A model generated the notes under the pieces. It was not told where the DNA came from. It saw only the letters and a program-made list of their open reading frames with translations, and did not search any database. Both the position numbers and the translations under genes were made by a program. 64,000 nucleotides of DNA. Origin: a virus. The stretch is from positions 124,001 to 188,000 of IMG/VR virus record IMGVR_UViG_3300032562_000004, one strand, 5' to 3'. Positions 1 to 64,000 of the stretch are shown here, piece after piece (position 1 is the stretch's first letter; every line of letters starts with the position of its first letter).

Positions 1-110
1 AAATTATAATCTTGAAAAGTACTTTGTCCTTGAAGATAGTTGATAAAGTTAGATTTAATAGAATCAAAATCTAAATTTGTGATTTGAATATTAGAATTAG
101 CGCCAGCCAT
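1..110 (-). CDS. Baseplate wedge protein gp6-like, N-terminal fragment
   Basis: Only the first 36 codons lie in the window; the gene runs off its left edge. The start ATG overlaps the stop codon of the gp25-like gene (TAATG), as in a tightly packed late operon. The visible start reads MAGANSNIQITNLDFDSIK, followed by a segment with a QSTFQDYNF-type ending. This matches the conserved N-terminus of T4 gp6/Baseplate_J-type wedge proteins (DFDSIK, then a YLK..S.F.DY.F pattern). The family forms the dimeric inner ring of the wedge. The gp25-gp6 order fits T4-like phages. The assignment rests on about 36 residues and on context. Confidence 0.75.
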   Translation of the reverse strand, partial: MAGANSNIQITNLDFDSIKSNFINYLQGQSTFQDYN

Positions 111-499
111 TATCTGGTCCTTTGTAATATAAGATTAATTGCCGTAGGTGATGTTTGGTTACCTATAAAAACCGATAAAGATACATTAAATTGATTATTG
201 TCTGGATTAGCACTTACTACAAGAGTATTAATTGTGGCTCTTGGTTCATAATTTATTAATGTTCTTGTTATTTCATTTTGAATAAGAGTTGCAGTCAAAG
301 GTGAAACTGGTTCAAACAATAATTGATTTAATGTACTTCCTACGTCTGGTTGAAACAATCGGTCATATAAATTGGTATTCAAAAGATTACGAACCGAACG
401 AATTACCGCCTGTTCGTCATATTTCATAGAAACATCACCTGTCGCCGGTGAAGGTAGAAAGGTTAAATCTAAGTCTGAGTATATATGATTTGTTGCCAT
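110..499 (-). CDS. Baseplate wedge protein gp25-like
   Basis: A 129-residue protein of the GPW/gp25 family, a lysozyme-fold wedge subunit that helps nucleate the contractile sheath on the baseplate. Family features visible: an N-terminal DLDLTF.PSPATGDV segment, AVIRSVRNLLNTN, then LFQPDVGSTLNQLLFEP, and a C-terminal region with NYEPRA. The length is typical (T4 gp25 is 132 residues). It sits directly upstream of the gp6-like gene in an overlapping stop/start arrangement. The identification is firm because the DVGS..LLFEP and EPRA motifs are diagnostic. Confidence 0.93.
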   Translation of the reverse strand: MATNHIYSDLDLTFLPSPATGDVSMKYDEQAVIRSVRNLLNTNLYDRLFQPDVGSTLNQLLFEPVSPLTATLIQNEITRTLINYEPRATINTLVVSANPDNNQFNVSLSVFIGNQTSPTAINLILQRTR

Positions 500-523
500 T
501 CTTTATTTATTACAGTTGTATGG

Positions 524-763
524 TTAAGTTAAATTTATTATTTTCCATCCCAAATACCATTGTCCGTCTATTTGTATTGGTGTATCTGGAATTGCATTTT
601 GATTCTCTCCAATCGAAGGAGGGTCCGAAGAAAAAACTTTAACATAACCTTCTGGCATATGTGTATCTAATATTTCTAATGGAAAACTAACATTAGGAAA
701 TTCATCGCAAAGATTCATAATTGGAAATTTTTCAACCTGATTATTTGATATTTTAGCAAACAT
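524..763 (-). CDS. Small tail-fibre-associated phage protein
   Basis: A 79-residue protein starting MFAKISNNQVEKFPI, with an FPNVSFP segment in the first half and a GQWYLGW segment near the end. Short proteins of this pattern are commonly found next to fibre genes of tailed phages, often as assembly factors or as C-terminal domains of fibre proteins. Here it follows the fibre gene by a couple of bases. Its exact role is unknown; a fibre-assembly or fibre-tip role is inferred from position only. Confidence 0.6.
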   Translation of the reverse strand: MFAKISNNQVEKFPIMNLCDEFPNVSFPLEILDTHMPEGYVKVFSSDPPSIGENQNAIPDTPIQIDGQWYLGWKIINLT

Positions 764-764
764 T

Positions 765-2798
765 TTATTTTAAACTATAATAACTTCTAGTTTGATTAAA
801 AGGACTTTGAAAATACCCACAGGTAACCAATTGATTATTTGTTTGATTGTATGCCATTGAATAAAAATTATAACCAACACCCAAATATAATGAAGAATTT
901 GATGATGTCCAATTGATACCATCAAAGCTGGTAAATATGTCTCCATACAATCCCATAACAACATATTGAGTTCCTGTCCATAAACAATTTTGAAAATAAA
1001 TGGATTTTCTCAATGAATTTAAATTTCCAGCTGATGTCCAATTAATACCATCTGAACTCACTGCGGCCGATTGGCCAACAACCAAAAATTTTGTTCCGCC
1101 ATATACAATTGAATAAGCTGTATTTGCACCAAAAACTGTTCTAAAATTTGATTGTGGAGTCCAATTTACTAAATCTGTGCTTGTAACACAATTTGATGTG
1201 GCGGTTCCAACAACTACAGTTAATGTACCATTATTTGCAATAGCAGTGGCTGAATTTGCAGCACCTGAACCAAAAGCTGTTGTAAAGTTTGCTTGATTGT
1301 TCCAATTAATTGCATCAGAACTGGTAGCACATTTTCCATAAGTGCCTACTGCAATATATTGATTTCCTGTATATATTAATTTATTAACAGTATTTGTAGT
1401 GGCTGATCCAAAAACAGTTGGTAGTGTTGTTGTTTGATTTGTCCAAGTTACGCCATCCGAACTTGTCAATATCTTTGCATAAATTCCACTAACGACATAT
1501 TGAGATCCTGTCCAGGCAATTGTTTTTGGATCATTAAGTCCAAACCAAGATAATGTAAATCCATTTTGTTTTGTCCAATTAATGCCATCTGGACTAGTCG
1601 CACAATCTCCAGACGAACCAATAACAAGATATTGCGATTTATTATAATTAACGTCCCAAGGAATATTATTTACGGCAGTAAAAGGCGTATTAAAATTTCC
1701 ATTTGATAAAGACCATGAAGTTCCATTAGAGCTTATTGCCAATTTTGCCACTTGAGCAATAGTATCCTTTCCAAAAATTGCAACAGCGTTTGGACTTGCA
1801 ACAAGAGTGGATGTACTAACGCCAGGAAAAGTGCCTGGAGGATTAAGGCCATTATAAGCTGTCCATTGATTTATCAAATTTGATGATGGTTGTTTTGTCC
1901 AAGTTGATCCGGTTGTGCTGGTAATGATATTGCCTGTATTTGTTACCGCCACATATTGTGAGTTTGACCATACAATTTTTGGAGCATATTCAGTACTATT
2001 TCCTATAGCGGTTCTAAATGACGATTGATATGTCCAATTAACTCCATCAGTACTGGTTGCACAAGAAGTACCAACCGCACACATATTTGAAGCACCATTT
2101 GTAGCTATACCGTATGCGGTATTTCCAATTCCAAAAGAACTAGCAAAATTTGATTGTAGTGTCCAAGTTCTGCCATTAGAACTAGTAACTGCCGCATTCG
2201 CACCAACTCCAATCCATAAACTATTTTGTGGTAACCAAATAATTTGTTGCAAAGGATACGTGCTGGTAAAACCTATAGTAGTTAAATTTGTGGAAGGAGG
2301 ATACAATTTTCCTTCATACCAATATGCACCATTTGCTGTTGCAAAAGCGGTATAACCTGTACTAGATGCCGCCAAAAATGTATTATTATTTGATGCTAAT
2401 GTGATGGGATAAGTTGAGCCAGTAAAAATAGTATTAGAGGTATATGATGAAGTTTGGTTTGTCCAACTATTTCCTAAATTATTACTAGTAATAGCAAAAT
2501 TTCCCCCAGCAATCAATATGGTGTCATTACAAGTAGCTATTTGTGTTGAAGTTGATACAATAAAAGAAGAAAAAGCAGGTTTAATTGACCAAGTTATTAA
2601 ATCATTGCTGACAGCAAACCTGTTAGGATATGAACTAATATTATAAACAATAAAATTATTACTATTAGCGTTCCATGTTGAATTAATTGCTGAAGTTCCT
2701 ACGGCCCAAGTGTTTTGTAAATCTGAATATGTCCAAGTATTGCCTATAGATATAGTTGAAGCTCCGGCCGCAGAAAAAATAATATCTTGAACTGACAT
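765..2798 (-). CDS. Tail fibre/receptor protein with BNR-like repeats
   Basis: The start MSVQDIIFSAAGAST overlaps the stop of the upstream fibre gene (TAATG), giving 677 residues. Nearly the whole protein is made of about eleven repeats with the core TSSDGVNWT followed by a variable loop and a GxQYVxVG strand. These are BNR/Asp-box-like blades, predicted to form beta-propellers of the kind used in carbohydrate or receptor recognition. No catalytic sialidase residues are evident. Its location at the end of the baseplate/fibre block points to a distal receptor-binding role. Function is inferred from the repeat class and context. Confidence 0.72.
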   Translation of the reverse strand: MSVQDIIFSAAGASTISIGNTWTYSDLQNTWAVGTSAINSTWNANSNNFIVYNISSYPNRFAVSNDLITWSIKPAFSSFIVSTSTQIATCNDTILIAGGNFAITSNNLGNSWTNQTSSYTSNTIFTGSTYPITLASNNNTFLAASSTGYTAFATANGAYWYEGKLYPPSTNLTTIGFTSTYPLQQIIWLPQNSLWIGVGANAAVTSSNGRTWTLQSNFASSFGIGNTAYGIATNGASNMCAVGTSCATSTDGVNWTYQSSFRTAIGNSTEYAPKIVWSNSQYVAVTNTGNIITSTTGSTWTKQPSSNLINQWTAYNGLNPPGTFPGVSTSTLVASPNAVAIFGKDTIAQVAKLAISSNGTSWSLSNGNFNTPFTAVNNIPWDVNYNKSQYLVIGSSGDCATSPDGINWTKQNGFTLSWFGLNDPKTIAWTGSQYVVSGIYAKILTSSDGVTWTNQTTTLPTVFGSATTNTVNKLIYTGNQYIAVGTYGKCATSSDAINWNNQANFTTAFGSGAANSATAIANNGTLTVVVGTATSNCVTSTDLVNWTPQSNFRTVFGANTAYSIVYGGTKFLVVGQSAAVSSDGINWTSAGNLNSLRKSIYFQNCLWTGTQYVVMGLYGDIFTSFDGINWTSSNSSLYLGVGYNFYSMAYNQTNNQLVTCGYFQSPFNQTRSYYSLK

Positions 2799-3688
2799 TA
2801 TCTGATATCCTTTGATAACAATAATCCATTCCAAGTTGTTCCAGAATCATATGTAAAAAACGCTAATATATCTCTACCTGAAGCGGTTAATGTTGGTGCG
2901 GTTTGTGCTGACCATTTGGTATTTGCCATCCAAAAAATTGTATTTGAGCCTCCGTTAGTCAAGTCAAGAATAAAGCTTCCAACAATTCCTGCAGGTGGAA
3001 CATTTGCAACAACAAAAGACGTATTTGAATTTATAGTTTTTGAAAAATAATTTCCTAATGAAATATCAATAGTATTTGCTGAAACTGTAGATTTAACTTC
3101 TTTTAAAGATGTTACTGTAATTGAGCTTGCAACAATATTTGCAGAAGTTGTAATATTATTAGCTAAAGTAAATGCTGCATTTGAAAATGTAAATAATTCT
3201 GTTCCATTAACATACACTCCTGCGGCAGTTACATTTCCTGTTGTTATAATACTTTCAGTAGTATTAACAGAAATGTTAGTAATATTTACATTCTCAATAG
3301 TGGTGTTACCTGTAACAATTAATGTACCATTAATACGAACATTACCTGAAACTGTGCCGCCAGTATAAACAAATGTATTTCCTACATTAGCGGTATTATA
3401 TGCCGCATTGGCTTGATTGAAAGCTGCATTGGCTTGATTGAAAGCTGCACCAGAAATTGTATTGGCAAAATTGTATGCCGCTTGAGCCGTTGTTAATGCC
3501 GATTGTGCAACATTAAGAGAAGTATTGGCTTGAGCAAAAGCCAGATTAGCCTGTATAAATTCTGGATCTAAAATAGGCACAGAAACATATAACGTTCCCG
3601 CAACATTAGAACTACCAACCACACCGCCAGTTTGACCGGCCACGGAAGATATTACTGCTGGATCTAAAGGTAAATTAAAATTAATCAT
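2798..3688 (-). CDS. Tail fibre/structural protein with AFNQANAA repeats
   Basis: 296 residues. The first third has a heptad-like Ala/Asn/Gln segment with repeated AFNQANAA and AYNTAN units, typical of trimeric fibre shafts. Next comes a beta-rich, Asn/Thr-rich stretch (GNVRINGTLIVTGNTTIENV), as in other phage fibres. The C-terminal domain (SKTINSNTSF...GSFILDLTNGGSNTIFW) resembles the C-terminal domain of many phage minor structural proteins. It overlaps its neighbours by stop/start on both sides, so it is co-translated with the BNR fibre. The shaft role is inferred. Confidence 0.68.
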   Translation of the reverse strand: MINFNLPLDPAVISSVAGQTGGVVGSSNVAGTLYVSVPILDPEFIQANLAFAQANTSLNVAQSALTTAQAAYNFANTISGAAFNQANAAFNQANAAYNTANVGNTFVYTGGTVSGNVRINGTLIVTGNTTIENVNITNISVNTTESIITTGNVTAAGVYVNGTELFTFSNAAFTLANNITTSANIVASSITVTSLKEVKSTVSANTIDISLGNYFSKTINSNTSFVVANVPPAGIVGSFILDLTNGGSNTIFWMANTKWSAQTAPTLTASGRDILAFFTYDSGTTWNGLLLSKDIR

Positions 3689-4482
3689 TAATATCCTAAC
3701 TCAGAATGTAGTTTGCTGGTTCCAATTAGTTGAATGAGTGAGTTTTGTGTACCACCCATATTACTAAATTGTAAAAGTGTTTGGTAGTCTTGTAAAACAG
3801 ACAAAGAGTTTTGGTAAAATGCCCAATCTTGTGTTCTTTGATTATCAACCAAAGTTTGTAATGTTTGTACATCAGATACAATTACATTCATTGCTGCATT
3901 TGATATATTACTTGTATTTGCTGTAATTGAATTATTTAATGTATTATAATCAATGGTAATATTATTACTTGAATTTGATAACTGTGGTCCAATATATAAA
4001 CTGGTAAAATTACCAAGTATAGGTGTATTATTTTGTACACCATCTGTTGTACTGGTTATGTTTAACATCTGGCGACCAACAGCCAAAGCAGAAGTTAAAT
4101 CTGGATACAAAGCAGTATTGGCAGAACGAGAAACACCAGATAAATTATTAGTATGAGTTGTAAAATTAATTAAAGATGAAGATAATGTTGCCAAACTACT
4201 AGATAACGTATTTGCTGTGTCTGGAGCATTAGTAAAAATGGTTGTATTTGAATTGGCCAATGTTGCCAAACCGTTCAAATAGATTGATAGTGTTGCCAAT
4301 ACATATTGATGTGGATTTTGATAATAACCACCAACGTTACTATTGGCAAGGTCATTAATCTGCCATTGAGATAATTGTATGTTTGTGTTACTAATATAAT
4401 TAATAACATTTTGTGAAAGTACATCCGCACCATTAAATAATGATGTGTTGAAATTGTATCCTAATCGACCATATACACTCAT
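3688..4482 (-). CDS. Virion structural protein, unknown (fibre/baseplate block)
   Basis: 264 residues, Asn/Ser/Thr-rich, with an aromatic N-terminal domain (SVYGRLGYNFNTS). A probable coiled region near the C-terminus has DVQTLQTLVDNQRTQDWAF. There is no signal peptide and no catalytic motif. Composition matches the adjacent fibre genes, and it starts two bases after the spike gene stop. It is probably a fibre attachment or neck component, but I do not recognise the family. Confidence 0.55.
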   Translation of the reverse strand: MSVYGRLGYNFNTSLFNGADVLSQNVINYISNTNIQLSQWQINDLANSNVGGYYQNPHQYVLATLSIYLNGLATLANSNTTIFTNAPDTANTLSSSLATLSSSLINFTTHTNNLSGVSRSANTALYPDLTSALAVGRQMLNITSTTDGVQNNTPILGNFTSLYIGPQLSNSSNNITIDYNTLNNSITANTSNISNAAMNVIVSDVQTLQTLVDNQRTQDWAFYQNSLSVLQDYQTLLQFSNMGGTQNSLIQLIGTSKLHSELGY

Positions 4483-4484
4483 GA

Positions 4485-5309
4485 TTATATTTCCATCGGA
4501 CTAGTTGGTGGTGATGTTGGGAAACCTTTGTTACCAATATGAACGTGTTGGTCTACCTTCAATCTAAACATTTCCATAGCACCAAACATATCAGATACAG
4601 TAGGTGCAAACATTGATATACCAGCATTTATAAAACCTACTGCTGTAATTGACCCTGGTGTAGCAGGACCAGGAAGTCCAACATTGATACCTCCAAGTGT
4701 TGAGATACCTGCGGTTGGATTTTCTGAACCAGGAATACCAGCATGAATACCTGTGCCTGCGGTTACTGAACCTGAAGAATGTAAAGAATCAGCAAGTACT
4801 TCACCATGAACCGTAACATCAGTATCAACAATTAATCTATCACCAGCAATCATGTGAATCGATCCGGTTTGACCGAGATTATTAATATTTAAGTCTCCAC
4901 CTGCACTCAAGGTCATATTACCTTTGGCTAATACATTATAATTACCATCAACAACTTTATTAAAATCACCTTTAATGTGTTCGTAGGCATCGCCTTGAAC
5001 ATCCAATACCGCATCACCTTGAATCGTAATATTACAAATACCTTGAATTAATACATTGTTATCTTTAGCAACAATAGTATAATTTGTACCAAGTATTTTG
5101 TGAACTACTGAACCATCAGGTTGAATTTCAGTAAATGTTCCGGCTTTATGTTGTGTTCTAATACGTTCAGCACCAGGAGTATCATCAAACTCTTGAAAAT
5201 GACCAGATTCGGTCTGCATTACATTGTTGTATGGATACTGTGTCTGAGATGCCGATACCGGTTCTGTCCATGAGTAATCTACTGTACCTGCGCCACTTGA
5301 ATTAGCCAT
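4485..5309 (-). CDS. Baseplate central spike, gp5 C-terminal beta-helix type
   Basis: 274 residues. The N-terminal half contains ESGHFQEFDDTPGAERI, then KAGTFTEIQPDGSVVHKILG, and a run of short strands (VQGDAYEHIKGDFN, VDGNYNVLAKGNMTLSAGG). This is the register of VgrG/gp5 triple beta-helix needles. The C-terminal part carries a QHVHIGNKG motif of phage spike tips, with the histidines as possible metal ligands. It lacks a lysozyme domain and the OB fold. The OB fold is encoded separately just upstream and a lysozyme-like domain lies about 8 kb away, so T4 gp5 functions appear split among genes. Confidence 0.8.
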   Translation of the reverse strand: MANSSGAGTVDYSWTEPVSASQTQYPYNNVMQTESGHFQEFDDTPGAERIRTQHKAGTFTEIQPDGSVVHKILGTNYTIVAKDNNVLIQGICNITIQGDAVLDVQGDAYEHIKGDFNKVVDGNYNVLAKGNMTLSAGGDLNINNLGQTGSIHMIAGDRLIVDTDVTVHGEVLADSLHSSGSVTAGTGIHAGIPGSENPTAGISTLGGINVGLPGPATPGSITAVGFINAGISMFAPTVSDMFGAMEMFRLKVDQHVHIGNKGFPTSPPTSPMEI

Positions 5310-5317
5310 AATATGTC

Positions 5318-6184
5318 CTAAGGTTTAGCAGAACTTGGTGCATTAAATCCAGCGGCAGAAAATACTGCTGCTGTTGCTGCTTGTTGTGCTTGTGTATTTG
5401 CCACAGGAGTTAGACCTGGTGTTAAAGCAGAAATTGCTAAATTTGCCGGAGCAGCAGCTAAAGCAACCGAAGCGGAAATTAATTGTGATGTTTGATTTAT
5501 TACATCTTTAGCTGCCGAAATAATACTATCGGATGAACTTGTATCAATACTATCAGTTGAATCTGCCACGACAGACAAATATCCTGCTTGTAATTGTGCA
5601 TATGCTTTTTGTAAACAATCTTTAAAGAAAACAATCAGTTCAGAAGGTAAAGCAAGAATATAAGCAATTAACTGTTTAATAGCATTAACATAAACAATTA
5701 AACCATTAATTTGAGCGGTTAAATCTTTTACCCATTTAGTAGCATCAGCAATATCATGTGCTAATTTTTTTAATTGTGAACTTAATCCATTGGAAGTTGG
5801 CGTTACACCTAAAAAAGCTAATAGAGCTTTAATACCATTACGAATTGCAAGAATAATTTGTCTGCCTACTGAACCTGCTTTAAATAATGCGGTACTAACA
5901 GATGCCGGTAAATTACAGACGTGAGCAATATTTTGATTTGATTTTCGTAATGCTGTGTCTGCGCTAGGAGCATTACCTGAAGCATAGATTGGAATATTAG
6001 ATGGTGCACCAGGTTGTGGTGTATCACCAGAGGTGACTGTTGTTGGTGAATTGTTGGCCGTAGTAACAACAGGCAGTGTTGCGCTCGTTGATGTTGGTTT
6101 AGAATTTAATAATGCAACAAAAGCTGCTGCACTTACGCCAGCAATTTTAACAGTAGGACTTAAATTTGATAATAAATTTGCCAT
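5318..6184 (-). CDS. Baseplate-region structural protein, unknown
   Basis: 288 residues, Ala/Ser/Thr-rich, with a low-complexity linker at about residues 30-75. A helical middle follows (LKKLAHDIADATKWVKDLTAQIN), then a hydrophobic helix (IVYVNAIKQLIAYILAL). The C-terminal region is again rich in Ala. It is located between the OB-fold hub protein and the spike. It could be a hub or cap protein threading the tube, but no family is recognised. Confidence 0.5.
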   Translation of the reverse strand: MANLLSNLSPTVKIAGVSAAAFVALLNSKPTSTSATLPVVTTANNSPTTVTSGDTPQPGAPSNIPIYASGNAPSADTALRKSNQNIAHVCNLPASVSTALFKAGSVGRQIILAIRNGIKALLAFLGVTPTSNGLSSQLKKLAHDIADATKWVKDLTAQINGLIVYVNAIKQLIAYILALPSELIVFFKDCLQKAYAQLQAGYLSVVADSTDSIDTSSSDSIISAAKDVINQTSQLISASVALAAAPANLAISALTPGLTPVANTQAQQAATAAVFSAAGFNAPSSAKP

Positions 6185-6185
6185 T

Positions 6186-6497
6186 TTATTTTGGTTTTAT
6201 TCCTGGAAGAATACCCATCATAATTGGAAATTGACCTGATTCTCCGTCCATGAAGAATCCTACGATCCAATCTCCAACTCTTGGTTTACTGAATGTGTTA
6301 GGTGAATTTAATGGTAACATTGGGTGAGCCCAAGGTAAATCTTTTGTGGGTAATGCAGTAGTATCATCTGTGTGCCAACCAAATATACGAACTTGGCAAC
6401 GACCAATACCTAATGGATCTTTTCGAGCTTCTTCATTTTCAATTACACCAATCCACCAAATAAACCCACTTAATCCAGCAAAATTATTACGTTCCAT
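6186..6497 (-). CDS. Baseplate hub OB-fold protein, gp5 N-terminal type
   Basis: A 103-residue protein corresponding to the N-terminal OB domain of T4 gp5. It has GFIWWIGVIENEEARKDPLG, then GRCQVRIFGWHTDD, LPWAHPMLP and PRVGDWIVGFFMDG. In T4 this domain docks the spike and lysozyme onto the gp27 trimer. Here it stands alone, with gp27-like encoded immediately upstream (stop/start overlap at 6497) and the needle encoded downstream. The motif string is diagnostic, so identity is secure even though the protein is a fragment of the T4 arrangement. Confidence 0.88.
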   Translation of the reverse strand: MERNNFAGLSGFIWWIGVIENEEARKDPLGIGRCQVRIFGWHTDDTTALPTKDLPWAHPMLPLNSPNTFSKPRVGDWIVGFFMDGESGQFPIMMGILPGIKPK

Positions 6498-7927
6498 TAT
6501 ATCTGTACACCATTAATATATTGTGTTAAAGAAGTACTTGTACCTGAATAAGAAGTGTTTACACTTTCTTTACACATTTCTAGTACCGTTATATATCCGT
6601 TGTTTTTAACGATATGTCTGCATGCAGTCACAAGGTATCTACCTGAATAAAATGGATCAGGTTCTCTTGTAACATTAGAACCACTTTGTGTAAAATTTAC
6701 TGGATTAATTCCATAAGTGTTAAAATTAACAACCGTACCAGCAGCCAATAAAGGATCACCAGGTACAGAAATTTTAATTCTCATATAATTAGCTATAGCT
6801 AATTGAGCAACTCGATTAGGAATGTATTTTTCAATTTGTACATCATTAGCAACGGCATCAGGTCCTTGTGATATATATGCATTTTTCTTTTGATTGGCAT
6901 TACCAGAACTCATTCGAAGTGTACCAATTTCAAGACCAACTACTGTTTTTGGTGGTGTTTCATACATCGTACCACCCAATCTATTCTTATAGTTGTTGGT
7001 CAAAGGAAACTTATTCATCGTTTTGGTGTTTGGATTTGAAAGATATTCATCGTAATTAAAAATACCAGTATTTGCCGTTCTTTGTAATGGATCCAAAGTA
7101 ATAACTTTATTTGACCACATACCATTAGATACAGCACCTAAAGTATCAAAGAAATTCAACATTTCGAAATCACTAGCATTAGTTAATTGTTGCTGAATAT
7201 TAATTTGACCTTGTACTGCCAATAAGTTTTTGGGATCATACTTATATGTTTGATATGAATTTGATTTATATAAGTTCTGTAATGAATGAAAATGATATCC
7301 GTTACTATTTTCATAGAACAACATATCAGCACCTGTATTGTTTACTGGCAAAGCATATGTTGATAACCAATTGATTGTTTCAAATATTTTTTTATTAGGT
7401 AAAATAAAATCGTAAACACCTTGAGTGGCATCGATGTATAAACGTTTATTACCTTTGCCTGCCAATACATAAGTGTTTAGAATGTTGGTAATAATATCCG
7501 ATATCATCGTACCTTTAACGGACTTAGAGATACGGTATTGTTCAGATAAAAAGAATTCTTCAGAAATAAAATTAATTACATATACTTCATAGTTATTACT
7601 ATCAGCAGTAACTCGCTTACTAATTTTGTATACTCGATAATTTCTAGAAAGAAATAGATTATCTGCTGTAGTTTTCTGTAATTGAACCTGAAGAAATTCA
7701 GTACCATTTAAAAGATAGTTAGCAATAATACCCAAAGCATCTTGTATGACCACTTCACCTGAAATGGTCGAACTGTAAATGTCCTCATATAGATTTAATT
7801 CAATCATCAAAGGACTTAAATCAATTGCACCATTGTTCAATGGTGTGTATAAAGCTAATGTTTTAAGATTATAATCGGTAGGATAACGTATATACTGTGT
7901 ACCAGTATTTGTACCGTTGGTTGCCAT
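6497..7927 (-). CDS. Baseplate hub protein gp27-like
   Basis: 476 residues (T4 gp27 is 391). Hub features include an early DLSPLMIELNLYEDIYSSTISGE-type segment, where the hub tube domains describe force and displacement, FISEEFFLSEQYRISKS, and WLSTYALPVNNTGADMLFYE. The C-terminal domain has VPGDPLLAAGTVVNF and FYSGRYLVTACRHIV. It would form the trimeric hub continuous with the tail tube and carrying the spike. It is followed directly by the OB protein. Sequence pattern and context agree well. Confidence 0.87.
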   Translation of the reverse strand: MATNGTNTGTQYIRYPTDYNLKTLALYTPLNNGAIDLSPLMIELNLYEDIYSSTISGEVVIQDALGIIANYLLNGTEFLQVQLQKTTADNLFLSRNYRVYKISKRVTADSNNYEVYVINFISEEFFLSEQYRISKSVKGTMISDIITNILNTYVLAGKGNKRLYIDATQGVYDFILPNKKIFETINWLSTYALPVNNTGADMLFYENSNGYHFHSLQNLYKSNSYQTYKYDPKNLLAVQGQINIQQQLTNASDFEMLNFFDTLGAVSNGMWSNKVITLDPLQRTANTGIFNYDEYLSNPNTKTMNKFPLTNNYKNRLGGTMYETPPKTVVGLEIGTLRMSSGNANQKKNAYISQGPDAVANDVQIEKYIPNRVAQLAIANYMRIKISVPGDPLLAAGTVVNFNTYGINPVNFTQSGSNVTREPDPFYSGRYLVTACRHIVKNNGYITVLEMCKESVNTSYSGTSTSLTQYINGVQI

Positions 7928-7928
7928 A

Positions 7929-8555
7929 CTAAGCCTTCACTAGGGTTTGATAACGAGATTCAATTTGATTGGCGTATGCCGAATTGATGATGTTTATATT
8001 TCTTTTTGATTCGTTTAATTTATTTTCGTAATCATAAATTGAAACGGCATTGGTTGAAATAGTATATGTTATTTTTGTTCCATTAGAAAAAGATTTGGTT
8101 ACTGTTGATGGTATAATCAAATTATATGTAGGTTCATCAATCTCAACAGTTTTAATTGCTGTTGTTCCTGAATCCCCGTCAACAGAAGTAACTGTCTTTT
8201 CATAATGATGAATAGTACCTTGAGTGTACGATAATACATTACCATTGGCCACAGCACCATACTTATCATTTAAATAAATCAAAAATTGTTGTGAACTCAT
8301 TGGCCAATCTGCCTGAGGATCCAATATGGTTGGATTACCATACAATGTAATCCAAAATCTAAATGGATCACCATAATATTTGTTGGCAATAATTTCTGGT
8401 GTATCACCATCTTGTACAGAATAAGCATAGAACAACAAAGGGTTCTTGGCTAATTGTGGTATCAACTGTGTACGAATCAATAGATTTTTTAATGCAACAA
8501 TGTTTCCATTGTTATCATTGGCGGTAAGATAAGGTAAAGAATTAAAGTATCTCAT
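7929..8555 (-). CDS. Baseplate wedge protein gp53-like
   Basis: 208 residues. The N-terminus (MRYFNSLPYLT) and a LysM-like segment, YSVQDGDTPEIIANKYYGDPFRFWITL, are characteristic of T4 gp53. That protein staples adjacent wedges together around the hub. A flexible middle and a C-terminal helix with ENKLNESKRNI complete it. It lies between the gp48-like and gp27-like genes and is tightly spaced with both. Confidence 0.88.
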   Translation of the reverse strand: MRYFNSLPYLTANDNNGNIVALKNLLIRTQLIPQLAKNPLLFYAYSVQDGDTPEIIANKYYGDPFRFWITLYGNPTILDPQADWPMSSQQFLIYLNDKYGAVANGNVLSYTQGTIHHYEKTVTSVDGDSGTTAIKTVEIDEPTYNLIIPSTVTKSFSNGTKITYTISTNAVSIYDYENKLNESKRNINIINSAYANQIESRYQTLVKA

Positions 8556-8558
8556 TTT

Positions 8559-9791
8559 TTAAAATTGTTGAGCTTGTAACATAGCTGTTTGTTGAGAACC
8601 AGGAGTTGTATTAAATTGTGTGGCGGTGGCAATATTTTGCTGTTGATTATTATAATTAGCTGCCACAGCACTACCTTTAAAGTTATTTTTAGTGTAGATA
8701 GTAGTTTCTTTAAATTGTAATACGATTCTAGTTTGTACTGGATAACCATCATCATATGTTGCCCAACCGTTAGGGGCATAATCAATTGAAACATTTGTTA
8801 AAACGCAATCATTAACTGTAAATGTTTTAGATGGTGTGCCACCCGTAATATTATTGGTTTGTGTTAAGAATCCAAGGCCACTTGCTGCCAATGCTGAGGA
8901 AATAGTATTGGTAATTTGACCAACAATACCTGAAGCACCTAAAAATTGAAATTGGACCTTGAATACTTGTGGTGGTGTTAAAAATTGTCCTGATGTACCA
9001 GTCATAGCACCAGCAATACCAGGTAATGAAAAATAAGCAAATGAATCGCAGATGTTTTGAATTGTTTGTGCTTCGGCTGCTGACTTTGGTGTTAATACAA
9101 ATTCCAATTGAAACTCTCTTAAATCAACACCTTTGTATAATAATTGCATTTGTGGGTTGGTAACTACTCCTAATGCTTGTGCAGCTAAACCACCTAATGC
9201 GGTGCCGTCCATTCCAAATGGACCACCAAGTTTATTAATTGTTGAACCAAATACTTTAGCGCCAATAGCCGTAGCCCATGGAGTAATAGCAGTTTGTAAA
9301 TCTCTACCTTTTTGGTCAGAATAAGCATTAGCAATCATACCAGGAAGTCCTAGTGCATCAGTCAAACTAACTTCACCATAGTTTGAAGTATAATTGATTG
9401 CCATGGTTTCTGGCATGAATAGTGAAATTGTTGCTAGTGGTGTACCTTGTGTTAATGGTTGATACTGAGATGCTGAAAACATGGTAGAGGCAACACTTTT
9501 TCCTGCATTAATAAAATTTTGAGCATCTGCCAGACTAGCATTACCTTCAATTAAATTCTTGCCACCAGCAATTACTGAATTACCTAAATCGGCTAAATTG
9601 TTACCAACGCCTGATTTATAATCATAAGCCTGAAAAATTACAGCATGACCTAATGTAGTATTAGTTCCTAAATCGGCTGGAAATACCATGTTTTGTGCTG
9701 AAGGTGTTCCGCCTAAGAGACTAGCTAATGGACTGGCAATTGAATTTAAACTAACGCCGCCAATATTTGTTGGTATAACTTGTAATCCCAT
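8559..9791 (-). CDS. Baseplate tail-tube junction protein gp48-like
   Basis: 410 residues. The C-terminal half holds the tube-like domain: LLYKGVDLREFQLEFVLTP, then LTPPQVFKVQFQFLG, and IDYAPNGWATYDDGYPVQTR, all hallmark strings of gp48 and related tube-initiator proteins. The N-terminal part has an ISLFMPETMAINY strand. gp48 sits on the hub and starts tail-tube polymerisation. It is the first gene of the minus-strand baseplate block, with a CATAAATA box about 30 bases upstream that could serve as a late promoter. Confidence 0.87.
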   Translation of the reverse strand: MGLQVIPTNIGGVSLNSIASPLASLLGGTPSAQNMVFPADLGTNTTLGHAVIFQAYDYKSGVGNNLADLGNSVIAGGKNLIEGNASLADAQNFINAGKSVASTMFSASQYQPLTQGTPLATISLFMPETMAINYTSNYGEVSLTDALGLPGMIANAYSDQKGRDLQTAITPWATAIGAKVFGSTINKLGGPFGMDGTALGGLAAQALGVVTNPQMQLLYKGVDLREFQLEFVLTPKSAAEAQTIQNICDSFAYFSLPGIAGAMTGTSGQFLTPPQVFKVQFQFLGASGIVGQITNTISSALAASGLGFLTQTNNITGGTPSKTFTVNDCVLTNVSIDYAPNGWATYDDGYPVQTRIVLQFKETTIYTKNNFKGSAVAANYNNQQQNIATATQFNTTPGSQQTAMLQAQQF

Positions 9792-9819
9792 GGTACTCTC
9801 TGGTTAATTGAATATATAT

Positions 9820-9827
9820 TATTTATG
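9820..9827 (-). promoter_or_regulatory. Possible T4-type late promoter (CATAAATA)
   Basis: CATAAATA on the minus strand differs by one base from the T4 late consensus TATAAATA and sits about 30 bases before the gp48-like ATG, the usual spacing. It overlaps the start codon of the divergent gp4-like gene. A single mismatch keeps this tentative. Confidence 0.4.
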
Positions 9828-10274
9828 TCTAGAAATTCAGCTTATTCCGGAAAGTTCAAACCTAAAAATCCCCACAAGTATGTTGGTGATCCAACCAATA
9901 TTATTTACCGATCTTCGTGGGAATGTCGTTTTATGCACCATTTTGATGTATCGGATTGGTGTATAAACTGGTCAAGTGAAGAACTCGTGGTACCTTATAT
10001 TTCTCCTGTTGATAATCAATGGCACCGATATTTTGTTGATTTTGTTATAAAAGTTAAAAATGAAAAAGGTGAAATAAAAACTTGGATGATAGAAGTTAAA
10101 CCTAAAAAACAAACAAAAGAACCGGAAATAAAAAAAAGGGTTACCAAACAATATATCACAGAAGTTGTGACTTGGGGTGTAAATCAAGCCAAATGGAAGG
10201 CGGCCGAAGAATATTGTTTAGACCGTGGATGGAAATTTGTTATATTCACAGAGGATCAATTACCTAAGTTTTGA
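9825..10274 (+). CDS. Head completion nuclease gp4-like
   Basis: 149 residues (T4 gp4 is 150). The pattern SGKFKPKNPHKYVGDPTNI, YRSSWECRFMHHFD, WSSEELVVPYISP, RYFVDFVIKVK and MIEVKPKKQTKEP is that of the gp4/gp50 head completion family. The E...D(x)...EVK string is a plausible nuclease-type active site. The protein seals the packaged head before tail joining. It is the first plus-strand gene of the divergent block. The identification is strong. Confidence 0.9.
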   Translation: MSRNSAYSGKFKPKNPHKYVGDPTNIIYRSSWECRFMHHFDVSDWCINWSSEELVVPYISPVDNQWHRYFVDFVIKVKNEKGEIKTWMIEVKPKKQTKEPEIKKRVTKQYITEVVTWGVNQAKWKAAEEYCLDRGWKFVIFTEDQLPKF

Positions 10275-10684
10275 CGCTTCAAAGCTTCTCTTTTTAACGC
10301 CATTTCTCTCATTCTTTGTATAGTTTCTTCACTAAATTTTCTATTTTTATTTCTTTGTTTTAAAGCTTCAAGTCGTTGTTCTTTGCCTTCTTCTGGCCAT
10401 TTTGAACCTTTTTTTGATTGACTTATTTTTTGTTTTGTTTCTTCAGAATGTGTTTTGCCTGTCCAATGATTAGTTTTACCTTTTAAACTATCACTAATAT
10501 TTTTTCGCTGCTCTTGTGTGTATTTGTAACCTGTGGTACCTTTTGTTTTTCCGCCACGGCCAACATTATCAACCTCAAAAATGGAAGATTCATAATCAAT
10601 ATAACGGTATTCAATTCCCAAGGCTTCGGAAAGAGATTTATTAATTTTTTCAAATTGTTTTGGTGTTATTGTAAAGGTATTCAT
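10256..10684 (-). CDS. NUMOD3-only homing-endonuclease relative
   Basis: Starting at MNTFTITPKQF gives 142 residues; a start 12 codons earlier would overlap the next gene. It has three NUMOD3-like DNA-binding repeats (TQEQRKNISDSLKGK, WTGKTHSEETKQKISQSKKG, FSEETIQRM). It lacks the GIY-YIG catalytic domain, so it is probably a remnant or a DNA-binding partner. It is inserted antisense between the gp4-like gene, overlapping its last 19 bases, and the next plus-strand gene, as mobile homing elements often are. Confidence 0.65.
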   Translation of the reverse strand: MNTFTITPKQFEKINKSLSEALGIEYRYIDYESSIFEVDNVGRGGKTKGTTGYKYTQEQRKNISDSLKGKTNHWTGKTHSEETKQKISQSKKGSKWPEEGKEQRLEALKQRNKNRKFSEETIQRMREMALKREALKRQNLGN

Positions 10685-10713
10685 ACGTCTATTTATGTGA
10701 ACTAAATAACTAA

Positions 10714-11310
10714 ATGGCATCTAAATTTACCACACTCGCAGAAGAACATTCACAGGCAGATTTTGACCGACTGTCGAAAGATTCTTTATCTTGGATGAAA
10801 AAGAAAATCCAAGAGATTCGTTCACCAGCATCCATGGCATTAGGTATGGCTCGTGAGAAATCTAGGCAAACAAATACTTTTAAATTGGGTCAATTATATT
10901 GTTTTTATTATGATCCAAAAGGTAAAGATGATTTACCATATTACGATATATTCCCAATGGTATTGGTATTGGATCGTTATGAAGATGGCTTTTTAGGTTT
11001 GAACCTACATTATTTACCATACCGATACCGAGTGGCATTCCTGAAGAAACTCATGGATTACGCAGTCCTAAACAAAGATGATGAAATTAAAAGGTTGAGA
11101 GTCACTTACGACATTTTAACGACCTCCAGACGCCTCCGTGAGTTTCAACCTTGTCTCAAACGCTATCTTTTTGGTCATATTAAGTCAAGGTTACTTACCA
11201 TTCAACCGTCCGAGTGGGAAGTTGCTACATTATTGCCACTACAACAGTTTAGAAAAGCCAAACCTAATAAAGTCTGGCAAGATTCGATAGAAGAAATAAG
11301 GAAAAACTAA
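10714..11310 (+). CDS. T4-like conserved virion-assembly protein (possibly gp2-type)
   Basis: 198 residues. The central part has KLGQLYCFYYDPKGKDDLPYYD, then GFLGLNLHYLPYRYRVAFL, and CLKRYLFGHIKSRLL. I associate this pattern with a conserved gene next to gp4 and the tube genes in environmental T4-like phages. DNA end protector gp2 is one possible identity by position, but I cannot show homology. It is basic and has no signal sequence. The stop abuts the following tube-like gene. Confidence 0.6.
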   Translation: MASKFTTLAEEHSQADFDRLSKDSLSWMKKKIQEIRSPASMALGMAREKSRQTNTFKLGQLYCFYYDPKGKDDLPYYDIFPMVLVLDRYEDGFLGLNLHYLPYRYRVAFLKKLMDYAVLNKDDEIKRLRVTYDILTTSRRLREFQPCLKRYLFGHIKSRLLTIQPSEWEVATLLPLQQFRKAKPNKVWQDSIEEIRKN

Positions 11311-11895
11311 ATGGCCGGTACCATTAATGATTTTTTAGCCAGTTTTACCACAGATATTGCCAGACCGAATAGGTTTGATGTAACTATTCCTGTACCACTT
11401 TCTCTGGCAAACTATATCACTAGTGCCAGAAATTTAACTTTCCGTTGTGATACAGCGGTATTACCTGGTCGTTCATTTGAAACGGCAGATAAAAAAATGG
11501 GTTCGGCACCAATCGAAAAGTTTCCATACCATACAAATTATCAAGAAGCAACACTTACATTCATTCTATCTGATGATATGAATGAAAAGATTTTCTTTGA
11601 TGCTTGGATGGAATTAATGAATCCATCAACAACATATAACTTTCAGTATAAATCAAATTATGCTGTTGATATTAGTATTAATCAGTATGATGTGAAGAAC
11701 AATTTAACTTATGCTGGTTTATTACAAGAAGCATTTCCAATTGATGTGAACCAATTGGACTTAGATTGGGCGGCCGATGGTCACCATAAACTGGCGGTAG
11801 TATTTGCTTATCGTCAATGGAGCAATAATTCTGTTAGTTCACTTATTGAGAATCTTAAAACAGGTCTTATTTCTGGTTTGATTAATTCGATTTAA
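11311..11895 (+). CDS. Tail tube-like protein (gp54/gp19 family)
   Basis: 194 residues. The opening [22 protein letters not shown] and the later [31 protein letters not shown] and [17 protein letters not shown] are the signature of T4 gp19-type tube and gp54-type tube-initiator proteins. Located inside the baseplate block rather than next to the sheath gene, it is more likely gp54 (baseplate tube cap) than the major tube protein, but the family does not discriminate clearly. Its 3' end overlaps the antisense GIY-YIG gene by 14 bases. Confidence 0.82.
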
Positions 11896-12511
11896 TTGAA
11901 TTTCTTTTGTAATTTCTATATGTGGATGCACAAGACCTACCACAACATATACGATTTAAGTATTTTGGACTAGTAAAATCTTTATTACAGATTAAACAAT
12001 TTTTAACTAAACTACTACCATTTTCAATAAACCTTTGCTTGTGTTGTTTTTTTGTTTCTTCAGACCAAATACATTTTATTCCGGTATGAGATTTCGACAT
12101 TTTTAATATAGTTTCATCTTTATGCTTTTTGTTTTTCATACCATGTTGCCGGCCATGTTTATACTTTACACCCAAAAGAGATTTTCTTATTTTATCTTTA
12201 TGTTCTTGAGATTTTGGCTTATTGTTACCTGGAGCACCATCACCACCGTCAGTTTTATTTCTTAATATTCCAGTACCTAAATCTATTCTTCCATACCATT
12301 TAATCATTTTTCGTTCTAAAGCCAAAGCACCAATTTCTGTTAATTTTGATTCTATAATAACCACTCTATTTTTGTTTTTGGGTGGATAAACTTCACCTTT
12401 ACCTTTACAGTAAGCTCTATTATTTTTTCCTTTGCCAAAATAATAAGGCGATCCGTCTGGTCGTAGATAAGCATAGACATAAAAGACCAATTGGGGTATA
12501 TAAATAGACAT
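11882..12511 (-). CDS. GIY-YIG homing endonuclease with NUMOD3
   Basis: 209 residues. The N-terminal domain shows [21 protein letters not shown] (a GIY-YIG variant with YVY and YFGKG) and an R/E core ([11 protein letters not shown]). NUMOD3 helices follow ([26 protein letters not shown]), then a C-terminal zinc-finger-like [20 protein letters not shown]. It is antisense between two virion genes, typical of free-standing Seg-like enzymes. A minus-strand TATAAATA box lies about 60 bases upstream. Confidence 0.85.
12499..12506 (+). promoter_or_regulatory. T4-type late promoter box for gp26-like gene
   Basis: An exact TATAAATA on the plus strand lies about 100 bases upstream of the gp26-like ATG, within the 5' end of the antisense GIY-YIG gene. 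It fits late expression of the hub chaperone. Confidence 0.5.
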
Positions 12512-12571
12512 AAGCTGGCATTCCTTTACAATGTTAGAGTGTGTGCGGAGGCCAATCCGGCGACATACACT

Positions 12572-12579
12572 TATTTATA
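12572..12579 (-). promoter_or_regulatory. T4-type late promoter box for GIY-YIG gene
   Basis: An exact TATAAATA on the minus strand lies 60 bases before the antisense GIY-YIG ATG. Together with the plus-strand box about 70 bases away it makes a divergent, overlapping late promoter pair. Confidence 0.45.
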
Positions 12580-12602
12580 ATAATTTAATAGTTGAGGACA
12601 TA

Positions 12603-13325
12603 ATGTTACCAAAGATTGATGCACCAGTATATGAATTAGATTTACCTTTATCGAAGAAACATATTCGTTTTCGTCCTTTTTTAGTAAAAGAACAGAAGAA
12701 TTTGATGATGGCATTAGAATCTGATGATAGAGAAACAATTGAAAGAAATATCCGTCAGGTTCTAACTAACTGTACCTTGACCGACAATATTGATGTTGAT
12801 AAGTTACCAGTAATTGATGTTGAGTTTTACTTTATTAACTTACGAGCAAGGTCTGTAGGTGAGGTAGTAGAAAACGAATACATCTGTACCAATGAAGTTG
12901 ATGGTAAAGCCTGTAATAATAAAATGAAAGGCACATTAAACTTATTGGACATTAAAGTTGATGTTGATCCTGATAGAAAAGATACGATTAAAGTAACCGA
13001 TAAGATTTCTATCAAGATGAAATATCCAGAGTTCTCTTTGGTTGATAAGTTAAGTAAGAAAGAATCGGCTGTTGATATTGCTTTTGAAGTAATGGCAGAA
13101 AGTGTTGAATGGATTTTTGATGGTGAACAATATTACTATGCTAATGAAACACCTAAAGAAGAACTCATGCAGTTTATTGAATCTTTGAATCAAGAACAGT
13201 TTGGCAAGTTGGAAGAATTCTTTAGTAATCTTCCAACAATGCACAGAACAATGGAAATGAAATGCGGTAAATGTGGTTTTGAGCATCGTATTGATATGGA
13301 AGGCCTCGAAAGTTTTTTCGGGTAA
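12603..13325 (+). CDS. Baseplate hub chaperone gp26-like (frameshift donor)
   Basis: The start is MLPKIDAPVYELDLP, preceded by a GAGGAC ribosome site; an ATG 24 codons earlier has no such site. 240 residues of the T4 baseplate chaperone family (gp26/gp51 type): FRPFLVKEQKNLMMALES, FYFINLRARSVGE, and a Cys pair region ending MEMKCGKCGFEHRIDMEGLESFFG. It is needed for hub assembly rather than being in the virion. The last codons contain T TTT TTC, a canonical -1 slippery heptamer, and the -1 frame stays open for 65 more codons. Confidence 0.85.
   Translation: MLPKIDAPVYELDLPLSKKHIRFRPFLVKEQKNLMMALESDDRETIERNIRQVLTNCTLTDNIDVDKLPVIDVEFYFINLRARSVGEVVENEYICTNEVDGKACNNKMKGTLNLLDIKVDVDPDRKDTIKVTDKISIKMKYPEFSLVDKLSKKESAVDIAFEVMAESVEWIFDGEQYYYANETPKEELMQFIESLNQEQFGKLEEFFSNLPTMHRTMEMKCGKCGFEHRIDMEGLESFFG
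13313..13319 (+). promoter_or_regulatory. Predicted -1 ribosomal frameshift site (TTTTTTC)
   Basis: In the gp26 reading frame the bases read T TTT TTC, an X XXY YYZ heptamer, ending two codons before the stop. Slipping back one base enters an open frame at 13319. An 8-bp hairpin (13345-13352 with 13364-13371) lies downstream as a possible stimulator, farther than the usual spacing. This resembles the G/GT tail-chaperone frameshifts of lambda-like phages. Confidence 0.65.
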
Positions 13326-13516
13326 TATTTTGTTATGACAATTTGAGAAATTACTATAAAACTAATTTCTCCTTGATGCAACACCATAAGTATTCTCTCA
13401 CGGAACTTGAAAATATGTTACCGTGGGAGAGGGACATTTACGTGGCTATGCTGATTCAGTATATTGAAGAAGAAAACGAAAAAATAAAACAACAACAGGC
13501 TGCAGCAAGACGATAG
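13319..13516 (+). CDS. -1 frame C-terminal extension of gp26-like chaperone
   Basis: This frame is open upstream of its only ATG (13376) back to the slippery site in gp26, which suggests translation as a gp26 fusion rather than as a separate gene. The extension adds 65 residues, including YDNLRNYYKTNFSLMQQHHK, then YSLTELENMLPWERDIYVAM and a charged C-terminus EEENEKIKQQQ. The E(N)M.P(W/F)ERDIYV string is a conserved tail-chaperone-type ending in environmental T4-like phages, as I recall. Its stop codon abuts the next ATG. A 46-residue independent product from 13376 is the alternative. Confidence 0.68.
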   Translation, partial: RVIFCYDNLRNYYKTNFSLMQHHKYSLTELENMLPWERDIYVAMLIQYIEEENEKIKQQQAAARR

Positions 13517-15181
13517 ATGGATGATAAAAATAATTCGGATTGGAAAAAGGAATGGAAGGATTCAGGATTAGATCCTGATAAACCTGAAGATTTTAAAAAA
13601 ATCCAAAGCATTTACGCCAAGAAAATGGAAACAAAAATTCTTGGAGGGTTGGAAAATAGCCCAGCACAAACCGTTTCAAACATAATCAACAAACTTCATG
13701 GAATTGATAAACAAAAACCATTGGTTGAAGGTAAAGATTATACTATTGCACCTGGTGGTGAAGATGTTGAATTGAGTCAAGAATTTATTGATTCGATGAG
13801 AAAAAGGTCAAAAGAACTCACTAAGACCAAAGGTATGGAAAATATGTTGGGTAACCCAATTATGTCTTCCGTATTTAAAAAGAATCCAAAAAGAAATCAA
13901 AAAAATTCAAAACCGGAAGTAGCAGCTGATACTTCAGTAAATGAAGATAAAGAAAAACTTGCTCCTAAAAAAGATCCATTAATTAACCATGTTGCACCTG
14001 CTTCTGAATCCAAACTAAAGGCAGGAGATTCTGAAGGTGATATTCTAGGTAAAATCTTTAATTTGATGGTAGAAAAATACCACAGAGATGATGCTAATTT
14101 TAAAGAAGAAACCAAATATAAAGAAAAACTCAAAGAAAAAAAAGAAACTCGTTCAAAAGAGTTAATTGATTTATTTACACCAGGTAAAAAGAAACCAGGT
14201 AAAAGAAAGAAAAAAGAAAAAGAAGGTACTGCCGAAAAAGTAGAACCTAAAACTACTGGTACAACTAAAGGTGGAACAACATCAGCAGTAAGAGATACCA
14301 CCAATTCAGTTGTTTCGACTGGAACTAAAGCTGTAGTGGGTGTTGCAGCTGCAGGTGCTGCGGTAGTTGGTGTTGATGCTTTGGCCGCCAAGATAACTAA
14401 AAATGAAGGCGGTGGAAATCCAAATCAAGCAAACATTGTAAAGGGACATTCAGCAAAAGAAGCACAAATTATCAAAGGTAATATAGATGTTACTACAGGT
14501 AAAACTTTTGATAAATCATTAGAAGAAATGACCTTAGGTGAAGCTTATGATTTGGGAACTAGAAGAGGTAAATATTATAATGCTAAAGGTGCTGGTGCCG
14601 CATTAGGTAAGTATGGTTTTATGCCTATTGCGATTGAAGATAGAGGTAGAGCACTTTATGGAAAAGATTGGAGAAATGTTCCGTTTGATTCAAAAACTCA
14701 GGATGAATTAAACAAGTCACTAATTATAACCAATTTACAAAAATTACAAAAAGCAGGAATACCACCATCTGAAAGAAATTTATATTTGATGCACTTTTTT
14801 GGTAATACTGCACAAACTTCAGCATTTTTAAATTCTTCAGATGAAAGTAGTATGGCGCCCATTCTAGATATGTACAATCATGGCGCTACTGCAAATCCGG
14901 ATGTTGCCAAGTTAACTGTTGGCCAATATAAAAAAAGGTTTTTGGCTAAATTTGATGATACTCCCGCTGACTTACAAGTAAAATCAGTAGCACAACCAGT
15001 ATCAAATCCACCTACAACAATTCCAAGTAAAATTCCAGATGGACAATCTTCAAGTGCACCATCTACAACAATAATAAGTAAAACTACCAATGTAATTAAA
15101 GGTGGTACTACATATAGTATAACGGAAGATAATTCTCCTGATACTTCTCCATTAATCGACAGACAATATAATTTAAGATAA
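13517..15181 (+). CDS. Baseplate/tail protein with lysozyme-like domain
   Basis: 554 residues. The N-terminal 250 are charged and Lys/Glu-rich with coiled segments (KYKEKLKEKKETRSKELIDL). A short Ala/Gly/Val hydrophobic stretch follows (VVGVAAAGAAVVGVDAL), then a probable muramidase/transglycosylase-like domain from about residue 290: KNEGG, LGEAYDLG, GAALGKYGFMPIAIED, LYLMHFFGN. The GKYGFMP string resembles the YQFMP substrate loop of phage lysozyme-like domains. It may supply the peptidoglycan-cleaving role of T4 gp5 lysozyme. Catalysis is inferred. Confidence 0.62.
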   Translation: MDDKNNSDWKKEWKDSGLDPDKPEDFKKIQSIYAKKMETKILGGLENSPAQTVSNIINKLHGIDKQKPLVEGKDYTIAPGGEDVELSQEFIDSMRKRSKELTKTKGMENMLGNPIMSSVFKKNPKRNQKNSKPEVAADTSVNEDKEKLAPKKDPLINHVAPASESKLKAGDSEGDILGKIFNLMVEKYHRDDANFKEETKYKEKLKEKKETRSKELIDLFTPGKKKPGKRKKKEKEGTAEKVEPKTTGTTKGGTTSAVRDTTNSVVSTGTKAVVGVAAAGAAVVGVDALAAKITKNEGGGNPNQANIVKGHSAKEAQIIKGNIDVTTGKTFDKSLEEMTLGEAYDLGTRRGKYYNAKGAGAALGKYGFMPIAIEDRGRALYGKDWRNVPFDSKTQDELNKSLIITNLQKLQKAGIPPSERNLYLMHFFGNTAQTSAFLNSSDESSMAPILDMYNHGATANPDVAKLTVGQYKKRFLAKFDDTPADLQVKSVAQPVSNPPTTIPSKIPDGQSSSAPSTTIISKTTNVIKGGTTYSITEDNSPDTSPLIDRQYNLR

Positions 15182-15183
15182 AC

Positions 15184-16635
15184 ATGGACTATCAAAAAGC
15201 CAGACAGGTCAGAAAAAAGAGCCTATTATCACTCATCACACAACAAAAGTTTGGTGAGGGTAAAAGTCTTGGTGCATCCGTTAGAGGTGCAGTTTCACAA
15301 AAGTTTCAAGCCAAAGCCAAAGGTATTAAAGAAAGCCTTGATCCATTAAATTGGGTTAGAAAAGCCACAGGTAAAGGTGCTTTCGGTGACTTTGCTGTTA
15401 CTGGTTTAGGTAGAATGTTTGGTCGTTCTGATAAAGATATCAAAGCTTTTGGTGGTATTGGTAGAAAAAAATTAAGAGGCAAAAAAGATCCACAGTTTAC
15501 TACTATTGCTGCAGGTCCACTTAAACCATTAAAACGTGGTGATGGTGTTGCTGATGTTTTGGCCAAGATGTATAACTTCATGATGCAAAATGAAGAAATG
15601 CACAAACTGAACTTAGAGATTGATAAAGCTTTCAAACAAGAAGAAATGGATGAGGACGACCGCAGACATGAAGAATTAGTCAAAACAATTAAGAAGTATA
15701 TGAAAGTGTCAAAATCTTCTACAGGTAAAGTAAGAGATGTTGGTGGTGGAGGTTTCTTTGATGGTATAATTGATATGGTTAAAGGATTAATTGGGAAAGC
15801 AATTGACGCACTGAAATTTTTAATTGCTCCATTATTAACATTTGTTTCTTCGATAGGCGCAATGGCACTTGAGGCGTTAGGAACTTTAGCTGCATTTCTT
15901 ATTACTCCAGCAGGCGTTGCATTTTTAGGACTTATTGCTGCTGGTACAATTGCTGCATGGATTGCTAAAATGATTGCTGCTGATCCCCAGGCAGCATTAG
16001 CAGGTAAAGGTCCTGTAGGTACAGCTGTTGCAGGACCTGGTGCTGAAACTCAATTGCCTTCTTCGGAAGAAGAACAAGCAAATAAATCTTTGGCCAACAA
16101 AGCAAAAGCAGTGGACAAAAAAGGCATCAAAAAGGCATCATTAGAAGAATTGGAGGCCAAACAACAATTGCTAATTGAAACTGGCGATCCAAGATACAGA
16201 GTAAAAAAAGGTCAAGGTGATGAATCTGATAAACTCAAAGCAAAACAACTTGATGATATAGAATCAGAAATTACTGCAAGAAAATCAAAACAAACTTCAC
16301 AAGCACCAAACAATAAAACAGAAACACCTACTGCTGTTCCAGTAAAATCAGCTTCATCTGAACCCACGCCAGAAAAAACGGATGTGTCTGTGCCTACGGC
16401 CGCAACCGAAACACCTAAAGTACAACCCGTACAACAGTCAGCCAATCCTCCTGTGCCTGTAGCTGCACCAAGCCAAGCATCAACAGGTGGTGATACTCAA
16501 CCAATCGTTTCTGTAAACAGTAGTACTAATACTATTGGTGATAAATCTCCACCTAAGATTGTACAAACAAATACGGCAAGAGCAAGAAATGGCGACCTTA
16601 ACCGATACTTAATGAATATTGCGGGTGTTGTTTAA
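15184..16635 (+). CDS. Tail tape-measure/hub-like structural protein
   Basis: 483 residues. A basic N-terminus (MDYQKARQVRKKSLL) is followed by an amphipathic region and an acidic/basic coiled coil (EEMHKLNLEIDKAFKQEEMDEDD). A strong hydrophobic zone at about 195-265 has LIGKAIDALKFLIAPLLTFV and AAFLITPAGVAFLGLIAAG. The C-terminal tail is Pro/Thr/Ser-rich and ends RARNGDLNRYLMNIAGVV. Hydrophobic helices next to coiled coils are typical of tape-measure or hub proteins. The protein is short for a tape measure. Its start is two bases after the preceding stop. Confidence 0.5.
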   Translation: MDYQKARQVRKKSLLSLITQQKFGEGKSLGASVRGAVSQKFQAKAKGIKESLDPLNWVRKATGKGAFGDFAVTGLGRMFGRSDKDIKAFGGIGRKKLRGKKDPQFTTIAAGPLKPLKRGDGVADVLAKMYNFMMQNEEMHKLNLEIDKAFKQEEMDEDDRRHEELVKTIKKYMKVSKSSTGKVRDVGGGGFFDGIIDMVKGLIGKAIDALKFLIAPLLTFVSSIGAMALEALGTLAAFLITPAGVAFLGLIAAGTIAAWIAKMIAADPQAALAGKGPVGTAVAGPGAETQLPSSEEEQANKSLANKAKAVDKKGIKKASLEELEAKQQLLIETGDPRYRVKKGQGDESDKLKAKQLDDIESEITARKSKQTSQAPNNKTETPTAVPVKSASSEPTPEKTDVSVPTAATETPKVQPVQQSANPPVPVAAPSQASTGGDTQPIVSVNSSTNTIGDKSPPKIVQTNTARARNGDLNRYLMNIAGVV

Positions 16636-16640
16636 CCAAT

Positions 16641-16663
16641 AAAAAACCCACCTTTCGGTGGGT
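16641..16663 (-). terminator. Rho-independent terminator after gp32
   Basis: ACCCACC-TTTC-GGTGGGT forms a 7-bp stem with a tetraloop. On the minus strand it is followed by six T residues, so it ends the gp32 transcript. The plus strand has no T-run after the stem. Confidence 0.85.
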
Positions 16664-16683
16664 CTAAACCAAGGGGTTAAGGT

Positions 16684-17577
16684 TTAATCTTCTTCTGCTA
16701 GTTTAGCAAAATAACTCAAGTCATCTTCATCAGATGTATCATCTTTAAATGGTGAATCTTCTGCTACTGCTTTAGGTGCAGAAAACTCTTTTGCTTTAAC
16801 TTGTTCTACGGTTGTCTTTGGTGCTTCACCATTGAGACCAAGAACTTTATCAAGGCGTTTCTTCAACTCATCATAAGACTTGAATTCTTTATCAGCAATC
16901 AAATCACTTAGAGCGAATTCACGCTTATAAACATCTTCCATCTGACCATCATCTTCAAATAATGCTGATGGTGATTCAAATTCAGACTTATCATAATTCT
17001 GATAACCTTCTACTTTACGAATCTTCAACTTAAAGTTAGCACCTTTCCACATATCAAATGGATTGATTGCTTGTTCATCTTCAAACTGAGGGTTCATTGC
17101 TTCGGAGATTTTATCAAAAATCTTTTTACCAAAACGGAACAACTTCACTTTACCTTCATTCTCAGGATGTTTTGGATCAGAAATGATGTATACGTTGGCA
17201 ATATAATCCAACTTACGTTTCTGTTTACGAACTACATCTTTGTTAGCTTCAATACCTGATTGCCATAATGTAGAATTGTGTTCACAAACAGGACATTGCT
17301 TGTTAAGTGTGGTTAAACAATTATCAATTAACCAACCACCAGGTCCTTGAAAACCATGTTTATGAATCTTGACCCATGGCAGAGCATCATCGCCATCTTT
17401 TTCGGATGCTGGTAGGAAACGAATAACGGCCATGCCATTACCTGCTTTATCTACTTCTGGCTTCCAAAAGTTTTCTGATTTATCTGAACCTGCTTCGGGG
17501 TTTTGATTGAGTGCCTCAACTGCTTGTTGTAATTTGCTGAGGTTGCCTGATTGGCGTTTGAGATTAGCGAAACTCAT
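16684..17577 (-). CDS. 32: Single-stranded DNA-binding protein gp32
   Basis: The start at MSFANLKRQSGNLSK is supported by an AAGGAGAAGT site; a longer ORF upstream lacks one. 297 residues (T4 gp32 is 301). It has a short basic N-terminal cooperativity region and an OB core with FWKPEVDKAGNGMAVIRFLP. A His-Cys3-type zinc site is visible (IHKHGF, DNCLT, QCPVCEHN), and the C-terminal tail is acidic (DDTSDEDDLSYFAKLAEED), contacting partner proteins. It coats ssDNA in replication and recombination. It is preceded by gp59-gp33 in the T4 order. Confidence 0.95.
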   Translation of the reverse strand: MSFANLKRQSGNLSKLQQAVEALNQNPEAGSDKSENFWKPEVDKAGNGMAVIRFLPASEKDGDDALPWVKIHKHGFQGPGGWLIDNCLTTLNKQCPVCEHNSTLWQSGIEANKDVVRKQKRKLDYIANVYIISDPKHPENEGKVKLFRFGKKIFDKISEAMNPQFEDEQAINPFDMWKGANFKLKIRKVEGYQNYDKSEFESPSALFEDDGQMEDVYKREFALSDLIADKEFKSYDELKKRLDKVLGLNGEAPKTTVEQVKAKEFSAPKAVAEDSPFKDDTSDEDDLSYFAKLAEED

Positions 17578-17654
17578 TGTACTTCTCCTTATTAACGGTG
17601 TATAAACGGAATATAAAAAACGACTTATCCAAAAACTACTCATAATCAACTACT

Positions 17655-17683
17655 AGTATATCATAATATTTATCCAAAGTCAA
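17655..17683 (-). promoter_or_regulatory. Sigma70-type promoter for gp32
   Basis: TTGACT, 17-base spacer, TATACT on the minus strand, overlapping the end of the upstream nucleotidase gene. The predicted start is about 70 bases before the gp32 ATG, which leaves room for leader-based autoregulation as known for T4 gp32. Confidence 0.7.
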
Positions 17684-18171
17684 ACGTACATGGCCAATAT
17701 TGCCAATGTGGATGGCCAATCTTTATGAAGTATACCAATACCTCCTTTGGCCTTCCATTGTTCGATAACGGATTCAGTATCATCAATGATAATCTTATCA
17801 GGTGCTGCATAATCTTGTTTCAGTCTTTTACCTGGAACAAAGTTTGGTGTGAATGTAATACCGTGTGTCTGTAACCATATCAACTTCTGTTTAGAAATTG
17901 CATCGTATCTTGCCTCATTTGCTGTTGAGGATAGAATTTGAGTAGGTGCAGATGCCTTACGGAGAAATTCAATTCCATCCATAGTTCCTGGCATTAACTC
18001 TAGTGTTGCAAATTGACCTGTAGCAATAAACTCATCAAAGAATTTATCAAACTGTTTATTCTTTTCTGCCTCCCTTGGCATCATTTTATATAACTCTCGA
18101 TATCTTTTGGTGAAGTCAGCAATAACTCCATCCATATCAAGGTATATACAACTAATTTGTGGCTTACGCAT
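17680..18171 (-). CDS. 5'(3')-deoxyribonucleotidase-like HAD phosphatase
   Basis: 163 residues. The HAD nucleophile motif I is CIYLDMDGVIADF (DxDGV), characteristic of NT5C-type deoxynucleotidases. Motif II/III regions are ILSSTANEARYD and PDKIIIDDTESVIEQW. The family dephosphorylates deoxynucleoside monophosphates, so a role in phage nucleotide pools is likely. The start overlaps the end of the gp59 gene by eight bases. Confidence 0.82.
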   Translation of the reverse strand: MRKPQISCIYLDMDGVIADFTKRYRELYKMMPREAEKNKQFDKFFDEFIATGQFATLELMPGTMDGIEFLRKASAPTQILSSTANEARYDAISKQKLIWLQTHGITFTPNFVPGKRLKQDYAAPDKIIIDDTESVIEQWKAKGGIGILHKDWPSTLAILAMYV

Positions 18172-18784
18172 ATTCTTTAATTTTTTCTTTCAAATTCTTT
18201 AAAAACTTTTCTTTATCATATTGTATAAATGGTGTGTATTTCTTAATTAATCGGTGCCAGATTGGCCAAATAATATCTTCGGTGACTTCTTTTTCCCATC
18301 TTGGCATACAACCTACCAAATCAACCAAAATACAAACCGATTCTAATGTTACTTCATTCTTCATGAACTTAGTGATAATCATTGGCCAACCACCACCGTG
18401 GCACCACAATATATCATCTCTCGTCCAAGACTCGGCACCATCTACCAAATCAAACAAGTATATTATATCATTATTAAAGGTATAAGTCAAGGCCTGTTGG
18501 GTCTTTTGCCACTTTAGGTAATTTTCCTCACCTTCAGTACCAGTCATATCACCTACCCACTTATCACCTTGTAGAAAGTTTGCCACATAAAAGTTTTTTA
18601 ATTCATCTAAACTATATTTACGGGACAACTTATAGAATTGGTACTTGTCTTTGCGTACCATAAAGGACTGCTTTGATACATTCGTCTTGCCATTATATTT
18701 AAAGTAATCGTAAGAATCGGATGTAAAATGTAATTTTATAGCATTATATAAAGCAAAGGCCGCAAATCCTGTGTTTTCACTCAT
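18164..18784 (-). CDS. 59: Helicase loader gp59
   Basis: 206 residues (T4 gp59 is 217). The segment VRKDKYQFYKLSRKYSLDEL, followed by NFLQGDKWVGDMTG, matches the T4 gp59 pattern (RRDKYFFQKLSEKYKLKEL, then WIGDI). gp59 loads the gp41 helicase on gp32-coated forks. The gene order 33-59-32 is the same as in T4 and supports the call. The start overlaps the gp33 stop. Confidence 0.88.
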   Translation of the reverse strand: MSENTGFAAFALYNAIKLHFTSDSYDYFKYNGKTNVSKQSFMVRKDKYQFYKLSRKYSLDELKNFYVANFLQGDKWVGDMTGTEGEENYLKWQKTQQALTYTFNNDIIYLFDLVDGAESWTRDDILWCHGGGWPMIITKFMKNEVTLESVCILVDLVGCMPRWEKEVTEDIIWPIWHRLIKKYTPFIQYDKEKFLKNLKEKIKEYA

Positions 18785-19002
18785 ATTGGTAGTTTACTAG
18801 ATTTCTTAATTAAATTTAAACTCTGTGCTTCTTCTTTAATCTTGGCTTTGAGTGCTGAACTAATTAAACTGGCAGCAACTTCTATTTCTAATTCTGTTTC
18901 TTTACAATGATGGCAGATGGCATCCATTAAACCTAAATGTTCATCTGCCGCCAATTGTTCAATCATCATACTAAATTGTTTAATCTCATCTCTTGTAGGC
19001 AT
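18781..19002 (-). CDS. 33: Late transcription coactivator gp33
   Basis: The start MPTRDEIKQFSMMIE is chosen over an upstream in-frame Met that falls inside the hydrolase gene. 73 residues (T4 gp33 is 112). It is a small helical protein with the segment FSMMIEQLAADEHLGLMDAI and a basic C-terminus. In T4, gp33 bridges RNA polymerase and the sliding clamp at TATAAATA promoters, and such boxes are present in this window. The identity rests mainly on the 33-59-32 synteny and the family-like core. Confidence 0.75.
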   Translation of the reverse strand: MPTRDEIKQFSMMIEQLAADEHLGLMDAICHHCKETELEIEVAASLISSALKAKIKEEAQSLNLIKKSSKLPI

Positions 19003-19003
19003 C

Positions 19004-19534
19004 TCAAATATTCTTCGCTTTATAAAATATGTGGTGACCAATTTGTGTAACTCGTTGTAAGTTCCAACCTGGATTCACCTGTGTGTTATGATAGTATAAC
19101 GCATTTGTTCTCGCTATTGTATCATGAACATCTGGTTCCGTCAAGGCCTTTCTTGCAACCATTTCAGATTCATCGTAGGCATATTTGTTTCTTACCAACA
19201 TATTTTTCATACAAGTCCATGAAAACTGGCATACCACCAACTTATTAACATAACTACGTTGGTATACCACTTCACATACTGTACCACCAAACTTTGGATC
19301 GTTTGCACGATTGATTGTTACCTGTGCTACTGCCAATTTACCTTCATAAGATTCTGTTGCAGCTTCAAAATAAACATTATCTGCGAGGCATTTTAATTGT
19401 TTATTGAAATCTTCACTCACTTGTTGTTCTACTACCATTTGAGTAACCTCTTGTGAAATAGATGGGAATGAATATGCCAATAAAGCACAACTTAACAACA
19501 ATAATATAGCTTTTGATTTTGATGCGAACATCAT
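19004..19534 (-). CDS. Exported cell-wall hydrolase, SleB (Hydrolase_2) type
   Basis: 176 residues with a clear N-terminal signal (SKAILLLLSCALLAYSFPSISQ). The domain core NVYFEAATESYEGKLAVAQ and NRANDPKFGGTVCEVVYQ is that of SleB-type hydrolases, with Glu in YFEAATES as the likely catalytic acid. A phage endolysin exported by Sec is a reasonable role. The ribosome site AAAGGAGATATG precedes the ATG. It is downstream of tmRNA 1 and upstream of gp33. Confidence 0.82.
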   Translation of the reverse strand: MMFASKSKAILLLLSCALLAYSFPSISQEVTQMVVEQQVSEDFNKQLKCLADNVYFEAATESYEGKLAVAQVTINRANDPKFGGTVCEVVYQRSYVNKLVVCQFSWTCMKNMLVRNKYAYDESEMVARKALTEPDVHDTIARTNALYYHNTQVNPGWNLQRVTQIGHHIFYKAKNI

Positions 19535-19584
19535 ATCTCCTTTTGTTTACGGTCGTTACTCTGACCTTGGACCCAAGTACTTCT

Positions 19585-19955
19585 GACTTTGTGATAGGGT
19601 TTGTGGAACGATTGTTTCTGTTGCCAAGTACAATCGCTGGAAAACTCCGACAGGTGTTTAGGCTGCCAGTGCGTAACTTTCATCGTTAGCGTTTAATTTA
19701 ATTTGCTTCTTCGACCGAGTGTCCTCAATCCTAACGGCTTTCGCTTTGCCGATTCTCCATTGTTCTAATTATTGCCATGTCGAAACCGGTCGCCCACATC
19801 AAAAACATATTAGCTGGTAATACTCACTCCATTAAAAACCTGCCGTTGTGACTGGTTCACTAATATGCTTATGGTGTAGGCGGGGAGAATCGAACTCCCG
19901 TCCACAACAACTTTCAAACAACTTCAACGAATGTGTATCAATAATGGTCCTAATC
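19585..19955 (-). ncRNA. ssrA: tmRNA 1, circularly permuted (two-piece)
   Basis: On the minus strand the acceptor piece comes first. It has a T-arm with GGGAGTTCGATTCTCCC and ends CGCCTACACCA (CCA end at 19872). A roughly 74-base intervening segment follows, then the coding piece, beginning GTGGGCGACCGGTTTCGACA at 19797. GTGGGCG pairs with CGCCTAC and keeps a G3-U70 pair, the alanine identity element. The tag ORF encodes ANDESYALAA and stops in a hairpin loop. A GATTGT/ACAATC hairpin follows. The intervening segment is closed by CATATTAG/CTAATATG. Outer ends are approximate. Confidence 0.88.
19658..19690 (-). other. tmRNA 1 tag reading frame (ANDESYALAA)
   Basis: Resume codon GCT at 19690, ten sense codons, TAA at 19658. 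The LAA ending is the canonical ClpXP/ClpAP recognition end, so proteins rescued by this tmRNA should be degraded. Confidence 0.88.
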
Positions 19956-20052
19956 TATAACTAGTATAAACATCGCCATTATTAAATCTAACTTGGCCCC
20001 AATGAAAAATTCCACCACGGTACCAATGTGTCTTATATACTCTAATCTTCAT
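19924..20052 (-). CDS. Small protein overlapping tmRNA 1 precursor
   Basis: 42 codons, MKIRVYKTHWYRGG... ending GPLLIHIR. It is rich in aromatic and basic residues, with an NGDVYTSY segment that looks protein-like. A GGTGG/GGTCGG purine stretch precedes the ATG. The 3' third overlaps the predicted 5' part of the tmRNA acceptor piece. It is either a real leader gene read through into the tmRNA, or chance. No family is recognised. Confidence 0.45.
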   Translation of the reverse strand: MKIRVYKTHWYRGGIFHWGQVRFNNGDVYTSYRLGPLLIHIR

Positions 20053-20090
20053 GTCCGACCCACCACCTATTTTATTCGAAATAGGAAACC

Positions 20091-20119
20091 ATTATATCAT
20101 TATATTTATGCTTTGGCAA
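20091..20119 (-). promoter_or_regulatory. Sigma70-type promoter for tmRNA 1
   Basis: TTGCCA, 17 bases, TATAAT on the minus strand, just inside the 3' end of the exonuclease gene. It directs transcription into the small ORF, tmRNA 1 and probably the hydrolase-gp33-gp59 genes. Confidence 0.65.
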
Positions 20120-20768
20120 CATTTTTTTGGTAATAATCAATCGCTTTCACCAATCCAGGTATGTGGTCATCGGTTTTCTGCTGAAATACCAATGGTGCTT
20201 CATTCTCTACCGCCATGATAATTACCAGATTATCAATTGGTGTACCAATCATTTCTTCATACATCAAAGCATATGCGGATGTTTGCCAAAAGTAATCTTC
20301 AATGTGTGCCATTTCTTTTATTTTCTTTGATGTTTTAAAGTCAATAACAGATAATACACCATCAAATTCACCAATACAATCCACACGACCTGCCATGCCT
20401 AATTGTTTAGACCATAATGCACATTCTTGATAATGAATATTGTTGATACGATTTAATTCTGGCTTAATTGATTGGAACATCTCCAACGCATCAGGCATGA
20501 TTGTGCCTAACTTCTCATTGTTTAGATATCTCTCGCACAAGGTGTGTACATTGGTGCCACGACCTGTTGCTTGTTTAGAGATTCTATTGGCTTCTGCTTC
20601 ACCAACTCTCTTACGCCATTTCATGATACCCTCTTTCTTTTGGGCGCCAATCACAGTAGTAACAGACGGCAATTTAGAACCATCAGGTAGAGTATAGTAC
20701 CTCATACCATCAGGAAAGGTTTCAGATTTTAAATCAATGAGGTCTTTTGGTGGGCAAAAAGTAAACAT
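20106..20768 (-). CDS. PD-(D/E)XK exonuclease (MGME1/RecB-nuclease-like)
   Basis: 220 residues. The nuclease core is visible as MAGRVDCIGEFDGVLSVIDF followed by KTSKK: Asp in GRVD, then D-x-K in IDFKTSKK, preceded by RGTNVHTLCERYL. This is the pattern of mitochondrial-genome-maintenance/Cas4-like exonucleases common in T4-like phages. It probably processes DNA ends in recombination or replication. The start overlaps the stop of the hydroxylase gene. Confidence 0.83.
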   Translation of the reverse strand: MFTFCPPKDLIDLKSETFPDGMRYYTLPDGSKLPSVTTVIGAQKKEGIMKWRKRVGEAEANRISKQATGRGTNVHTLCERYLNNEKLGTIMPDALEMFQSIKPELNRINNIHYQECALWSKQLGMAGRVDCIGEFDGVLSVIDFKTSKKIKEMAHIEDYFWQTSAYALMYEEMIGTPIDNLVIIMAVENEAPLVFQQKTDDHIPGLVKAIDYYQKNVAKA

Positions 20769-21544
20769 TATTTTTTATTTCTATAATTATCTAATTCAGC
20801 TTCAAACTTAGCTGCTTGTTCAGGAGTAATAACAGTAGCATCAATTCGTTTTCTCAACTCATCAGCATAATTCTGTAATTGTGTAATATCACCCTCATAG
20901 TGAAAATTCTTTGTAACATGTTTTGTATCATAGGCATCAATTAATAGATTATATCTATCAGTATCTCCATCATTTCTAATTTGATGCCATTTATTTACCC
21001 ATAAGATGTAAGCAGAACCATCAGCAGGCATATGTAGATTTTCACCTTCACAAATGAATACACATTTTGGATTTGTCCATAACGGAATATGAATTCGTGC
21101 CATGTATTCTTGTTCAGGTCCATCAGAATGTACCACAGATTTTGAACCAGCTTTTAGATTAGTAATTCTAGCACGCCTGGTGTAGAAACCCAATTCATCC
21201 AATTGGTCTAATACTTTCTTAATTTCACCGACACAACCTTGTGTTGGGTTTTTATATTCTAATGAATGTGCAATATCCAAATATTTTAGTGTTTCATAGT
21301 TATTGGCACCTTTGGGAAAGAATACTTCTTCTAATGTAGTACCTTCTTCATTCTGAAAGAAAGCAAACCCATCACGCCAATCACCAGTACGACTTTGTAA
21401 ACTGTAACCACCAAATCCATTATATTGTGGGGTTTCATATTCTTTACCTTGAATACATTCTCCACCCAATGTAAATACACTACGTTTAACTTCTTCTCTT
21501 AACTTTTCAATGTCGACTTTGAAATCTAATTTTTCATAGAACAT
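20768..21544 (-). CDS. Aspartyl/asparaginyl beta-hydroxylase-like oxygenase
   Basis: 258 residues. The metal/2-oxoglutarate core is SVVHSDGPEQEYMARIHIPL (H-x-D), then NKWHQIRNDGDTDRYNLLID (distal His and Arg). This order is that of the Asp_Arg_Hydrox double-stranded beta-helix family, Fe(II)/2-oxoglutarate enzymes that hydroxylate side chains in proteins or peptides. It is the last of four oxygenase-like genes below the radical SAM gene, with one-base overlaps to its neighbours. Confidence 0.8.
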   Translation of the reverse strand: MFYEKLDFKVDIEKLREEVKRSVFTLGGECIQGKEYETPQYNGFGGYSLQSRTGDWRDGFAFFQNEEGTTLEEVFFPKGANNYETLKYLDIAHSLEYKNPTQGCVGEIKKVLDQLDELGFYTRRARITNLKAGSKSVVHSDGPEQEYMARIHIPLWTNPKCVFICEGENLHMPADGSAYILWVNKWHQIRNDGDTDRYNLLIDAYDTKHVTKNFHYEGDITQLQNYADELRKRIDATVITPEQAAKFEAELDNYRNKK

Positions 21545-22128
21545 TATAATACACCTTTCAACATTTCAATGGTACTCTTATCAAATGTACCCAAATTGGA
21601 AGTTAATGATATTCTTGGTTGATTAGACCTGTTTTGTTCTACACTATGTAATACAAAACCTGGAAAGAATACTAACTTACTTTCTTTAGCTTTAATACGA
21701 TTAAACTTAGAACCATTCACACCATCGTTACCTGAATCCCAATCACAACCATTTCTAGGATCAATTAATAACAGGTCACCACAATTCTCAGGTGCTTGTA
21801 TATAATAAGTCATAGCAATCTTTGGTCCACCGTGTCCGTGTATGGCCATAGATTCACCTGGATTATTATAATTTACCCAACCTCTGTTGTGCCAATATTC
21901 AAAACCATCAACATAGTTGTGTGCCACATAATCATAAGTTTGTTCTTTGATTACCTTTAATGTATATTCTCTAAGTTCATTTAACCTTTTAGAATCGTTT
22001 GTCCAAACATTTGATGTTGGTTTGAATGATGTAATTTCATTCCACAATTCAATATTAAATTGTCTATCAAAATCAGTTTGTATCTCCCAAACAGGAGTAA
22101 CCCACATATCAGTTTTGTTTATAATCAT
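21544..22128 (-). CDS. 2OG-Fe(II) oxygenase-like protein A
   Basis: 194 residues. The core is GWVNYNNPGESMAIHGHGG, then MTYYIQAPENCGDLLLIDPR, and LVFFPGFVLHSVEQNRS with RISL. This is the H-x-H/D, DPR, FPxxLxHxV, R pattern of the phage 2OG-FeII_Oxy family. The substrate is unknown. It shares an N-terminal W.(T/S)P(V/I)WE(I/V)(Q/T)TD motif with the paralog at 22648, so the two arose by duplication. Confidence 0.8.
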   Translation of the reverse strand: MIINKTDMWVTPVWEIQTDFDRQFNIELWNEITSFKPTSNVWTNDSKRLNELREYTLKVIKEQTYDYVAHNYVDGFEYWHNRGWVNYNNPGESMAIHGHGGPKIAMTYYIQAPENCGDLLLIDPRNGCDWDSGNDGVNGSKFNRIKAKESKLVFFPGFVLHSVEQNRSNQPRISLTSNLGTFDKSTIEMLKGVL

Positions 22129-22667
22129 AAATGACCAGTTTCTTTCAACATATCACACACAGCAGCATAATCATAAGTTGCTGTAGCCAGAGTAATTGCT
22201 ACTCTATTTTTAATTCCTGATAATGGTGTAACTGAATGAGGTTTTGTTACATCTAAAATGTATACATCACCTGGTTCAGCAATGTAGTTACCATTAATCA
22301 ATAAATCTTCTTTATCATAAATGAAACCGTGTCCTGTTTGGTTCTCGATTCTGTGTTTCTTTGGGTCATCATTCTTAAATGTAAAGAACTCTGTTACACA
22401 ATTATCCGTTTCGACATAAAAGTTAATTGTTACCAAATCACAATCAGTATGTGGTGGTATTACTGTATTAATCTCCATCAATGATACACAGAACATATTA
22501 CGATATCGTTCAGGAATATATTCTATCACAGATTTATAATCTTGGCAATCCACATTAAGATATTTGATACCTTTGAACTCACCATCTACCACTTCACCGA
22601 ATGTTACTTGTTCAGTCAATGGTTTGTAACCAGTAATTGTGAATGGTTTATTTAATTTTTGGAACAT
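22125..22667 (-). CDS. 2OG-Fe(II) oxygenase/cupin-like protein
   Basis: 180 residues. It has VIPPHTDCDLVTINFYVE (H-x-D), GHGFIYDKEDLLING, and EPGDVYILDVTKPHSVTPLSG followed by NRVAITLAT (distal His and Arg). These fit a non-heme iron dioxygenase fold that differs from the two paralogs flanking it. It overlaps both neighbours, so translation is coupled. The substrate is unknown. Confidence 0.72.
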   Translation of the reverse strand: MFQKLNKPFTITGYKPLTEQVTFGEVVDGEFKGIKYLNVDCQDYKSVIEYIPERYRNMFCVSLMEINTVIPPHTDCDLVTINFYVETDNCVTEFFTFKNDDPKKHRIENQTGHGFIYDKEDLLINGNYIAEPGDVYILDVTKPHSVTPLSGIKNRVAITLATATYDYAAVCDMLKETGHL

Positions 22668-23322
22668 ATTCTTTAATCTTCACTAAATCATTTACCCAAC
22701 TCTTTAACACCACAGCATTAGGACTATCTTTCTCAATTTTCAATTTCATATCGGTAGATAATGAGATTCTTAAATCATTAGACTTGTTCTCTTGTACCTC
22801 ATGCATCAGATAGGCAGGAAAGAATACCAATTGGCCTGCCTTTGGTGTTATTGTTTTAATCTTTGCTGTTGGATTCTCCGTGGTGTATTCACCATCAACA
22901 ATAACAAGTTCACTAGTATCAATGAATGATATATCACCAGAGCTCTCTGGCACTTTAATATAATAAGTTGCCGCAAGTGCTGCATCAGAGTGTGCATGCA
23001 TCTCAATACGTTGACCAGGTTCTTTTACATTGACCCAACCAAATAGAAATTCAAATTGAATCTCCAATCCTTCTACTTCTCTTGCCTCACGAACATAATC
23101 GTTAGCATTCTCTACTACTAATTTGTGTATTGTTCTTTTGAGTTTTTGTATGTGTGGTAAATCGTAGTCCCATAAATCATCTTTGGGACTACTATCTACA
23201 CCAGTTTGAATATTTTTTGCTATTAGATAGATTTCATCCAGTAGTCTGTCGTTAAACTCTGAATCTAAATCTGTTGTTACTTCCCATATTGGTGATTTCC
23301 ACCATGTATTCACTTGAACCAT
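22648..23322 (-). CDS. 2OG-Fe(II) oxygenase-like protein B
   Basis: 224 residues. The core is FGWVNVKEPGQRIEMHAHSD, ATYYIKVPESSGDISFIDTS, then GQLVFFPAYLMHEVQENKS and RISLSTD. HxHxD, distal His and Arg are all present, as in the phage 2OG-FeII_Oxy proteins. It is paralogous to the gene at 21544, with a similar N-terminal VNTWWKSPIWEVTTDLDSEF. Fourth gene below the radical SAM enzyme in transcription order. Confidence 0.8.
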   Translation of the reverse strand: MVQVNTWWKSPIWEVTTDLDSEFNDRLLDEIYLIAKNIQTGVDSSPKDDLWDYDLPHIQKLKRTIHKLVVENANDYVREAREVEGLEIQFEFLFGWVNVKEPGQRIEMHAHSDAALAATYYIKVPESSGDISFIDTSELVIVDGEYTTENPTAKIKTITPKAGQLVFFPAYLMHEVQENKSNDLRISLSTDMKLKIEKDSPNAVVLKSWVNDLVKIKEYVPKIK

Positions 23323-23332
23323 TTTGTAAGGT

Positions 23333-23650
23333 TTACAGTCCTTTTTTTAACTTCCATGCTTCATATTGTTGTACAATTTCACACTTATGATTCCAATCAA
23401 TACCATCATGTGAGTTTAATTTGGCTGTATGGTACTCATCACCATATACAATATGTTCTAAAATAGGAATGCCATCATGAAAGATTGCTTCTAAGATATC
23501 AGCATAATCATGTAACATCTGAAACATTCTATCTTTTTTATCTTCAGGCAGGTTCAACATATCTGCACCCATCTGATTATCAAAATAATAGATTACATGC
23601 TGACGATATAGTTCAGTATCTTCTATTGTGATTTGATTGGTACCAGGCAT
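23333..23650 (-). CDS. Small protein in oxygenase cluster, unknown
   Basis: 105 residues, acidic and helical (EDKKDRMFQMLHDYADILEAIF, shortened). It begins MPGTNQITIEDTELYRQHVI and overlaps the end of the Cys-rich gene by 28 bases. I recognise no domain. It may be a partner or carrier in the modification cluster, inferred from position only. Confidence 0.6.
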   Translation of the reverse strand: MPGTNQITIEDTELYRQHVIYYFDNQMGADMLNLPEDKKDRMFQMLHDYADILEAIFHDGIPILEHIVYGDEYHTAKLNSHDGIDWNHKCEIVQQYEAWKLKKGL

Positions 23651-24519
23651 TTTAATTTTCCTTTAAAACTATTTAATTTTGTAATTGTAGATGCTGTGTA
23701 ATAACTAAAGAACAAGAAGAACCAAATAGTATATACTGTTGGTAATCCATGTTTACGTTTTGATTTAGCGATTCTTGGAATCATATCAACAACACGGCAG
23801 ATAGGACGGCCAATATTCATTAGAATACGACCCATGAAATTATCACGTTCAACAGCACCCATTAAGTATGCCATGTGTTGTGACCATGGTTGACCAATCT
23901 TGTTAGCCATATCAATCATGGCTTTCTGTTGTGCCTTCTGGCGTTCTTCTTTATTCTTAATCCACACCATGAAATCAGGACCTTTGCCTTCCATCCATGC
24001 TGTTACGATACGAGCCCAACGAATATAACCACGATATACCGATTTATCTGTTTTGCGTAACATCTGACCATAGGCTTGGTCGGCTGCCCATATATTGTGG
24101 CTCATCATACCAAGGTCAAACAGTTTAGCACAAACAATCTTAGAACAGTTACAAGCACAGTTACAATTATATGATGTTTGGCCTGTGGTACAGTTATAGG
24201 TACAAGCACAGTTGCAATTATTTTGTAACCAAGATTGTGAATCACAGTTGGTACAATTTACTGTACCTGAAATATAGCAGTTGTTGCATTGGATGTTACC
24301 ACAGTTACAATTGGATGTACAGTTACTATTGTTACAATTTCCTTGAGTGGTATTTTGAAAATAAGTCAAACCTTTAAACGAATTCATGTTTGGTGATGAT
24401 GGACTAATTGATGGCAAAACATAACCATTGAGAAAATTCAATGAAGAACTATACGTTGTGCCAATACCCAATTCGTTATTAACATCACTAACTGCAATTT
24501 GTCCTGTAGGTGTGGTCAT
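23623..24519 (-). CDS. Cys-rich putative virion protein, candidate modification substrate
   Basis: 298 residues. The N-terminus TTPTGQIAVSDVNNELG is a phage minor-structural-protein signature. Residues 62-130 carry 17 cysteines in CNC, CxxC and NCNCACNC patterns with many Asn. The C-terminal half is basic and Met/Trp-rich (WARIVTAWMEGKGPDFMVWI) and ends in an aromatic hydrophobic helix (YTIWFFLFFSYYTAS). A TATAAATA late box lies about 30 bases upstream. It is directly downstream of the radical SAM/SPASM gene and followed by oxygenases. It could also simply be a metal-binding tail protein. Confidence 0.72.
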   Translation of the reverse strand: MTTPTGQIAVSDVNNELGIGTTYSSSLNFLNGYVLPSISPSSPNMNSFKGLTYFQNTTQGNCNNSNCTSNCNCGNIQCNNCYISGTVNCTNCDSQSWLQNNCNCACTYNCTTGQTSYNCNCACNCSKIVCAKLFDLGMMSHNIWAADQAYGQMLRKTDKSVYRGYIRWARIVTAWMEGKGPDFMVWIKNKEERQKAQQKAMIDMANKIGQPWSQHMAYLMGAVERDNFMGRILMNIGRPICRVVDMIPRIAKSKRKHGLPTVYTIWFFLFFSYYTASTITKLNSFKGKLKCLVPIKSQ

Positions 24520-24530
24520 TTATTTACTCT

Positions 24531-26000
24531 TTAAACGTTGATTTCAGTATTTATATCGTCAGCCAACCGTGATTTACCATATACTTCCACACCATCCAAT
24601 TCGCCAATTTTTTCACTAACCACCTTGATTGGAATAATCTTTTTGACTGGTTTCTCTTTATGTTCAAAGATAGTACCAAAGATATCTTGGCGTTCCAATG
24701 GTAACTCATCATTTTTAATGAGTGTTGGAATATAACCAGTCATTCGTTCTAATGCCACAGCAAACAATGCCACATTATCTGAATAAGAATTGGCACAGGA
24801 GATGTCCCAAAACTTCTTATCCAAGAACATACAGGCACCTTTACAGAGGTGTAATACTGGACAAGAACCACATTCTTTACGATTACTCCAATGCGTGGAG
24901 GTCTTAATCTCTACATTGTCCATATCAGTCATGTGGCCACCAAGATGAGACTCTCCATTCTTGGAGATTTCAAGGGAACTGACATTCTGGCAGGTCATTA
25001 CATTACCTCGTAAATCAACCGCCAATACATGTTCGTCATCCATACCACATTTCTGACCTAGGTACTTAGAATTGGCATGAGATAATACTGCTTGAGTAAA
25101 TCCATCAATCTTACCTAATTGGCCAACAAAACCAATTTGACCACCTGTGCTAAAGAAGTCAGCAAAGGCCGTTCTGCGATACTCAAAATGTTCTTGTAGT
25201 GTCTGTAATGAATTGGTAATACCTTCCTCATCATACGCATCAACAATACCACCTTCACCTAATTTAACATTAGGATCACCAGTCATATTAACAAACCATT
25301 CATAAATTTCTTTACGAGATTTATTTTTACTATTCATCATTGGATTGAATGAGATACCTTTTTTCAACCTACTCATCATACGATAGAAGCCAAGAATAAC
25401 TTTCTTCTTTTCTGGATCATCAAAAGGATCAGGACCACGAACAGATTGTCCAGGTCCATCGTGTGAGATTGATACAGAAAAATTATACTTCATCAACCAA
25501 TCACAAATTTCATCTGTAAGAATAGAACCATTGGTGATGATAGAAAATTGTGGTAGACGATTCCAATGTTGGAACTTATCTACGATTGCCTCAGTCAAAG
25601 GCTTTAATGTTTTCCAATAAACGAGTGGTTCACCACCCCACAATTCAATCTTCAAACCTTTTTGTTCATCAAATTCTAGAGTATCAAACATCTCCATAAA
25701 AGCATCAATATCTTTTTTGGAAGTTTCTGGCGCTCGTTCAACAAACTTCTGTGAACAGTAATCGCAAGAGTAATTACAACTCAAACCTAATTGAATTTTA
25801 AGTAATTGTACTTCTTTGGATTTTTTTAGTGGACGGTCTTTGTCGAATGATTTATATTCAGTCAACTGTTGATTGTGAATTGTGCCTTCAGGAAATTCAT
25901 ACACGATTCCATCTTCACTTTTGAGTGTGTTGGTTTCATTATCATAGTAGAAGATTTTTTTATCATCAGCACTACGTTCAGCATGTATTTCAAATAGCAT
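24531..26000 (-). CDS. Radical SAM/SPASM enzyme (peptide-maturase type)
   Basis: 489 residues. The radical SAM cluster motif is LGLSCNYSCDYCSQKF (Cx3Cx2C). It is followed by ELWGGEPLVYW, a GGEP SAM-binding motif, and SIITNGSIL. The C-terminal SPASM region shows CGMDDEHVLAVDLRGNVMTC, ECGSCPVLHLCKGAC and a final Cys at DISC, enough ligands for auxiliary Fe-S clusters. Such enzymes modify peptides or proteins (sactionine, anSME-like chemistry). The adjacent Cys-rich gene and oxygenases suggest the substrate is encoded here. A phage MetK about 31 kb away could support SAM supply. Confidence 0.88.
   Translation of the reverse strand: MLFEIHAERSADDKKIFYYDNETNTLKSEDGIVYEFPEGTIHNQQLTEYKSFDKDRPLKKSKEVQLLKIQLGLSCNYSCDYCSQKFVERAPETSKKDIDAFMEMFDTLEFDEQKGLKIELWGGEPLVYWKTLKPLTEAIVDKFQHWNRLPQFSIITNGSILTDEICDWLMKYNFSVSISHDGPGQSVRGPDPFDDPEKKKVILGFYRMMSRLKKGISFNPMMNSKNKSRKEIYEWFVNMTGDPNVKLGEGGIVDAYDEEGITNSLQTLQEHFEYRRTAFADFFSTGGQIGFVGQLGKIDGFTQAVLSHANSKYLGQKCGMDDEHVLAVDLRGNVMTCQNVSSLEISKNGESHLGGHMTDMDNVEIKTSTHWSNRKECGSCPVLHLCKGACMFLDKKFWDISCANSYSDNVALFAVALERMTGYIPTLIKNDELPLERQDIFGTIFEHKEKPVKKIIPIKVVSEKIGELDGVEVYGKSRLADDINTEINV
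24548..24555 (-). promoter_or_regulatory. T4-type late promoter for Cys-rich gene
   Basis: An exact TATAAATA on the minus strand, inside the 3' end of the radical SAM gene and about 30 bases before the Cys-rich ATG. It suggests late (virion-phase) expression of the Cys-rich protein, separable from the enzyme gene. Confidence 0.6.
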
Positions 26001-26008
26001 TTATATTC

Positions 26009-26179
26009 CTAATTATAATATGAATTTCTGTGTGGATCAAATGTTGATAGTATTGTTTTTGTTTTTTCTATTTCTCTGTGTTGCTTGGCCATTTCTGCCA
26101 ATTCTTGCTGTATTCTTTCTTTGTTGTTCTGTTCGTAATAAAGACGTTGTTGTTTGGACATCATTCTTTTCTTCGACAT
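26009..26179 (-). CDS. Small basic helical protein
   Basis: 56 residues, MSKKRMMSKQQRLYYEQ..., Gln/Lys/Glu-rich and predicted helical. A GAGGGG ribosome site lies just before the ATG. A competing frame here lacks a ribosome site and looks like a shadow. It sits between the radical SAM gene and the upstream conserved gene. No family recognised. Confidence 0.6.
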   Translation of the reverse strand: MSKKRMMSKQQRLYYEQNNKERIQQELAEMAKQHREIEKTKTILSTFDPHRNSYYN

Positions 26180-26221
26180 TCACACCCCTCTTAATTAAAA
26201 GTATAGGCAATTTCTTCACAG

Positions 26222-26503
26222 TTACCATTCTCTAGGTGCCTTGGTTTTGTGACCAGATTTGATCGTGTTATTCGGAATACGTTCTTTCATTGGATTAATA
26301 ACATACTTCTCAAATGATGAGTCGGCTCGACCCATTCCAGGAACAGATAAACGAGAACCATCCGACATAACGGGTAGGTTCTCCGCAAAAATGTGCATTT
26401 CTAAATGGGGATTGTCTAGCTTGAACTGTTCTAAAACAGTATAAGACATACGGTGTTCTTCTACTTCACCTGTATTTTTGTTTAAAAAATCATAACTAGG
26501 CAT
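26222..26503 (-). CDS. Conserved T4-like small protein
   Basis: 93 residues beginning MPSYDFLNKNTGEVEEHRMS, a pattern seen in small T4-like phage proteins whose N-terminus resembles FmdB-type zinc-ribbon starts but without cysteines. The middle has DGSRLSVPGMGRADSSFEKY. It overlaps the upstream gene's stop by eight bases, and a TATAAATA box lies about 65 bases upstream. Function unknown. Confidence 0.65.
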   Translation of the reverse strand: MPSYDFLNKNTGEVEEHRMSYTVLEQFKLDNPHLEMHIFAENLPVMSDGSRLSVPGMGRADSSFEKYVINPMKERIPNNTIKSGHKTKAPREW

Positions 26504-27044
26504 TAAACCACTCCGGTTGATTACGAGAATTCACTTTACCTTTCCAGCTGGCTAAGTGTGTCTTATTATTTATATAGTAGTTACGATAGGAAGCCAATGA
26601 ATTACCAGTAATTTTAACGTCATCCGGCATGGCTGGAGTAGGCGCAGTAAAAGGTTTATTGGAAATGTTAGTTGGTGGTTGAGATAGAATATTTAATAAT
26701 CTGGAACAAGCGTGGGACTTACCATAACGATATGTATATTCTTTCAATAAATCTTTCCACAAATTATACAACCACACATAGTTTTCTTTAGATTCTCTAC
26801 ACCACAAAGCACTCGGATGGCTTGGGTGTGTGGATTTCATTAATAATGATTCTCTTTCGTCTAGTAACAACCATCTTTTTATTTTTCTACCGTTGGAGGT
26901 TTTATCATAATATTCTGTGCCATCTAATAATCTGTGTGTGGTGGATAATAACTGAGCATATTCGATACACATTTTTGTTACATGACGGTCTACATGATAT
27001 TCAGCACATTTTGTTGTGGAATTAGAAAGGTAAAATATATTCAT
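26496..27044 (-). CDS. Conserved phage protein of unknown function
   Basis: 182 residues. It begins MNIFYLSNSTTKCAEYHVDRH and continues with VTKMCIEYAQLLSTTHRLLDG, a pattern I recognise from many phage genomes without an assigned function. Conserved His, Trp (ALWCRESKENYVWL) and Arg residues suggest an enzyme or nucleic-acid-binding protein. It overlaps the downstream and upstream genes by a few bases. Confidence 0.7.
   Translation of the reverse strand: MNIFYLSNSTTKCAEYHVDRHVTKMCIEYAQLLSTTHRLLDGTEYYDKTSNGRKIKRWLLLDERESLLMKSTHPSHPSALWCRESKENYVWLYNLWKDLLKEYTYRYGKSHACSRLLNILSQPPTNISNKPFTAPTPAMPDDVKITGNSLASYRNYYINNKTHLASWKGKVNSRNQPEWFNA
26567..26574 (-). promoter_or_regulatory. T4-type late promoter box
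   Basis: An exact TATAAATA on the minus strand inside the preceding gene, about 65 bases upstream of the ATG at 26503. Possible late promoter for that gene and the radical SAM gene beyond. Confidence 0.4.
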
Positions 27045-27325
27045 AACATTCTAATCAAACCAATACTATCAATAGAGGTTAACAAAATATAGTTAGCCAA
27101 CATGCCAAAAGATTTGCGAGTGTAAGCAGCCCAAGCATATAAAGCACAACCAGTAATCCAAACAGGATACATGAGACGTAAAGGGGGATTTGGAACGGTA
27201 AGTGCCATAGTAAGAGAGCAACCAATACTAATAGCCCAAGCAAGCAACTCAACCACAAACCTAAGTTTATGAGATTGCCAATCATCACGAATCCACCCAA
27301 ATGTTGTTCCCAACAAATCGTTCAT
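27041..27325 (-). CDS. Small membrane protein
   Basis: 94 residues with three probable membrane segments (FVVELLAWAISIGCSLTMAL, PVWITGCALYAWAAY, LANYILLTSIDSIGLI). The WIRDDWQSHKLRF start is charged. The start overlaps the stop of the next gene by one base. The fold vaguely recalls PnuC-like transporters but is too short to assign. Confidence 0.62.
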   Translation of the reverse strand: MNDLLGTTFGWIRDDWQSHKLRFVVELLAWAISIGCSLTMALTVPNPPLRLMYPVWITGCALYAWAAYTRKSFGMLANYILLTSIDSIGLIRML

Positions 27326-27621
27326 TATTTCTTAATACCAAGAACAGGAATTTCCAATGGTTCTTTTTCACCAGCAGTTTTCTTTAAAGATTTAACACGT
27401 TTAGCAATATCATCAGCGGATACTGTTTCCATAGCAAATTGTTTAAAAGCATCATAAGAATCTTTTACTTTGTATGCTGTTTTACCATTAACTGCAGCTG
27501 CATCAGCCATAAACAATGCACAACCACCTTCAACAAGTGGAGCAATTTCAATAATAGAATCTAGATTGATAATTACTTTACAATTTTTTTCAACTGATTC
27601 AACTTCAATAAAAATACTCAT
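27325..27621 (-). CDS. Hypothetical phage protein
   Basis: 98 residues, MSIFIEVESVEKNCKVIINL... with an Ala-rich middle and a Lys-rich C-terminus. No transmembrane segment or catalytic motif is visible. It is translationally coupled to its neighbours by TAATG-type overlaps. Function unknown. Confidence 0.6.
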   Translation of the reverse strand: MSIFIEVESVEKNCKVIINLDSIIEIAPLVEGGCALFMADAAAVNGKTAYKVKDSYDAFKQFAMETVSADDIAKRVKSLKKTAGEKEPLEIPVLGIKK

Positions 27622-27791
27622 TATTCTTCTCCTTGGTTAGTTTTGGTACTTAATTTGGCCAACTTGGCACGTTTCTCAGCAACTTCAGCATCAATCATCA
27701 TTTTCTTCCAATGGCCACGCTTTTCACTTGACAATCCAGAAAGAATACGTTTTGATTCTTTACTTAAATTAAAATCTTTAGTAGTTTTCAC
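27621..27791 (-). CDS. Small basic protein with GTG start
   Basis: 56 residues starting at GTG (KTTKDFNLSKESKRILS) with an AAAGGA site seven bases upstream. It is Lys/Arg-rich, helical, and contains SSEKRGHWKKMMIDAE. The start overlaps the end of the next small gene. Possibly DNA- or RNA-associated; no family recognised. Confidence 0.6.
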   Translation of the reverse strand: MKTTKDFNLSKESKRILSGLSSEKRGHWKKMMIDAEVAEKRAKLAKLSTKTNQGEE

Positions 27792-27933
27792 TTGTTTCCT
27801 TTAATTTAATTAGTTCTAAGATTGATTTGGTAAATTCAACCGGAAAATCCGATTCTTGGCCAGATTCCATTCTACCTCTAGAACGGCCTTCTTCATACAA
27901 CCAAATATTATGAATTTCTTCTTTGTTGGGCAT
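27778..27933 (-). CDS. Small hypothetical protein
   Basis: 51 residues, MPNKEEIHNIWLYEEGRSRG..., ending ELIKLKETSENY. It has a tandem ATG start and a weak ribosome site. It is the first gene of this small-gene string on the minus strand. Function unknown. Confidence 0.5.
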   Translation of the reverse strand: MPNKEEIHNIWLYEEGRSRGRMESGQESDFPVEFTKSILELIKLKETSENY

Positions 27934-27958
27934 CATTTTTTATCACAATCTTCTAAAT

Positions 27959-27966
27959 TATAAATA
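27959..27966 (+). promoter_or_regulatory. T4-type late promoter box for GIY-YIG gene
   Basis: An exact TATAAATA on the plus strand about 70 bases before the homing-type ATG. A GTAGGT/ACCTAC hairpin lies in the leader. Late expression is usual for T4 homing nucleases. Confidence 0.45.
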
Positions 27967-28033
27967 GGTGTAGGTCACGATGCGCTAACATCTACCTACT
28001 CTATGTTTAACACTTTAACACGAAACACAGCTC

Positions 28034-28672
28034 ATGTCAAGTATATATCAACCAAATCTACCATATTGTGTATATCTTACCACATATTTTGGTAACAAAC
28101 TTCCTATGTTTTATCTTGGATCTTCATCGGTTAAGAAGGTACAAAATGGTTATAAAGGTTCAGTATCTTCTAAAAAATACAAACAAATATGGAAAGAAGA
28201 ACTAAAACAAAATCCACAATTATTCAAAACACAAATTATATCGTATTATACAACAAGAATTGAAGCTACTGAAAAAGAAAATCAATTTCAACTTAAATTG
28301 AATGTAGTTAAATCTCCATTGTATATGAACACATCAAATGCAATACCAAATGGCATTTATGGTGTATCAATGAAAGGTGAAAATAATCCTATGTTTGGTA
28401 AAACCAGAAGTATGGCCACCGAAACCAAAATCAAAATAAGCCAAACCAAAAAAGGTGTTGTAAAATCGGAACAAACAAAACAAAAAATGAGAAAACCTAA
28501 ACCGATCGGTTTTAGTGAAAAACTAAAGGGCAATCAAAATGCAAAAGGTGCAAAATCTTGGTTAGGTAAAACTCATAGTGAAGAAACCAAAAAGAAAATC
28601 TCAGATAAAATCAAAGAATTAAACCGGTTAAAAAATCAAGGCTTATCACAATCAGGAACTCTAATTAAATAG
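28034..28672 (+). CDS. GIY-YIG-like homing endonuclease with NUMOD3 repeats
   Basis: 212 residues. The N-terminal part has PYCVYLTTYFGNKLPMFYLG (a GIY-YIG-like strand pair, YCVYL and FYLGSS), with Glu in IEATEKENQFQ as possible catalytic or metal residue. NUMOD3 motifs follow (NPMFGKTRSMATETKIKISQ, SWLGKTHSEETKKKISD). It runs opposite to all surrounding genes and its 3' end overlaps the antisense membrane gene by 37 bases, as expected for a mobile insertion. Confidence 0.8.
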   Translation: MSSIYQPNLPYCVYLTTYFGNKLPMFYLGSSSVKKVQNGYKGSVSSKKYKQIWKEELKQNPQLFKTQIISYYTTRIEATEKENQFQLKLNVVKSPLYMNTSNAIPNGIYGVSMKGENNPMFGKTRSMATETKIKISQTKKGVVKSEQTKQKMRKPKPIGFSEKLKGNQNAKGAKSWLGKTHSEETKKKISDKIKELNRLKNQGLSQSGTLIK

Positions 28673-28878
28673 GTTGTATTGTTGGTATGTGGCCGAACAA
28701 AGAAACATTCTTTTTGAATATTCCAAACTAAATGGTTTTGAATCCCACCTTTAAACTGTTGCAACTCCGGTGGATTGGTCAATGAAATGAATTGATTGTA
28801 ACCAACAAAACCAATCAAAAGTAAACCAATAATAATAACAATGTGCTTCTTCAAAAATTCAGTTAGTTTTTTAAACAT
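28636..28878 (-). CDS. Single-pass membrane protein
   Basis: 80 residues. The N-terminal helix KKHIVIIIGLLLIGFVGY is a membrane anchor preceded by lysines, so the rest (NPPELQQFKGG...RVPDCDKP, two Cys) is probably periplasmic. It overlaps the upstream gene by eight bases. Function unknown; early-type host-interaction genes often look like this. Confidence 0.6.
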   Translation of the reverse strand: MFKKLTEFLKKHIVIIIGLLLIGFVGYNQFISLTNPPELQQFKGGIQNHLVWNIQKECFFVRPHTNNTTYLIRVPDCDKP

Positions 28879-29113
28879 TCAAAACTCCATAACGATATAG
28901 AACTGCTATTATAACACAAATAATACCACCAAGCAACATACCTAGATTAAATCTACCATTAACCTGACGGAAGTATTCCACTTCCAACTCAAGATAATCT
29001 CGTTGACCTAATACCATATCAGGACATTCCGATTCACCACCCATTAACTCAATGGTTTCTTTAGCATTGGCCAATCGTTGTTTGGCTTCACGGTAATCTA
29101 AGTATGGTATCAT
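28871..29113 (-). CDS. Small membrane protein with helical domain
   Basis: The start at MIPYLDYREAKQRLAN overlaps the previous stop (TAATG), giving 80 residues; a longer frame upstream is inside the neighbouring gene. It has a helical charged N-terminus and one C-terminal membrane segment (GMLLGGIICVIIAVLY). Function unknown. Confidence 0.58.
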   Translation of the reverse strand: MIPYLDYREAKQRLANAKETIELMGGESECPDMVLGQRDYLELEVEYFRQVNGRFNLGMLLGGIICVIIAVLYRYGVLNV

Positions 29114-29793
29114 TAGTCCCAAAGTCCCTCGTAGTACTTTCCTAGAAGCCGGAAACCATTGGTCTTTCTTGCTTGGTGTGCTCTCAGTCCATCCCAATCT
29201 ACCTTAGGTCCAACATAATCTTTATCCCAAGGTGCTGTATCACGACAACCCGTGTGGTCAAAGAATTGTGATTCATCATCATCTGTGACTTTTTGTGTAA
29301 AAGCCCAAATCATTTCATTGAGAACCCAATCCCATTTAAGGTGAACGGTGGATTCGCCATCATCTTCACCCATATCAACTGCATGAACCTGTATTGTATT
29401 ACGAACATCATTTTTCTTGCGTTTTAGTTTTGGTTTCTTAACTGCTCTTAATTCTTCTGGTACATCTTCATCATCTACCATTGGTGAACCATGTTTATCA
29501 TTACGCAACTGTATTAACATTGGTAGAATAATCTCAGCCAATGTATGATCCATTGACCAAGTATCCCATCGGTCAATCTTAATATAAGTCCATCTTGGAT
29601 GAATAAAGTCTAAAAACTTTTGCCATGCAATACAAATAGGATTCAAAAAGTTAACCACTTTTACATATTTGCCTGTGCCTGTATCTTCAAGATCATAGAA
29701 TACATCATCATTCTTTTCCCAAAAACAAACTTTTTTGAGAATAGTATATGGAGAAATCCAATGATTACGATATTTACTAATCCAAACTTTCAT
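29113..29793 (-). CDS. Conserved phage hypothetical protein
   Basis: 226 residues. Aromatic-rich N-terminus (MKVWISKYRNHWISPYTI), then PRWTYIKIDRWDTWSMDHTL and an acidic linker. The C-terminal region has WDWVLNEMIWAFTQKV and WDGLRAHQARKTNGFRLLGK. I recall similar proteins in T4-like phages of aquatic bacteria without known function. No catalytic motif stands out. Confidence 0.65.
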   Translation of the reverse strand: MKVWISKYRNHWISPYTILKKVCFWEKNDDVFYDLEDTGTGKYVKVVNFLNPICIAWQKFLDFIHPRWTYIKIDRWDTWSMDHTLAEIILPMLIQLRNDKHGSPMVDDEDVPEELRAVKKPKLKRKKNDVRNTIQVHAVDMGEDDGESTVHLKWDWVLNEMIWAFTQKVTDDDESQFFDHTGCRDTAPWDKDYVGPKVDWDGLRAHQARKTNGFRLLGKYYEGLWD

Positions 29794-29795
29794 TT

Positions 29796-29909
29796 TTATC
29801 CTTTAATGGCACAATATAATATTATAATCACAATTAATATGATTGGCAACCAGGCACGCAAGGTCATTGGTTCATTACTTGGTAATTTTGGTGGTGTAGG
29901 TCTTAGCAT
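29796..29909 (-). CDS. Tiny single-pass membrane protein
   Basis: 37 residues, MLRPTPPKLPSNEPMTLRAW followed by a membrane helix LPIILIVIIILYCAIKG. Its ATG overlaps the stop of the metallophosphoesterase gene (TAATG), good evidence for coupled translation. Confidence 0.55.
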   Translation of the reverse strand: MLRPTPPKLPSNEPMTLRAWLPIILIVIIILYCAIKG

Positions 29910-30865
29910 TACACCACCACATATTGTAATTCAAATTGATCTGCACGTGCTTCGTAACCATCATAACCACGAGGATTACAAATCACTCTAGTACCTTTAA
30001 TCATGTAATCAAAAGGATGATGAGTGTGTCCATGAGTCCACAATTTAATCTGTGGACGATCCATAATAAAATCAATCAAATCACTAGTGTAAGCACCATT
30101 CATTGTCCTATCATTGGCATACATTTTGTGTATGCTGAATGGACTTGGTGTATGATGGCCAACAACCACATATTTTCTATCATGATTACCTTCAACAACA
30201 TGCCGGATAAAGTCCAACATCTTCTTATGGTCCTCTACCGAATCTTCAGGACAGAATTTGCTTGGTTCATCTTTATGTTTATAACCAATTGGGAACATAT
30301 TTCCCTTTTCGTCTTTTATATAACGACCACCATTCTTACCATCTTCTGTGTACAATAGATTTTCTTCATAGATTGGCACCTGGCGACTAACCATTCTATT
30401 ACTATTCTTTACACAATTAAAATCATTCATGGCACTACGGACATGGAACAAAGTCATTGGATCTTCCTTGTTCATATCAGTCCATAATGTACCACCAATA
30501 AAGGTAACATCATTCAATTCAAATACTTCTTTATCTAAAATGTGTAGATTAGGTAAGTAACTCAACATTTTCTTTAGATGGTCAATAGTATATTTGAAAT
30601 CATAATGATAATGCTCATGATTACCCATAACATAGATTACATGTGGAAACATGGCACAGCAATTACTGAAGAAATCATGGATTCTTCGGCTTTTATTAGT
30701 GCCAAGAGCGGCATGGCCATATTTAAAATCAGGACTAGTTTGTTCCAACAAATCGGCCGCAACACAAATATCACCACTCAGGATCAATACATCAGCCTGT
30801 TGGTCATTCTTTAAAAGGATATCTCCGAATTCCAAATGAATGTCGGAAGCTAAAGCAATTTTCAT
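29909..30865 (-). CDS. Calcineurin-like metallophosphoesterase A
   Basis: 318 residues with all metallophosphoesterase motifs: ASDIHLEFGD, LILSGDICVA, VMGNHEHYHYD, VVGHHTPSPF and LWTHGHTHHPFD, so a two-metal active site is complete. The substrate (nucleotide, cyclic nucleotide or nucleic acid) cannot be told. Its neighbours are small early-type genes. A second enzyme of the superfamily lies at 38.3 kb. Confidence 0.87.
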   Translation of the reverse strand: MKIALASDIHLEFGDILLKNDQQADVLILSGDICVAADLLEQTSPDFKYGHAALGTNKSRRIHDFFSNCCAMFPHVIYVMGNHEHYHYDFKYTIDHLKKMLSYLPNLHILDKEVFELNDVTFIGGTLWTDMNKEDPMTLFHVRSAMNDFNCVKNSNRMVSRQVPIYEENLLYTEDGKNGGRYIKDEKGNMFPIGYKHKDEPSKFCPEDSVEDHKKMLDFIRHVVEGNHDRKYVVVGHHTPSPFSIHKMYANDRTMNGAYTSDLIDFIMDRPQIKLWTHGHTHHPFDYMIKGTRVICNPRGYDGYEARADQFELQYVVV

Positions 30866-30866
30866 T

Positions 30867-31160
30867 TTAATTCCATATTCTATGTTTTTCTGCGACCCAT
30901 TCTAGGCCATCATATTCTTCAAGCTGCCATTCTACTTCATCGGGAATATTTACTACTTTTAACTCTGAAAATCTACCATTGGCCTCATCGCCTAATTCTT
31001 CTATCACACGAACCAAATATTGGTCATTACGTTCAATATCATAATAAGACCAATCTTCTTGCCAATCTTTCCATTCAATCATAGAATATTGGCAAAATAG
31101 TTTTTGTGCCTTTTCAGATAAACTAAATCCGCCATGGCAAGAGTTAATTACAATTTTCAA
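30867..31160 (-). CDS. Hypothetical phage protein
   Basis: 97 residues, MKIVINSCHGGFSLSEKAQK then DIERNDQYLVRVIEELGDEA. The NSCHGGFSLS start and the LV.V..ELG..A segment resemble a conserved phage/bacterial family I have seen only as hypothetical. It overlaps the upstream gene by four bases. Confidence 0.62.
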   Translation of the reverse strand: MKIVINSCHGGFSLSEKAQKLFCQYSMIEWKDWQEDWSYYDIERNDQYLVRVIEELGDEANGRFSELKVVNIPDEVEWQLEEYDGLEWVAEKHRIWN

Positions 31161-31390
31161 TGTAATATATCCTTATTTTCTTCTTGTGATAATATCTGTT
31201 CGGGAGCTTTTAGTAGTTCAATAAAATCATCCTGATATTGACCTTGTTTGGACAACCATGTTAATCGTGCCAATATAACGGCAGTCAAATTTAATGCTGG
31301 CACCTCATATGTATTCATCCATTTTAACAAGGCCATATCAATATCTTCCGATAGGTCTGCCAGCATTTTATCTTCTTCAATTGTTGCCAT
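31157..31390 (-). CDS. Hypothetical acidic protein
   Basis: The start at MATIEEDKMLADLS has GGAAAG nine bases upstream; an ATG two codons earlier is too close to that site. 77 residues, helical and acidic (EDIDMALLKWMNTYEVPAL). No family recognised. Confidence 0.55.
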   Translation of the reverse strand: MATIEEDKMLADLSEDIDMALLKWMNTYEVPALNLTAVILARLTWLSKQGQYQDDFIELLKAPEQILSQEENKDILH

Positions 31391-31703
31391 TACCATCTTC
31401 TTTCCACATTTTCTCACAACTTGATTTGGTTGCATTATCATTCAAACGAATACAATCTTCAATAAACTCAGATGGCGCTACCTCAGCTGAACTTACAGCT
31501 TTTACCTCAGGTGAATCCACGGTCTTGGCAGATGGCATAGAGAATACAAATAAACAACCAGCAACACCAATGCCCAATAGAATTTGTTTCCAATAGGTCA
31601 ATAGAATCAATCCAACAATAAGTGTGAAAAAGATTCCAACAATTAATAATTGTAATACTGTTGGAGTAATACCAACAGAGGACAACATATCAATAATATT
31701 CAT
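31377..31703 (-). CDS. Membrane protein with periplasmic tail
   Basis: The start at MNIIDMLSSVGIT lies just past the lipoprotein stop, giving 108 residues. Two adjacent hydrophobic helices are visible (VLQLLIVGIFFTLIVGLILL, ILLGIGVAGCLFVFSM), followed by a soluble tail with two Cys (DCIRLND, SSCEKMWK). A spanin-like or small envelope role is possible given the lipoprotein just upstream, but unproven. Confidence 0.58.
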   Translation of the reverse strand: MNIIDMLSSVGITPTVLQLLIVGIFFTLIVGLILLTYWKQILLGIGVAGCLFVFSMPSAKTVDSPEVKAVSSAEVAPSEFIEDCIRLNDNATKSSCEKMWKEDGNGNN

Positions 31704-31705
31704 GA

Positions 31706-31945
31706 TTAGTAAGCATCGCAACGAACATCAACAGGCACCAATACCTTGCCACCAGTATCAACCTTTTGTGCCACATATTCGGTAGTAGGTCTCATCTTGG
31801 CACGGAGACATTCACGACCTGCATTGATTACTTCATTGCGACTCATGACCTCAGGACCATCATAACCTTTTACTTTATAAACAGGTGCAGATGAACAGGC
31901 TGGCATCATTAATACACATGCCACGACCAACAGTTTAACTTTCAC
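31706..31945 (-). CDS. Small lipoprotein
   Basis: 79 residues. The signal sequence KLLVVACVLMMPACSS ends in a lipobox-like MPAC, so Cys17 is the probable lipidated residue. The mature part has PVYKVKGYDGPEVMSRNEVI and two more Cys. A lipoprotein next to a membrane protein could be an o-spanin/i-spanin-like pair, but no coiled coil is evident. Its start overlaps the next small gene. Confidence 0.65.
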   Translation of the reverse strand: MKVKLLVVACVLMMPACSSAPVYKVKGYDGPEVMSRNEVINAGRECLRAKMRPTTEYVAQKVDTGGKVLVPVDVRCDAY

Positions 31946-32114
31946 TTTTTTTCTCCATAATATACTTAATTACTTCTTTTGCATCTTTCATATCAGACTT
32001 TTCTACTGCCTCATCAATCATATCCAATTGAACGCTATGCAAATGATTTAAATGTATTGTAATCATAATATCTCTTAGATTACGAACATTAAGAGGTAAT
32101 GGTTTATAATTCAT
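31935..32114 (-). CDS. Small helical protein
   Basis: 59 residues, MNYKPLPLNVRNLRDIM... with an HLNHLHSVQLDMIDEAVEKS helix. The stop lies inside the lipoprotein gene, and the start overlaps the next gene's stop. Function unknown. Confidence 0.55.
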   Translation of the reverse strand: MNYKPLPLNVRNLRDIMITIHLNHLHSVQLDMIDEAVEKSDMKDAKEVIKYIMEKKSES

Positions 32115-32245
32115 TTACCCGTATCCACTTTAACTGAAACATTCTTAACAGTTTCAATACCATTATCTAATGCCTTGGCAATACCAGTAAAACCTACTGT
32201 AGCCACAATAAATCCCAAAATACAACCAATAATAAAATTAAACAT
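32111..32245 (-). CDS. Tiny membrane protein
   Basis: 44 residues, MFNFIIGCILGFIVATVGFT then a soluble tail. GGAAGATT precedes the ATG at a good distance. The single N-terminal membrane helix places the tail outside or inside unpredictably. Function unknown. Confidence 0.55.
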   Translation of the reverse strand: MFNFIIGCILGFIVATVGFTGIAKALDNGIETVKNVSVKVDTGK

Positions 32246-32378
32246 AATCTTCCGCCAATACAATATATTCAATATACAAATTGTCCAATTCTTCATCAGA
32301 CTTTTTAATCAATGCATCAGTAGTAAAACCTTTAAATGATAACATTGTAATAATTTCTTCACGACTAATATGATCCAT
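32238..32378 (-). CDS. Tiny acidic protein
   Basis: 46 residues, MDHISREEIITMLSFKGFTT..., ending VLAEDYV. A GAGGAG ribosome site precedes the ATG and a sigma70-type promoter lies about 30 bases upstream, so this is the first gene of its transcript. Function unknown. Confidence 0.55.
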   Translation of the reverse strand: MDHISREEIITMLSFKGFTTDALIKKSDEELDNLYIEYIVLAEDYV

Positions 32379-32405
32379 AAAAAACTCCTCGCCAATTAAG
32401 ATACC

Positions 32406-32433
32406 ATTATAACACATAGGTGGATGGTGTCAA
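32406..32433 (-). promoter_or_regulatory. Sigma70-type promoter
   Basis: TTGACA, 16 bases, TATAAT on the minus strand. It directs transcription into the small-gene string starting at 32378. Confidence 0.7.
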
Positions 32434-32447
32434 TACCAATGTTGTAC

Positions 32448-32666
32448 CTAAGCAACACAAATCAACTTACCAATGCCAGTATACTCCTCAATGGCATGCT
32501 TTAACTGCTTAGGAGACGCCTTAGGTGCAATAAACACATAATCCAACTCAGGATTCACATCATTGTCCGACAGCACCTTATTCAAGTATAGGACAGCTTC
32601 ACGAGCATCATCAAACTCTTTCATGCCAATATTATTAAACAACTTTGGTTTTGCAATATATTTCAT
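32448..32666 (-). CDS. Hypothetical protein
   Basis: 72 residues, MKYIAKPKLFNNIGMKEFDD, later FIAPKASPKQLKHAIEEYTG. It is compact and mixed alpha/beta. It overlaps the upstream gene stop by four bases. Function unknown. Confidence 0.6.
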   Translation of the reverse strand: MKYIAKPKLFNNIGMKEFDDAREAVLYLNKVLSDNDVNPELDYVFIAPKASPKQLKHAIEEYTGIGKLICVA

Positions 32667-33028
32667 TTCTTATCTTTCTTGTTTGGTTTAATTGCTGCAA
32701 TACCATATCCTTGGCCATCATAGGCATCTGATAACTGTTCACGCATTGCGGCACATTCATCTTCAAGCATTTGAATTTTAATGGCTGCATCAAGATTTTC
32801 ATTCAACAATTTTTTGTGTTGGCGAACTAAATCCATATGGACATCTTCAAATAAATCCCACAATTTGTTAAACTTCAATTCATACATTTCTTTCATACCA
32901 AATAACACATTGGTAGTCTGGTCTGTAGTGAGTCCATGTTCAAGTATAGCTTCAGCTAAATCATAGATATCATCCGTTACTGTCCAACATTTTTGAATCT
33001 GTTGTTCAAAATCAAATCTATCACTCAT
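32663..33028 (-). CDS. Hypothetical coiled-coil protein
   Basis: 121 residues, helical throughout (FDFEQQIQKCWTVTDDIYDL; DLVRQHKKLLNENLDAAIKI). The tail is YGIAAIKPNKKDKK. It has ATGA-type overlaps with both neighbours. Function unknown. Confidence 0.6.
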   Translation of the reverse strand: MSDRFDFEQQIQKCWTVTDDIYDLAEAILEHGLTTDQTTNVLFGMKEMYELKFNKLWDLFEDVHMDLVRQHKKLLNENLDAAIKIQMLEDECAAMREQLSDAYDGQGYGIAAIKPNKKDKK

Positions 33029-33198
33029 TTTTTTACTTTCTTTTTCTTTGGATTATACAAATCGTTATTAACAGCTTCTTTCAACATAGCAACCATACCC
33101 CATTGAATTAATAAAGCAAGAGCTTCTCGGTCAAAATTAATGGTTGCTTCAGCAGAACCATCTTCATTTTCTTCGATTACCTCAATTTCGAGTTTCAT
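33025..33198 (-). CDS. Small hypothetical protein
   Basis: 57 residues, MKLEIEVIEENEDGSAEATI then a helix FDREALALLIQWGMVAML and a Lys-rich end. It follows the structured 33210-33365 element by a few bases and overlaps the next gene by ATGA. Function unknown. Confidence 0.55.
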   Translation of the reverse strand: MKLEIEVIEENEDGSAEATINFDREALALLIQWGMVAMLKEAVNNDLYNPKKKKVKK

Positions 33199-33209
33199 AA
33201 TTTACCTTT

Positions 33210-33365
33210 CACCTTATTGAAATACATCAACCCTAGAAGTTTCGAACCTTCTAAGTAACCCATCGGAATCTGTGTCGACCATAGTCCGCATATATGTATT
33301 GATTGGCGATGTATTTCAATAAGGTGTCACCGACTTACTGGCGTTTCACAACGAGCATGCGGTGA
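33210..33365 (-). ncRNA. Structured intergenic element closed by 19-bp inverted repeat
   Basis: 33210-33228 and 33308-33326 are perfect 19-base inverted repeats enclosing 79 bases that include a TTCGAA-containing hairpin. A further TCACCG/CGGTGA hairpin (33327-33332, 33360-33365) lies next to it. No ORF is present. The stem is far longer than a terminator and has no T-run. It could be a small RNA, an RNase III substrate or a recombination site. Confidence 0.5.
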
Positions 33366-33371
33366 CCTAGA

Positions 33372-33713
33372 TTAAACTGTTACGGATTGTGTAAATGATT
33401 CGTCAGATGACTGTTTTGCAACACCACTTGGTGATTTTACTGTGGCGCCTTTGAATCGGCCATTTTGGTCAAATTGATCCGGATTGACTAATTGGTATCC
33501 GGTCACAGCACGGCCAGATTTAATGACCTTAATAACCGCACCATCTAAACGGCAATTATATATGTTCGTGGAAAGTCGGTACATTACCTTTTCTTGGTCT
33601 GTACCTTTAAAGCAATCAGCAATCTCCTGTGGAGATACCGGTTTGCCTGATAGAAGGCATTGCAACACTTTTTCATGACGATTAGGTTTACCCTTGCGTA
33701 CCATTTGTTTCAT
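33372..33713 (-). CDS. Winged-helix-like putative DNA-binding protein
   Basis: 113 residues. The segment RHEKVLQCLLSGKPVSPQEI, followed by VMYRLSTNIYNCRLDGAVIK and GYQLVNPDQF, resembles a helix-turn-helix wing as in transcription factors that replace one another in phage early regions. It has its own sigma70-type promoter. Regulation of phage genes is inferred. Confidence 0.6.
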   Translation of the reverse strand: MKQMVRKGKPNRHEKVLQCLLSGKPVSPQEIADCFKGTDQEKVMYRLSTNIYNCRLDGAVIKVIKSGRAVTGYQLVNPDQFDQNGRFKGATVKSPSGVAKQSSDESFTQSVTV

Positions 33714-33773
33714 AATATATTTCCTTACTCAATTAAATTAATAAATTAATACTTCTCACATACAACATAAACC

Positions 33774-33802
33774 ATTATACTACACTTGAGGTTGGTTGGC
33801 AA
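33774..33802 (-). promoter_or_regulatory. Sigma70-type promoter
   Basis: TTGCCA, 17 bases, TATAAT on the minus strand, overlapping the 3' end of the AAA+ gene and reading into the winged-helix gene. Confidence 0.6.
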
Positions 33803-34973
33803 CCTCGGAAGTGGTAGCAATGGTACTCGTATTCGCTGGTGATTCTACTGATGCATCCACTTTTGAATACAAATCTAAAAATGCCATTTTGGTTTCTTCG
33901 TCAAAACGATTCACACACAATGTAATGGCCTTCATTCTATCTTTAAAGATACCAAATGCTTTGGCAATATGTACCAATCGGCGAGTAGAGATAATCTCGT
34001 CAGTAGCACCTTCTTGGTATGATTTACGAACCACATCAGCCCATTGGCAAAGATTCTCAACAAAATCTTTATCATCAAGCAATGGTCCTAAAATCTTTTT
34101 CTCGGTCTTAGCATCAGGGAATTCCTGCTCTACCGTAATCGGGAATCTTTCCAAAAATGCATCATCTAATATCTGTGATAGATATTTGCCTTCATCACTA
34201 CCACGACCTTTGGTATTTGCCGTTGCAATGATATTAAATCCATCTTTTGGATAAACCATTTCACCAGATTTCTTATTGTAATGTGGTTTGCCTTCCATGA
34301 TGCCTTGCAAACACATCAACTTATTAGAACCACGGTCTACTTCGTCAATCAACAATACTGCGCCACGCTTCATAGCAATAAGCACAGGACCATCACGATT
34401 GACCACATTACCATTCACCAATGTAGGACCGCCAAGTAGGTCACTCTCATCAGTTTCGACAGAGATATTCACACGGATACATTCACGATTCAACTCCGCA
34501 CACACCTGTTCGACCATCAAGGTCTTGCCGTTGCCTGATAGACCAGTAACAAATATCGGATAGAATGATTTGCTACCAATGATATTCTTCATATCTTTAT
34601 AGAAACCAAATGGCACATAATCAGGCCATTTCTGTGGTACAGCAGGTTCAGAATCATCTACCAGTTTTGGTTGACGGAACTCCAACACTTGTGCTGGTTG
34701 TGCATATGCCATTTCAGTTTCGGGTTCAATAACTTTACAATCAGCATCGTTTAACTTTACAATACTTTCTTTTAACTTTACAATCTTTTCACCTGATGGT
34801 GGCACTTTGTATTGACCACGGTCATAACGATATTGTGATTTTGTAACCAGCCAATATGGGTATGGTGCATCTGATTCATTACACACTTTGGTAATATCAT
34901 CACGATTCAAAATTGGTTCTGAACCAAAGATTGATTCAGCTGCTACAATAAATTGCTTTGCATTTTTATTCAT
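33780..34973 (-). CDS. AAA+ ATPase, CobS/MoxR-like
   Basis: 397 residues. A variable N-terminal 120 residues is followed by an AAA+ core: Walker A FVTGLSGNGKTLMVEQ, Walker B AVLLIDEVDRG, sensor FNIIATANTKGRG, and arginine region DDAFLERFPITVEQEF. CobS-like AAA+ proteins are frequent in T4-like phages of aquatic bacteria, where their role is unclear; cobaltochelatase or chaperone-type remodelling are both proposed. A second AAA+ gene lies just upstream, with one small gene between. Confidence 0.85.
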   Translation of the reverse strand: MNKNAKQFIVAAESIFGSEPILNRDDITKVCNESDAPYPYWLVTKSQYRYDRGQYKVPPSGEKIVKLKESIVKLNDADCKVIEPETEMAYAQPAQVLEFRQPKLVDDSEPAVPQKWPDYVPFGFYKDMKNIIGSKSFYPIFVTGLSGNGKTLMVEQVCAELNRECIRVNISVETDESDLLGGPTLVNGNVVNRDGPVLIAMKRGAVLLIDEVDRGSNKLMCLQGIMEGKPHYNKKSGEMVYPKDGFNIIATANTKGRGSDEGKYLSQILDDAFLERFPITVEQEFPDAKTEKKILGPLLDDKDFVENLCQWADVVRKSYQEGATDEIISTRRLVHIAKAFGIFKDRMKAITLCVNRFDEETKMAFLDLYSKVDASVESPANTSTIATTSEVANQPQV

Positions 34974-34980
34974 AATATCC

Positions 34981-35196
34981 TTAATCTAATAAAACCATAT
35001 ACGCTTCTGCGTTGTTATTCATAAACCAGTTAATGCCTTTTCTTAAACCATCATAATCACCAAAGATTTCACAACCTTTTAATGTATCATATACAGCAAC
35101 TTCTTCAGGTGATAACATAATGCCTTCACCTGAAAATGGATTGGTGATATACTCACTCATTTCACCAATAAAAATATCTTTGTAAGGCAATTTCAT
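34981..35196 (-). CDS. Small hypothetical protein between AAA+ genes
   Basis: 71 residues, MKLPYKDIFIGEMSEYITNP then a segment GEGIMLSPEEVAVYDTLKGC. Its spacing between two ATPase genes suggests an adaptor, which is inference. No domain recognised. Confidence 0.6.
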   Translation of the reverse strand: MKLPYKDIFIGEMSEYITNPFSGEGIMLSPEEVAVYDTLKGCEIFGDYDGLRKGINWFMNNNAEAYMVLLD

Positions 35197-35211
35197 AATA
35201 TTCCTTTTAAA

Positions 35212-36075
35212 TTAACCAACGATGGCATATTCTGCCAATTCTTTCCATTTACCATTAGGATTCGATTTACGAATCTTGGTAACCTGTATCAAAGTTCTTA
35301 ACGATAACTCTTTAACAGAATCGGCCAATTTACTAATCAAATTCATGGCATCATTCTTACTAACTAAATCATACTCAGGCATAAAATCTTTCTGCGTCAA
35401 TAAATGTTTCATTCTTTCAATCTTCTGCTCTGTGGTCATATTCAAATCAACTGCCAAGCTACGGGTAACGATTGCTTGGTCTAGTGCTACATTGCTCATA
35501 TTAGAGATAAACACCACACCACCTTTGAACTCAAAGGCATTAGGTAAATCTTCATCACGAATGTCCGCATTATATGAAATGATACGGCGTGAATATGAAT
35601 CAAGTGCAGCTTTTAATATATTCAATGATGTTGCATCTTTTAATACTGAATCACAATCATCAAACACCACAATACTATTACGATTCTCATACAAGGTACG
35701 ATACAAACCCTTGGCAGTAGAATAACCTTTGACTACACGATACGCATTGGCAGGCACATCATCACCAATATCCAAACCTGTTACATCCATCAAACCAGTA
35801 TTGGCTAATGTAGTGGTAACAGTATGTGATTTACCTAAACCACCAGGTCCTGTTACTACAACGGATGCTTGGTCTTTCTTGGCCAACATTGTAACCATAT
35901 CAGAAAGAAAACCAAATCGCTCATTGATTGTAAATTTGGATTCCATCACTGCGCCAGTAACTTTGGTTCCTGCCTTACGCAATACATATTGTAAATGTTC
36001 AATTTTGGTACGCTTCACGGTTTTGCCATTAATCACGGCAGTATATTTTCCATTTACGAATTTAATATCGGACAT
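35212..36075 (-). CDS. AAA+ family ATPase
   Basis: 287 residues. Walker A VVVTGPGGLGKSHTVTTTL, Walker B NSIVVFDDCDSVL and a sensor strand GGVVFISNMSNVALDQAIVT with arginines are all visible. The N-terminal region resembles a histone-like or DNA-contact extension (GKTVKRTKIEHLQYVL). It has its own sigma70-type promoter. The partner protein and substrate are unknown. Confidence 0.8.
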   Translation of the reverse strand: MSDIKFVNGKYTAVINGKTVKRTKIEHLQYVLRKAGTKVTGAVMESKFTINERFGFLSDMVTMLAKKDQASVVVTGPGGLGKSHTVTTTLANTGLMDVTGLDIGDDVPANAYRVVKGYSTAKGLYRTLYENRNSIVVFDDCDSVLKDATSLNILKAALDSYSRRIISYNADIRDEDLPNAFEFKGGVVFISNMSNVALDQAIVTRSLAVDLNMTTEQKIERMKHLLTQKDFMPEYDLVSKNDAMNLISKLADSVKELSLRTLIQVTKIRKSNPNGKWKELAEYAIVG

Positions 36076-36098
36076 AATTTCTCACAATTAAAACAACC

Positions 36099-36126
36099 AT
36101 TATACAGGTACCACACCACAAGTCAA
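36099..36126 (-). promoter_or_regulatory. Sigma70-type promoter for AAA+ gene
   Basis: TTGACT, 16 bases, TATAAT on the minus strand, about 25 bases before the ATG of the ATPase gene. Confidence 0.65.
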
Positions 36127-36163
36127 GAATTATTTGCGCTGCTGTTGTTTTGGTACAACACCA

Positions 36164-36286
36164 TCAGGTATAGAAGGTCTGGACAACAATTGGTGCTGGA
36201 TCACCAGTCAATCCAAAGCGCCTGGAATTGGCGACCATATCAGCAATATTATCATCATAATGGTCATCTTTCATTTGTGTTTTCAT
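36164..36286 (-). CDS. Tiny protein, possibly frameshifted
   Basis: 40 residues, MKTQMKDDHYDDNIADMVAN, ending PIVVQTFYT. Its start overlaps the stop of the next gene (ATGA). A neighbouring frame continues with a protein-like SIPDGVVPKQQQRK ending, so the original C-terminus may have been displaced by an indel. Function unknown. Confidence 0.45.
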   Translation of the reverse strand: MKTQMKDDHYDDNIADMVANSRRFGLTGDPAPIVVQTFYT

Positions 36287-36492
36287 TCTTCAACTCCAAA
36301 ATGTTCTTCAATCATTCTGTTTGACCACTTACCCCAATCTTCACTATATTGATTTTTTACTACTTCAGCACATTCCTTGACAATCAACTCGGCGAATTTC
36401 ATTCTACTAAATGAATAGTATTCTTCGCCGGTGATAGGGTCAATTAGTTTTTCTTGTGCTAATGCAGAGAGTTCGTTAAATTTCTCGTTCAT
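36283..36492 (-). CDS. Paralog of small phage MNE...FGVEE family
   Basis: 69 residues, MNEKFNELSALAQEKLI, then FAELIVKECAEVVKNQY and the ending MIEEHFGVEE. It shares its start, its FAELIV.ECAEV core and its FGVEE end with the gene at 53024, and partly with 36492. This is a small multi-copy phage family of unknown function. Start and stop overlap neighbours. Confidence 0.68.
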   Translation of the reverse strand: MNEKFNELSALAQEKLIDPITGEEYYSFSRMKFAELIVKECAEVVKNQYSEDWGKWSNRMIEEHFGVEE

Positions 36493-36707
36493 TATTCAAC
36501 TCCGAAAACTGAAATTTTCTTAACCATATCACCTAACCGCAGTTCTACAGCCAGGCGCCGTTCGTTTCCGTTAAACATGCCGTCGCTAACTACAGTAGTA
36601 TTAGCGATTTCATTAAACAATAACTCGGCCAGCTTATTAGCACGGCCTGCTAACTCTGGAGCCGCATAGCCTGCCTCTAGCATAAGTTCTTTAAGACGTT
36701 CGTTCAT
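36492..36707 (-). CDS. Divergent member of small phage MNE family
   Basis: 71 residues, MNERLKELMLEAGYAAPELA, ending ISVFGVE. The start and the FGVE end match the adjacent paralog, the middle is diverged. Probably an old tandem duplication. Function unknown. Confidence 0.6.
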   Translation of the reverse strand: MNERLKELMLEAGYAAPELAGRANKLAELLFNEIANTTVVSDGMFNGNERRLAVELRLGDMVKKISVFGVE

Positions 36708-36708
36708 A

Positions 36709-36882
36709 TCAATATCCTTCGTATTGTTCCAGTGTTCTTATTAGATCAGGTAGTGCTCGCTTGTCTATGGTCAGGTAATATGGACCAATATCATCGTAGG
36801 CGTGTAATTGGATTCGAACGGCGTCTTTATTGTCTGATACTGATAGATACGGCAGACCTGTTGGGCCATTGATCGTGATCAT
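36709..36882 (-). CDS. Small hypothetical protein
   Basis: Starting at MITINGPTGLPYLSVSDNKD gives 57 residues; eight more upstream codons would overlap the next gene. It contains beta strands then DKRALPDLIRTLEQYEG. No family recognised. Confidence 0.5.
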   Translation of the reverse strand: MITINGPTGLPYLSVSDNKDAVRIQLHAYDDIGPYYLTIDKRALPDLIRTLEQYEGY

Positions 36883-37196
36883 TTCTTTACTGCCTCCAGG
36901 TAGCATTCTTTACAAGCACTATCATTTCCATGTTTACATACATCTAATAACGGATTATCAAAATCATATACCCGATCTGCTTGTGCTAATTTAGCTTTTA
37001 ATAATTCATTCTCAACTGCCAATTCATCTGCTCGAACCATTTCGTGTGAGTGTGTCGAGAACAGCAGGTCTCGTTCCTTTTGTAGCTGGCGTAGCTTTGC
37101 CTCAGCTTTTATTAAATATGCTTCAGCATTTCCATAGTAGGATTCTGCGCCGGCAAGCATGGTTTTTATTTCATCAGCTAGTTCATTTGCGTTCAT
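36879..37196 (-). CDS. Coiled-coil hypothetical protein with C-terminal Cys pair
   Basis: Starting at MNANELADEIKTMLAG, overlapping the preceding stop, gives 105 residues. A coiled coil (AEAKLRQLQKERDLLF) is followed by a C-terminal CKHGNDSACKECYLEA, a small Cys/His cluster that may bind zinc. Function unknown. Confidence 0.6.
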   Translation of the reverse strand: MNANELADEIKTMLAGAESYYGNAEAYLIKAEAKLRQLQKERDLLFSTHSHEMVRADELAVENELLKAKLAQADRVYDFDNPLLDVCKHGNDSACKECYLEAVKK

Positions 37197-37486
37197 TACC
37201 ATTGTTCTGTTCCAAATTTTAGTCTAAACCATACAGCATCTGCAGGATCTCTAAAATAGACCACGGTGTAATCTTCGGACCGGTCAGCCACAGGACTGCG
37301 GCGGTGCCGGGTCCTGCCCCAGCTCTTGTCGTGATATGCTTCTATTGTAACCGGGGTGATCAATCTAGCAAACCAACGGCGGCCTTTTTGAACTCCAGCC
37401 GGTCCAAAGTTCTCTTCACAAAATGCGTATGTATAATACCAGGCGGCTGAATTACCTGCTCGAATTCGTGTAGTTGCTGTGCCCAT
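37196..37486 (-). CDS. Small hypothetical protein
   Basis: Starting at MGTATTRIRAGNSAAW, overlapping the upstream stop, gives 96 residues. It is rich in Arg, Tyr and Trp; the end YFRDPADAVWFRLKFGTEQ is a pattern of short phage proteins with a ferredoxin-like look. Function unknown. Confidence 0.58.
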   Translation of the reverse strand: MGTATTRIRAGNSAAWYYTYAFCEENFGPAGVQKGRRWFARLITPVTIEAYHDKSWGRTRHRRSPVADRSEDYTVVYFRDPADAVWFRLKFGTEQW

Positions 37487-37848
37487 TATTCTACCCACCA
37501 TTCAATTTTAGGATTTGTTTTTTCATACTGTTCAACCAATTGGTCCATAGTCCACAAGTCATCAGTTTCAATAGTTTCTAACCATTTACCAAATTGAGCC
37601 CACGATGAATCTTTCATAGGATCAACACCAATTTCCGCACCCCACGGACCTAACCCTGTGCCACAACAATCAATACGACCACATGAATAACTTTGTAGTA
37701 TCTCATCATACTCAAATGATTCACCAGCTTTTCTGCCAGTGAGTTTGGAATCTTCTGTTAGTGTTCGGGTGACCCGTTTGGTCAATCCGCGATCTATATA
37801 CCATTGCAAGTTAATAACACCCATCCAATTTGTAGAATACCTAATCAT
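37486..37848 (-). CDS. Hypothetical phage protein
   Basis: 120 residues, MIRYSTNWMGVINLQWYIDR, then SYSCGRIDCCGTGLGPWG with a CGRIDCCG cluster, and a Trp-rich end. Similar proteins occur in other tailed phages without known function. It ends where the next begins. Confidence 0.6.
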   Translation of the reverse strand: MIRYSTNWMGVINLQWYIDRGLTKRVTRTLTEDSKLTGRKAGESFEYDEILQSYSCGRIDCCGTGLGPWGAEIGVDPMKDSSWAQFGKWLETIETDDLWTMDQLVEQYEKTNPKIEWWVE

Positions 37849-37850
37849 CG

Positions 37851-38120
37851 TTAACTCCAGGCCAAACGGAAAAAGGTTGCCAACTGCTCGGAAGCAAATC
37901 TATAGCCCAATTCGGTCTGCTGATAATCGGTTCCACACTGATAGCCATGATCAACTAACCACTGACTCATGCCTTCGCATCGTTGAGCGATTTCTTTACG
38001 GATCTCAAGTCTGTCCTGATTCTTACCTGTGCCTAGACTAGTATAGCGACGCACCAAATCCGCATAAAACGGTTCGGTATCTACAGCAATACAAAGATGT
38101 GGGTATAGTAGTTGACTCAT
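37851..38120 (-). CDS. Hypothetical protein from a predicted leaderless mRNA
   Basis: 89 residues, MSQLLYPHLCIAVDTEPFYA, helical, ending FASEQLATFFRLAWS. The ATG lies six bases after a TATAAT box, so its mRNA should begin at or next to the AUG. No ribosome site could exist on such a transcript. Function unknown. Confidence 0.62.
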   Translation of the reverse strand: MSQLLYPHLCIAVDTEPFYADLVRRYTSLGTGKNQDRLEIRKEIAQRCEGMSQWLVDHGYQCGTDYQQTELGYRFASEQLATFFRLAWS

Positions 38121-38126
38121 GCTACT

Positions 38127-38155
38127 ATTATACTATCTTCAGTATTAAGAGTCAA
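38127..38155 (-). promoter_or_regulatory. Sigma70-type promoter giving a leaderless mRNA
   Basis: TTGACT, 17 bases, TATAAT, then six bases and ATG. A start point seven bases after the -10 box falls on the start codon. Confidence 0.75.
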
Positions 38156-38160
38156 GTCGT

Positions 38161-38202
38161 AAAAACCCACTAAAGTGTGCTTCTGTGAGAGGCAGGGTGG
38201 GT
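38161..38202 (-). terminator. Possible terminator after metallophosphoesterase B
   Basis: ACCCAC/GTGGGT can pair across a 26-base loop, followed on the minus strand by TTTTTAC. The stem is short, so this is tentative. 38203-38291 shows only short hairpins and no gene. Confidence 0.4.
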
Positions 38203-38291
38203 ATGTGGCTTTTTGGCTACAGTTTTATTGTTTGGTGGCCAATCTTTCCACGGCTTGTTGAGCCATGGCCCGGAATGGACCCGAGGAAGGA

Positions 38292-38897
38292 CTACATTAC
38301 GGGTCCATTCCCATTCTTAAATCCGACTTCCCCTCCCTGCTCTTTAATCCTCTTTAATACATCTTCAAATAAGATTGGAGCAAAGTCGGGTAGTTGTTCA
38401 ACGGACACATTGAAATATCGTGGATCAATCTCGTCGCTATATAGAATTTTGCCGGTCTTGGCATCAACTCCGCGTGGCTTCATTACACGATTGGCGTGGA
38501 GGTGGCCGTGGATTGAGCAACCAAATCTACCTAGCGATTCTTCATGAATAGGAATATGGCTAAGAATCATTCCATTCATCACATGATATGCACGAAGTTC
38601 ACGGAAGTATTTCCGGTAGTCCTCATCTTTAAAAATGTCGTGATTACCACGAATAAGAACCTTGTCTCCGTTAAGTCTATCCATAATAGGCAATGCTTTT
38701 CGATTCATAACAACATCACCTAAGTGGTAAACTTTGTCGTTAGGTCGTACTCTTTCGTTCCATGCTGTAATCATGGCCTCATCCATCTCCTCAGCAGAGT
38801 CCCACGGGCGAAGTTTTGTAACCCCATCACTACGAGTGAAGCGACATACACCGGCATGACCAAAGTGTGTATCGCTAACTAAAAATACTGCTGGCAT
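38292..38897 (-). CDS. Calcineurin-like metallophosphoesterase B
   Basis: 201 residues. Motifs: VSDTHFGHAGV, YHLGDVVMN, LIRGNHDIFKD, LSHIPIHEES and IHGHLHANR. The small size and the RGNHD/HGHLH forms match phage and bacterial phosphodiesterase-like proteins. An AAAGGAG site and a sigma70-type promoter precede it. Substrate unknown. Confidence 0.85.
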   Translation of the reverse strand: MPAVFLVSDTHFGHAGVCRFTRSDGVTKLRPWDSAEEMDEAMITAWNERVRPNDKVYHLGDVVMNRKALPIMDRLNGDKVLIRGNHDIFKDEDYRKYFRELRAYHVMNGMILSHIPIHEESLGRFGCSIHGHLHANRVMKPRGVDAKTGKILYSDEIDPRYFNVSVEQLPDFAPILFEDVLKRIKEQGGEVGFKNGNGPVM

Positions 38898-38927
38898 ATT
38901 ATGCTCCTTTCTCTAAGTTAATAAAAC

Positions 38928-38956
38928 ATTATACTATAAAAGTATTTTTTTGTCAA
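38928..38956 (-). promoter_or_regulatory. Sigma70-type promoter for metallophosphoesterase B
   Basis: TTGACA, 17 bases, TATAAT immediately downstream of tRNA-Met(CAT). Confidence 0.75.
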
Positions 38957-38959
38957 TTC

Positions 38960-39035
38960 TGGTGGAAATGGAGGGATTCGAACCCCCGACCTTGTCCGTA
39001 TGAAGGACCTGCTCTACCAACTAAGCTACATTTCC
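38960..39035 (-). tRNA. tRNA-Met(CAT)
   Basis: GGAAATG/CATTTCC acceptor, T-arm with TTCGAAT, anticodon loop TTCATAC, encoded ACCA. The top anticodon pair is G-A. Elongator Met or, if lysidinylated, Ile. It is the last tRNA of the array in transcription order. Confidence 0.88.
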
Positions 39036-39059
39036 GTAAATGAAAAAAGGCGTAGAGTA

Positions 39060-39461
39060 TTATCCCCAAACCTCTTTATATTTTTCTAAAGCCTTTTTTC
39101 TTGCTAACACAAGTCTAATTTTCATTTCATCCGAAATGTCTTGTACATCAGCTGTTTGGTCGACTAGCTCTGGACGACGATATCCAATTTGAAACTCTGG
39201 AGTTTCATCGTAATAGTCATCATCGTTATCATTTAAAAATACACGAGCTAACGGTCGCTTAGGTAGATGTAGTTTTGCCTTCGTTCTTGTGATGATAGCA
39301 CGGACCCGACCGTTTGCTGTCGCAGTTGGGGCAACCCATTCTAAGCGATTGGAATCCAAAGACTGTGCCAACTCGGCTGAGCTTTTCTGGCTTATTATTA
39401 CTAAAGTCGCGAGTGTTAATACTTGTAACAGGGTGGGTATACATGAGTTTCTCCTAAGCAT
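39060..39461 (-). CDS. Probable exported hypothetical protein
   Basis: 133 residues. A hydrophobic segment LLQVLTLATLVIISQKSSA near the N-terminus looks like a signal peptide cut after SSA. The mature part is mixed, with an acidic NDNDDDYYDE stretch and a basic helical end. The first ATG has no ribosome site. A strong AGGAGA site instead precedes an out-of-frame ATG at 39444, so a frameshift near the start is possible. Confidence 0.5.
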   Translation of the reverse strand: MLRRNSCIPTLLQVLTLATLVIISQKSSAELAQSLDSNRLEWVAPTATANGRVRAIITRTKAKLHLPKRPLARVFLNDNDDDYYDETPEFQIGYRRPELVDQTADVQDISDEMKIRLVLARKKALEKYKEVWG

Positions 39462-39522
39462 ACTATATTAACGCTTAAGAGTTACACTAAGTTGACAATA
39501 ATATTGCCAAAATTATATCTTT

Positions 39523-39597
39523 TGGTCCGGCGTACAGGAATCGAACCCATATTCATCGGGTAGAAGCCGATTGTACTATCCATTGTACTAACGCCAG
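39523..39597 (-). tRNA. tRNA-Arg(TCT)
   Basis: CTGGCGT/ACGCCGG acceptor (one T-G pair), anticodon loop CTTCTAC, T-loop TTCGATT, encoded ACCA. Reads AGA, a codon used by AT-rich phages. Confidence 0.88.
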
Positions 39598-39598
39598 C

Positions 39599-39719
39599 TT
39601 ATATTGAAACACACTAGAAGAACCGTGACGAGCGGATTCATTTACCTTCCTCCAACAAGCGGAAGCCCATACCGGTCAGATATGGTGCCACTACTAAGGA
39701 TTAATGTGCTTCAATATAA
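39599..39719 (-). ncRNA. Structured spacer between tRNA-Lys and tRNA-Arg
   Basis: 39599-39616 pairs with 39702-39719 (18 bp with two G-U). The stem encloses 85 bases with internal hairpins (CTTCC/GGAAG, CCATA/TATGG). It fills the space from the tRNA-Lys CCA end to the tRNA-Arg 5' end and contains no gene apart from the last codons of the 39694 ORF. The stem core GAAGCACATTA/TAGTGTGTTTC resembles stems in both tmRNA intervening segments. It may be a processing signal or a small RNA like T4 RNAs C and D. Confidence 0.5.
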
Positions 39720-39894
39720 ACTGGTCCAGGCGCAGAGATTTGAACTCTGAAAGTTCGGGTAAAAGCCGAATATGATAGCCAGTTTCATCACACCTGGATT
39801 GTTTTTCTTGCTTGCGTAGAGCTTTATTGCTCTTGCGGTGCGAGCCCGCTTTCCGTTTATTTGCTAGTACAGCAAATATATTTCTTGCTTTCAT
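39694..39894 (-). CDS. Small basic protein whose 3' half overlaps tRNA-Lys
   Basis: 66 codons from a strong AAAGGAGAAGT site: MKARNIFAVLANKRKAGSHRK followed by SNKALRKQEKQSR. This N-terminal half is a recognisable small basic phage protein type. The reading frame then runs through the tRNA-Lys gene and stops at 39694, so the last 33 residues are encoded by tRNA sequence. Either the tRNA was inserted into the gene's 3' end or the overlap is tolerated. Confidence 0.55.
   Translation of the reverse strand: MKARNIFAVLANKRKAGSHRKSNKALRKQEKQSRCDETGYHIRLLPELSEFKSLRLDQFILKHINP
39722..39797 (-). tRNA. tRNA-Lys(TTT)
   Basis: CCAGGTG/CGCCTGG acceptor, anticodon arm TTCGG-CTTTTAC-CCGAA, T-loop TTCAAAT, encoded ACCA. 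It lies inside the small basic protein ORF. Confidence 0.87.
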
Positions 39895-39906
39895 TTTACT
39901 TCTCCT

Positions 39907-40326
39907 TTAAAAATCTGTTAGTGGAACTAGTTCCTCTAAATTTACAACATCGGTCCAATCTTCAATATGGCCCGAGTAGTAACCGTTGTGTTCGTTGCGT
40001 ACTTCAAAATCAATATATCCACGGTTAGTGCGAATAGTAAAGAAGCCATCTTCGACTACTTCTGCGTATTCGTCATCTGTCTCAACATTGACCCACTCTT
40101 TTTCTTCTACAGCAGTAACTAACGCACCACGTAGCAAATCAAAAGTGTTACCTTCTCCAATTACATCTCTACCTTGAAAGTGATTAATGTAAACAGTATT
40201 ACAACAATCGCCACATACATAAAATCCTAATACTTCTCCTTCGATGGTACGAAATGCAACTCTATCATGGTCTTCGTTTAGGAAAATACCATTAATGCGT
40301 TTTCCAACTAGCTTGTTTAAAACCAT
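39907..40326 (-). CDS. Hypothetical phage protein inside tRNA array
   Basis: 139 residues. It starts MVLNKLVGKRINGIFLNED, contains YVCGDCCNTVYINHFQG with a CGDCC cluster, and ends in a beta-rich acidic region (EDWTDVVNLEELVPL). It has an AAAAGGAG ribosome site. Small genes embedded in T4-like tRNA arrays are common. Function unknown. Confidence 0.62.
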   Translation of the reverse strand: MVLNKLVGKRINGIFLNEDHDRVAFRTIEGEVLGFYVCGDCCNTVYINHFQGRDVIGEGNTFDLLRGALVTAVEEKEWVNVETDDEYAEVVEDGFFTIRTNRGYIDFEVRNEHNGYYSGHIEDWTDVVNLEELVPLTDF

Positions 40327-40360
40327 GCCATTCTCCTTTTAAAATTTAAAACATATTAGG

Positions 40361-40436
40361 GGTGACCTGTGGAATTCGAATCCACCCTATCGGAATCACA
40401 ATCCGAGGTGCTAACCGCTAACACTAAGGCCACACC
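40361..40436 (-). tRNA. tRNA-His(GTG)
   Basis: Anticodon arm TCGGA-TTGTGAT-TCCGA, T-arm GTGGA-TTCGAAT-TCCAC. The acceptor pairs GGTG/CACC, then GCCT/AGGT with two unpaired bases between, so it is irregular. The 3' end reads CCT rather than CCA. It is flanked by the perfect inverted repeat ACATATTAGG/CCTAATATGT, which would extend the acceptor stem in the precursor. Confidence 0.75.
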
Positions 40437-40447
40437 TAATATGTCTA

Positions 40448-40523
40448 TGGTGCACCCTCTTGGTTACGCTCCAAGCCATCCAGCTCTTAGAGCTGGCGCT
40501 TCCACTAGGTTAGCTTAGGGTGC
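40448..40523 (-). tRNA. tRNA-like gene, anticodon TAA, class I shape
   Basis: GCACCCT/AGGGTGC acceptor, CCAGC-TCTAAGA-GCTGG anticodon arm, CTTGG-AGCGTAA-CCAAG T-arm, encoded ACCA. Anticodon UAA would read UUA (Leu), but the variable loop is only four bases whereas bacterial tRNA-Leu has a long arm, and a normal tRNA-Leu(TAA) exists at 42428. It has C33 instead of U33 and the A54/U58 T-loop. The amino acid identity is uncertain. Confidence 0.65.
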
Positions 40524-40733
40524 TCTACCTCTTGATATCCAACCATCATAGTTGTCGACATCTTTTACTTCGTCTACTCCTAGTTTACTCGTGCAGTTAG
40601 GATTTTCACTACACATCGTAACAAAGGTATGTCCAAGGCTACGATGGAATTGAGACGCAGATAATGCCATACTTAAATCATCAAACACTTCTGCGTGTGG
40701 TTTATTATCCACAGTATAATAAACTTTAAACAT
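40515..40733 (-). CDS. Small hypothetical protein overlapping a tRNA
   Basis: Starting at MFKVYYTVDNKPHAEVFDDL (two codons after a first ATG) gives 72 residues. It has a beta-alpha pattern with LSMALSASQFHRSLGHTFVT and the ending DVDNYDGWISRGRAP. Similar short proteins occur in T4-like genomes. Its stop lies nine bases inside the following tRNA gene. Function unknown. Confidence 0.6.
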   Translation of the reverse strand: MFKVYYTVDNKPHAEVFDDLSMALSASQFHRSLGHTFVTMCSENPNCTSKLGVDEVKDVDNYDGWISRGRAP

Positions 40734-40749
40734 ATTCACTTTCTAAAAT

Positions 40750-40823
40750 TGGTACCTCGTGATGGTGTCGAACCACCGAGACCCACTTGTAAGGAGGGCA
40801 GTATACCGTTTACTTAACGAGGC
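40750..40823 (-). tRNA. tRNA-Val(TAC)
   Basis: GCCTCGT/ACGAGGT acceptor, anticodon loop CTTACAA with one T-T mismatch in its stem, T-loop TTCGACA, encoded ACCA. Confidence 0.82.
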
Positions 40824-40826
40824 ATT

Positions 40827-40900
40827 TGGTAGAGGTACTAAGATTTGAACTTAGACTAATGCCTTCAAAGGGCACGGTGCTGCCGTTACACTATACCTCA
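40827..40900 (-). tRNA. tRNA-Gln(TTG)
   Basis: TGAGGTA acceptor with an unpaired 1-72 position (common in tRNA-Gln), anticodon loop CTTTGAA, T-loop TTCAAAT, encoded ACCA. Confidence 0.87.
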
Positions 40901-40906
40901 ACAGTT

Positions 40907-40980
40907 TGGTTGCGGGTTCTGGAATCGCACCAGAGACTAGGGCTTATGAGACCCTCGAGATACTCCTTCTCCAACCCGCG
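40907..40980 (-). tRNA. Initiator tRNA-fMet(CAT)
   Basis: It starts CGCGGGT and ends ACCCGCA-ACCA, so position 1-72 is a C-A mismatch, the hallmark of bacterial initiator tRNA. It also has TGGAG after the acceptor and CTCATAA in the anticodon loop. T-loop TGCGATT has G at 55. A phage-encoded initiator is unusual. Confidence 0.85.
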
Positions 40981-40986
40981 ATAGAT

Positions 40987-41061
40987 TGGTGGACCGTGGG
41001 AGAGTCGAACTCCCTACTCCTGCGTGCAAGGCAGGTGTGTTCCCAATTATACCAACAGCCC
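40987..41061 (-). tRNA. tRNA-Ala(TGC)
   Basis: GGGCTGT/ACGGTCC acceptor with the G3-U70 alanine identity pair, anticodon arm CCTGC-CTTGCAC-GCAGG, T-loop TTCGACT, encoded ACCA. The HNH gene's stop overlaps its first 15 bases. Confidence 0.9.
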
Positions 41062-41493
41062 TAAATTCTTTTGCCATTCATTAATAAATGGCAATACTTC
41101 GTGTTTCCATTTGCTATGAACCATCTCGTGATGATTTGGGCATAGCGGTATTAAATTACTGGGCTTGTTATTTTTTCTATTCTCATCAATATGATGGATA
41201 GCAACAATCTTGTCAAACCCGCAAATAATACACTTGTGTTCGTGATGCTGTTTTGCTATAGTCGCATAATGTGTGGCATTGTCTTTCCACCAAGAGCTTC
41301 TGTTATTAGCACAACTTCTACTACAAAATCTAGCTGTTTCAAATTGTTTGGTATTTTGTCTACCAGTCCAAACAAATTCTTTATTACAGCATCCGCAAAT
41401 TTTAGTATGATCTTTTACTGGACCATACTTTCTATTTACTTTTGCTATTTGACCAGCTTTATAAGATTCTGTATAATATTTTCCGTTATTCAT
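41047..41493 (-). CDS. HNH endonuclease in tRNA array (1)
   Basis: 148 residues. Zinc-type N-terminal ICGCCNKEFVWTG and FCSRSCANNR, then an HNH core KCIICGFDKIVAIHHIDENR followed by NLIPLCPNHHEMVHSK. A free-standing homing-type nuclease. It ends inside tRNA-Ala, consistent with insertion at or targeting of tRNA genes. Confidence 0.85.
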   Translation of the reverse strand: MNNGKYYTESYKAGQIAKVNRKYGPVKDHTKICGCCNKEFVWTGRQNTKQFETARFCSRSCANNRSSWWKDNATHYATIAKQHHEHKCIICGFDKIVAIHHIDENRKNNKPSNLIPLCPNHHEMVHSKWKHEVLPFINEWQKNLGLLV

Positions 41494-41508
41494 AATTTTT
41501 AATTACTT

Positions 41509-41582
41509 TGGAGCGGGTAGAGAGAATCGAACTCTCAACTAAACCTTGGCAAGGTCTCGGGTTACCATTACACCATACCCGC
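41509..41582 (-). tRNA. tRNA-Gly(GCC)
   Basis: GCGGGTA/TACCCGC acceptor, anticodon loop TTGCCAA, T-loop TTCGATT, discriminator T and encoded CCA. Confidence 0.9.
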
Positions 41583-41586
41583 AAAT

Positions 41587-42102
41587 TTATAAAATACTTT
41601 CTAATAACTTCCTAACATCTAATGTAATAGGTTGTAAGTTATTTACTACTGTAGAATCTTTACATATCCAATTAGCAACAGGCAGTCCTGGTTTTAAATT
41701 AAACTGCCCGCTTTTTGTTTCAAGATTCCTATTACATTCGTCCCACGATAATTGCGATATAGCAAACTTATGCGGGGCTGACTGAATACATAACAAATAA
41801 TCAAATGATTGATTAAATTTAGACTTATTAGTATTTTGAAGTGAAACTCGTCCTGTAATTGTATTCTTCGGTGAAAACATATCAGCTACTGATTTAAATT
41901 CATATTTTGTATTAGTTTCTAAATCAATGCTATCATATCCTTCCTGGTCAACATACTTTAATCTTCCGTCTGTTGCTTTCTCTAATGCTAATGCTAGAAC
42001 TTCGCCTTTGAGAAATCTATAAGATGGCTTATTAAGTTGCTTGCCAAGTTTAACTAAACAATCAACTACGGGTTGATAATCTACATCCTTCAAAAAACTC
42101 AT
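41587..42102 (-). CDS. Restriction-endonuclease-like protein in tRNA array
   Basis: 171 residues from an AAAGGAAC site. The segment YDSIDLETNTKYEFKSVADM gives a D...ExK core typical of PD-(D/E)XK nucleases, and SFDYLLCIQSAPHKFAISQL fits the fold. Located between two tRNA-Gly genes, it may be a homing-type or anti-host nuclease. No specific family recognised. Confidence 0.6.
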   Translation of the reverse strand: MSFLKDVDYQPVVDCLVKLGKQLNKPSYRFLKGEVLALALEKATDGRLKYVDQEGYDSIDLETNTKYEFKSVADMFSPKNTITGRVSLQNTNKSKFNQSFDYLLCIQSAPHKFAISQLSWDECNRNLETKSGQFNLKPGLPVANWICKDSTVVNNLQPITLDVRKLLESIL

Positions 42103-42116
42103 AAGTTCCTTTAATT

Positions 42117-42190
42117 TGGAGCGGGATAAGAGAATCGAACTCTTGACCGAAGATTGGAAATCTGCTGTTTTACCATTAAACTAATCCCGC
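42117..42190 (-). tRNA. tRNA-Gly(TCC)
   Basis: GCGGGAT/ATCCCGC acceptor, anticodon loop TTTCCAA, T-loop TTCGATT, discriminator T and encoded CCA. One mismatch in the anticodon stem. Confidence 0.88.
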
Positions 42191-42402
42191 ATTGGTGTCG
42201 TAACGGCAGGGCCCTTCAGGATGAGTTACGACGTTACTACATTGAGGCATTGCACCGTAGCTTACGCTACCCCCATCAACTGCCTCAAATTTTGTGTAGG
42301 GCTTCCACCTACTCCCACCTCGCTTTAAAGTCTGCGTGTCCAAGACTTAGTTCTATTGCTAGAACTGAAAATGTTACTTTCTAATACTTTGGTACCTCGG
42401 GC
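42191..42402 (-). ncRNA. Hairpin-rich noncoding stretch
   Basis: No credible gene. Four strong stems are visible: GTCGTAAC/GTTACGAC, whose 3' side is followed by ACCA; TTGAGGCA/TGCCTCAA enclosing GTAGC/GCTAC; GTAGG/CCTAC; and AGTTCTA/TAGAACT. It may be a small stable RNA, decayed tRNAs, or both. Confidence 0.45.
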
Positions 42403-42427
42403 CGGAATCGAACCGTTCGCGTTATAT
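42403..42427 (-). pseudogene. tRNA 3'-half remnant
   Basis: A T-loop (GGTTCGATTCC) followed by CCCGAGGTACCA resembles the 3' end of the tRNA-Val of this array. The 5' half is missing because another tRNA begins at once. Confidence 0.5.
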
Positions 42428-42513
42428 TGGTGCCCGGAGCCGGACTCGAACCGGCATGCCTTTTAAAGCGGAAGATTTTAAGTCTTCTATGTATACCATT
42501 TCATCACCCGGGC
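42428..42513 (-). tRNA. tRNA-Leu(TAA)
   Basis: Class II, 86 bases: GCCCGGG/TCCGGGC acceptor, anticodon arm GAAGA-CTTAAAA-TCTTC, long variable arm, T-loop TTCGAGT, encoded ACCA. The adjacent HNH gene stops within its first ten bases. Confidence 0.9.
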
Positions 42514-42968
42514 GTTTGATCTATCTTGCGCCAACCTTTAGGTTTACCACCTTTTCTGTTAGCGGCAATTTTTGCCTTATGTTCTTCCGACTTTGGTTTT
42601 CCTTTATTTCCAGATCCATTAGTATTACCTAACATTACTTTGCTATTCATAGCAGATGCTTTTTCTAAACCATATTTTTCAACACGGCGTTCAAAAGGAT
42701 TTTTATGTGTCCCAAACTCTTTACCATCAATGATGATATTATCGTAATCAGTGCCCCAATACAAATGTTTTGGATTACTACATTTACTATTATTACAAGC
42801 ATGACACAACAGTATGCGCCCGCTTGGAATAGTTGTATCTAAATATTGTGCTAATACACCTTTATGATTAGTAGAGTTACCGCCGCGTTCACAACAAGGC
42901 TCGGATAAGTCTAAGTGAGCCCTGCGTTCTTCGCGAGATTTTTTAATAAATTCTTCTACTATAATCAT
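42504..42968 (-). CDS. HNH endonuclease with NUMOD3 in tRNA array (2)
   Basis: Starting at MIIVEEFIKKSREERRAHLD, six bases after a TATAAT box, gives 154 residues. HNH core CCERGGNSTNHKG, ILLCHACNNSKCSNPKHLYW; a C-terminal NUMOD3-like GNKGKPKSEEHKAKIAANRK. The start implies a leaderless mRNA; a longer frame upstream crosses the promoter and a tRNA. Confidence 0.83.
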   Translation of the reverse strand: MIIVEEFIKKSREERRAHLDLSEPCCERGGNSTNHKGVLAQYLDTTIPSGRILLCHACNNSKCSNPKHLYWGTDYDNIIIDGKEFGTHKNPFERRVEKYGLEKASAMNSKVMLGNTNGSGNKGKPKSEEHKAKIAANRKGGKPKGWRKIDQTPG

Positions 42969-42974
42969 AACAGT

Positions 42975-43003
42975 ATTATATAGTAATAATTTATTACTGT
43001 CAA
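42975..43003 (-). promoter_or_regulatory. Sigma70-type promoter giving a leaderless mRNA
   Basis: TTGACA, 17 bases, TATAAT, six bases, ATG of the HNH gene. It lies between that gene and tRNA-Leu(TAG). Confidence 0.78.
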
Positions 43004-43009
43004 ATATTT

Positions 43010-43094
43010 TGGTGGGCAAGGAGAGACTCGAACTCTCACGCCTTGCGGCACTGGCTTCTAAGACCAGCATGGCTACCAATTACATCACTCACCC
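43010..43094 (-). tRNA. tRNA-Leu(TAG)
   Basis: Class II: GGGTGAG/CTTGCCC acceptor, anticodon loop CTTAGAA, variable arm TGCCGCAAGGCG, T-loop TTCGAGT, encoded ACCA. Confidence 0.9.
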
Positions 43095-43559
43095 ATTTAC
43101 TACTTTTAAACCTTTTAATCTATCTGCGGCATAACTAGCCGCAAACGCTTGTGGCTTAACTAGTGGCTCTACATTACATACGCCACGGATATAACCAATA
43201 GCTTGACTTACAACATTAGAACTAGCATGAATTTCGTTAGGATTAATATCTAAATGTACTTCTACAGCACGACCTTCTAATACTTCTGCTAATTTTAAAT
43301 ACAATTCACTAACCTTAAACACTTCAGTCATTAATCTAGTATTAGGTTTATCACAACGGTCATAATCTCGTTCTCTAGTCACTTCACCAAATAACTTACA
43401 ACCGTGATTACCGTCAATATGTACAACAATAGCGGCTGTATAGTCAGCATACCATTCTTTGCCACGCTTAATTCGTTCAGAGTCCACACCAATATAAATC
43501 TTAGTGTCTGGACCTTGAGCATCTATAAACTTTTTGATTTGTGGTATGTTAAACTTCAT
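43089..43559 (-). CDS. RNase H-like nuclease, YkuK/DUF458 type
   Basis: The start at MKFNIPQIKKFIDAQG is chosen because upstream codons run into tRNA-Trp. 156 residues. The pattern TKIYIGVDSERIKRGKEWYA, YTAAIVVHIDG and VHLDINPNEIHASSNVVSQA is that of the YkuK (DUF458) family, with an RNase H-like fold and Asp in GVDS as a likely metal ligand. Function in bacteria and phage is unproven. Confidence 0.8.
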   Translation of the reverse strand: MKFNIPQIKKFIDAQGPDTKIYIGVDSERIKRGKEWYADYTAAIVVHIDGNHGCKLFGEVTRERDYDRCDKPNTRLMTEVFKVSELYLKLAEVLEGRAVEVHLDINPNEIHASSNVVSQAIGYIRGVCNVEPLVKPQAFAASYAADRLKGLKVVNG

Positions 43560-43580
43560 TATTCTCTTTCTTAAGTTATT

Positions 43581-43654
43581 TGGCGTCCCGGCAGGGATTC
43601 GAACCCCGACCAACAGTTTTGGAGACTGCGATGCTACCGTTACACTACCAAGAC
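43581..43654 (-). tRNA. tRNA-Trp(CCA)
   Basis: GTCTTGG/CCGGGAC acceptor with G73, anticodon loop CTCCAAA, T-loop TTCGAAT, encoded CCA. Confidence 0.88.
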
Positions 43655-43674
43655 GTTGTACTACTATTTAATGT

Positions 43675-43751
43675 TGGTGCCTCAACCTAGACTCGAACTA
43701 GGGACCCTTGCGTTATCAACACAATGCTCTAACCAACTGAGCTATTGAGGC
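43675..43751 (-). tRNA. tRNA-Ile(GAT)
   Basis: GCCTCAA/TTGAGGC acceptor, anticodon arm TTGTG-TTGATAA-CGCAA, T-loop TTCGAGT, encoded ACCA. Confidence 0.92.
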
Positions 43752-43752
43752 A

Positions 43753-43829
43753 TGGTGGGTCTTGAGAGACTCGAACTCCCAACCGCTAGTTTCGAAGACT
43801 AGAACTCTAATCCATTGAGCTAAAGACCC
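43753..43829 (-). tRNA. tRNA-Arg(TCG)
   Basis: GGGTCTT/AAGACCC acceptor, anticodon arm CTAGT-CTTCGAA-ACTAG, T-loop TTCGAGT, encoded ACCA. Confidence 0.92.
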
Positions 43830-43834
43830 ATGTT

Positions 43835-43929
43835 TGGTAGTAGATATAGGTTATGATCCTATCCGTTGCAGCCCATCTGACCACTCTCCCAGGTTTATAA
43901 AACCCGGCCGCACACCAGTGCTATCTACC
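43835..43929 (-). tRNA. Irregular tRNA-like gene, anticodon TAT (Ile AUA?)
   Basis: 95 bases. GGTAGAT/ATCTACT acceptor (G-U at 1-72), anticodon arm CGGGT-TTTATAA-ACCTG, a long 27-base variable region, T-arm ATAGG-ATCATAA-CCTAT, encoded ACCA. UAU would read AUA directly, but a class II shape and the four-base D-loop are atypical for Ile. The T-loop is of the A54/U58 type. Confidence 0.65.
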
Positions 43930-43939
43930 ATATTGTTAT

Positions 43940-44026
43940 TGGCGGAAAGTATTGGAGTCGAACCAATCCACCCATTGCTGAATGACAGATTAGCAATCTG
44001 TTGCCTTGCCGCTCGGCCAACTTTCC
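43940..44026 (-). tRNA. tRNA-Ser(GCT)
   Basis: Class II: GGAAAGT/ACTTTCC acceptor, G73, anticodon arm ACAGA-TTGCTAA-TCTGT, T-loop TTCGACT, encoded CCA. Confidence 0.92.
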
Positions 44027-44035
44027 TTAATTGTT

Positions 44036-44130
44036 TGGCGGAAGACAGAGGAGTCGAACCCCACCCGGCTCTTCACCAGGACCTGGTTTTCAAGGCCAGT
44101 CGCAGGACCATCCCCGCTGCATTATCTTCC
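44036..44130 (-). tRNA. tRNA-Ser(TGA)
   Basis: Class II, 95 bases: acceptor GGAAGAT with TCTTCC, G73, anticodon loop CTTGAAA, long variable arm, T-loop TTCGACT, encoded CCA. Confidence 0.88.
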
Positions 44131-44136
44131 ATATTG

Positions 44137-44212
44137 TGGCTCCCCGAGCTGGGCTCGAACCAGCGACACCGTGATTAACAGTCACGTACTCTACCAACTG
44201 AGCTATCAGGGA
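44137..44212 (-). tRNA. tRNA-Asn(GTT)
   Basis: TCCCTGA/TCGGGGA acceptor, anticodon arm CGTGA-CTGTTAA-TCACG, T-loop TTCGAGC, G73, encoded CCA. Confidence 0.92.
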
Positions 44213-44220
44213 ATTGTTTT

Positions 44221-44298
44221 TGGTCTGTGAGGTAGGATTCGAACCTACAGCCTCCTGACTCCAGATCAGGCCGTCTACCAGATTGACATTACACACAG
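44221..44298 (-). tRNA. tRNA-Pro(TGG)
   Basis: CTGTGTG/CTCACAG acceptor with one mismatch, anticodon arm CCTGA-TCTGGAG-TCAGG, T-loop TTCGAAT, encoded ACCA. Position 33 is C instead of U, as also in the odd TAA tRNA at 40448. Confidence 0.82.
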
Positions 44299-44306
44299 AT
44301 TGTTAC

Positions 44307-44381
44307 TGGTGCCCCAGAATGGAATCGAACCACCGAACCCGGCTTACAAGACCGGACCTTTACCACTAAGGATACAAGGGC
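44307..44381 (-). tRNA. tRNA-Thr(TGT)
   Basis: GCCCTTG/CTGGGGC acceptor, anticodon arm CCGGT-CTTGTAA-GCCGG, T-loop TTCGATT, encoded ACCA. The next HNH gene ends on its first base. Confidence 0.9.
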
Positions 44382-44764
44382 TATTTTCTGTCTCTACCAT
44401 TTCCTTTATTTTTAGCCTTATATGTAGGCGTCTGACTATGGCAGTTTGGGCATATTGCCCTTAAATTTTCTTCTTTGTTATTTTTATAATTCCCGTCGAT
44501 ATGATCTAATTCTAGATATAGCGGAAGACCATTATGTTCTTCGATACCACAAATAAGACATTTATTATTTTGTTTTGCCCTTATATAACGATGTATATAC
44601 ATACTAGTTTGATGTTTGCCTCGAAGGCCATCTTCTAAACCAGACTTCCACCGTTCTATGTAACTTTGATGCATTCCTTCTAAGTAATGCTTGCCACAAT
44701 AGATTCTTTTTTCTTTATGTGTAAATACCGTAGAACATATTTTACAGCTATATTTTTGTAACAT
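44381..44764 (-). CDS. HNH endonuclease in tRNA array (3)
   Basis: 127 residues. An N-terminal zinc-finger-like CKICSTVFTHKEKRIYCGKH, then NNKCLICGIEE, LYLELDHIDGN and NLRAICPNCHSQTPTY, the D-H...N...H core of HNH nucleases. It lies between tRNA-Thr and tRNA-Glu with touching ends, like the other HNH genes here. Confidence 0.87.
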   Translation of the reverse strand: MLQKYSCKICSTVFTHKEKRIYCGKHYLEGMHQSYIERWKSGLEDGLRGKHQTSMYIHRYIRAKQNNKCLICGIEEHNGLPLYLELDHIDGNYKNNKEENLRAICPNCHSQTPTYKAKNKGNGRDRK

Positions 44765-44780
44765 ATAATCTTTCTTTAAC

Positions 44781-44857
44781 TGGCACTCTGTAGGGGTGAC
44801 GATCCCCTCTTACCAACGTGAAAGGCTGGGGTCCTAACCAACATAGACGAACAGAGT
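44781..44857 (-). tRNA. tRNA-Glu(TTC), copy 1
   Basis: ACTCTGT/ACAGAGT acceptor, G73, anticodon arm CCAGC-CTTTCAC-GTTGG, T-arm AGGGG-ATCGTCA-CCCCT, encoded CCA. The T-loop has A54 and U58. Confidence 0.87.
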
Positions 44858-44863
44858 ATAACT

Positions 44864-44941
44864 TGGCGTCCTCACCGGGTGTCGATCCCGGTCCTACACC
44901 TTGAAAGGGTGTTGATCTAGCCAATCGTAATCTATGAGGAC
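44864..44941 (-). tRNA. tRNA-Glu(TTC), copy 2
   Basis: GTCCTCA/TGAGGAC acceptor, G73, anticodon arm ACACC-CTTTCAA-GGTGT, T-arm CCGGG-ATCGACA-CCCGG, encoded CCA. The T-loop has A54 but keeps A58. Differs widely from copy 1, so not a recent duplicate. Confidence 0.87.
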
Positions 44942-44947
44942 ATAACT

Positions 44948-45022
44948 TGGCGACTCCAGGGAGTAACGATCTCCCTCTTCCTCTTAGACAGAGAGGTGTG
45001 CGTCCATGAACACTTTGGAGCC
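44948..45022 (-). tRNA. tRNA-Asp(GTC)
   Basis: GGCTCCA/TGGAGTC acceptor, G73, anticodon arm CCTCT-CTGTCTA-AGAGG, T-arm GGGAG-ATCGTTA-CTCCC (A54/U58), encoded CCA. Confidence 0.87.
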
Positions 45023-45027
45023 TTTGT

Positions 45028-45101
45028 TGGTTGCGGGCTAGGGTAACGCTCCCTATTCCATCCTGGCTTATGAGACCGGAGTGTGGCTATCACAACCCGC
45101 A
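45028..45101 (-). tRNA. tRNA-Met or tRNA-Ile2 (CAT)
   Basis: TGCGGGT/GCCCGCA acceptor, anticodon loop CTCATAA, T-arm TAGGG-AGCGTTA-CCCTA (A54/U58), encoded ACCA. The anticodon stem has one mismatch. Could be elongator Met or lysidine-modified Ile. Confidence 0.8.
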
Positions 45102-45109
45102 ATAGTTGT

Positions 45110-45187
45110 TGGAGGAACGGGTCGGATTCGAACCGACGACTTTACAGTTTTGCAGACTGTTGCTTTGGGCCACTCAGCCACCGTTCC
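45110..45187 (-). tRNA. tRNA-Cys(GCA)
   Basis: GGAACGG/CCGTTCC acceptor, anticodon loop CTGCAAA, T-loop TTCGAAT, discriminator T, encoded CCA. Confidence 0.9.
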
Positions 45188-45196
45188 GTTATTGTT

Positions 45197-45281
45197 TGGT
45201 GGGTGGTCATGGAGTCGAACCAAGTATGCCAGAGGCGTCTGATTTACAGTCAGGTGCGGTCGCCAGTGCCGCTCACCACCC
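45197..45281 (-). tRNA. tRNA-Tyr(GTA)
   Basis: Class II: GGGTGGT/ACCACCC acceptor, anticodon arm CTGA-CTGTAAA-TCAG, long variable arm, T-loop TTCGACT, encoded ACCA. First tRNA of the array in transcription order. Confidence 0.9.
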
Positions 45282-45306
45282 ATATAACGCTCTCTTTAGA
45301 AAGCGT

Positions 45307-45410
45307 GTAATAAAGCATACTAAGGCAATCATTTTTGCGCTGTGGAAAAGCGCCATGTCTTCGATCCGCGATGCCATTGACGGACCAGGTCTTTTAGTAT
45401 GCTTTATTAC
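45307..45410 (-). ncRNA. Structured element at head of tRNA array
   Basis: 45307-45323 and 45394-45410 form a perfect 17-bp stem around 70 bases that include a GCGCT/AGCGC hairpin. It lies between the array promoter (45510) and tRNA-Tyr, and holds no ORF. Its core AAAGCATACTAA/TTAGTATGCTTT resembles the stems in the tmRNA intervening segments. 45411-45509 shows no gene, only a CTCC/GGAG hairpin. Confidence 0.5.
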
Positions 45411-45509
45411 GCTGTAGTTTTTTGCTCCACAAAAGGAGTTTCATCGTACAGGCCGCCCGTTTACTAGATGTTTTAAGTGCCTAGCGTGGACCTCGTTCCC
45501 ACATAACAC

Positions 45510-45538
45510 ACTATACTACCTTACTGTTTATTTGTCAA
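45510..45538 (-). promoter_or_regulatory. Sigma70-type promoter of the tRNA array
   Basis: TTGACA, 17 bases, TATAGT on the minus strand, overlapping the stop of the small gene upstream. It reads into the structured element and the tRNAs. Confidence 0.7.
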
Positions 45539-45702
45539 TCTTCTATTTGAAAATAAACAGCTTCTTTACGCTGCGAAGCAAGTAATACCTTTGCTCGCTC
45601 GATCTTATTCTGAATCAACTTCTGCTTTTGCTCATCACTGAGTGAATAACTATAAGCCTGTTCCACAATACGATCATTTAATTTACTATAATCTATTGTC
45701 AT
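45535..45702 (-). CDS. Small helical protein
   Basis: 55 residues, MTIDYSKLNDRIVEQAYSYS, helical with SLSDEQKQKLIQNKIERAK. An AAAAGGAAAG site precedes the ATG. It is upstream of the tRNA array promoter. Function unknown. Confidence 0.62.
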   Translation of the reverse strand: MTIDYSKLNDRIVEQAYSYSLSDEQKQKLIQNKIERAKVLLASQRKEAVYFQIED

Positions 45703-45722
45703 CTTTCTTTCCTTTTAAAAAC

Positions 45723-45750
45723 AAAAAACCCGGAGTGTTTAGTTCCGGGT
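45723..45750 (-). terminator. Rho-independent terminator
   Basis: ACCCGGA/TCCGGGT, 7 bp, followed on the minus strand by TTTTTTG. It ends the transcript of the 45780 gene. Confidence 0.8.
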
Positions 45751-45779
45751 CCTTAAAGTTTGTGATATTAAAATATTAC

Positions 45780-45941
45780 TTAATCATCATATCCTTCTTG
45801 GACCCTACTATAATCTTTCCCTGCCTCAATCATATTAAAGCCACTATTATGAATTGTTGAGCGTAAAGAGGCTACCGGGCTCCAGCAGAGTGCTGAACCT
45901 TGTGCTATTTGATACGTTACGGACAATCTTGTATTTTTCAT
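45780..45941 (-). CDS. Small hypothetical protein
   Basis: 53 residues, MKNTRLSVTYQIAQGSALCW, ending SRVQEGYDD. Two sigma70-type promoters lie upstream, the nearer nine bases before the ATG, and a terminator follows the stop, so it forms a single-gene transcript. Function unknown. Confidence 0.5.
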   Translation of the reverse strand: MKNTRLSVTYQIAQGSALCWSPVASLRSTIHNSGFNMIEAGKDYSRVQEGYDD

Positions 45942-45950
45942 AATATGTTT

Positions 45951-45979
45951 ATTATAATGCTTAATTAATTCTTTGTCAA
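45951..45979 (-). promoter_or_regulatory. Consensus sigma70 promoter (proximal)
   Basis: TTGACA, 17 bases, TATAAT, a perfect match to the consensus. TATAAT lies nine bases before the small gene's ATG. Confidence 0.82.
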
Positions 45980-46023
45980 CCTTCTTTTTTACTTCTCTGA
46001 ACTTTTATTTACCTAATGTTGCA

Positions 46024-46052
46024 ATTATACGCATATTTCCATTGAAAGTCAA
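46024..46052 (-). promoter_or_regulatory. Sigma70-type promoter (distal)
   Basis: TTGACT, 17 bases, TATAAT, in tandem 73 bases upstream of the proximal promoter. Confidence 0.75.
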
Positions 46053-46067
46053 CCACTTTTGGTAAAA

Positions 46068-46322
46068 TTAGTTGCCCCATCTTAAAAGGAAGAGTGATGA
46101 GTCGGTATCGCGAACAAAACTTACACCACATAAGTGTGGTTGATCCAATGTCCACATGGTCCAAGTCCAGTGTATGTAATGTCTACCTACTGTTGTTTCA
46201 AGCCAATATTCCATAGTATCCACTGCGGCGATCCAATCTAAATTTCCATTGGTTTCTATTATTGGCCAAGGCGCTACAGCTCTATAAGGAAGTTCAGGAT
46301 GTTTGTCCCAAAGTGCTCGCAT
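46068..46322 (-). CDS. Hypothetical protein
   Basis: 84 residues, MRALWDKHPELPYRAVAPWP, Trp-rich (HYIHWTWTMWTLDQPHLCG), ending DTDSSLFLLRWGN. It probably folds as a small beta-rich domain. It follows the oxygenase paralogs. Function unknown. Confidence 0.55.
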   Translation of the reverse strand: MRALWDKHPELPYRAVAPWPIIETNGNLDWIAAVDTMEYWLETTVGRHYIHWTWTMWTLDQPHLCGVSFVRDTDSSLFLLRWGN

Positions 46323-46360
46323 AGAAGTATTTACGAGCCCAGAACTTTCATTATATGCTA

Positions 46361-46975
46361 TTAATTGATTAGATCTTCTATAGATTTTTCGAACCCCACT
46401 GTAATTACTAATCTCGGTCCTGGGCTCAAATGTACGGTATGCACATAGTCTGTGCGTACAAATGCGCTAGGAGTTAGTAAATTTGATTCTGCAGCCGTAG
46501 CAGGGCCTAAATATTCCATTTTTTCTGCTACTGTTGTTCCTGGCATAGTTAGCCCAGTAAAAGGTAATCCAGTTCGAGTACTTACTTGAGTAATCGAGTA
46601 TAGTCTTTTATCAGTATGATGAAAATCGGTCCACCAATGCATAGGATCTTCTGGATTACCTTTTATTAATATATTAAATCTACTTTTTAAAATTTTATGG
46701 TTTTCGTTATCCACATGGGGTCTTCCATAACCTTGATTTTCTAAATTAGCTAAATGTGCGGTTATGATTAGATTGGATGTATCACAATTATATTGCGACA
46801 AATAATTTAATAATTCTTGTCCAGCACTTACTTCACGCCATTCGTGCTGTAACTTTCTTTGATCCCAATCTAAATTATGATAAAAATTTTCATTAAAATG
46901 ATTTTTATATCGATTAAGTATCCAATCTTTAGCTTCCTGCGAAAAATCAAAATCTGTTTTATGGAATAGTAACAT
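46361..46975 (-). CDS. 2OG-oxygenase-like protein, tandem paralog 1
   Basis: 204 residues. YGRPHVDNENHKI gives an H-x-D, and DYVHTVHLSPGPRLVITVGF gives a distal His and Arg, as in 2-oxoglutarate dioxygenase folds. MLLFHKTDFDFSQEAKDWIL opens the protein. Some 60 percent or more looks identical with the next gene upstream, a tandem duplication with a 17-base overlap. Catalysis and substrate are inferred. Confidence 0.65.
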   Translation of the reverse strand: MLLFHKTDFDFSQEAKDWILNRYKNHFNENFYHNLDWDQRKLQHEWREVSAGQELLNYLSQYNCDTSNLIITAHLANLENQGYGRPHVDNENHKILKSRFNILIKGNPEDPMHWWTDFHHTDKRLYSITQVSTRTGLPFTGLTMPGTTVAEKMEYLGPATAAESNLLTPSAFVRTDYVHTVHLSPGPRLVITVGFEKSIEDLIN

Positions 46976-47606
46976 TGATTAACTCTTCTATACTTTTATC
47001 GAAAGGCACAGTAATTACCAATCTTGGTCCAGGACTTAATTTTATAGTATGAATATAATCTGTGCGTACAAATGCGCTAGGAGTTAGTAAATTTGATGCT
47101 GTATCTGTAGCAGGACCTAGATACTCCATTTTTTCTTCATTAGTGTGTCCTGGCATAGATAAACTACTAAATTCTTGATTAGTACGTGTATTTAAAACAT
47201 TACTATAGTACAAGCGTTTATCTGTATGGTGAAAGTTAGTCCACCAAAGCATAGGATCTTCTGGATTACCAAGCACTATTATATTAAATTTTGAAGTTAC
47301 TGTTATTTTACCTTTAGCAGGTCCGTATAATTGTTCGGCGTCAACGTGCGGGCGACTATAATATGGTATTGTTAAATTTGCCAGATGAGCAGTTATGATC
47401 AGATTAGATGTATCGCAATTATATTGAGAAAGGTAAGACAATAATTCTTCTCCAGCAATAGATGCTCGCCATTCATGTTGTAGTTGATTTTGAATCCAAT
47501 CATAATTATGATAGAAATTTAATTTGAAGTGATCTTTATATCGGTTAAGTAACCAATCTTTAGCTTCTTGTGAGAAATCAAAATTTGTTTTATGATATAA
47601 CAGCAT
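46959..47606 (-). CDS. 2OG-oxygenase-like protein, tandem paralog 2
   Basis: 215 residues. Matches paralog 1 along its length: MLLYHKTNFDFSQEAKDWLL, YYSRPHVDAEQLYG (H-x-D), DYIHTIKLSPGPRLVITVPF. Note that the distal position reads HTIK where paralog 1 has HTVH, with the first His conserved. Retention of both copies suggests different substrates or dosage. Overlaps the epimerase gene by one base. Confidence 0.65.
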   Translation of the reverse strand: MLLYHKTNFDFSQEAKDWLLNRYKDHFKLNFYHNYDWIQNQLQHEWRASIAGEELLSYLSQYNCDTSNLIITAHLANLTIPYYSRPHVDAEQLYGPAKGKITVTSKFNIIVLGNPEDPMLWWTNFHHTDKRLYYSNVLNTRTNQEFSSLSMPGHTNEEKMEYLGPATDTASNLLTPSAFVRTDYIHTIKLSPGPRLVITVPFDKSIEELINVTIP

Positions 47607-48106
47607 TATAATTTCCTACTAGTATTATCAAATTCTATCATAGTGACTCTTTTATTATCTAAAAAATATTTAATACCGTTAATAACTTGATTAACATCAA
47701 TGACTGTACGACCTAATTCAACGCACCTAGCATTATTTTCAAGAAAACCTGGTATCAACAATAAACATCTTTCTGGATAAAATGGTTTATGATATTGATA
47801 TGTTTCGTGTATTATTTTTTTATTAACTTGATATGGATTGGTGCTATAGTATCCAGCAATACTTCCAATAGTAATTAAAGTTACTTTTGAATCTTTTAAA
47901 TCTTTTATGATATTTGCTTGTATAGTACCTGAATAGGCATTATTGAATACTATGTCCGCTGATTTCATTATAGACAAGCACTCGTCGTACTTTGTAGTTA
48001 AATCGTATCCGTTACTACGACTTAACCCGATAACTTCTTCATTGGGGAATAATTCAACTATTTTGCTTCCTACTAAACCAGTATGTCCAGTGATTACTAT
48101 CTTCAT
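47606..48106 (-). CDS. Short NAD-dependent epimerase/SDR-like protein
   Basis: 166 residues. N-terminal Rossmann motif MKIVITGHTGLVGSKIVELF (GxxGxxG), ADIVFNNAY, and ITIGSIAGYYSTNPYQVNKK with a YxxxK-like YQVNK. It is short for the family (usually over 230), perhaps a minimal SDR. The substrate is unknown. A terminator of the outer-membrane gene lies just upstream. Confidence 0.72.
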   Translation of the reverse strand: MKIVITGHTGLVGSKIVELFPNEEVIGLSRSNGYDLTTKYDECLSIMKSADIVFNNAYSGTIQANIIKDLKDSKVTLITIGSIAGYYSTNPYQVNKKIIHETYQYHKPFYPERCLLLIPGFLENNARCVELGRTVIDVNQVINGIKYFLDNKRVTMIEFDNTSRKL

Positions 48107-48121
48107 TCTATATTTACCAAC

Positions 48122-48147
48122 AAAAAAAGGACCCGAAGGCCCTTTTA
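48122..48147 (-). terminator. Rho-independent terminator after OMP gene
   Basis: AAGGACC-CGAA-GGCCCTT (one G-U), followed by TTTTTTTG on the minus strand. Confidence 0.83.
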
Positions 48148-48163
48148 GTTTAACTCGTAAAAA

Positions 48164-48616
48164 TTAGAACGAGTACTTAACACCTGCGGTTACGATGTTG
48201 CCATTGTAAGCCTTAGTAATGTTATTACCTTTTTGGTAGGCATAATCAGCTACCAAATTTACATTCTTAACTACAGGATAGGCAATCCCTGCGCCAATAA
48301 ATCCAGCACCACCATTACCTACGCCAGGTTTTTGTGTGTCAATAAATGCAGCTCCAGCACGAACATTAGTTTGTACGGGACCTAGTTTGATAACGTCATA
48401 ACTCACAGATGCTGTGTAACGATTAACATCAACAGCATTGGTAGTACTACGATCAAAAGTTCCTTGAACGCCAATTGCGCCAAATGATTGACCAACAGAA
48501 ACGCCTGCGGTATCTTGTTTAGAGCCCATGTTGCGGCCACCAAAAACACCAACGTCAGTTGCGAAAGCAAAAGTAGTTGATGCTAATAATGCTACTGCTA
48601 AAATTACTTTTTTCAT
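48164..48616 (-). CDS. Outer-membrane beta-barrel-type protein
   Basis: 150 residues. A signal peptide (KKVILAVALLASTTFAFA) is followed by alternating strands (VGVFGGRNMG, TASVSYDVIK, NVRAGAAFI) and a C-terminal GVKYSF. The terminal Phe with alternating aromatics is the BAM recognition signal. An OmpX/OmpA-like eight-strand barrel is likely. In a phage it could alter receptors, exclude superinfection or help release; this is inference. Terminator downstream. Confidence 0.78.
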   Translation of the reverse strand: MKKVILAVALLASTTFAFATDVGVFGGRNMGSKQDTAGVSVGQSFGAIGVQGTFDRSTTNAVDVNRYTASVSYDVIKLGPVQTNVRAGAAFIDTQKPGVGNGGAGFIGAGIAYPVVKNVNLVADYAYQKGNNITKAYNGNIVTAGVKYSF

Positions 48617-48742
48617 ACTAATAGTTCCTTTATGTTTATACTACTGAACAAATATTTATTGTTTTTTTGCGTTGGCCTGCAAAAATTGCTAGGTTTTGGC
48701 ATATTTTTAAGTTTAATATACGCATATAATGAAGTCAAAAGA

Positions 48743-48762
48743 ATAGGGGTCGAAGCCCCTAT
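48743..48762 (-). terminator. Rho-independent terminator after tmRNA 2
   Basis: ATAGGGG-TCGAAG-CCCCTAT, 7 bp, followed on the minus strand by TCTTTTG. It ends the cold-shock/tmRNA 2 transcript. Confidence 0.8.
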
Positions 48763-48769
48763 CTGTTAT

Positions 48770-49105
48770 TTTCTGTTTCGACGGATAACTCCGCAAAGCA
48801 GTGATTAAACTGCTAATGTTTGGCGTTGTGCTGTACGAGCAGAGAAACGAATTCCCTTACCTGAAACAGTTACTTCGCCTTTAGATGCGTTTGCATTTAA
48901 GTTTTTCGCTTGATTTACAGTCATCGCCTACTGTGTTGCCTCTTTCATTATCTCACCATGTCGAAACCTTGTCATCCCCACTGAAACATACTACAGCTTT
49001 TGGCCTCGCTACCGATAACTCGGTTCGGTAATATGCTTCGGTGGAGATGCCGGGAATCGAACCCGGGTCCACAGCGCCTTCACTACGAAGGAATTACAAC
49101 AATTC
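48770..49105 (-). ncRNA. ssrA: tmRNA 2, circularly permuted, with an atypical tag
   Basis: The acceptor piece comes first: T-arm CCCGGGTTCGATTCCCGG, then CATCTCCACC (discriminator A at 49042; CCG, not CCA, encoded). About 60 bases later the coding piece begins GGGGATGACAAGGTTTCGAC at 48979. GGGGATG pairs with CATCTCC and keeps G3-U70. The intervening segment is closed by GAAGCATATTAC/GTAGTATGTTTC. The tag has 29 codons and its stop lies in a GCAG/CTGC hairpin, as in standard tmRNAs. Outer ends are approximate. Confidence 0.87.
48805..48894 (-). other. tmRNA 2 tag reading frame, 29 residues ending LAV
   Basis: After TTAAAT, the resume codon GCA begins ANASKGEVTVSGKGIRFSAR and continues TAQRQTLAV before TAA. 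The tag is about three times the usual length, basic, and ends LAV rather than LAA. An ATG lies in frame 24 bases before the resume codon. Confidence 0.78.
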
Positions 49106-49106
49106 T

Positions 49107-49310
49107 TTACAGCGGAAGAATATTTGATGCTTGCTTGCCTTTAGGGCCTGCCACTACATCGAATGTTACCGCTTGATTCTCTTTTAAACTCTTAAAACCA
49201 TTTGTGCTAATTGCGGAAAAATGTGCAAACAATTCCTCACCACCAGCATCGGGGGTAATAAATCCAAACCCTTTTGCATCATTAAACCACTTTACTTTAC
49301 CTGTTGCCAT
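49107..49310 (-). CDS. Cold-shock domain protein
   Basis: 67 residues, a complete [21 protein letters not shown] (RNP1-like KGFGFI), ELFAHFSAI (RNP2-like), then [17 protein letters not shown]. It binds ssRNA/ssDNA and melts RNA structure. It has its own promoter and a GGAAG site, and the stop codon lies just before the tmRNA 2 acceptor region, so both are probably on one transcript. Confidence 0.93.
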
Positions 49311-49337
49311 GTTACTTTACTTCCTTTATTAAAAACT

Positions 49338-49367
49338 ATTATACTACTATTTTACCTATTTTGTCAA
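49338..49367 (-). promoter_or_regulatory. Sigma70-type promoter for cold-shock gene and tmRNA 2
   Basis: TTGACA, 18 bases, TATAAT on the minus strand, about 28 bases before the ATG. Confidence 0.78.
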
Positions 49368-49554
49368 CCAATTTGATATAAACAAGCGTAGCGTGATACT
49401 TAATATATCTAACCACTCTAAAACTCAAATGAGCATTAGTAGGTATATTTAGTATTGATCGGTTCCGAATTGCTGGCAATGGACCACAACCTAATCTGCT
49501 CCACTCTTCTTCAGAGTAATAATACTGTTCAACTGGTTTTTTGTTCTGTTCCAT
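49339..49554 (-). CDS. Small hypothetical protein
   Basis: 71 residues, MEQNKKPVEQYYYSEEEWSR then LGCGPLPAIRNRSIL and a beta-rich hydrophobic end. The 3' end overlaps the cold-shock promoter. Function unknown. Confidence 0.5.
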   Translation of the reverse strand: MEQNKKPVEQYYYSEEEWSRLGCGPLPAIRNRSILNIPTNAHLSFRVVRYIKYHATLVYIKLVDKIGKIVV

Positions 49555-49596
49555 AAATCTATTTAGTACTGGTAGGCCTTGTTACTTAAAGACATT

Positions 49597-49672
49597 TGGT
49601 GGTCCGGGTAGGACTTGCACCCACACTCCCCGAATTATGAGTTCGACGCTTTACTTTTTAAGCTACCGGGCC
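49597..49672 (-). tRNA. tRNA with CAT anticodon (Met or Ile2), outside the array
   Basis: GGCCCGG acceptor with CCGGACC, anticodon arm TCGAA-CTCATAA-TTCGG, T-loop TGCAAGT, encoded ACCA. It has its own promoter (49690). With 38960, 40907 and 45028 it makes four CAT tRNAs; one is the initiator and one may be Ile(AUA). Confidence 0.82.
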
Positions 49673-49689
49673 ATCTTTACTACATTGTA

Positions 49690-49718
49690 AGTATAACATC
49701 GTTAGCTATAATTGTCAA
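49690..49718 (-). promoter_or_regulatory. Sigma70-type promoter for solitary tRNA
   Basis: TTGACA, 17 bases, TATACT on the minus strand, inside the 3' end of the upstream gene and 18 bases before the tRNA. Confidence 0.75.
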
Positions 49719-50070
49719 GAAATTTTTCTAGACTACCATACAAATTAGCTAATACTGCTTCTTTACTACCAAAAAAAACAATAGACTTTGGTACACCTTT
49801 AGTAGTTATAATATAGTAAGGCATTTGAAGTTTTCTATCAAGGTCTAGTATTGTATGCTGATTAAACTTCATAGGATCATCAATGCGATATTCATAAAAT
49901 TCAAGGTCTAATGTATCGGCTAAAGCAAACCAACCTAATTGAGTTAATCTAAGTCCGCCAGTTGGACGCAAATTATACCACCATGATACTCTAGCTGATT
50001 CTACGCTAATGCGTTGTTCTTCCGGGAGTTGATTTACTAATTGTTCTGTAAGTTTGAGTTTGTTACGCAC
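49702..50070 (-). CDS. Conserved phage hypothetical protein
   Basis: 122 residues, MRNKLKLTEQLVNQLPEEQR, then RPTGGLRLTQLGWFALADTL and DLDRKLQMPYYIITTKGVPK. I recall similar proteins in T4-like phages of aquatic hosts, without known function. No signal or membrane segment. Confidence 0.62.
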   Translation of the reverse strand: MRNKLKLTEQLVNQLPEEQRISVESARVSWWYNLRPTGGLRLTQLGWFALADTLDLEFYEYRIDDPMKFNQHTILDLDRKLQMPYYIITTKGVPKSIVFFGSKEAVLANLYGSLEKFLDNYS

Positions 50071-50077
50071 AGTAATA

Positions 50078-50365
50078 TCAAGGATATACTTTTTCGCCTT
50101 GCTTGAGTAACACTACGCTAAACTTATCAGTTTTGAATTGTGTGTTGAGTTTTTTGGCAAGATTGATTGCGTGACCTGGATTACTAAAACTTACTTTTTT
50201 ATATTTAGGTCCAGGGTACTGAACTAATAAATTAGAAGTTTTAAGATTAACTGGTTTATTATCAAAGTAAACGGCCCATACTCCTTCCGAAGCAAGTACT
50301 TGCTCGGTTTTGTATGTTTGCTTGTTTGTAAGCTCAGCTAAAATGGTTGGCTTGGGGCGACTCAC
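50078..50365 (-). CDS. Hypothetical protein
   Basis: 95 residues, MSRPKPTILAELTNKQTYKT, then GPKYKKVSFSNPGHAINLAK and VVLLKQGEKVYP. Basic, mixed alpha/beta. It overlaps the start side of the GIY-YIG gene's stop by four bases. Function unknown. Confidence 0.6.
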   Translation of the reverse strand: MSRPKPTILAELTNKQTYKTEQVLASEGVWAVYFDNKPVNLKTSNLLVQYPGPKYKKVSFSNPGHAINLAKKLNTQFKTDKFSVVLLKQGEKVYP

Positions 50366-50964
50366 TTAGAATTCCTTTTGAATAGTTCTTTTCGTGCTTC
50401 AGATATTTTTTTACAAGTTTCTGGAGAACGCTTTTTACCTTTGTGGAGCAACGATATTTTTTGTTTGAATTCCTCACTTCGTGGAACCATTATTTGTTTA
50501 GCTCTAGCATCTTTTATTTTTTGTTTTGTTTCGTCACTATGCTTTTTTCCTAACATAGTAGGCGCTTGTTTTGCTCTAGCAGTTCGAATCTTTTCTTTAC
50601 TAGACTCTGTATGTCTATAGTTTTTACTATTTTCTCTAATTTTTTGTCTAGTGGACTCTTTTACAGTACCGTAACTACCTCCCATTAATCCATCTTCGGG
50701 TTTAATGTTAGCCCATTCTGCTGACTCGACAATTTTGTTTTCTGTAGAAAATTTTAAAGCGTATTCGACTAATGTTTCTTTATTATCGAATAGCTGACAC
50801 CAAACGGTAGTAACATCTAGACCGTGTTTATTAAGATGTGCCCGCCAGTGTACGCCAGATCCTAAATATTTGTTAGGATCCCGTATAGTTTTTCCAAAGT
50901 ATTTTAGACCGGTAGTATTATGTTGCTTAATGTACAACCAGGTAGGTTTAAACGGTTTCGACAT
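50362..50964 (-). CDS. GIY-YIG-like homing endonuclease with NUMOD3 repeats
   Basis: 200 residues. N-terminal WLYIKQHNTTGLKYFGKT (GIY-YIG equivalents LYI and YFG), GSGVHWRAHLNKHG, and three NUMOD3-like repeats including APTMLGKKHSDETKQKIKDA and LLHKGKKRSPETCKKIS. The YIK.H..TGLKY.GKT start and the GSG..W..H...HG segment recur in the genes at 51583 and 53410, so these three are one lineage. Confidence 0.85.
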   Translation of the reverse strand: MSKPFKPTWLYIKQHNTTGLKYFGKTIRDPNKYLGSGVHWRAHLNKHGLDVTTVWCQLFDNKETLVEYALKFSTENKIVESAEWANIKPEDGLMGGSYGTVKESTRQKIRENSKNYRHTESSKEKIRTARAKQAPTMLGKKHSDETKQKIKDARAKQIMVPRSEEFKQKISLLHKGKKRSPETCKKISEARKELFKRNSK

Positions 50965-51002
50965 AGTATATTATTTAGTCATAATATACCTACTTATTTC
51001 AT

Positions 51003-51215
51003 TTATTTGAACCCACCGCCATCAATTTTAAGTTCAATAACCTGGTCCTGCTGGGGCTTTAATGCGGCTGTTTGTAGGGTTCTAAGTTCAAGTAATAGCT
51101 CGGTTAAGTCCGCGGCCATGCCTTTAGCATCTTTCATTGGCATAACAAAGTCTTTACTACCCCGAGCATCATTACCTCGAACCCGCTCAATAAATTTTTG
51201 TAAGTGTAAGCTCAA
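51003..51215 (-). CDS. Small hypothetical protein
   Basis: 70 residues, MSLHLQKFIERVRGNDARGS, with a helical middle GMAADLTELLLELRTLQTAA. It overlaps the MazG-like gene's stop by four bases, so the pair is co-translated. Function unknown. Confidence 0.6.
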   Translation of the reverse strand: MSLHLQKFIERVRGNDARGSKDFVMPMKDAKGMAADLTELLLELRTLQTAALKPQQDQVIELKIDGGGFK

Positions 51216-51586
51216 TGTTCTCTCTTTAAAAAGTTAGCTAGCTTAGGTGGTTCCCATCCCAATGGTTTAAGAATTTTACCATCTTCACGACGGCGTACTT
51301 TGCCCAGTTGACGGTCAATTTTGGCAAAGTTAGTAGCCATTACCTCACGCCAAGCACCTTCACCATCTGCGCCCATCGAATTGATTGCTCCGATAGTAAC
51401 GACAATAATATCGATTAAAGCATCAAGAGTTTCAACTTGATTTTTATTAGCAATAGCTACTTGTAGCTCGTCGTATTCTTCTGTAATCAATTTGGAGTAA
51501 AGTCTAAACTGATCATCATTCATGCCTGAGATAGTCTGCTCGCAAGCTGTCATAAATTTTGCTGAATCCTTAAACGGGTTTGTCAT
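51212..51586 (-). CDS. MazG-like nucleotide pyrophosphohydrolase
   Basis: Starting at MTNPFKDSAKFMTACEQTIS gives 124 residues; sixteen further codons upstream belong to the neighbouring gene. The metal site ITEEYDELQVAIANKNQVET followed by LDALIDIIVVTIGAINS (ExxE...D pattern) is that of all-alpha NTP pyrophosphohydrolases. Phage MazG is thought to act on (d)NTPs or alarmones. The start overlaps the stop of the GIY-YIG gene. Confidence 0.82.
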   Translation of the reverse strand: MTNPFKDSAKFMTACEQTISGMNDDQFRLYSKLITEEYDELQVAIANKNQVETLDALIDIIVVTIGAINSMGADGEGAWREVMATNFAKIDRQLGKVRRREDGKILKPLGWEPPKLANFLKREH

Positions 51587-52203
51587 ACTTTTTCCTTTTT
51601 CTTTAATTGTGCGTTGCGTCTTGCTTCGGACCAAGGCTTACCTTTATGCTGTGATCCATAAATCTTTTTTCTCTCTTCTTCTGTAAGAGAACTTCTATGT
51701 TGTAATGCCTTTTCTTGCATCACTACTTTTGTATCTTCTGAATGTTCTTTATCTCTAAACGGATTATTTTCCTTCATCCATTCTCTGTGTTTTTCTTTTC
51801 TTCTCTTTGCTTCTTCTTTATCCTGTTGTATCTCTTCGTAAGTCTTGCCTTTGTTTTTACCTGGCTTACCTCTGCTGGCATTGCCTATTTTAGTTTTTGC
51901 TTCTTCGGTATGACTAAACGGACCACCATCGCCTGCTTCTGGTTTTAAGTTAGCCCACTCTGGACTATCTACTACCTGCCATAAGTCACTGTAGTACAGG
52001 CCCCAGGCTCTTATTTCTTCATTATCTTTACACTCTTTTAATATTTCTGTATCAACATCATTGCCGTGTTTCTCGATATGAGCTGACCAACGCTTACCAG
52101 AACCTTTGTAAGTGTACGGATCTTGATTAGTCTTACCTAAATATTTTAATCCGGTTTTACGATGAGTTTTAATGTACAAGTAAATCATATTGTACTTAGT
52201 CAT
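51583..52203 (-). CDS. GIY-YIG-like homing endonuclease
   Basis: 206 residues (a start six codons later is possible). MIYLYIKTHRKTGLKYLGKT and YKGSGKRWSAHIEKHGNDVD define the GIY-YIG-like domain. The C-terminal half has NUMOD3-like helices (FSHTEEAKTKIGNASRG, GKPWSEARRNAQLKK) and a Lys/Glu-rich linker. Same lineage as 50362 and 53410. Confidence 0.82.
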   Translation of the reverse strand: MTKYNMIYLYIKTHRKTGLKYLGKTNQDPYTYKGSGKRWSAHIEKHGNDVDTEILKECKDNEEIRAWGLYYSDLWQVVDSPEWANLKPEAGDGGPFSHTEEAKTKIGNASRGKPGKNKGKTYEEIQQDKEEAKRRKEKHREWMKENNPFRDKEHSEDTKVVMQEKALQHRSSLTEEERKKIYGSQHKGKPWSEARRNAQLKKKEKV

Positions 52204-52220
52204 CGTAAAGGGTTAGTCAT

Positions 52221-52397
52221 TTATTTCTCTTGTATCTTTTTCACTTCTATACAAGCCCATCCCGATGCTGATTTAACAAGTACTCCATCATTCATTTCGC
52301 ATTGGTTAGCTCTTTGTATTTGCTGATAAATCAAAAAAGGAACGGATAACAATATCAATAAAAGTATTGGCGGCCAAATTTTTTCAATTAAATTCAT
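52221..52397 (-). CDS. Small membrane protein
   Basis: 58 residues, MNLIEKIWPPILLLILLSVP with a membrane helix, then a soluble tail with two Cys (NQCEMNDG, GWACIEVKK). Its ATG overlaps the next gene's stop. Function unknown. Confidence 0.6.
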   Translation of the reverse strand: MNLIEKIWPPILLLILLSVPFLIYQQIQRANQCEMNDGVLVKSASGWACIEVKKIQEK

Positions 52398-52843
52398 TTA
52401 GGTAGTGCCTCTTCTTTAGTTTGAAATGGACCCTCGTAAGGGTAGCGTTGTAATACAATTAATTTAGGATCTTGCATAGCCGCCCAATGACGACCTTTCT
52501 TGACTGTGTACCAACCAGCCGCATACCAAGATTTACTTTTCTTTGTTTTAGTGTAAACTGGTAGCTTTTGTGGAACGTCCCACATAGGATTATATACACG
52601 ACCTGCTGCCGGAAAGCCATGTACTATATTGGTTGTTTTCTTTTTCTCAGGTTTAATAATAGCTTCAAAAGTAACATTGATATTTCGTTCAACTAATTTA
52701 ATACTTTTGTATTGTGCTACTACTTGATTATTAATCTTAACTTGATAGCCGCCATCGCAGGCTTCAATGTTCCCTACTTTATTATTATTTTCTTGTAAAA
52801 TCCAAAACTGTTTATCTATTACGGGTTTAGCTACTAGACTCAT
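52394..52843 (-). CDS. Hypothetical protein
   Basis: 149 residues, MSLVAKPVIDKQFWILQENN, beta-rich, then a basic PVYTKTKKSKSWYAAGWYTV and the ending YPYEGPFQTKEEALPK. It recalls short phage proteins of unknown function. It overlaps the upstream gene by four bases. Confidence 0.6.
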   Translation of the reverse strand: MSLVAKPVIDKQFWILQENNNKVGNIEACDGGYQVKINNQVVAQYKSIKLVERNINVTFEAIIKPEKKKTTNIVHGFPAAGRVYNPMWDVPQKLPVYTKTKKSKSWYAAGWYTVKKGRHWAAMQDPKLIVLQRYPYEGPFQTKEEALPK

Positions 52844-53022
52844 TTAGTCATCCTTTTTCTACATTGTTCTTTTACTGCTACAGGATAGTCGGGACTAATC
52901 TCTGCGATACCACAATCATACTTTACTGTTACATGGCGTACATCTGCGGGCCAAAATGCTAAGGCTAATATAGTTAACAATACAGCAAATGTTACCGTAG
53001 TCCAAAACATATCTTTAGCCAT
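52840..53022 (-). CDS. Single-pass membrane protein
   Basis: Starting at MAKDMFWTTVTFAVLLTILA, near the previous stop, gives 60 residues. One membrane helix, then a tail with two Cys (YDCGIAE, EQCRKRM). Function unknown. Confidence 0.58.
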   Translation of the reverse strand: MAKDMFWTTVTFAVLLTILALAFWPADVRHVTVKYDCGIAEISPDYPVAVKEQCRKRMTK

Positions 53023-53023
53023 A

Positions 53024-53236
53024 TTATTCTTCAACTCCAAAATGTTCTTTAATTACTCTGCCTACACCTAGAGTAATACCTTCGGCTTCTGAATTATGGT
53101 CATTGGCAACTTCGGCACATTCCTGAACAATCAACTCGGCGAACTTGGCTAAATCGTCGTGCGACATATTGCCATCGCTTAGATTATTATCAGTGATACC
53201 AGCCTGTTCAGCAAGTTGTTTAATCTTCTCGTTCAT
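53024..53236 (-). CDS. Small phage protein, MNE...FGVEE family
   Basis: Starting at MNEKIKQLAEQAGITDNNLS gives 70 residues. FAELIVQECAEVANDHNSEA and the ending VIKEHFGVEE match the paralog at 36283. A promoter lies about 35 bases upstream. Function unknown; repeated occurrence suggests an accessory role tolerant of dosage. Confidence 0.68.
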   Translation of the reverse strand: MNEKIKQLAEQAGITDNNLSDGNMSHDDLAKFAELIVQECAEVANDHNSEAEGITLGVGRVIKEHFGVEE

Positions 53237-53269
53237 TGCTTTAATTCCCAAATTTAATTGTATGCTACT

Positions 53270-53298
53270 ATTGTAACAGAATTTAACCATACGGTCAA
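53270..53298 (-). promoter_or_regulatory. Sigma70-type promoter
   Basis: TTGACC, 17 bases, TACAAT on the minus strand, upstream of the 53024-53236 gene string. Confidence 0.6.
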
Positions 53299-53409
53299 CT
53301 ATTTTGGTAACCTAATAAAATTAACGAAAGATAAATATGAACTAAATAAGTGTAGTTCGCGATCCTGGCAGATCCAACTACTCTAACAGTTAAAAAGGAA
53401 CTATTAGCA

Positions 53410-54150
53410 ATGACTATTTACACGCTTTACATTAAGACGCATAAGAAAACAGGACTAAAATATTTAGGTCAAACTCATTACGATCCCTATGAATACAAAG
53501 GTTCGGGGATTGATTGGAAAAAACATATTAAACAGTATGGAGACGATATTACTACTCAAGTTATTTATTCCGGAAAAAATCGTAATGAAATGTCGTCCTT
53601 GGGCAGATATTACAGCAACCTATACCGCATTACAACTTCTGTGGATGATTTTGGCAACAGAATTTGGGCTAACAGAACTATAGAAAACGGTGGAGGCGGA
53701 TGGAACATAGGTAAAACATACTCTACAGAAGAACGAAAAAAGTTTGGGCATACTAAGCATAAGGGTTCTAAACGAACAGATAAACAAAAACAAAAAATGA
53801 AGGATAATCACGCAGATTTTTCTGGTAGCAATAATCCTAACTATGGCAAAAAAGCAAAAGATTCAACACTTACAAAAATGAGAGTCTCAAAAGTAAGAGT
53901 ATGTCGCATAGTTGATCGCAAAGAAATGTCTGTAAACGAACTTACTGGCTGGATTAAGCGAGGCTGTAATCTAAAAGACAACTATCGACATGATCCTACT
54001 ATCTATTCATTTACTAACCTAATAACTAACGAAACTATTACTGCTACTAAACGAGAAATGATTGAACGATACAATCTAGATCAAAGTGCTATGAGTAGAG
54101 TATTAACCAGAAAGTTAAAATCTACTAAGGGATGGTCTTTAACTTTGTAG
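53410..54150 (+). CDS. GIY-YIG-like homing endonuclease
   Basis: 246 residues from an AAAAAGGA site. MTIYTLYIKTHKKTGLKYLG, YKGSGIDWKKHIKQYGDDI and RWANRTIENGGGGWNIGKTY belong to the GIY-YIG-like lineage of 50362 and 51583. A NUMOD3-type GSNNPNYGKKAKDSTLTKM region and a C-terminal helix-turn-helix-like RYNLDQSAMSRVLTRKLKST follow. It is on the plus strand, opposite to its neighbours, and overlaps the RNase H gene's 3' end by 12 bases. Confidence 0.83.
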   Translation: MTIYTLYIKTHKKTGLKYLGQTHYDPYEYKGSGIDWKKHIKQYGDDITTQVIYSGKNRNEMSSLGRYYSNLYRITTSVDDFGNRIWANRTIENGGGGWNIGKTYSTEERKKFGHTKHKGSKRTDKQKQKMKDNHADFSGSNNPNYGKKAKDSTLTKMRVSKVRVCRIVDRKEMSVNELTGWIKRGCNLKDNYRHDPTIYSFTNLITNETITATKREMIERYNLDQSAMSRVLTRKLKSTKGWSLTL

Positions 54151-55140
54151 TGATCCAGTGTAGTGCTTATTAAGCCAATCACCAAATGTTGCTGCGTTTT
54201 CGCTTACCTTTGTAAGTTCGTAACGCCCACAAAATTTAAGGAAGTGACTACCAACTTGTCCTACATCCTTGTGACTAATTTGTTCCTTAATAGTATCATC
54301 TACTACTTCTTTAACATCATCTGGTTGCGCTGTTAAATCTACTAATGCTACATTACGCTGATAATCGTCCAACACACGATGTTCTACACCATCTGGATCC
54401 GTCCAGCGTTGTAGCATCATATTGTTCCAATTATATCCCTTTTTGTCCTTGTCAGCGAATGCCTCCACAAGGCCAACCTTGTTTTTAGTGCCCTTTGTTC
54501 TGACACCGGGAAATGCCGAAAAGACATTGTCGCTCGAATCGCCGCGCATACATTTCTCAAAAAGTAACCACTGTGGATCCGGTATTGTTTTTGGTTCTTT
54601 AGTTTTCTTGTCGATGACTGGTCTACCTTTGGCATCAAAGATTCCTTCTATAGTATGTAATTCGTCGGTAATTCCGTTATACTGCTTGACATTTTGTGCT
54701 AATAATTGAACAAAGTCAGTATCACTGCTGATAATAACGTGTTCATCTTGTGGATGTAATGCGATCCAACGAGCTATAATATCATCCCCTTCTGCTGTTG
54801 GGCAACGGATAACACTACAGTTTGTTTTCTCTGACAAGTATTTAGTCAAGGAATCATAGGTTTCCCAGAACATCTTATCTTCTTCTTGTTCTGCTTCTGT
54901 AAGCGCAGCTCTAGATACAGCACGATTAGCCTTATATGGTTTGTAGAAGTCTTTGCGCCAACTGCGCCCTTCTAAAGCAAATACCACATGATCCGCCTCA
55001 AATCGACGAGCCATTTTGTTAGCGGCCATTAATGTTACATGGAGGGCAAATCCTACCTTTTCCCAAGTATCACTAGCACGAAAGGCTCCATGTCTAGCAC
55101 GAAAGAAAAGATTAGCGGTATCTATAAGAACATATTTCAT
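54139..55140 (-). CDS. rnh: RNase H / 5'-3' exonuclease (T4 rnh, FEN family)
   Basis: 333 residues (T4 RNase H is 305). Metal-site motifs: VLIDTANLFFRARHG, HVVFALEGRSWRKDFYKPYK, CPTAEGDDIIARWIAL, IISSDTDFVQLLA, then KCMRGDSSDNVFSAFPGVRT. These are the acidic residues and helix-hairpin-helix of FEN-type nucleases that remove Okazaki primers. The ATG lies six bases after a TATACT box, so its mRNA is probably leaderless. Confidence 0.92.
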   Translation of the reverse strand: MKYVLIDTANLFFRARHGAFRASDTWEKVGFALHVTLMAANKMARRFEADHVVFALEGRSWRKDFYKPYKANRAVSRAALTEAEQEEDKMFWETYDSLTKYLSEKTNCSVIRCPTAEGDDIIARWIALHPQDEHVIISSDTDFVQLLAQNVKQYNGITDELHTIEGIFDAKGRPVIDKKTKEPKTIPDPQWLLFEKCMRGDSSDNVFSAFPGVRTKGTKNKVGLVEAFADKDKKGYNWNNMMLQRWTDPDGVEHRVLDDYQRNVALVDLTAQPDDVKEVVDDTIKEQISHKDVGQVGSHFLKFCGRYELTKVSENAATFGDWLNKHYTGSLQS

Positions 55141-55146
55141 ACAAAC

Positions 55147-55175
55147 AGTATAGCAGAACTTATATTAAAAGTCAA
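55147..55175 (-). promoter_or_regulatory. Sigma70-type promoter giving a leaderless mRNA
   Basis: TTGACT, 17 bases, TATACT, six bases, ATG of the RNase H gene. Confidence 0.75.
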
Positions 55176-55714
55176 ACGAAATTGTTGGTAATAATGTAAT
55201 TTAGGAGTAAACGGTTCCAAAAAGAATGCCCGTCTTTACCAAAATGCTTAGAATTTGGGGATACCGTTTCGATATTGGCATTACGAATTTTATCTTCGTA
55301 AGTATCTGATATAAAGCTATTGTTCCAATCGTGTTGGATGTTAAAAGATTGGCTACTGTTAAAAAATATATGTTTAATATTTTGGTTGGCTAATTCCAAA
55401 TGAAATTGCCAAATTTTTCCTTCATCTTCAGCAGTAGCAGGCCATTGGATAATAACTAAAACATCCTGCTTTTTCTCGTCTAACCATTTTTTTGTTGCGG
55501 CTATAATATCATCGGTGGTATTATCAACATACGCTTCGCAATGAAAACTATAACGAAGGGCTAGACTTAACATCTTGCCCCAACTGATTGCTATATTATC
55601 AGGATGCGGTAGTTGGCCTAAATGAGCTATTCTTGCGTCATCGCCGGCAACAATATATTGATTTACAGCTTCGGCGGCTGTGGTGTGACTATCACCGTTT
55701 ACATATAATATCAT
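55172..55714 (-). CDS. SGNH-hydrolase-like phage protein
   Basis: 180 residues. The opening ILYVNGDSHTTAAEAVNQYI contains a GDSH motif, and a C-terminal GKDGHSFWNRLLLNYI supplies a D..H pair, both as in SGNH/GDSL-type hydrolases. VLVIIQWPATAEDEGKIWQF lies between. Family proteins deacylate or deacetylate sugars; here the target is unknown. It overlaps the cytidylyltransferase-like gene's stop by four bases. Confidence 0.65.
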   Translation of the reverse strand: MILYVNGDSHTTAAEAVNQYIVAGDDARIAHLGQLPHPDNIAISWGKMLSLALRYSFHCEAYVDNTTDDIIAATKKWLDEKKQDVLVIIQWPATAEDEGKIWQFHLELANQNIKHIFFNSSQSFNIQHDWNNSFISDTYEDKIRNANIETVSPNSKHFGKDGHSFWNRLLLNYIITNNFV

Positions 55715-56184
55715 TGTTGTTTTAAGAGTTTAAAAGTTTCAGCTTCGACTACACGTCTGCGTAAACTACTACTTGAAAACGAATGGTCACGATCGTTAAA
55801 AATACATTCGATACCTCGTCGATAACATTCACTCTTTCCAGTAAATTCTTTATCCTCATACTCAATACCCAATACACGAACATCCAAAGGCAGTATTAGA
55901 AGCAAATCAACTAAGTCTTGTTCTGTTTGATAAACAACAACTTCGTCTACATAGCGACAAGCGGCTAATTGTATTTGCCGTTCAACAATACTTTGTACAG
56001 GTTTGTTTTTAGTATCTCGGTCAATAGTAGGATCTGTTTGCAATCCAGCAATTAAGTAATCACAATGGTTCTTAGCTTCGGATAGCATAGCAATATGCCC
56101 AGCGTGTAGCATATCAAAAGTACTAAAGGTAATACCAATCTTTTTACCTTCTTCTGTAAGTCTGCGAATGTGATTAAAAATCAA
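55711..56184 (-). CDS. Cytidylyltransferase-like nucleotidyltransferase
   Basis: 157 residues. IGITFSTFDMLHAGHIAMLS has the HxGH-type signature (HAGH) and the C-terminal SSSLRRRVVE corresponds to the ISSTxxR motif of TagD/FAD synthetase-type enzymes. YLIAGLQTDPTIDRDTKNKP is also typical. It probably activates a small alcohol or sugar phosphate with CTP or ATP, which fits the downstream (minus) SGNH gene and the sugar cluster. Confidence 0.8.
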   Translation of the reverse strand: MIFNHIRRLTEEGKKIGITFSTFDMLHAGHIAMLSEAKNHCDYLIAGLQTDPTIDRDTKNKPVQSIVERQIQLAACRYVDEVVVYQTEQDLVDLLLILPLDVRVLGIEYEDKEFTGKSECYRRGIECIFNDRDHSFSSSSLRRRVVEAETFKLLKQQ

Positions 56185-56546
56185 CTTACTTCACTCCTGC
56201 CATCGCCAACATCGCGACTTTTAACTACTCGCGGCGACATTGCTTCGTATTGTTCTGCTGTTTCTAATACTACATTACGACATACTGCGGTAAACCAACG
56301 ATCAATAATATCTGCGTCTGTATCTTTAGGATCCATCATATAGCCATGGCGAACCAAATCGGCAATCATTTTGTCATTCCAATCAAATTCAAATGCGCCT
56401 GAATTAATATCGTTAGGATCTATGTCCATACTTAATACTTCAAAGTATGCTTCGCCTTTTTCAGTAGCAACTTGTTTAGCTGACTTAGCTTGTTGTTGCG
56501 CTACAGCCGCAATTGGCTTCTTTTTAAAAAAATCAAATATTCCCAT
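56181..56546 (-). CDS. Hypothetical protein
   Basis: 121 residues, MGIFDFFKKKPIAAVAQQQA, then acidic FEVLSMDIDPNDINSGAFEF and IIDRWFTAVCRNVVLETAEQ. The short amphipathic N-terminus (GIFDFFKKK) could peripherally bind membrane. It overlaps MetK's last base. Function unknown. Confidence 0.6.
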   Translation of the reverse strand: MGIFDFFKKKPIAAVAQQQAKSAKQVATEKGEAYFEVLSMDIDPNDINSGAFEFDWNDKMIADLVRHGYMMDPKDTDADIIDRWFTAVCRNVVLETAEQYEAMSPRVVKSRDVGDGRSEVS

Positions 56547-57649
56547 TACTGATCCTTAAACAAATTTATTTCTTCCCATGGCAAATCTTTTTTGCCAAAG
56601 TGACCATAGTTAGTAGTCTTACTGTATATAGGTCTAAACAGCTTAAAGCGATTAATAATACCTAACGGAGTTAAATCTACATTATTATAAATCCACTCTG
56701 TTAACGCACGACTATCACCGTCTGACTCTATATAAAAACTCATAGGTTGTGCTACCCCAATAGCATAACTAATTTGTACAGTAGCCCAGTTAGCACGACC
56801 AGCGGCAACAATATTCTTAGCCAAATAGCGAGCCATGTAAGCGGCGCTACGGTCTACCTTAGTAGGATCCTTGCCACTAAACGCACCACCGCCGTGTGGG
56901 CTATATCCACCGTATGTGTCTACAATAATCTTACGACCTGTTAATCCTGTGTCACCATCAGGACCACCTACTACAAAACGCCCTGTTGGGTTAATATAAA
57001 ATTCTGTCTTTTCATCTACAAATTCTGTAGGTAATATATTACGAATAATATTGCCAACGTCTTTACGAACAGTTTCGATATCAACATCGGCATTATGTTG
57101 TGTAGAACAAACTACTTTAGCAATACGAATAGGTTTGGCATCATCGCTGTATTCAAAAGTAACTTGACTCTTAGCATCTGGTCCAAGATAGTTAAGTACA
57201 CCTTGTTTACGAACTTGTGTTAACCCTTCTACAATTCTATGACTCCAGTAAATTGCCGAAGGCATAAAGTTTTCTGTTTCGTTACAAGCATATCCAAACA
57301 TTAATCCTTGGTCGCCTGCGCCAAAGTTGTCTGTGCCTAACGCAATATCTGCGGACTGGCCATGTAGCAAGTTAATAATTTTAACAGTACGCCAATCAAA
57401 TCCTGACTGCTCGTAACCAATATCTTTGATGACTCGACGAATAGCTGATTCTACTTCTTCTGAATGTAATACACCTTTATATTCTCCAGCAACAATTACT
57501 GTATCTGTAGTTACCAATGTTTCACAAGCACAACGAAGACTAGTGTCTTCTTTACTCATTACTAAATCTAAAATAGCATCACTAATAGCATCTGCTACTT
57601 TGTCTGGATGTCCTTCTGATACTGATTCGCTTGTGAATAGATAGCTCAT
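56546..57649 (-). CDS. metK: S-adenosylmethionine synthetase
   Basis: The start at MSYLFTSESVSEGHPDKVAD overlaps the preceding stop; seven further codons upstream lack support. 367 residues. ATP-site motifs: SEGHPDKVADAISDA, then GAGDQGLMFGYACNETE (GAGDQG-type hexapeptide) and GGGAFSGKDPTKVDRS (GGGAFSGKD). It is complete and slightly shorter than bacterial MetK (about 384). It makes SAM, used by the phage radical SAM enzymes (24531, QueE) and methyltransferase. Confidence 0.95.
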   Translation of the reverse strand: MSYLFTSESVSEGHPDKVADAISDAILDLVMSKEDTSLRCACETLVTTDTVIVAGEYKGVLHSEEVESAIRRVIKDIGYEQSGFDWRTVKIINLLHGQSADIALGTDNFGAGDQGLMFGYACNETENFMPSAIYWSHRIVEGLTQVRKQGVLNYLGPDAKSQVTFEYSDDAKPIRIAKVVCSTQHNADVDIETVRKDVGNIIRNILPTEFVDEKTEFYINPTGRFVVGGPDGDTGLTGRKIIVDTYGGYSPHGGGAFSGKDPTKVDRSAAYMARYLAKNIVAAGRANWATVQISYAIGVAQPMSFYIESDGDSRALTEWIYNNVDLTPLGIINRFKLFRPIYSKTTNYGHFGKKDLPWEEINLFKDQ

Positions 57650-57891
57650 TAATTTCCTTTTAATTTCCATATAAGATGTTCGGTACTGCTATGCCATTTG
57701 TATTGATACGCTGGTTCGCCTGGCCCGGACCATCCAGCTACGCCACGATAGGCATATTCTAGCCAGATTAACTTATTACTTAGCGCACATTTATGGGGTA
57801 GCCAAGAAAATTTGAGTTCCCAAAATGCCTTTCTATAAAAAGGATCGATTAAATCAGGTATAGGCATACCATGAAATCCTTGTGGATACAA
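57649..57891 (-). CDS. Hypothetical phage protein
   Basis: 80 residues, MYPQGFHGMPIPDLIDPFYR, rich in Trp and aromatics (WELKFSWLPHKCALSNKLIW), ending TEHLIWKLKGN. Translationally coupled between queE and metK. Similar short proteins occur in phages, function unknown. Confidence 0.62.
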   Translation of the reverse strand: MYPQGFHGMPIPDLIDPFYRKAFWELKFSWLPHKCALSNKLIWLEYAYRGVAGWSGPGEPAYQYKWHSSTEHLIWKLKGN

Positions 57892-58746
57892 TCAAGTACC
57901 CCAGTCGTTTTTCCAAAGAACCACTTGAAGTCTATCACTATAGCGTAAGCCATTTGCCATAGCTAGTTCTGCTACTCGACGATTATTCAAAGTATAAACA
58001 CTTTCAACCCCGCCAACTGGCATTAAGTAAATTGGGCCTTTAAACCCAGCCGCTTGATAAATTTGCGATACTGCTAGTGCTTCTTCGGCATCTTCTTCTG
58101 TAGAGATTACAAATTTTAAATAAGTGTATCCAACTTCTTGATATTCGCAAACTACTTCAGGCTTAATAGCATCTTCACGCAATTCACCAGAGCAACTTAA
58201 TTTAGCACTAACACTAAATGTAACTTGTTTAGGCTTGCCAACTCCATCTAATGACCAGTTAATCAAAAACTCTTTAAACTCTGGACTTAGCTTTTGAGTG
58301 CCATTCGTTTCAAAAGTAATTTCTCGTAAATTGGCCATCTTAGGATTGTTCAGCAAGTCTGGATAAGCACGTTGCCAACCTAACAAAGGTTCTCCGCCTG
58401 TGATAACCAAGTGCTCAGTGCCCCACTGACCAAATGGCAGAATCTCCATAATGCGATTAGCAATAGCATCTGACTCCATTAAAGGACTTAAATCTTTAAA
58501 GCGCGGATCCCAACTAGCATAGCTATCACATCCTGTACTTACTAATGGCAAGTCTTCATATTTGGTAAACATATGAGCAACTTCTGCTATTTCTTCTACT
58601 TCTGTGCTAAGTTGACCTTTGGGCATACCAAATCCAGCACAGCGGAAATTACAGCCGAAAGTTCTAAGGAATATACTGGGCACTCCCATATAGCGACCTT
58701 CGCCTTGAATACTATAAAATAGTTCTGCTACTTTTAATTTACTCAC
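57892..58746 (-). CDS. queE: 7-carboxy-7-deazaguanine synthase QueE
   Basis: 284 residues. ELFYSIQGEGRYMGVPSIFL, RTFGCNFRCAGFG and HLVITGGEPLLGWQRAYPDL are QueE landmarks, followed by FETNGTQ and PVGGVES. It would turn carboxytetrahydropterin into CDG in the preQ0 pathway. The Fe-S motif reads C-x3-C-x2-F: the third Cys of the usual Cx3Cx2C is not at its place. TGCDSYASWDPRF about 60 residues later supplies a candidate third ligand. No other queuosine gene is seen here. Confidence 0.87.
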   Translation of the reverse strand: MSKLKVAELFYSIQGEGRYMGVPSIFLRTFGCNFRCAGFGMPKGQLSTEVEEIAEVAHMFTKYEDLPLVSTGCDSYASWDPRFKDLSPLMESDAIANRIMEILPFGQWGTEHLVITGGEPLLGWQRAYPDLLNNPKMANLREITFETNGTQKLSPEFKEFLINWSLDGVGKPKQVTFSVSAKLSCSGELREDAIKPEVVCEYQEVGYTYLKFVISTEEDAEEALAVSQIYQAAGFKGPIYLMPVGGVESVYTLNNRRVAELAMANGLRYSDRLQVVLWKNDWGT

Positions 58747-59032
58747 CGAATTCCTCTCTCATCATTTGATCATGTTCATTTTCTTCTTTAGCACCTTTCC
58801 GTGCTTTTTGTTCTTGATAGCCGCGACTACCGTCTCCTTTGCCTTTTACTCTGCGCCCACACTCCGTACATTCGTGAAATCCTTGTACAAACTCTTTTCC
58901 ACTATCAAATGTTATTACTTCTGTGCCTTCGATTGTGAATTTTTTGTAACACTGGTTAAAGGTACAAACCACTTTCATAGTTTCAGGATCTATAAAAGAT
59001 ACGTCTACTTTTTTCTTTGACAATTTACTCAT
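58739..59032 (-). CDS. Small zinc-ribbon-like protein
   Basis: Starting at MSKLSKKKVDVSFIDPETMK gives 97 residues. CTFNQCYKKF and HECTECGRRVKGKGDGSR provide four Cys in CxxxxC/CxxC arrangement, a likely zinc ribbon, followed by a charged tail. It overlaps both neighbours by a few bases. Possibly nucleic-acid-binding; no family recognised. Confidence 0.62.
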   Translation of the reverse strand: MSKLSKKKVDVSFIDPETMKVVCTFNQCYKKFTIEGTEVITFDSGKEFVQGFHECTECGRRVKGKGDGSRGYQEQKARKGAKEENEHDQMMREEFGE

Positions 59033-59583
59033 TTCTTCCACCACCCTTCATAAGGAAAATTAACCCATCGAGGGTCTTCGTTTTTATTAATCTCCATACC
59101 AGCATAGTTAATAGTTAATTCACTCTTACTTGGTAAGTTATCGATTAGTACTGCTACTCGTACATTGTTGCCCCAAACTTGTTCCCAAACTTCTGTAGCC
59201 TGCGGTAAGCAACTTGATTGCCAATCTTGTTTAATCCAGTTTAGAGTAGCACCTGTATCATTAATATCATCAACGATAAGAATATTTTTGCGTAGCTTTT
59301 TCTTAGAATATGATTCGTGATCTTTGCGGATTTCTAAGTTGACATACCCAAAGGCATCACTTGCCATTCCGCAATCACTTACACAATCTTGATCATCCCG
59401 TAATGATACTTTAAGTGTTTGCATTGGCACGTCTAGATATTGGGATATAAGAACAGCTGGAAGTAACCCGCCACGAGTAAGTCCTACAACATAATCGGGT
59501 TTCCAGCCGTCTTTCGTAATTTGACGTAGAATGTCTTGAGTTAAACATTCTACGTCTTTGTAAGTTAAATTAGTATGGTCCAT
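59029..59583 (-). CDS. Phosphoribosyltransferase
   Basis: The start at MDHTNLTYKDVECLTQDILR lies six bases after a TATAAT box (an upstream ATG five codons earlier would overlap the promoter). 184 residues. PDYVVGLTRGGLLPAVLISQ and the PRPP loop NILIVDDINDTGATLNWIK are characteristic of hypoxanthine/xanthine-type phosphoribosyltransferases. It is in the queE-metK neighbourhood, so salvage or a base-exchange role is possible. The mRNA is probably leaderless. Confidence 0.85.
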   Translation of the reverse strand: MDHTNLTYKDVECLTQDILRQITKDGWKPDYVVGLTRGGLLPAVLISQYLDVPMQTLKVSLRDDQDCVSDCGMASDAFGYVNLEIRKDHESYSKKKLRKNILIVDDINDTGATLNWIKQDWQSSCLPQATEVWEQVWGNNVRVAVLIDNLPSKSELTINYAGMEINKNEDPRWVNFPYEGWWKK

Positions 59584-59589
59584 ACAAGT

Positions 59590-59618
59590 ATTATACACAC
59601 TTGTATTTAGGTCGTCAA
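59590..59618 (-). promoter_or_regulatory. Sigma70-type promoter giving a leaderless mRNA
   Basis: TTGACG, 17 bases, TATAAT, six bases, ATG of the phosphoribosyltransferase gene. Confidence 0.75.
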
Positions 59619-59622
59619 GCTA

Positions 59623-60516
59623 TTACGATAAAATTTGGCGAATACCTTCTTCAAACGACATAGGATTATAGTCAGGCATAATCGAACGAAGTTTGGTAAT
59701 ATCAGGACGGCGATTAGCAACAGAACCTGGCATACTTGGTAACTGTTCAAATACTGCGTCTGGATGACCTAATTCGGTAGCAATAACTTTAACAGCATCA
59801 CCAATTGAAATCTCGCGGTCATTGCCCACATTAACCAATTCACGAGTAGTGTTTTCGGCAACATAGATACTAGCACGGATAGCATCTGATACATGACAGA
59901 AGCTACGAGTTTCTTGTGCGCCGATTACAGAGAAAATACCGTTTTTAATCTTGTTAATTTGGTCACCTAAGAAATGACCTTGTTTACTGTTTTCACCATA
60001 TACATTAAAGTAACGGATCATAACATAAGGTAAGTCCGAATTAGCCAAATAGTTTTCACTAGTAATCTTAGCCAAACGATAACTCCAACGAGCATTGTGT
60101 ATATCTTTAATAAACACATCTGAATTCTCTGGAACTGGACTCGTAGGATCATCTGCTACAATTTCACTGCTCGAAGCATATACTAAGCTCTTAAGATTAG
60201 TACATTTACGAGCAAAATTGAAAATGTTTAAATCGCAAACAAAGTTATTTTCTAATACCTTGTTAGGCATTTTGTAAAAGTTAGTTGTACCGTTAATAGC
60301 ACCATAGTGATAAATGTAATCAAAATCAGTTGGCAATAATTCATCAAACAATACTGTGTTATTTAAGTCAGCGGCAACAAACTTATCACAATCAGGAATA
60401 CTTGAACTACGACTATGATTATCTAGTGCCCATACTTCATTGCCAGCGGCTTTAAGTTGTTTACAAAATTCTGTGCCTAGCAATCCGCTAGCGCCTGTAA
60501 TTAAAATTTTAGCCAT
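59623..60516 (-). CDS. NAD-dependent sugar epimerase/dehydratase
   Basis: 297 residues of the extended SDR type. AKILITGASGLLGTEFCKQL (GxxGxxG), YASSSEIVADDPTSP, WSYRLAKITSENYLA (YxxxK) and MIRYFNVYGENSKQGHFLGD are all present. Family members act on UDP- or dTDP-sugars. It overlaps the dehydrogenase-like gene by eight bases, so a sugar-nucleotide pathway is likely. Confidence 0.87.
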   Translation of the reverse strand: MAKILITGASGLLGTEFCKQLKAAGNEVWALDNHSRSSSIPDCDKFVAADLNNTVLFDELLPTDFDYIYHYGAINGTTNFYKMPNKVLENNFVCDLNIFNFARKCTNLKSLVYASSSEIVADDPTSPVPENSDVFIKDIHNARWSYRLAKITSENYLANSDLPYVMIRYFNVYGENSKQGHFLGDQINKIKNGIFSVIGAQETRSFCHVSDAIRASIYVAENTTRELVNVGNDREISIGDAVKVIATELGHPDAVFEQLPSMPGSVANRRPDITKLRSIMPDYNPMSFEEGIRQILS

Positions 60517-61285
60517 TTACAATTTTCTCATTATCTTTAATAGTTGCTTCAATCATAGCGAAGTCAAGTCCTAAGTTCTTAACTAAGTTAGCCCACGCAC
60601 TTGTATCTTTTGGCAAGCAATGTCCGCCAAAGCCACGCAAGTTTTCATTACACATCAAATATGCTGGATTAATACAATCACGCTTGGTAATAGCATTGTA
60701 AACATTATTATAATCTGCGCCTAATGCTTTACATACTTCATAAGCAATATTAGCAAAAATAATTTGTACAGAATGATTTACATTGTTGAAGTATTTGATA
60801 ACTTCTGCTTCTGCTGGCTTAACACAAGCAACATTTTGTGGCAAGTTACCATGGATAGCTTTAACAATAATATAATCTTCTTCGCGATTACTGCCAATTA
60901 CTAATAAATCATGATTGTACATAAAATCAGCTAACGCTGTTTTAGCACGAAGAAATTCTGGAACGGAGCAAATACGCAAGTTAGGGTATTGGGCAGATAG
61001 CTTATCGCAAGTACCAGGAACACAAGTACTTTTAAGTCCTACTAAACCTTTGTAGCCAGCGTCGTTTAATTCGCCAACTACCTTTTCTACAATACTTGTA
61101 TCGCAATCACCATTTGGCGCTTGGTTAGTAGGAACACAAATGAATACACATTCTGTATCTAATACATCATTAAGTGTTGATCCTTCGTATGCTGGATCAA
61201 AGAAACTCATTTGGTGACCCAAATGATTTAATCCTTCATAAACTGCTTTGCCTACTGTGCCTTTTCCTATTAAACCAATCTTCAT
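60509..61285 (-). CDS. UDP-sugar dehydrogenase-like protein
   Basis: 258 residues. N-terminal Rossmann IGLIGKGTVGKAVYEGL, CVFICVPTNQAPNGDCDT, and NENLRGFGGHCLPKDTSAWA, with the GGHC Cys as the usual nucleophile of UDP-glucose/GDP-mannose dehydrogenases. The C-terminal UDP-binding domain seems missing (family length is about 430), so it may dimerise with a partner or have a changed function. Confidence 0.78.
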   Translation of the reverse strand: MKIGLIGKGTVGKAVYEGLNHLGHQMSFFDPAYEGSTLNDVLDTECVFICVPTNQAPNGDCDTSIVEKVVGELNDAGYKGLVGLKSTCVPGTCDKLSAQYPNLRICSVPEFLRAKTALADFMYNHDLLVIGSNREEDYIIVKAIHGNLPQNVACVKPAEAEVIKYFNNVNHSVQIIFANIAYEVCKALGADYNNVYNAITKRDCINPAYLMCNENLRGFGGHCLPKDTSAWANLVKNLGLDFAMIEATIKDNEKIVNG

Positions 61286-61882
61286 TCAATTCTCCTCTGG
61301 ATATTTCATATCAACTAGTTGATTACTCTGAGCTGACGCCATGCTTAATATTTCTTGTGCCACATCTTCGGGTTCTAAACATATAGCCGAAGTTTTCATA
61401 TCTATCATTTTAGTGCGTGTGCGTACTGGATTAATTAATCCTAATGTAACTTCACTGCCTTTAAAATACTCACAGGCACCTTGCCATACATTATATAGTG
61501 CTGCTTTACTGGCGGCGTATAAAATGTAGTCTTTGCGTCCTGACTTATACGCACTAGATCCAACCATAATAATCTTTACAGGTTTCTTAGTACCGTTACT
61601 AATGTAATGACGAATAATGGACCAATTCGATCCAATGTTTATATCAAATGTATTTGAATGTGTTTCGTTATTAGTTTTATCGAAATGACCTACACAATTT
61701 ACAATAACATCTGGATCATTACTTGATAACATTTCTTGTATTTTAATATCGCTATCTAAATAAACAAAATTTACTTGATTTTTGCTAATAGGTTTGACAA
61801 TATAGCCGGCTCGAGTGAAGGCTTCACAGGTAGCTTGACCGATGCCGCCATTAGATCCAAATATAACTGCTCGTTTAATCAT
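61286..61882 (-). CDS. Short-chain dehydrogenase/reductase
   Basis: 198 residues. AVIFGSNGGIGQATCEAF (GxxxGxG), DVIVNCVGHFD (NxxG), IIMVGSSAYKSGRKDYILYA with ASKAAL giving the YxxxK catalytic motif (YAASK), and INPVRTRTKM. A complete compact SDR, overlapping the cupin gene by eight bases. Probably reduces a keto-sugar. Confidence 0.85.
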   Translation of the reverse strand: MIKRAVIFGSNGGIGQATCEAFTRAGYIVKPISKNQVNFVYLDSDIKIQEMLSSNDPDVIVNCVGHFDKTNNETHSNTFDINIGSNWSIIRHYISNGTKKPVKIIMVGSSAYKSGRKDYILYAASKAALYNVWQGACEYFKGSEVTLGLINPVRTRTKMIDMKTSAICLEPEDVAQEILSMASAQSNQLVDMKYPEEN

Positions 61883-62288
61883 GTTTTGGTAAAATAGAAT
61901 CTACACGGAATGTATCATTCTCGTAATCTTCGCCACCGCGTGGGCCTTCAGCAAAAGCAATAAACACACAGCCATCGCTACCAGCTTCCATACCGTGGAT
62001 CTCATTAGGTTCGCTAATAACCATATCCCCAGGACCGGCAGTGATTCCAACGGCTGGCTCATCACTATCAACAGGCTTAGAGTAATAGTGTAAAGTACCA
62101 GCTAACACATAGGTATACTGCGTAGTAAGTTTGTGATAATGATTAGCACGAATAGCACCAGGAGCGTTAGTAATAATACAAGCATGATTCATATTTGCTT
62201 TGTAAAAAATATCGGTAATCGAACCACGGTCGTCTGCGTGTTTGCCTAAACCTTCTTCTGTATTGTTATAAATGTTGTAATGTCTCAT
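61875..62288 (-). CDS. Cupin/WxcM-like sugar isomerase or epimerase
   Basis: 137 residues. DDRGSITDIFYKANMNHACI, GAIRANHYHKLTTQYTYVLA (HxH) and GDMVISEPNEIHGMEAGSDG (second His) are the cupin metal ligands of dTDP-4-dehydrorhamnose 3,5-epimerase/FdtA-like proteins. It overlaps neighbours by a few bases. It would act in deoxysugar synthesis. Confidence 0.8.
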   Translation of the reverse strand: MRHYNIYNNTEEGLGKHADDRGSITDIFYKANMNHACIITNAPGAIRANHYHKLTTQYTYVLAGTLHYYSKPVDSDEPAVGITAGPGDMVISEPNEIHGMEAGSDGCVFIAFAEGPRGGEDYENDTFRVDSILPKHD

Positions 62289-63514
62289 TGTGATATAAAC
62301 CTTGTGTTAGGGTTGATGCTTAATAGAGCTTTCTTTAGTGGCTCTCCGATATTCCAGCTTAGTACTAATGCGTATGGTTTTTCGTGTTTAGCAAACTCGT
62401 CATCGCTACGAATAGGAATACGAGTTAATGGTGTGTATTTGCCTTGTTTAAATTGACTAGCATCTGTAATACAAGTTAATACTGTTTTATCTAGTTTGTG
62501 CCAGTTTAACCAAGTATTAGCTTTGGCTGCCGCCCCAACACCAATAATAACAGCATCAGGTTCATCTGCTAAAATTTGATAAAAGTTAAGTAGCCACGCA
62601 TTGCGTTGCTTTTCAAACTTGTCTTGTAATTTGGTATAGAAAGTAGTATCAAACAAACCCATAGCAGTTTCGTTTTCGATAGCACCACGAACCAAGAATG
62701 GCATTCCGTTGTTAGTAGTATGTTTAGCAATAACTCTAATACTGCCGCCATGATAATCAACTATATCAAAATCTACAATATCTAAACCAACTTGCTGTAG
62801 CAAGTTCCAAGCACTCTTAATAGTAAAGTAAGAAATGTGTTCGTGATAAACCATATCTACGAATCGACCACTTTCAATCATACTTGCCCAGTACGGTAAC
62901 TCAAATACAAATATACCATCTTTATCTAATAACTGTGAAACTCCCGAAGCAAAGTTAACAGGATCGTTAGCATGATTGAATACATTGTTAGCTATAATTA
63001 CCGAAGCCTTGCCATGTTCTTCGGCAACTTCAACTGCTGTATCAATATTGAATAAAGCAGCTAATGAGTCGACTCCTTTTTCTTTGGCAATATCGCACAT
63101 AGTTTGGGAAGAATCGATCCCAAGTACTTTGGTATCTGTATCTTGAAATTGTTTAATTAAGTAAGCATCGTTACTACCAATCTCTACAACCAATCCCTCA
63201 GTGTTGTATTTGCTTTTGATAGTAGAAGCATATTCATCCCAGTGATCTCTGGCAGTTTTTGAATTTGACGATGTATAGCTATAACTGTATAAGTTATAAC
63301 GATCTTCGGCATCGCTAACGAATCCTAATTGGATTTGCCCTGAACTAGAATTTAAATGTAGTTGTAGTGGAAATACTGGTTCAGACATATGAAGCTGATC
63401 TTCAGCAATGAATGTATCAGCATAAGCGTGTTGCCCGAAGTCTAAAATTTTTGTAACAAACTCGCCTGTAATTAAACAGCGATCTAAGTGGGTGCTTTCA
63501 GTTATTTTACTCAT
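62285..63514 (-). CDS. Sugar C-methyltransferase (NovU/TylCIII-like)
   Basis: 409 residues. The N-terminal DRCLITGEFVTKILDFGQHA (a putative metal-binding domain seen in these enzymes, here with fewer Cys), then SAM-binding GLVVEIGSNDAYLIKQFQDT, and YHEHISYFTIKSAWNLLQQ with the conserved HEH. VIIGVGAAAKANTWLNWHK is the C-terminal domain. It would methylate a keto-deoxysugar using SAM, linking to MetK. Confidence 0.88.
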   Translation of the reverse strand: MSKITESTHLDRCLITGEFVTKILDFGQHAYADTFIAEDQLHMSEPVFPLQLHLNSSSGQIQLGFVSDAEDRYNLYSYSYTSSNSKTARDHWDEYASTIKSKYNTEGLVVEIGSNDAYLIKQFQDTDTKVLGIDSSQTMCDIAKEKGVDSLAALFNIDTAVEVAEEHGKASVIIANNVFNHANDPVNFASGVSQLLDKDGIFVFELPYWASMIESGRFVDMVYHEHISYFTIKSAWNLLQQVGLDIVDFDIVDYHGGSIRVIAKHTTNNGMPFLVRGAIENETAMGLFDTTFYTKLQDKFEKQRNAWLLNFYQILADEPDAVIIGVGAAAKANTWLNWHKLDKTVLTCITDASQFKQGKYTPLTRIPIRSDDEFAKHEKPYALVLSWNIGEPLKKALLSINPNTRFISQ

Positions 63515-64000
63515 TATCTTTTTACCGGAGTTTGTATCATTTGTTTATTAATATCATTCTTTTTAAGTTTTTCCCAAGGATCCTGTTGACCTAGTTTTAC
63601 ATTTTGCCAGAAAGAAAGGTCTTTACCTTTTGACACTAGATAAGAAGCAATCTTTTCAGCGTCAACTAATCTGCCATTGCCATATGAAGGATGATGGAAA
63701 TCTTTTGGACTACTAGGATTACCTTCTAATACCTCACGATTTTTAAATGTAAGGTCTGCGTTGCTACCAGTTAAGTCATGTCTATCGTGTGTAGCGTAAA
63801 TTTCTACAATTTCCATAATGTCAAGCATATAAGCAATTTGACTTAACTCAGCATCAATCATTTGATGACGTGAGAAGAATCCAAATAAGTCATACCATTC
63901 TTTAGGAACAATAGGGAAAATAGAATATGGATGTTCGCGATGAACATGGATTTTAAGTAGTTTGAATTCACCAGTATGATCAGTGATAATTTTATCCCAA
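63514..64000 (-). CDS. Glycosyltransferase-like protein, C-terminal part
   Basis: The frame stays open to the right edge, so the start is outside. The visible 161 residues include HVHREHPYSIFPIVPKEWYD, FGFFSRHQMIDAELSQIAYM and IYATHDRHDLTGSNADLTFK. The pattern (FPI...W, DAELSQIAY, THDRHDLTGxN) recalls the C-terminal part of phage and polysaccharide-locus glycosyltransferases, but I cannot confirm this without the N-terminal domain. It is in line with the sugar cluster. Confidence 0.6.
   Translation of the reverse strand, partial: WDKIITDHTGEFKLLKIHVHREHPYSIFPIVPKEWYDLFGFFSRHQMIDAELSQIAYMLDIMEIVEIYATHDRHDLTGSNADLTFKNREVLEGNPSSPKDFHHPSYGNGRLVDAEKIASYLVSKGKDLSFWQNVKLGQQDPWEKLKKNDINKQMIQTPVKR

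What the first reader, a model, noticed from the sequence alone, without database searches (positions are those of the whole stretch)
20768..26000. Radical SAM/SPASM enzyme, Cys-rich virion-like protein and four oxygenases in one phage cluster
Seen: contiguous same-strand genes, mostly overlapping: rSAM/SPASM (Cx3Cx2C, GGEP, SPASM Cys), a 298-residue protein with 17 Cys in 70 residues, a small protein, three 2OG-Fe(II)-type proteins and an Asp/Asn hydroxylase-like protein. Known: rSAM/SPASM and 2OG oxygenases mature RiPPs and proteins. Inference: a phage-encoded post-translational modification pathway acting on the Cys-rich protein, which has a phage structural N-terminus and could be displayed on virions. 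I know of no described system of this layout.
Basis: partly seen in the sequence, partly recalled or inferred. Interest (0 to 1): 0.88.

Follow-up and report, generated by a model that had tools for sequence, protein, structure and literature searches.

The report
Radical-SAM maturation of phage fibre tags
This bacterial virus carries a set of enzymes that probably chemically remodels an unusual asparagine/cysteine-repeat stretch on one of its own proteins; relatives of the enzyme sit beside tail-fibre genes ending in the same repeat in many unrelated phages, which points to an undescribed way of finishing the phage's host-grabbing fibre tip.

Summary
In detail: seven same-strand, touching or overlapping genes encode a radical SAM/SPASM enzyme, a 298-aa protein with 17 Cys in 69 residues (13 of them preceded by Asn), a small protein, two PF13759 oxygenases, a third oxygenase-like protein and a PF05118 hydroxylase. 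The layout recurs in dozens of IMG/VR phages.

The main result lies outside the window. The same rSAM family sits beside proteins with an alternating Asn-Cys array in very different phages and prophages. Of 75 representative rSAM genes (80% identity) with full flanks, 68 have such a neighbour. Conversely, an unbiased scan for NCNCxCNC found the rSAM beside 31 of 32 usable coding hits. Outside the window lineage these are mostly tail-fibre-like proteins with the array at the extreme C-terminus, or just before an autocleaving Hint or S74 domain. 2OG oxygenases co-occur in about half of the loci.

Best reading: an undescribed phage system in which an rSAM/SPASM maturase, often with 2OG oxygenases, modifies an (Asn-Cys)n tag on fibre or fibre-like proteins. 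Linkage is shown; chemistry (probably Cys thioethers plus Asn/Asp hydroxylation), virion presence and benefit are inferred. The window's protein is a derived form with a helical domain after the array.

The parts
24531..26000 (-). Radical SAM/SPASM maturase (489 aa), phrog_1802 family; predicted to modify the Asn-Cys array
   Evidence: Pfam 8.4e-9, phrog_1802 8e-65, full SPASM Cys set; AF2 pLDDT 89.6, top PDB folds anSMEcpe and CteB
23623..24519 (-). Cys-rich protein (298 aa), predicted substrate: N-terminal ~60 aa, Asn-Cys array (residues 62-130), helical C-terminal domain (129-292)
   Evidence: 19 Cys, 17 in 69 residues; conserved in relatives; AF2: array disordered, 129-292 helical with block pLDDT mostly 80-91
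24130..24336 (-). DNA encoding the Asn-Cys array (residues 62-130)
   Evidence: direct count
23333..23650 (-). Small conserved protein (105 aa), unknown; overlaps the Cys-rich gene by 28 nt
   Evidence: no Pfam/PHROG/NCBIfam hit; conserved beside the Cys-rich gene in most window-type loci
22648..23322 (-). 2OG-Fe(II) oxygenase OxyA (PF13759/TIGR02466)
   Evidence: PF13759 3.9e-22, TIGR02466 1.6e-20, phrog_81 3.4e-32
22125..22667 (-). Probable 2OG-Fe(II) oxygenase, divergent (Oxy_n)
   Evidence: no library hit; invariant H73xD75, H144, R155 in 16 relatives
21544..22128 (-). 2OG-Fe(II) oxygenase-fold protein OxyB (PF13759); HGHGG in place of HxD
   Evidence: PF13759 2.2e-13, phrog_81 1.5e-25
20768..21544 (-). 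Aspartyl/asparaginyl beta-hydroxylase-like protein (AspH)
   Evidence: PF05118 4.7e-8, above cut-off; HxD...H...R motif visible in its sequence
20106..20768 (-). Exonuclease (PD-(D/E)XK); downstream neighbour, probably not part of the system
   Evidence: phrog_298 7e-76

Best explanation
The genes form a phage protein-maturation cassette. SHOWN: this rSAM/SPASM family is genetically bound to proteins that carry an alternating Asn-Cys array; outside the window lineage these are mostly tail-fibre-like proteins whose last residues are the array, or whose array is followed at once by a Hint or S74 domain (autocleaving families); 2OG-Fe(II) oxygenases accompany the pair in many but not all lineages. 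INFERRED: the rSAM enzyme, without a leader peptide or recognition domain, recognises the unstructured array in the newly made fibre or fibre-like protein and turns its cysteines into covalent links, most likely thioethers to neighbouring residues (Asn being the abundant partner). The 2OG oxygenases, including an Asp/Asn beta-hydroxylase homologue, then hydroxylate residues of the array or nearby. The product is a rigid, chemically unusual cap at the distal tip of a fibre, serving adhesion or stability. In the window's T4-like lineage the array carries an extra C-terminal helical domain added once in one clade; whether that protein is in the virion is unknown.
For: (1) Reciprocal linkage: 68 of 75 representative rSAM loci with full flanks have an array protein; 31 of 32 coding NCNCxCNC hits (>=80 aa, >=3.5 kb downstream) have the same-strand rSAM. 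Strand control: array ORFs on the opposite strand in only 3 of 77 viral and 2 of 79 genome loci, versus 62 and 61 on the same strand. (2) Independence from vertical synteny: carrier proteins, gene order and phage types differ (L320 beside central fibre J, L297 beside a tape measure, L345 beside a gp5-like lysozyme and collagen/S74 fibre, T4-like window); hosts or host bins are alpha-, beta- and gammaproteobacteria. (3) Array position: 98 of 161 array proteins have it within 10 aa of the C-terminus; 12 have a Hint-like domain right after it (two of these classed as 'other' by the script and recognised by eye); one has S74. (4) The window type is one clade (SH-aLRT 99) inside a larger clade whose other members end in the array. 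(5) 2OG enzymes: 40 of 75 representative loci; the label changes 10 times on the rSAM tree; the prophage c2ox family aligns with OxyA/OxyB at hhalign probability 99%. (6) Enzyme type: best NCBIfam match PapB, a Cys-thioether maturase; nearest folds anSMEcpe, CteB, TigE. (7) Negative control: the only INPHARED homologue of the window protein's C-domain, SynMITS9220M01, has poly-Pro/poly-Arg instead of the Cys array, and that phage gave no rSAM hit.
Against: No biochemical or proteomic data. 7 of 75 loci lack a recognised array (one, L260, has a Cys-alternating stretch almost without Asn). Oxygenases are absent from 35 of 75 loci, so they are accessory or serve other targets; PF13759-like enzymes are also common in cyanophages that gave no rSAM hit. 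The window protein's virion role is unproven; its N-terminus has no recognised relatives outside this family. PapB and anSME scores lie far below family cut-offs, so the chemistry cannot be read from homology. An O2-sensitive rSAM beside O2-requiring oxygenases needs explaining.
Confidence: 0.72

Rival explanations
1. The rSAM works like an anaerobic sulfatase-maturating enzyme: it oxidises array cysteines to formylglycine, giving the fibre tip reactive aldehydes rather than thioether crosslinks.
For: anSMEcpe is the top structural hit (E 1.7e-12) and is aligned over nearly the full length in NCBIfam (TIGR03942 2.6e-13); anSME acts on a large protein without a leader, as needed here; JWF's gene was deposited under this name.
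Against: PapB scores much better (1.6e-23). No CxPxR sulfatase motif in the array, which instead repeats Asn-Cys. Score 49.8 against a cut-off of 349.
Confidence: 0.13
2. The array is a metal- or cluster-binding or disulfide-bonded tip, and the rSAM is linked for another reason, for example modifying a different part of the fibre.
For: Dense CxC spacing resembles metal-binding peptides; tail spikes of known phages can hold metal at the tip (general knowledge).
Against: Linkage follows the array across unrelated carriers that share little else. Asn is 511 of the 735 residues that precede an array Cys, which metal binding does not require.
Confidence: 0.12
3. The array peptide is a RiPP-like product released from the carrier (toxin, superinfection exclusion or signalling factor) rather than a virion part.
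For: Enzymes are RiPP-maturase-like; some carriers are short (about 95-130 aa, e.g. L340, L314, L161); the window protein is not inside the tail gene block.
Against: Many carriers are long, and those tested from L285 and L292 match tail-fibre PHROGs; others lie directly after tail genes; no protease or exporter is conserved between carrier and rSAM.
Confidence: 0.12
4. Pure genomic hitchhiking: the genes sit together in a mobile fibre-exchange cassette with no biochemical link.
For: Fibre regions are known recombination hot spots; within the window clade even unrelated neighbours (exonuclease, DNA-binding protein) are syntenic.
Against: Reciprocal association of 31/32 and 68/75 across rSAMs that differ by up to about 60% in sequence, with carriers sharing little beyond the array.
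Confidence: 0.05

Closest known systems
Ranthipeptide maturase PapB / PapA (PMC9413430)
   Same: rSAM/SPASM enzyme, best NCBIfam match (1.6e-23); acts on repeated Cys motifs; tolerant of spacing
   Different: Score 83.5 against cut-off 340; PapA is a peptide with a leader and CX3D motifs bound through an RRE; here a fibre or fibre-like protein with NC repeats and no winged-helix RRE seen in the enzyme model
SCIFF maturase CteB (PDB 5wgg/5why)
   Same: Fold and two auxiliary clusters; Cys-rich ribosomal substrate
   Different: About 18% identity in the structural alignment; substrate and context differ; the SCIFF-maturase family cut-off is not reached (55 against 425)
QhpD (quinohemoprotein amine dehydrogenase maturation, TIGR03906)
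   Same: Second-best NCBIfam match; rSAM acting on a real protein subunit rather than a peptide product
   Different: Score 70 against 453; enzyme subunit substrate, not a virion protein
Anaerobic sulfatase-maturating enzyme (PDB 4k36-4k39)
   Same: Closest fold; protein substrate, no leader
   Different: No sulfatase or CxPxR motif; score 49.8 against 349
PF05118 aspartyl/asparaginyl hydroxylases and PF13759 2OG oxygenases of marine myoviruses
   Same: Same enzyme families in the cassette; AspH is described as a core gene of pelagimyophages (PMC7029224)
   Different: No tail-fibre array substrate has been proposed in the papers found here
rSAM gene cassettes in the host-recognition cluster of pelagimyophages (PMC7029224)
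   Same: Radical SAM cassettes reported as insertions in a tail-fibre region
   Different: That paper, where searched, names no substrate, no Asn-Cys array and no function; family identity not checked here

Membership tests
Radical SAM/SPASM enzymes | CX3CX2C cluster motif and radical SAM fold | tested here: met
   C75/C79/C82; Pfam 8.4e-9 above cut-off; AF2 model matches rSAM structures
Radical SAM/SPASM enzymes | SPASM CX9-15GX4C ... CX2CX5CX3CXnC | tested here: met
   C318-x13-G332-x4-C337; C377-x2-C380-x5-C386-x3-C390-x11-C402, all invariant in 39 sequences
PapB-type ranthipeptide maturase (NF047865) | NCBIfam curated score | tested here: not met
   83.5 against 340
PapB-type ranthipeptide maturase (NF047865) | Leader-bearing short precursor with CX3D motifs bound by an RRE | tested here: not met
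   Substrate candidate is a 298-aa protein or a fibre; enzyme N-terminus is three strands, no winged helix in the model. A separate RRE protein was not excluded
Anaerobic sulfatase-maturating enzyme (TIGR03942) | Curated score; sulfatase CxPxR substrate | tested here: not met
   49.8 against 349; no such motif in the array (sequence)
RiPP biosynthetic cluster | Modification, leader removal and release of a peptide product | not testable with these tools
   No conserved protease or exporter between carrier and rSAM; product unknown
PF13759 2OG-Fe(II) oxygenase | Pfam gathering score | tested here: met
   OxyA 79.0 and OxyB 50.9 against 27
2OG-Fe(II) oxygenase activity of 21544-22128 (OxyB) | HxD...H facial triad | tested here: inconclusive
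   HGHGG conserved in place of HxD
2OG-Fe(II) oxygenase superfamily, 22125-22667 | HxD...H...R motif and family score | tested here: inconclusive
   Motif invariant in 16 sequences but no Pfam or PHROG hit
PF05118 Asp/Asn hydroxylase | Pfam gathering score | tested here: met
   33.5 against 22.6
Phage tail fibre (array carriers in relatives) | Match to tail-fibre families and place among tail genes | tested here: met
   L285 and L292 match tail-fibre PHROGs, L302 weakly, L345's carrier not at all; neighbours are tail genes. Only a sample of carriers was tested
Virion protein (window Cys-rich protein) | Presence in particles or homology to a known virion protein | tested here: inconclusive
   C-domain resembles part of a DUF4815 phage protein and of SynMITS9220M01_028, which follows a fibre gene; no proteomics

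The most novel reading that the evidence does not exclude
Several unrelated phage lineages carry a general fibre-tip finishing system: an rSAM/SPASM enzyme, with optional 2OG hydroxylases, converts a C-terminal (Asn-Cys)n tag, exposed directly or after Hint or S74 self-cleavage, into a crosslinked, hydroxylated cap at the distal end of the tail fibre that binds the host or locks the fibre trimer.
Probability: 0.4. Interest if true: 0.95.

Novelty: categorically new. Interest (0 to 1): 0.87.

Why it matters
Radical SAM chemistry has not, in any paper I found, been tied to building a virus particle. If the linkage means modification, phages use RiPP-type chemistry on their receptor-binding tips, adding a hidden layer to host recognition that sequence-based fibre comparison misses. 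It gives hundreds of orphan phage rSAM genes a predicted substrate, makes a testable prediction (a mass shift on the last 10-20 residues of a named fibre), and offers C-terminal tag-directed crosslinking enzymes that appear to need no leader peptide. Only two cultured phages in INPHARED carry the family (Achromobacter phages JWF and 2-1), which may explain why it was missed.

Tried and rejected
Single-sequence viral scan with the JWF rSAM gave only 4 loci; replaced by the 24-sequence alignment A3. PDB sequence search with the Cys-rich profile gave only a chance hit; PDB fold search of its model gave nothing below E 1. Looked for a second copy of the N-terminal domain in this phage: none. AspH query against INPHARED: no match; OxyA: 148 records, nearly all marine cyanobacterial phages, at about 25% identity among those listed, so the oxygenases alone are not diagnostic. 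Rejected the idea that shared synteny among close relatives proves function: exonuclease and DNA-binding neighbours are just as syntenic in the window clade, so only cross-lineage counts are used as evidence. Literature searches for rSAM with tail fibres, and for the NCNC motif, found no description; the library holds open-access papers only. Campylobacter-phage and gut-phage rSAMs hit at about 25-31% identity were taken as other families and not pursued.
Full report
WHAT IS IN THE WINDOW. The finding's seven genes are real, on the minus strand, and touch or overlap: rSAM 26000-24531, Cys-rich 24519-23623, small 23650-23333, OxyA 23322-22648, Oxy_n 22667-22125, OxyB 22128-21544, AspH 21544-20768, followed by an exonuclease. 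The rSAM has the CX3CX2C motif and a full seven-Cys SPASM signature, and belongs to phrog_1802. Its best NCBIfam match is PapB, a thioether-forming ranthipeptide maturase, far below cut-off. The Cys-rich protein holds 17 Cys in residues 62-130, 13 of them preceded by Asn; chance is about 1e-19. The record is a 235,812-base IMG/VR virus contig with T4-type baseplate and gp32-like genes near the cassette.

THE CASSETTE IS CONSERVED IN CLOSE RELATIVES. An rSAM search of IMG/VR returned 80 loci at 67-98% identity. Nearly all whose contigs extend far enough carry the Cys-rich gene next to or near the rSAM, followed by the small gene, oxygenases and AspH in varying number and order. This alone is weak evidence, because the exonuclease and the DNA-binding protein often keep their places too.

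THE DISTANT RELATIVES ARE INFORMATIVE. The nearest cultured relatives, Achromobacter phages JWF and 2-1 (45%), have the rSAM two genes after a tail fibre that contains an NCNCDCNC-type array followed by a Hint domain. This suggested that the array, not the rest of the protein, is the partner. I tested it in both directions. First, an IMG/VR scan for DNA encoding NCNCxCNC, blind to the rSAM: of 32 coding hits in ORFs of at least 80 aa with at least 3.5 kb downstream, 31 have an rSAM of this family on the same strand; the exception looks like an antisense artefact. Second, rSAM-based scans blind to the array, in viral contigs and in bacterial genomes: 62 of 77 and 61 of 79 nonredundant loci have an array ORF on the same strand, 3 and 2 on the opposite strand. 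Several array-less loci are cut off just upstream of the rSAM. After clustering at 80% identity and requiring 3 kb on both sides, 68 of 75 loci have an array protein.

WHERE THE ARRAY SITS. In 98 of 161 array proteins it lies within 10 residues of the C-terminus; in 12 a Hint-like domain starts right after it (ten found by the script, two by eye), in one an S74 chaperone domain follows (marginally above Pfam cut-off), and the window type has a helical domain after it. Asn precedes 511 of 735 array cysteines, Ala 108, Asp 62. Of the carriers checked, L285 and L292 match tail-fibre families, L302 weakly and L345's carrier not at all; carriers lie behind central fibre J, tape measure or lysozyme/fibre genes. 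Hint and S74 are self-cleaving families, so in those contexts the mature fibre would also end in the array; that cleavage is inferred from family knowledge, not shown. Because fibre C-termini are usually distal, the tag would sit at the tip (inference). On the rSAM tree the window type is one clade (SH-aLRT 99) inside a larger clade whose other members end in the array; the Hint context needs at least three separate changes.

OXYGENASES. Between fibre and rSAM many prophage loci carry a 2OG-type protein (65 loci before clustering) that aligns with OxyA/OxyB at 99% probability, and others carry a PF13640-like or an AspH-like protein. A 2OG enzyme is found in 40 of 75 representative loci, with 10 changes on the tree, and in all window-type loci with full flanks. 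They are a recurrent but optional part. PF13759-type enzymes also occur in cyanophages that gave no rSAM hit, so some may serve other targets. A conserved unknown protein of about 270 aa lies between fibre and rSAM in 90 loci.

MECHANISM. The enzyme model (pLDDT 89.6) is closest to anSMEcpe, CteB, TigE, ChlB and SuiB. Its N-terminus is three strands, not a winged-helix recognition element, which fits direct recognition of the array. Cys-thioether formation is favoured because PapB, QhpD and SCIFF-type maturases are prominent among the family hits and because the carriers share Cys flanked by Asn; Cys-to-formylglycine is the main alternative. The target of the hydroxylases (Asn/Asp of the array) is a guess from PF05118 biology. 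None of this chemistry is shown.

WHAT IS NOT KNOWN. Whether the window protein is in the virion. Its C-domain resembles part of a DUF4815 phage protein and of a Synechococcus phage protein encoded after a fibre gene; in that Synechococcus phage the Cys array is replaced by poly-Pro/poly-Arg and no rSAM was found, a single but apt negative control.

LIMITS.

Noticed in passing
19567-19966 (-) and 48714-49131 (-): ARAGORN calls two tmRNA-like genes; the first has a plausible tag ANDESYALAA. The window also has 26 tRNA genes.
   Followed up: no
L002:6669-8519 (SynMITS9220M01_028): Cyanophage homologue of the Cys-rich protein's C-domain has a long poly-Pro run followed by eight Arg where the Cys array would be.
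   Followed up: partly
L269:7413-8138, also L008, L020, L021, L023, L027: A fatty-acid desaturase-like gene (PF00487 in L269) lies between rSAM and Cys-rich genes in several relatives.
   Followed up: no
L100:2383-2754 (-), L137:211-582 (-): Short proteins with CQxC repeats ending in NCNCDCNCNCS beside more distant rSAM genes; they look like RiPP precursors of another kind.
   Followed up: no
L114, L127: Short proteins ending in a CNCNCNC stretch beside one to four distant rSAM genes; a possible separate array-rSAM lineage.
   Followed up: no
L354: In Polynucleobacter necessarius the rSAM open frame is short (about 190 aa) and the array is interrupted (NCNCDRNCGC), as if both decayed together.
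   Followed up: no
cluster c1, e.g. L225:2875-3711: Unknown ~270-aa protein family between array fibre and rSAM in 90 loci; no Pfam or PHROG hit for the representative. Possible fibre chaperone or recognition factor.
   Followed up: partly
33780-34973 (-): Porphyrin-biosynthesis (CobS-like) ATPase, phrog_249.
   Followed up: no
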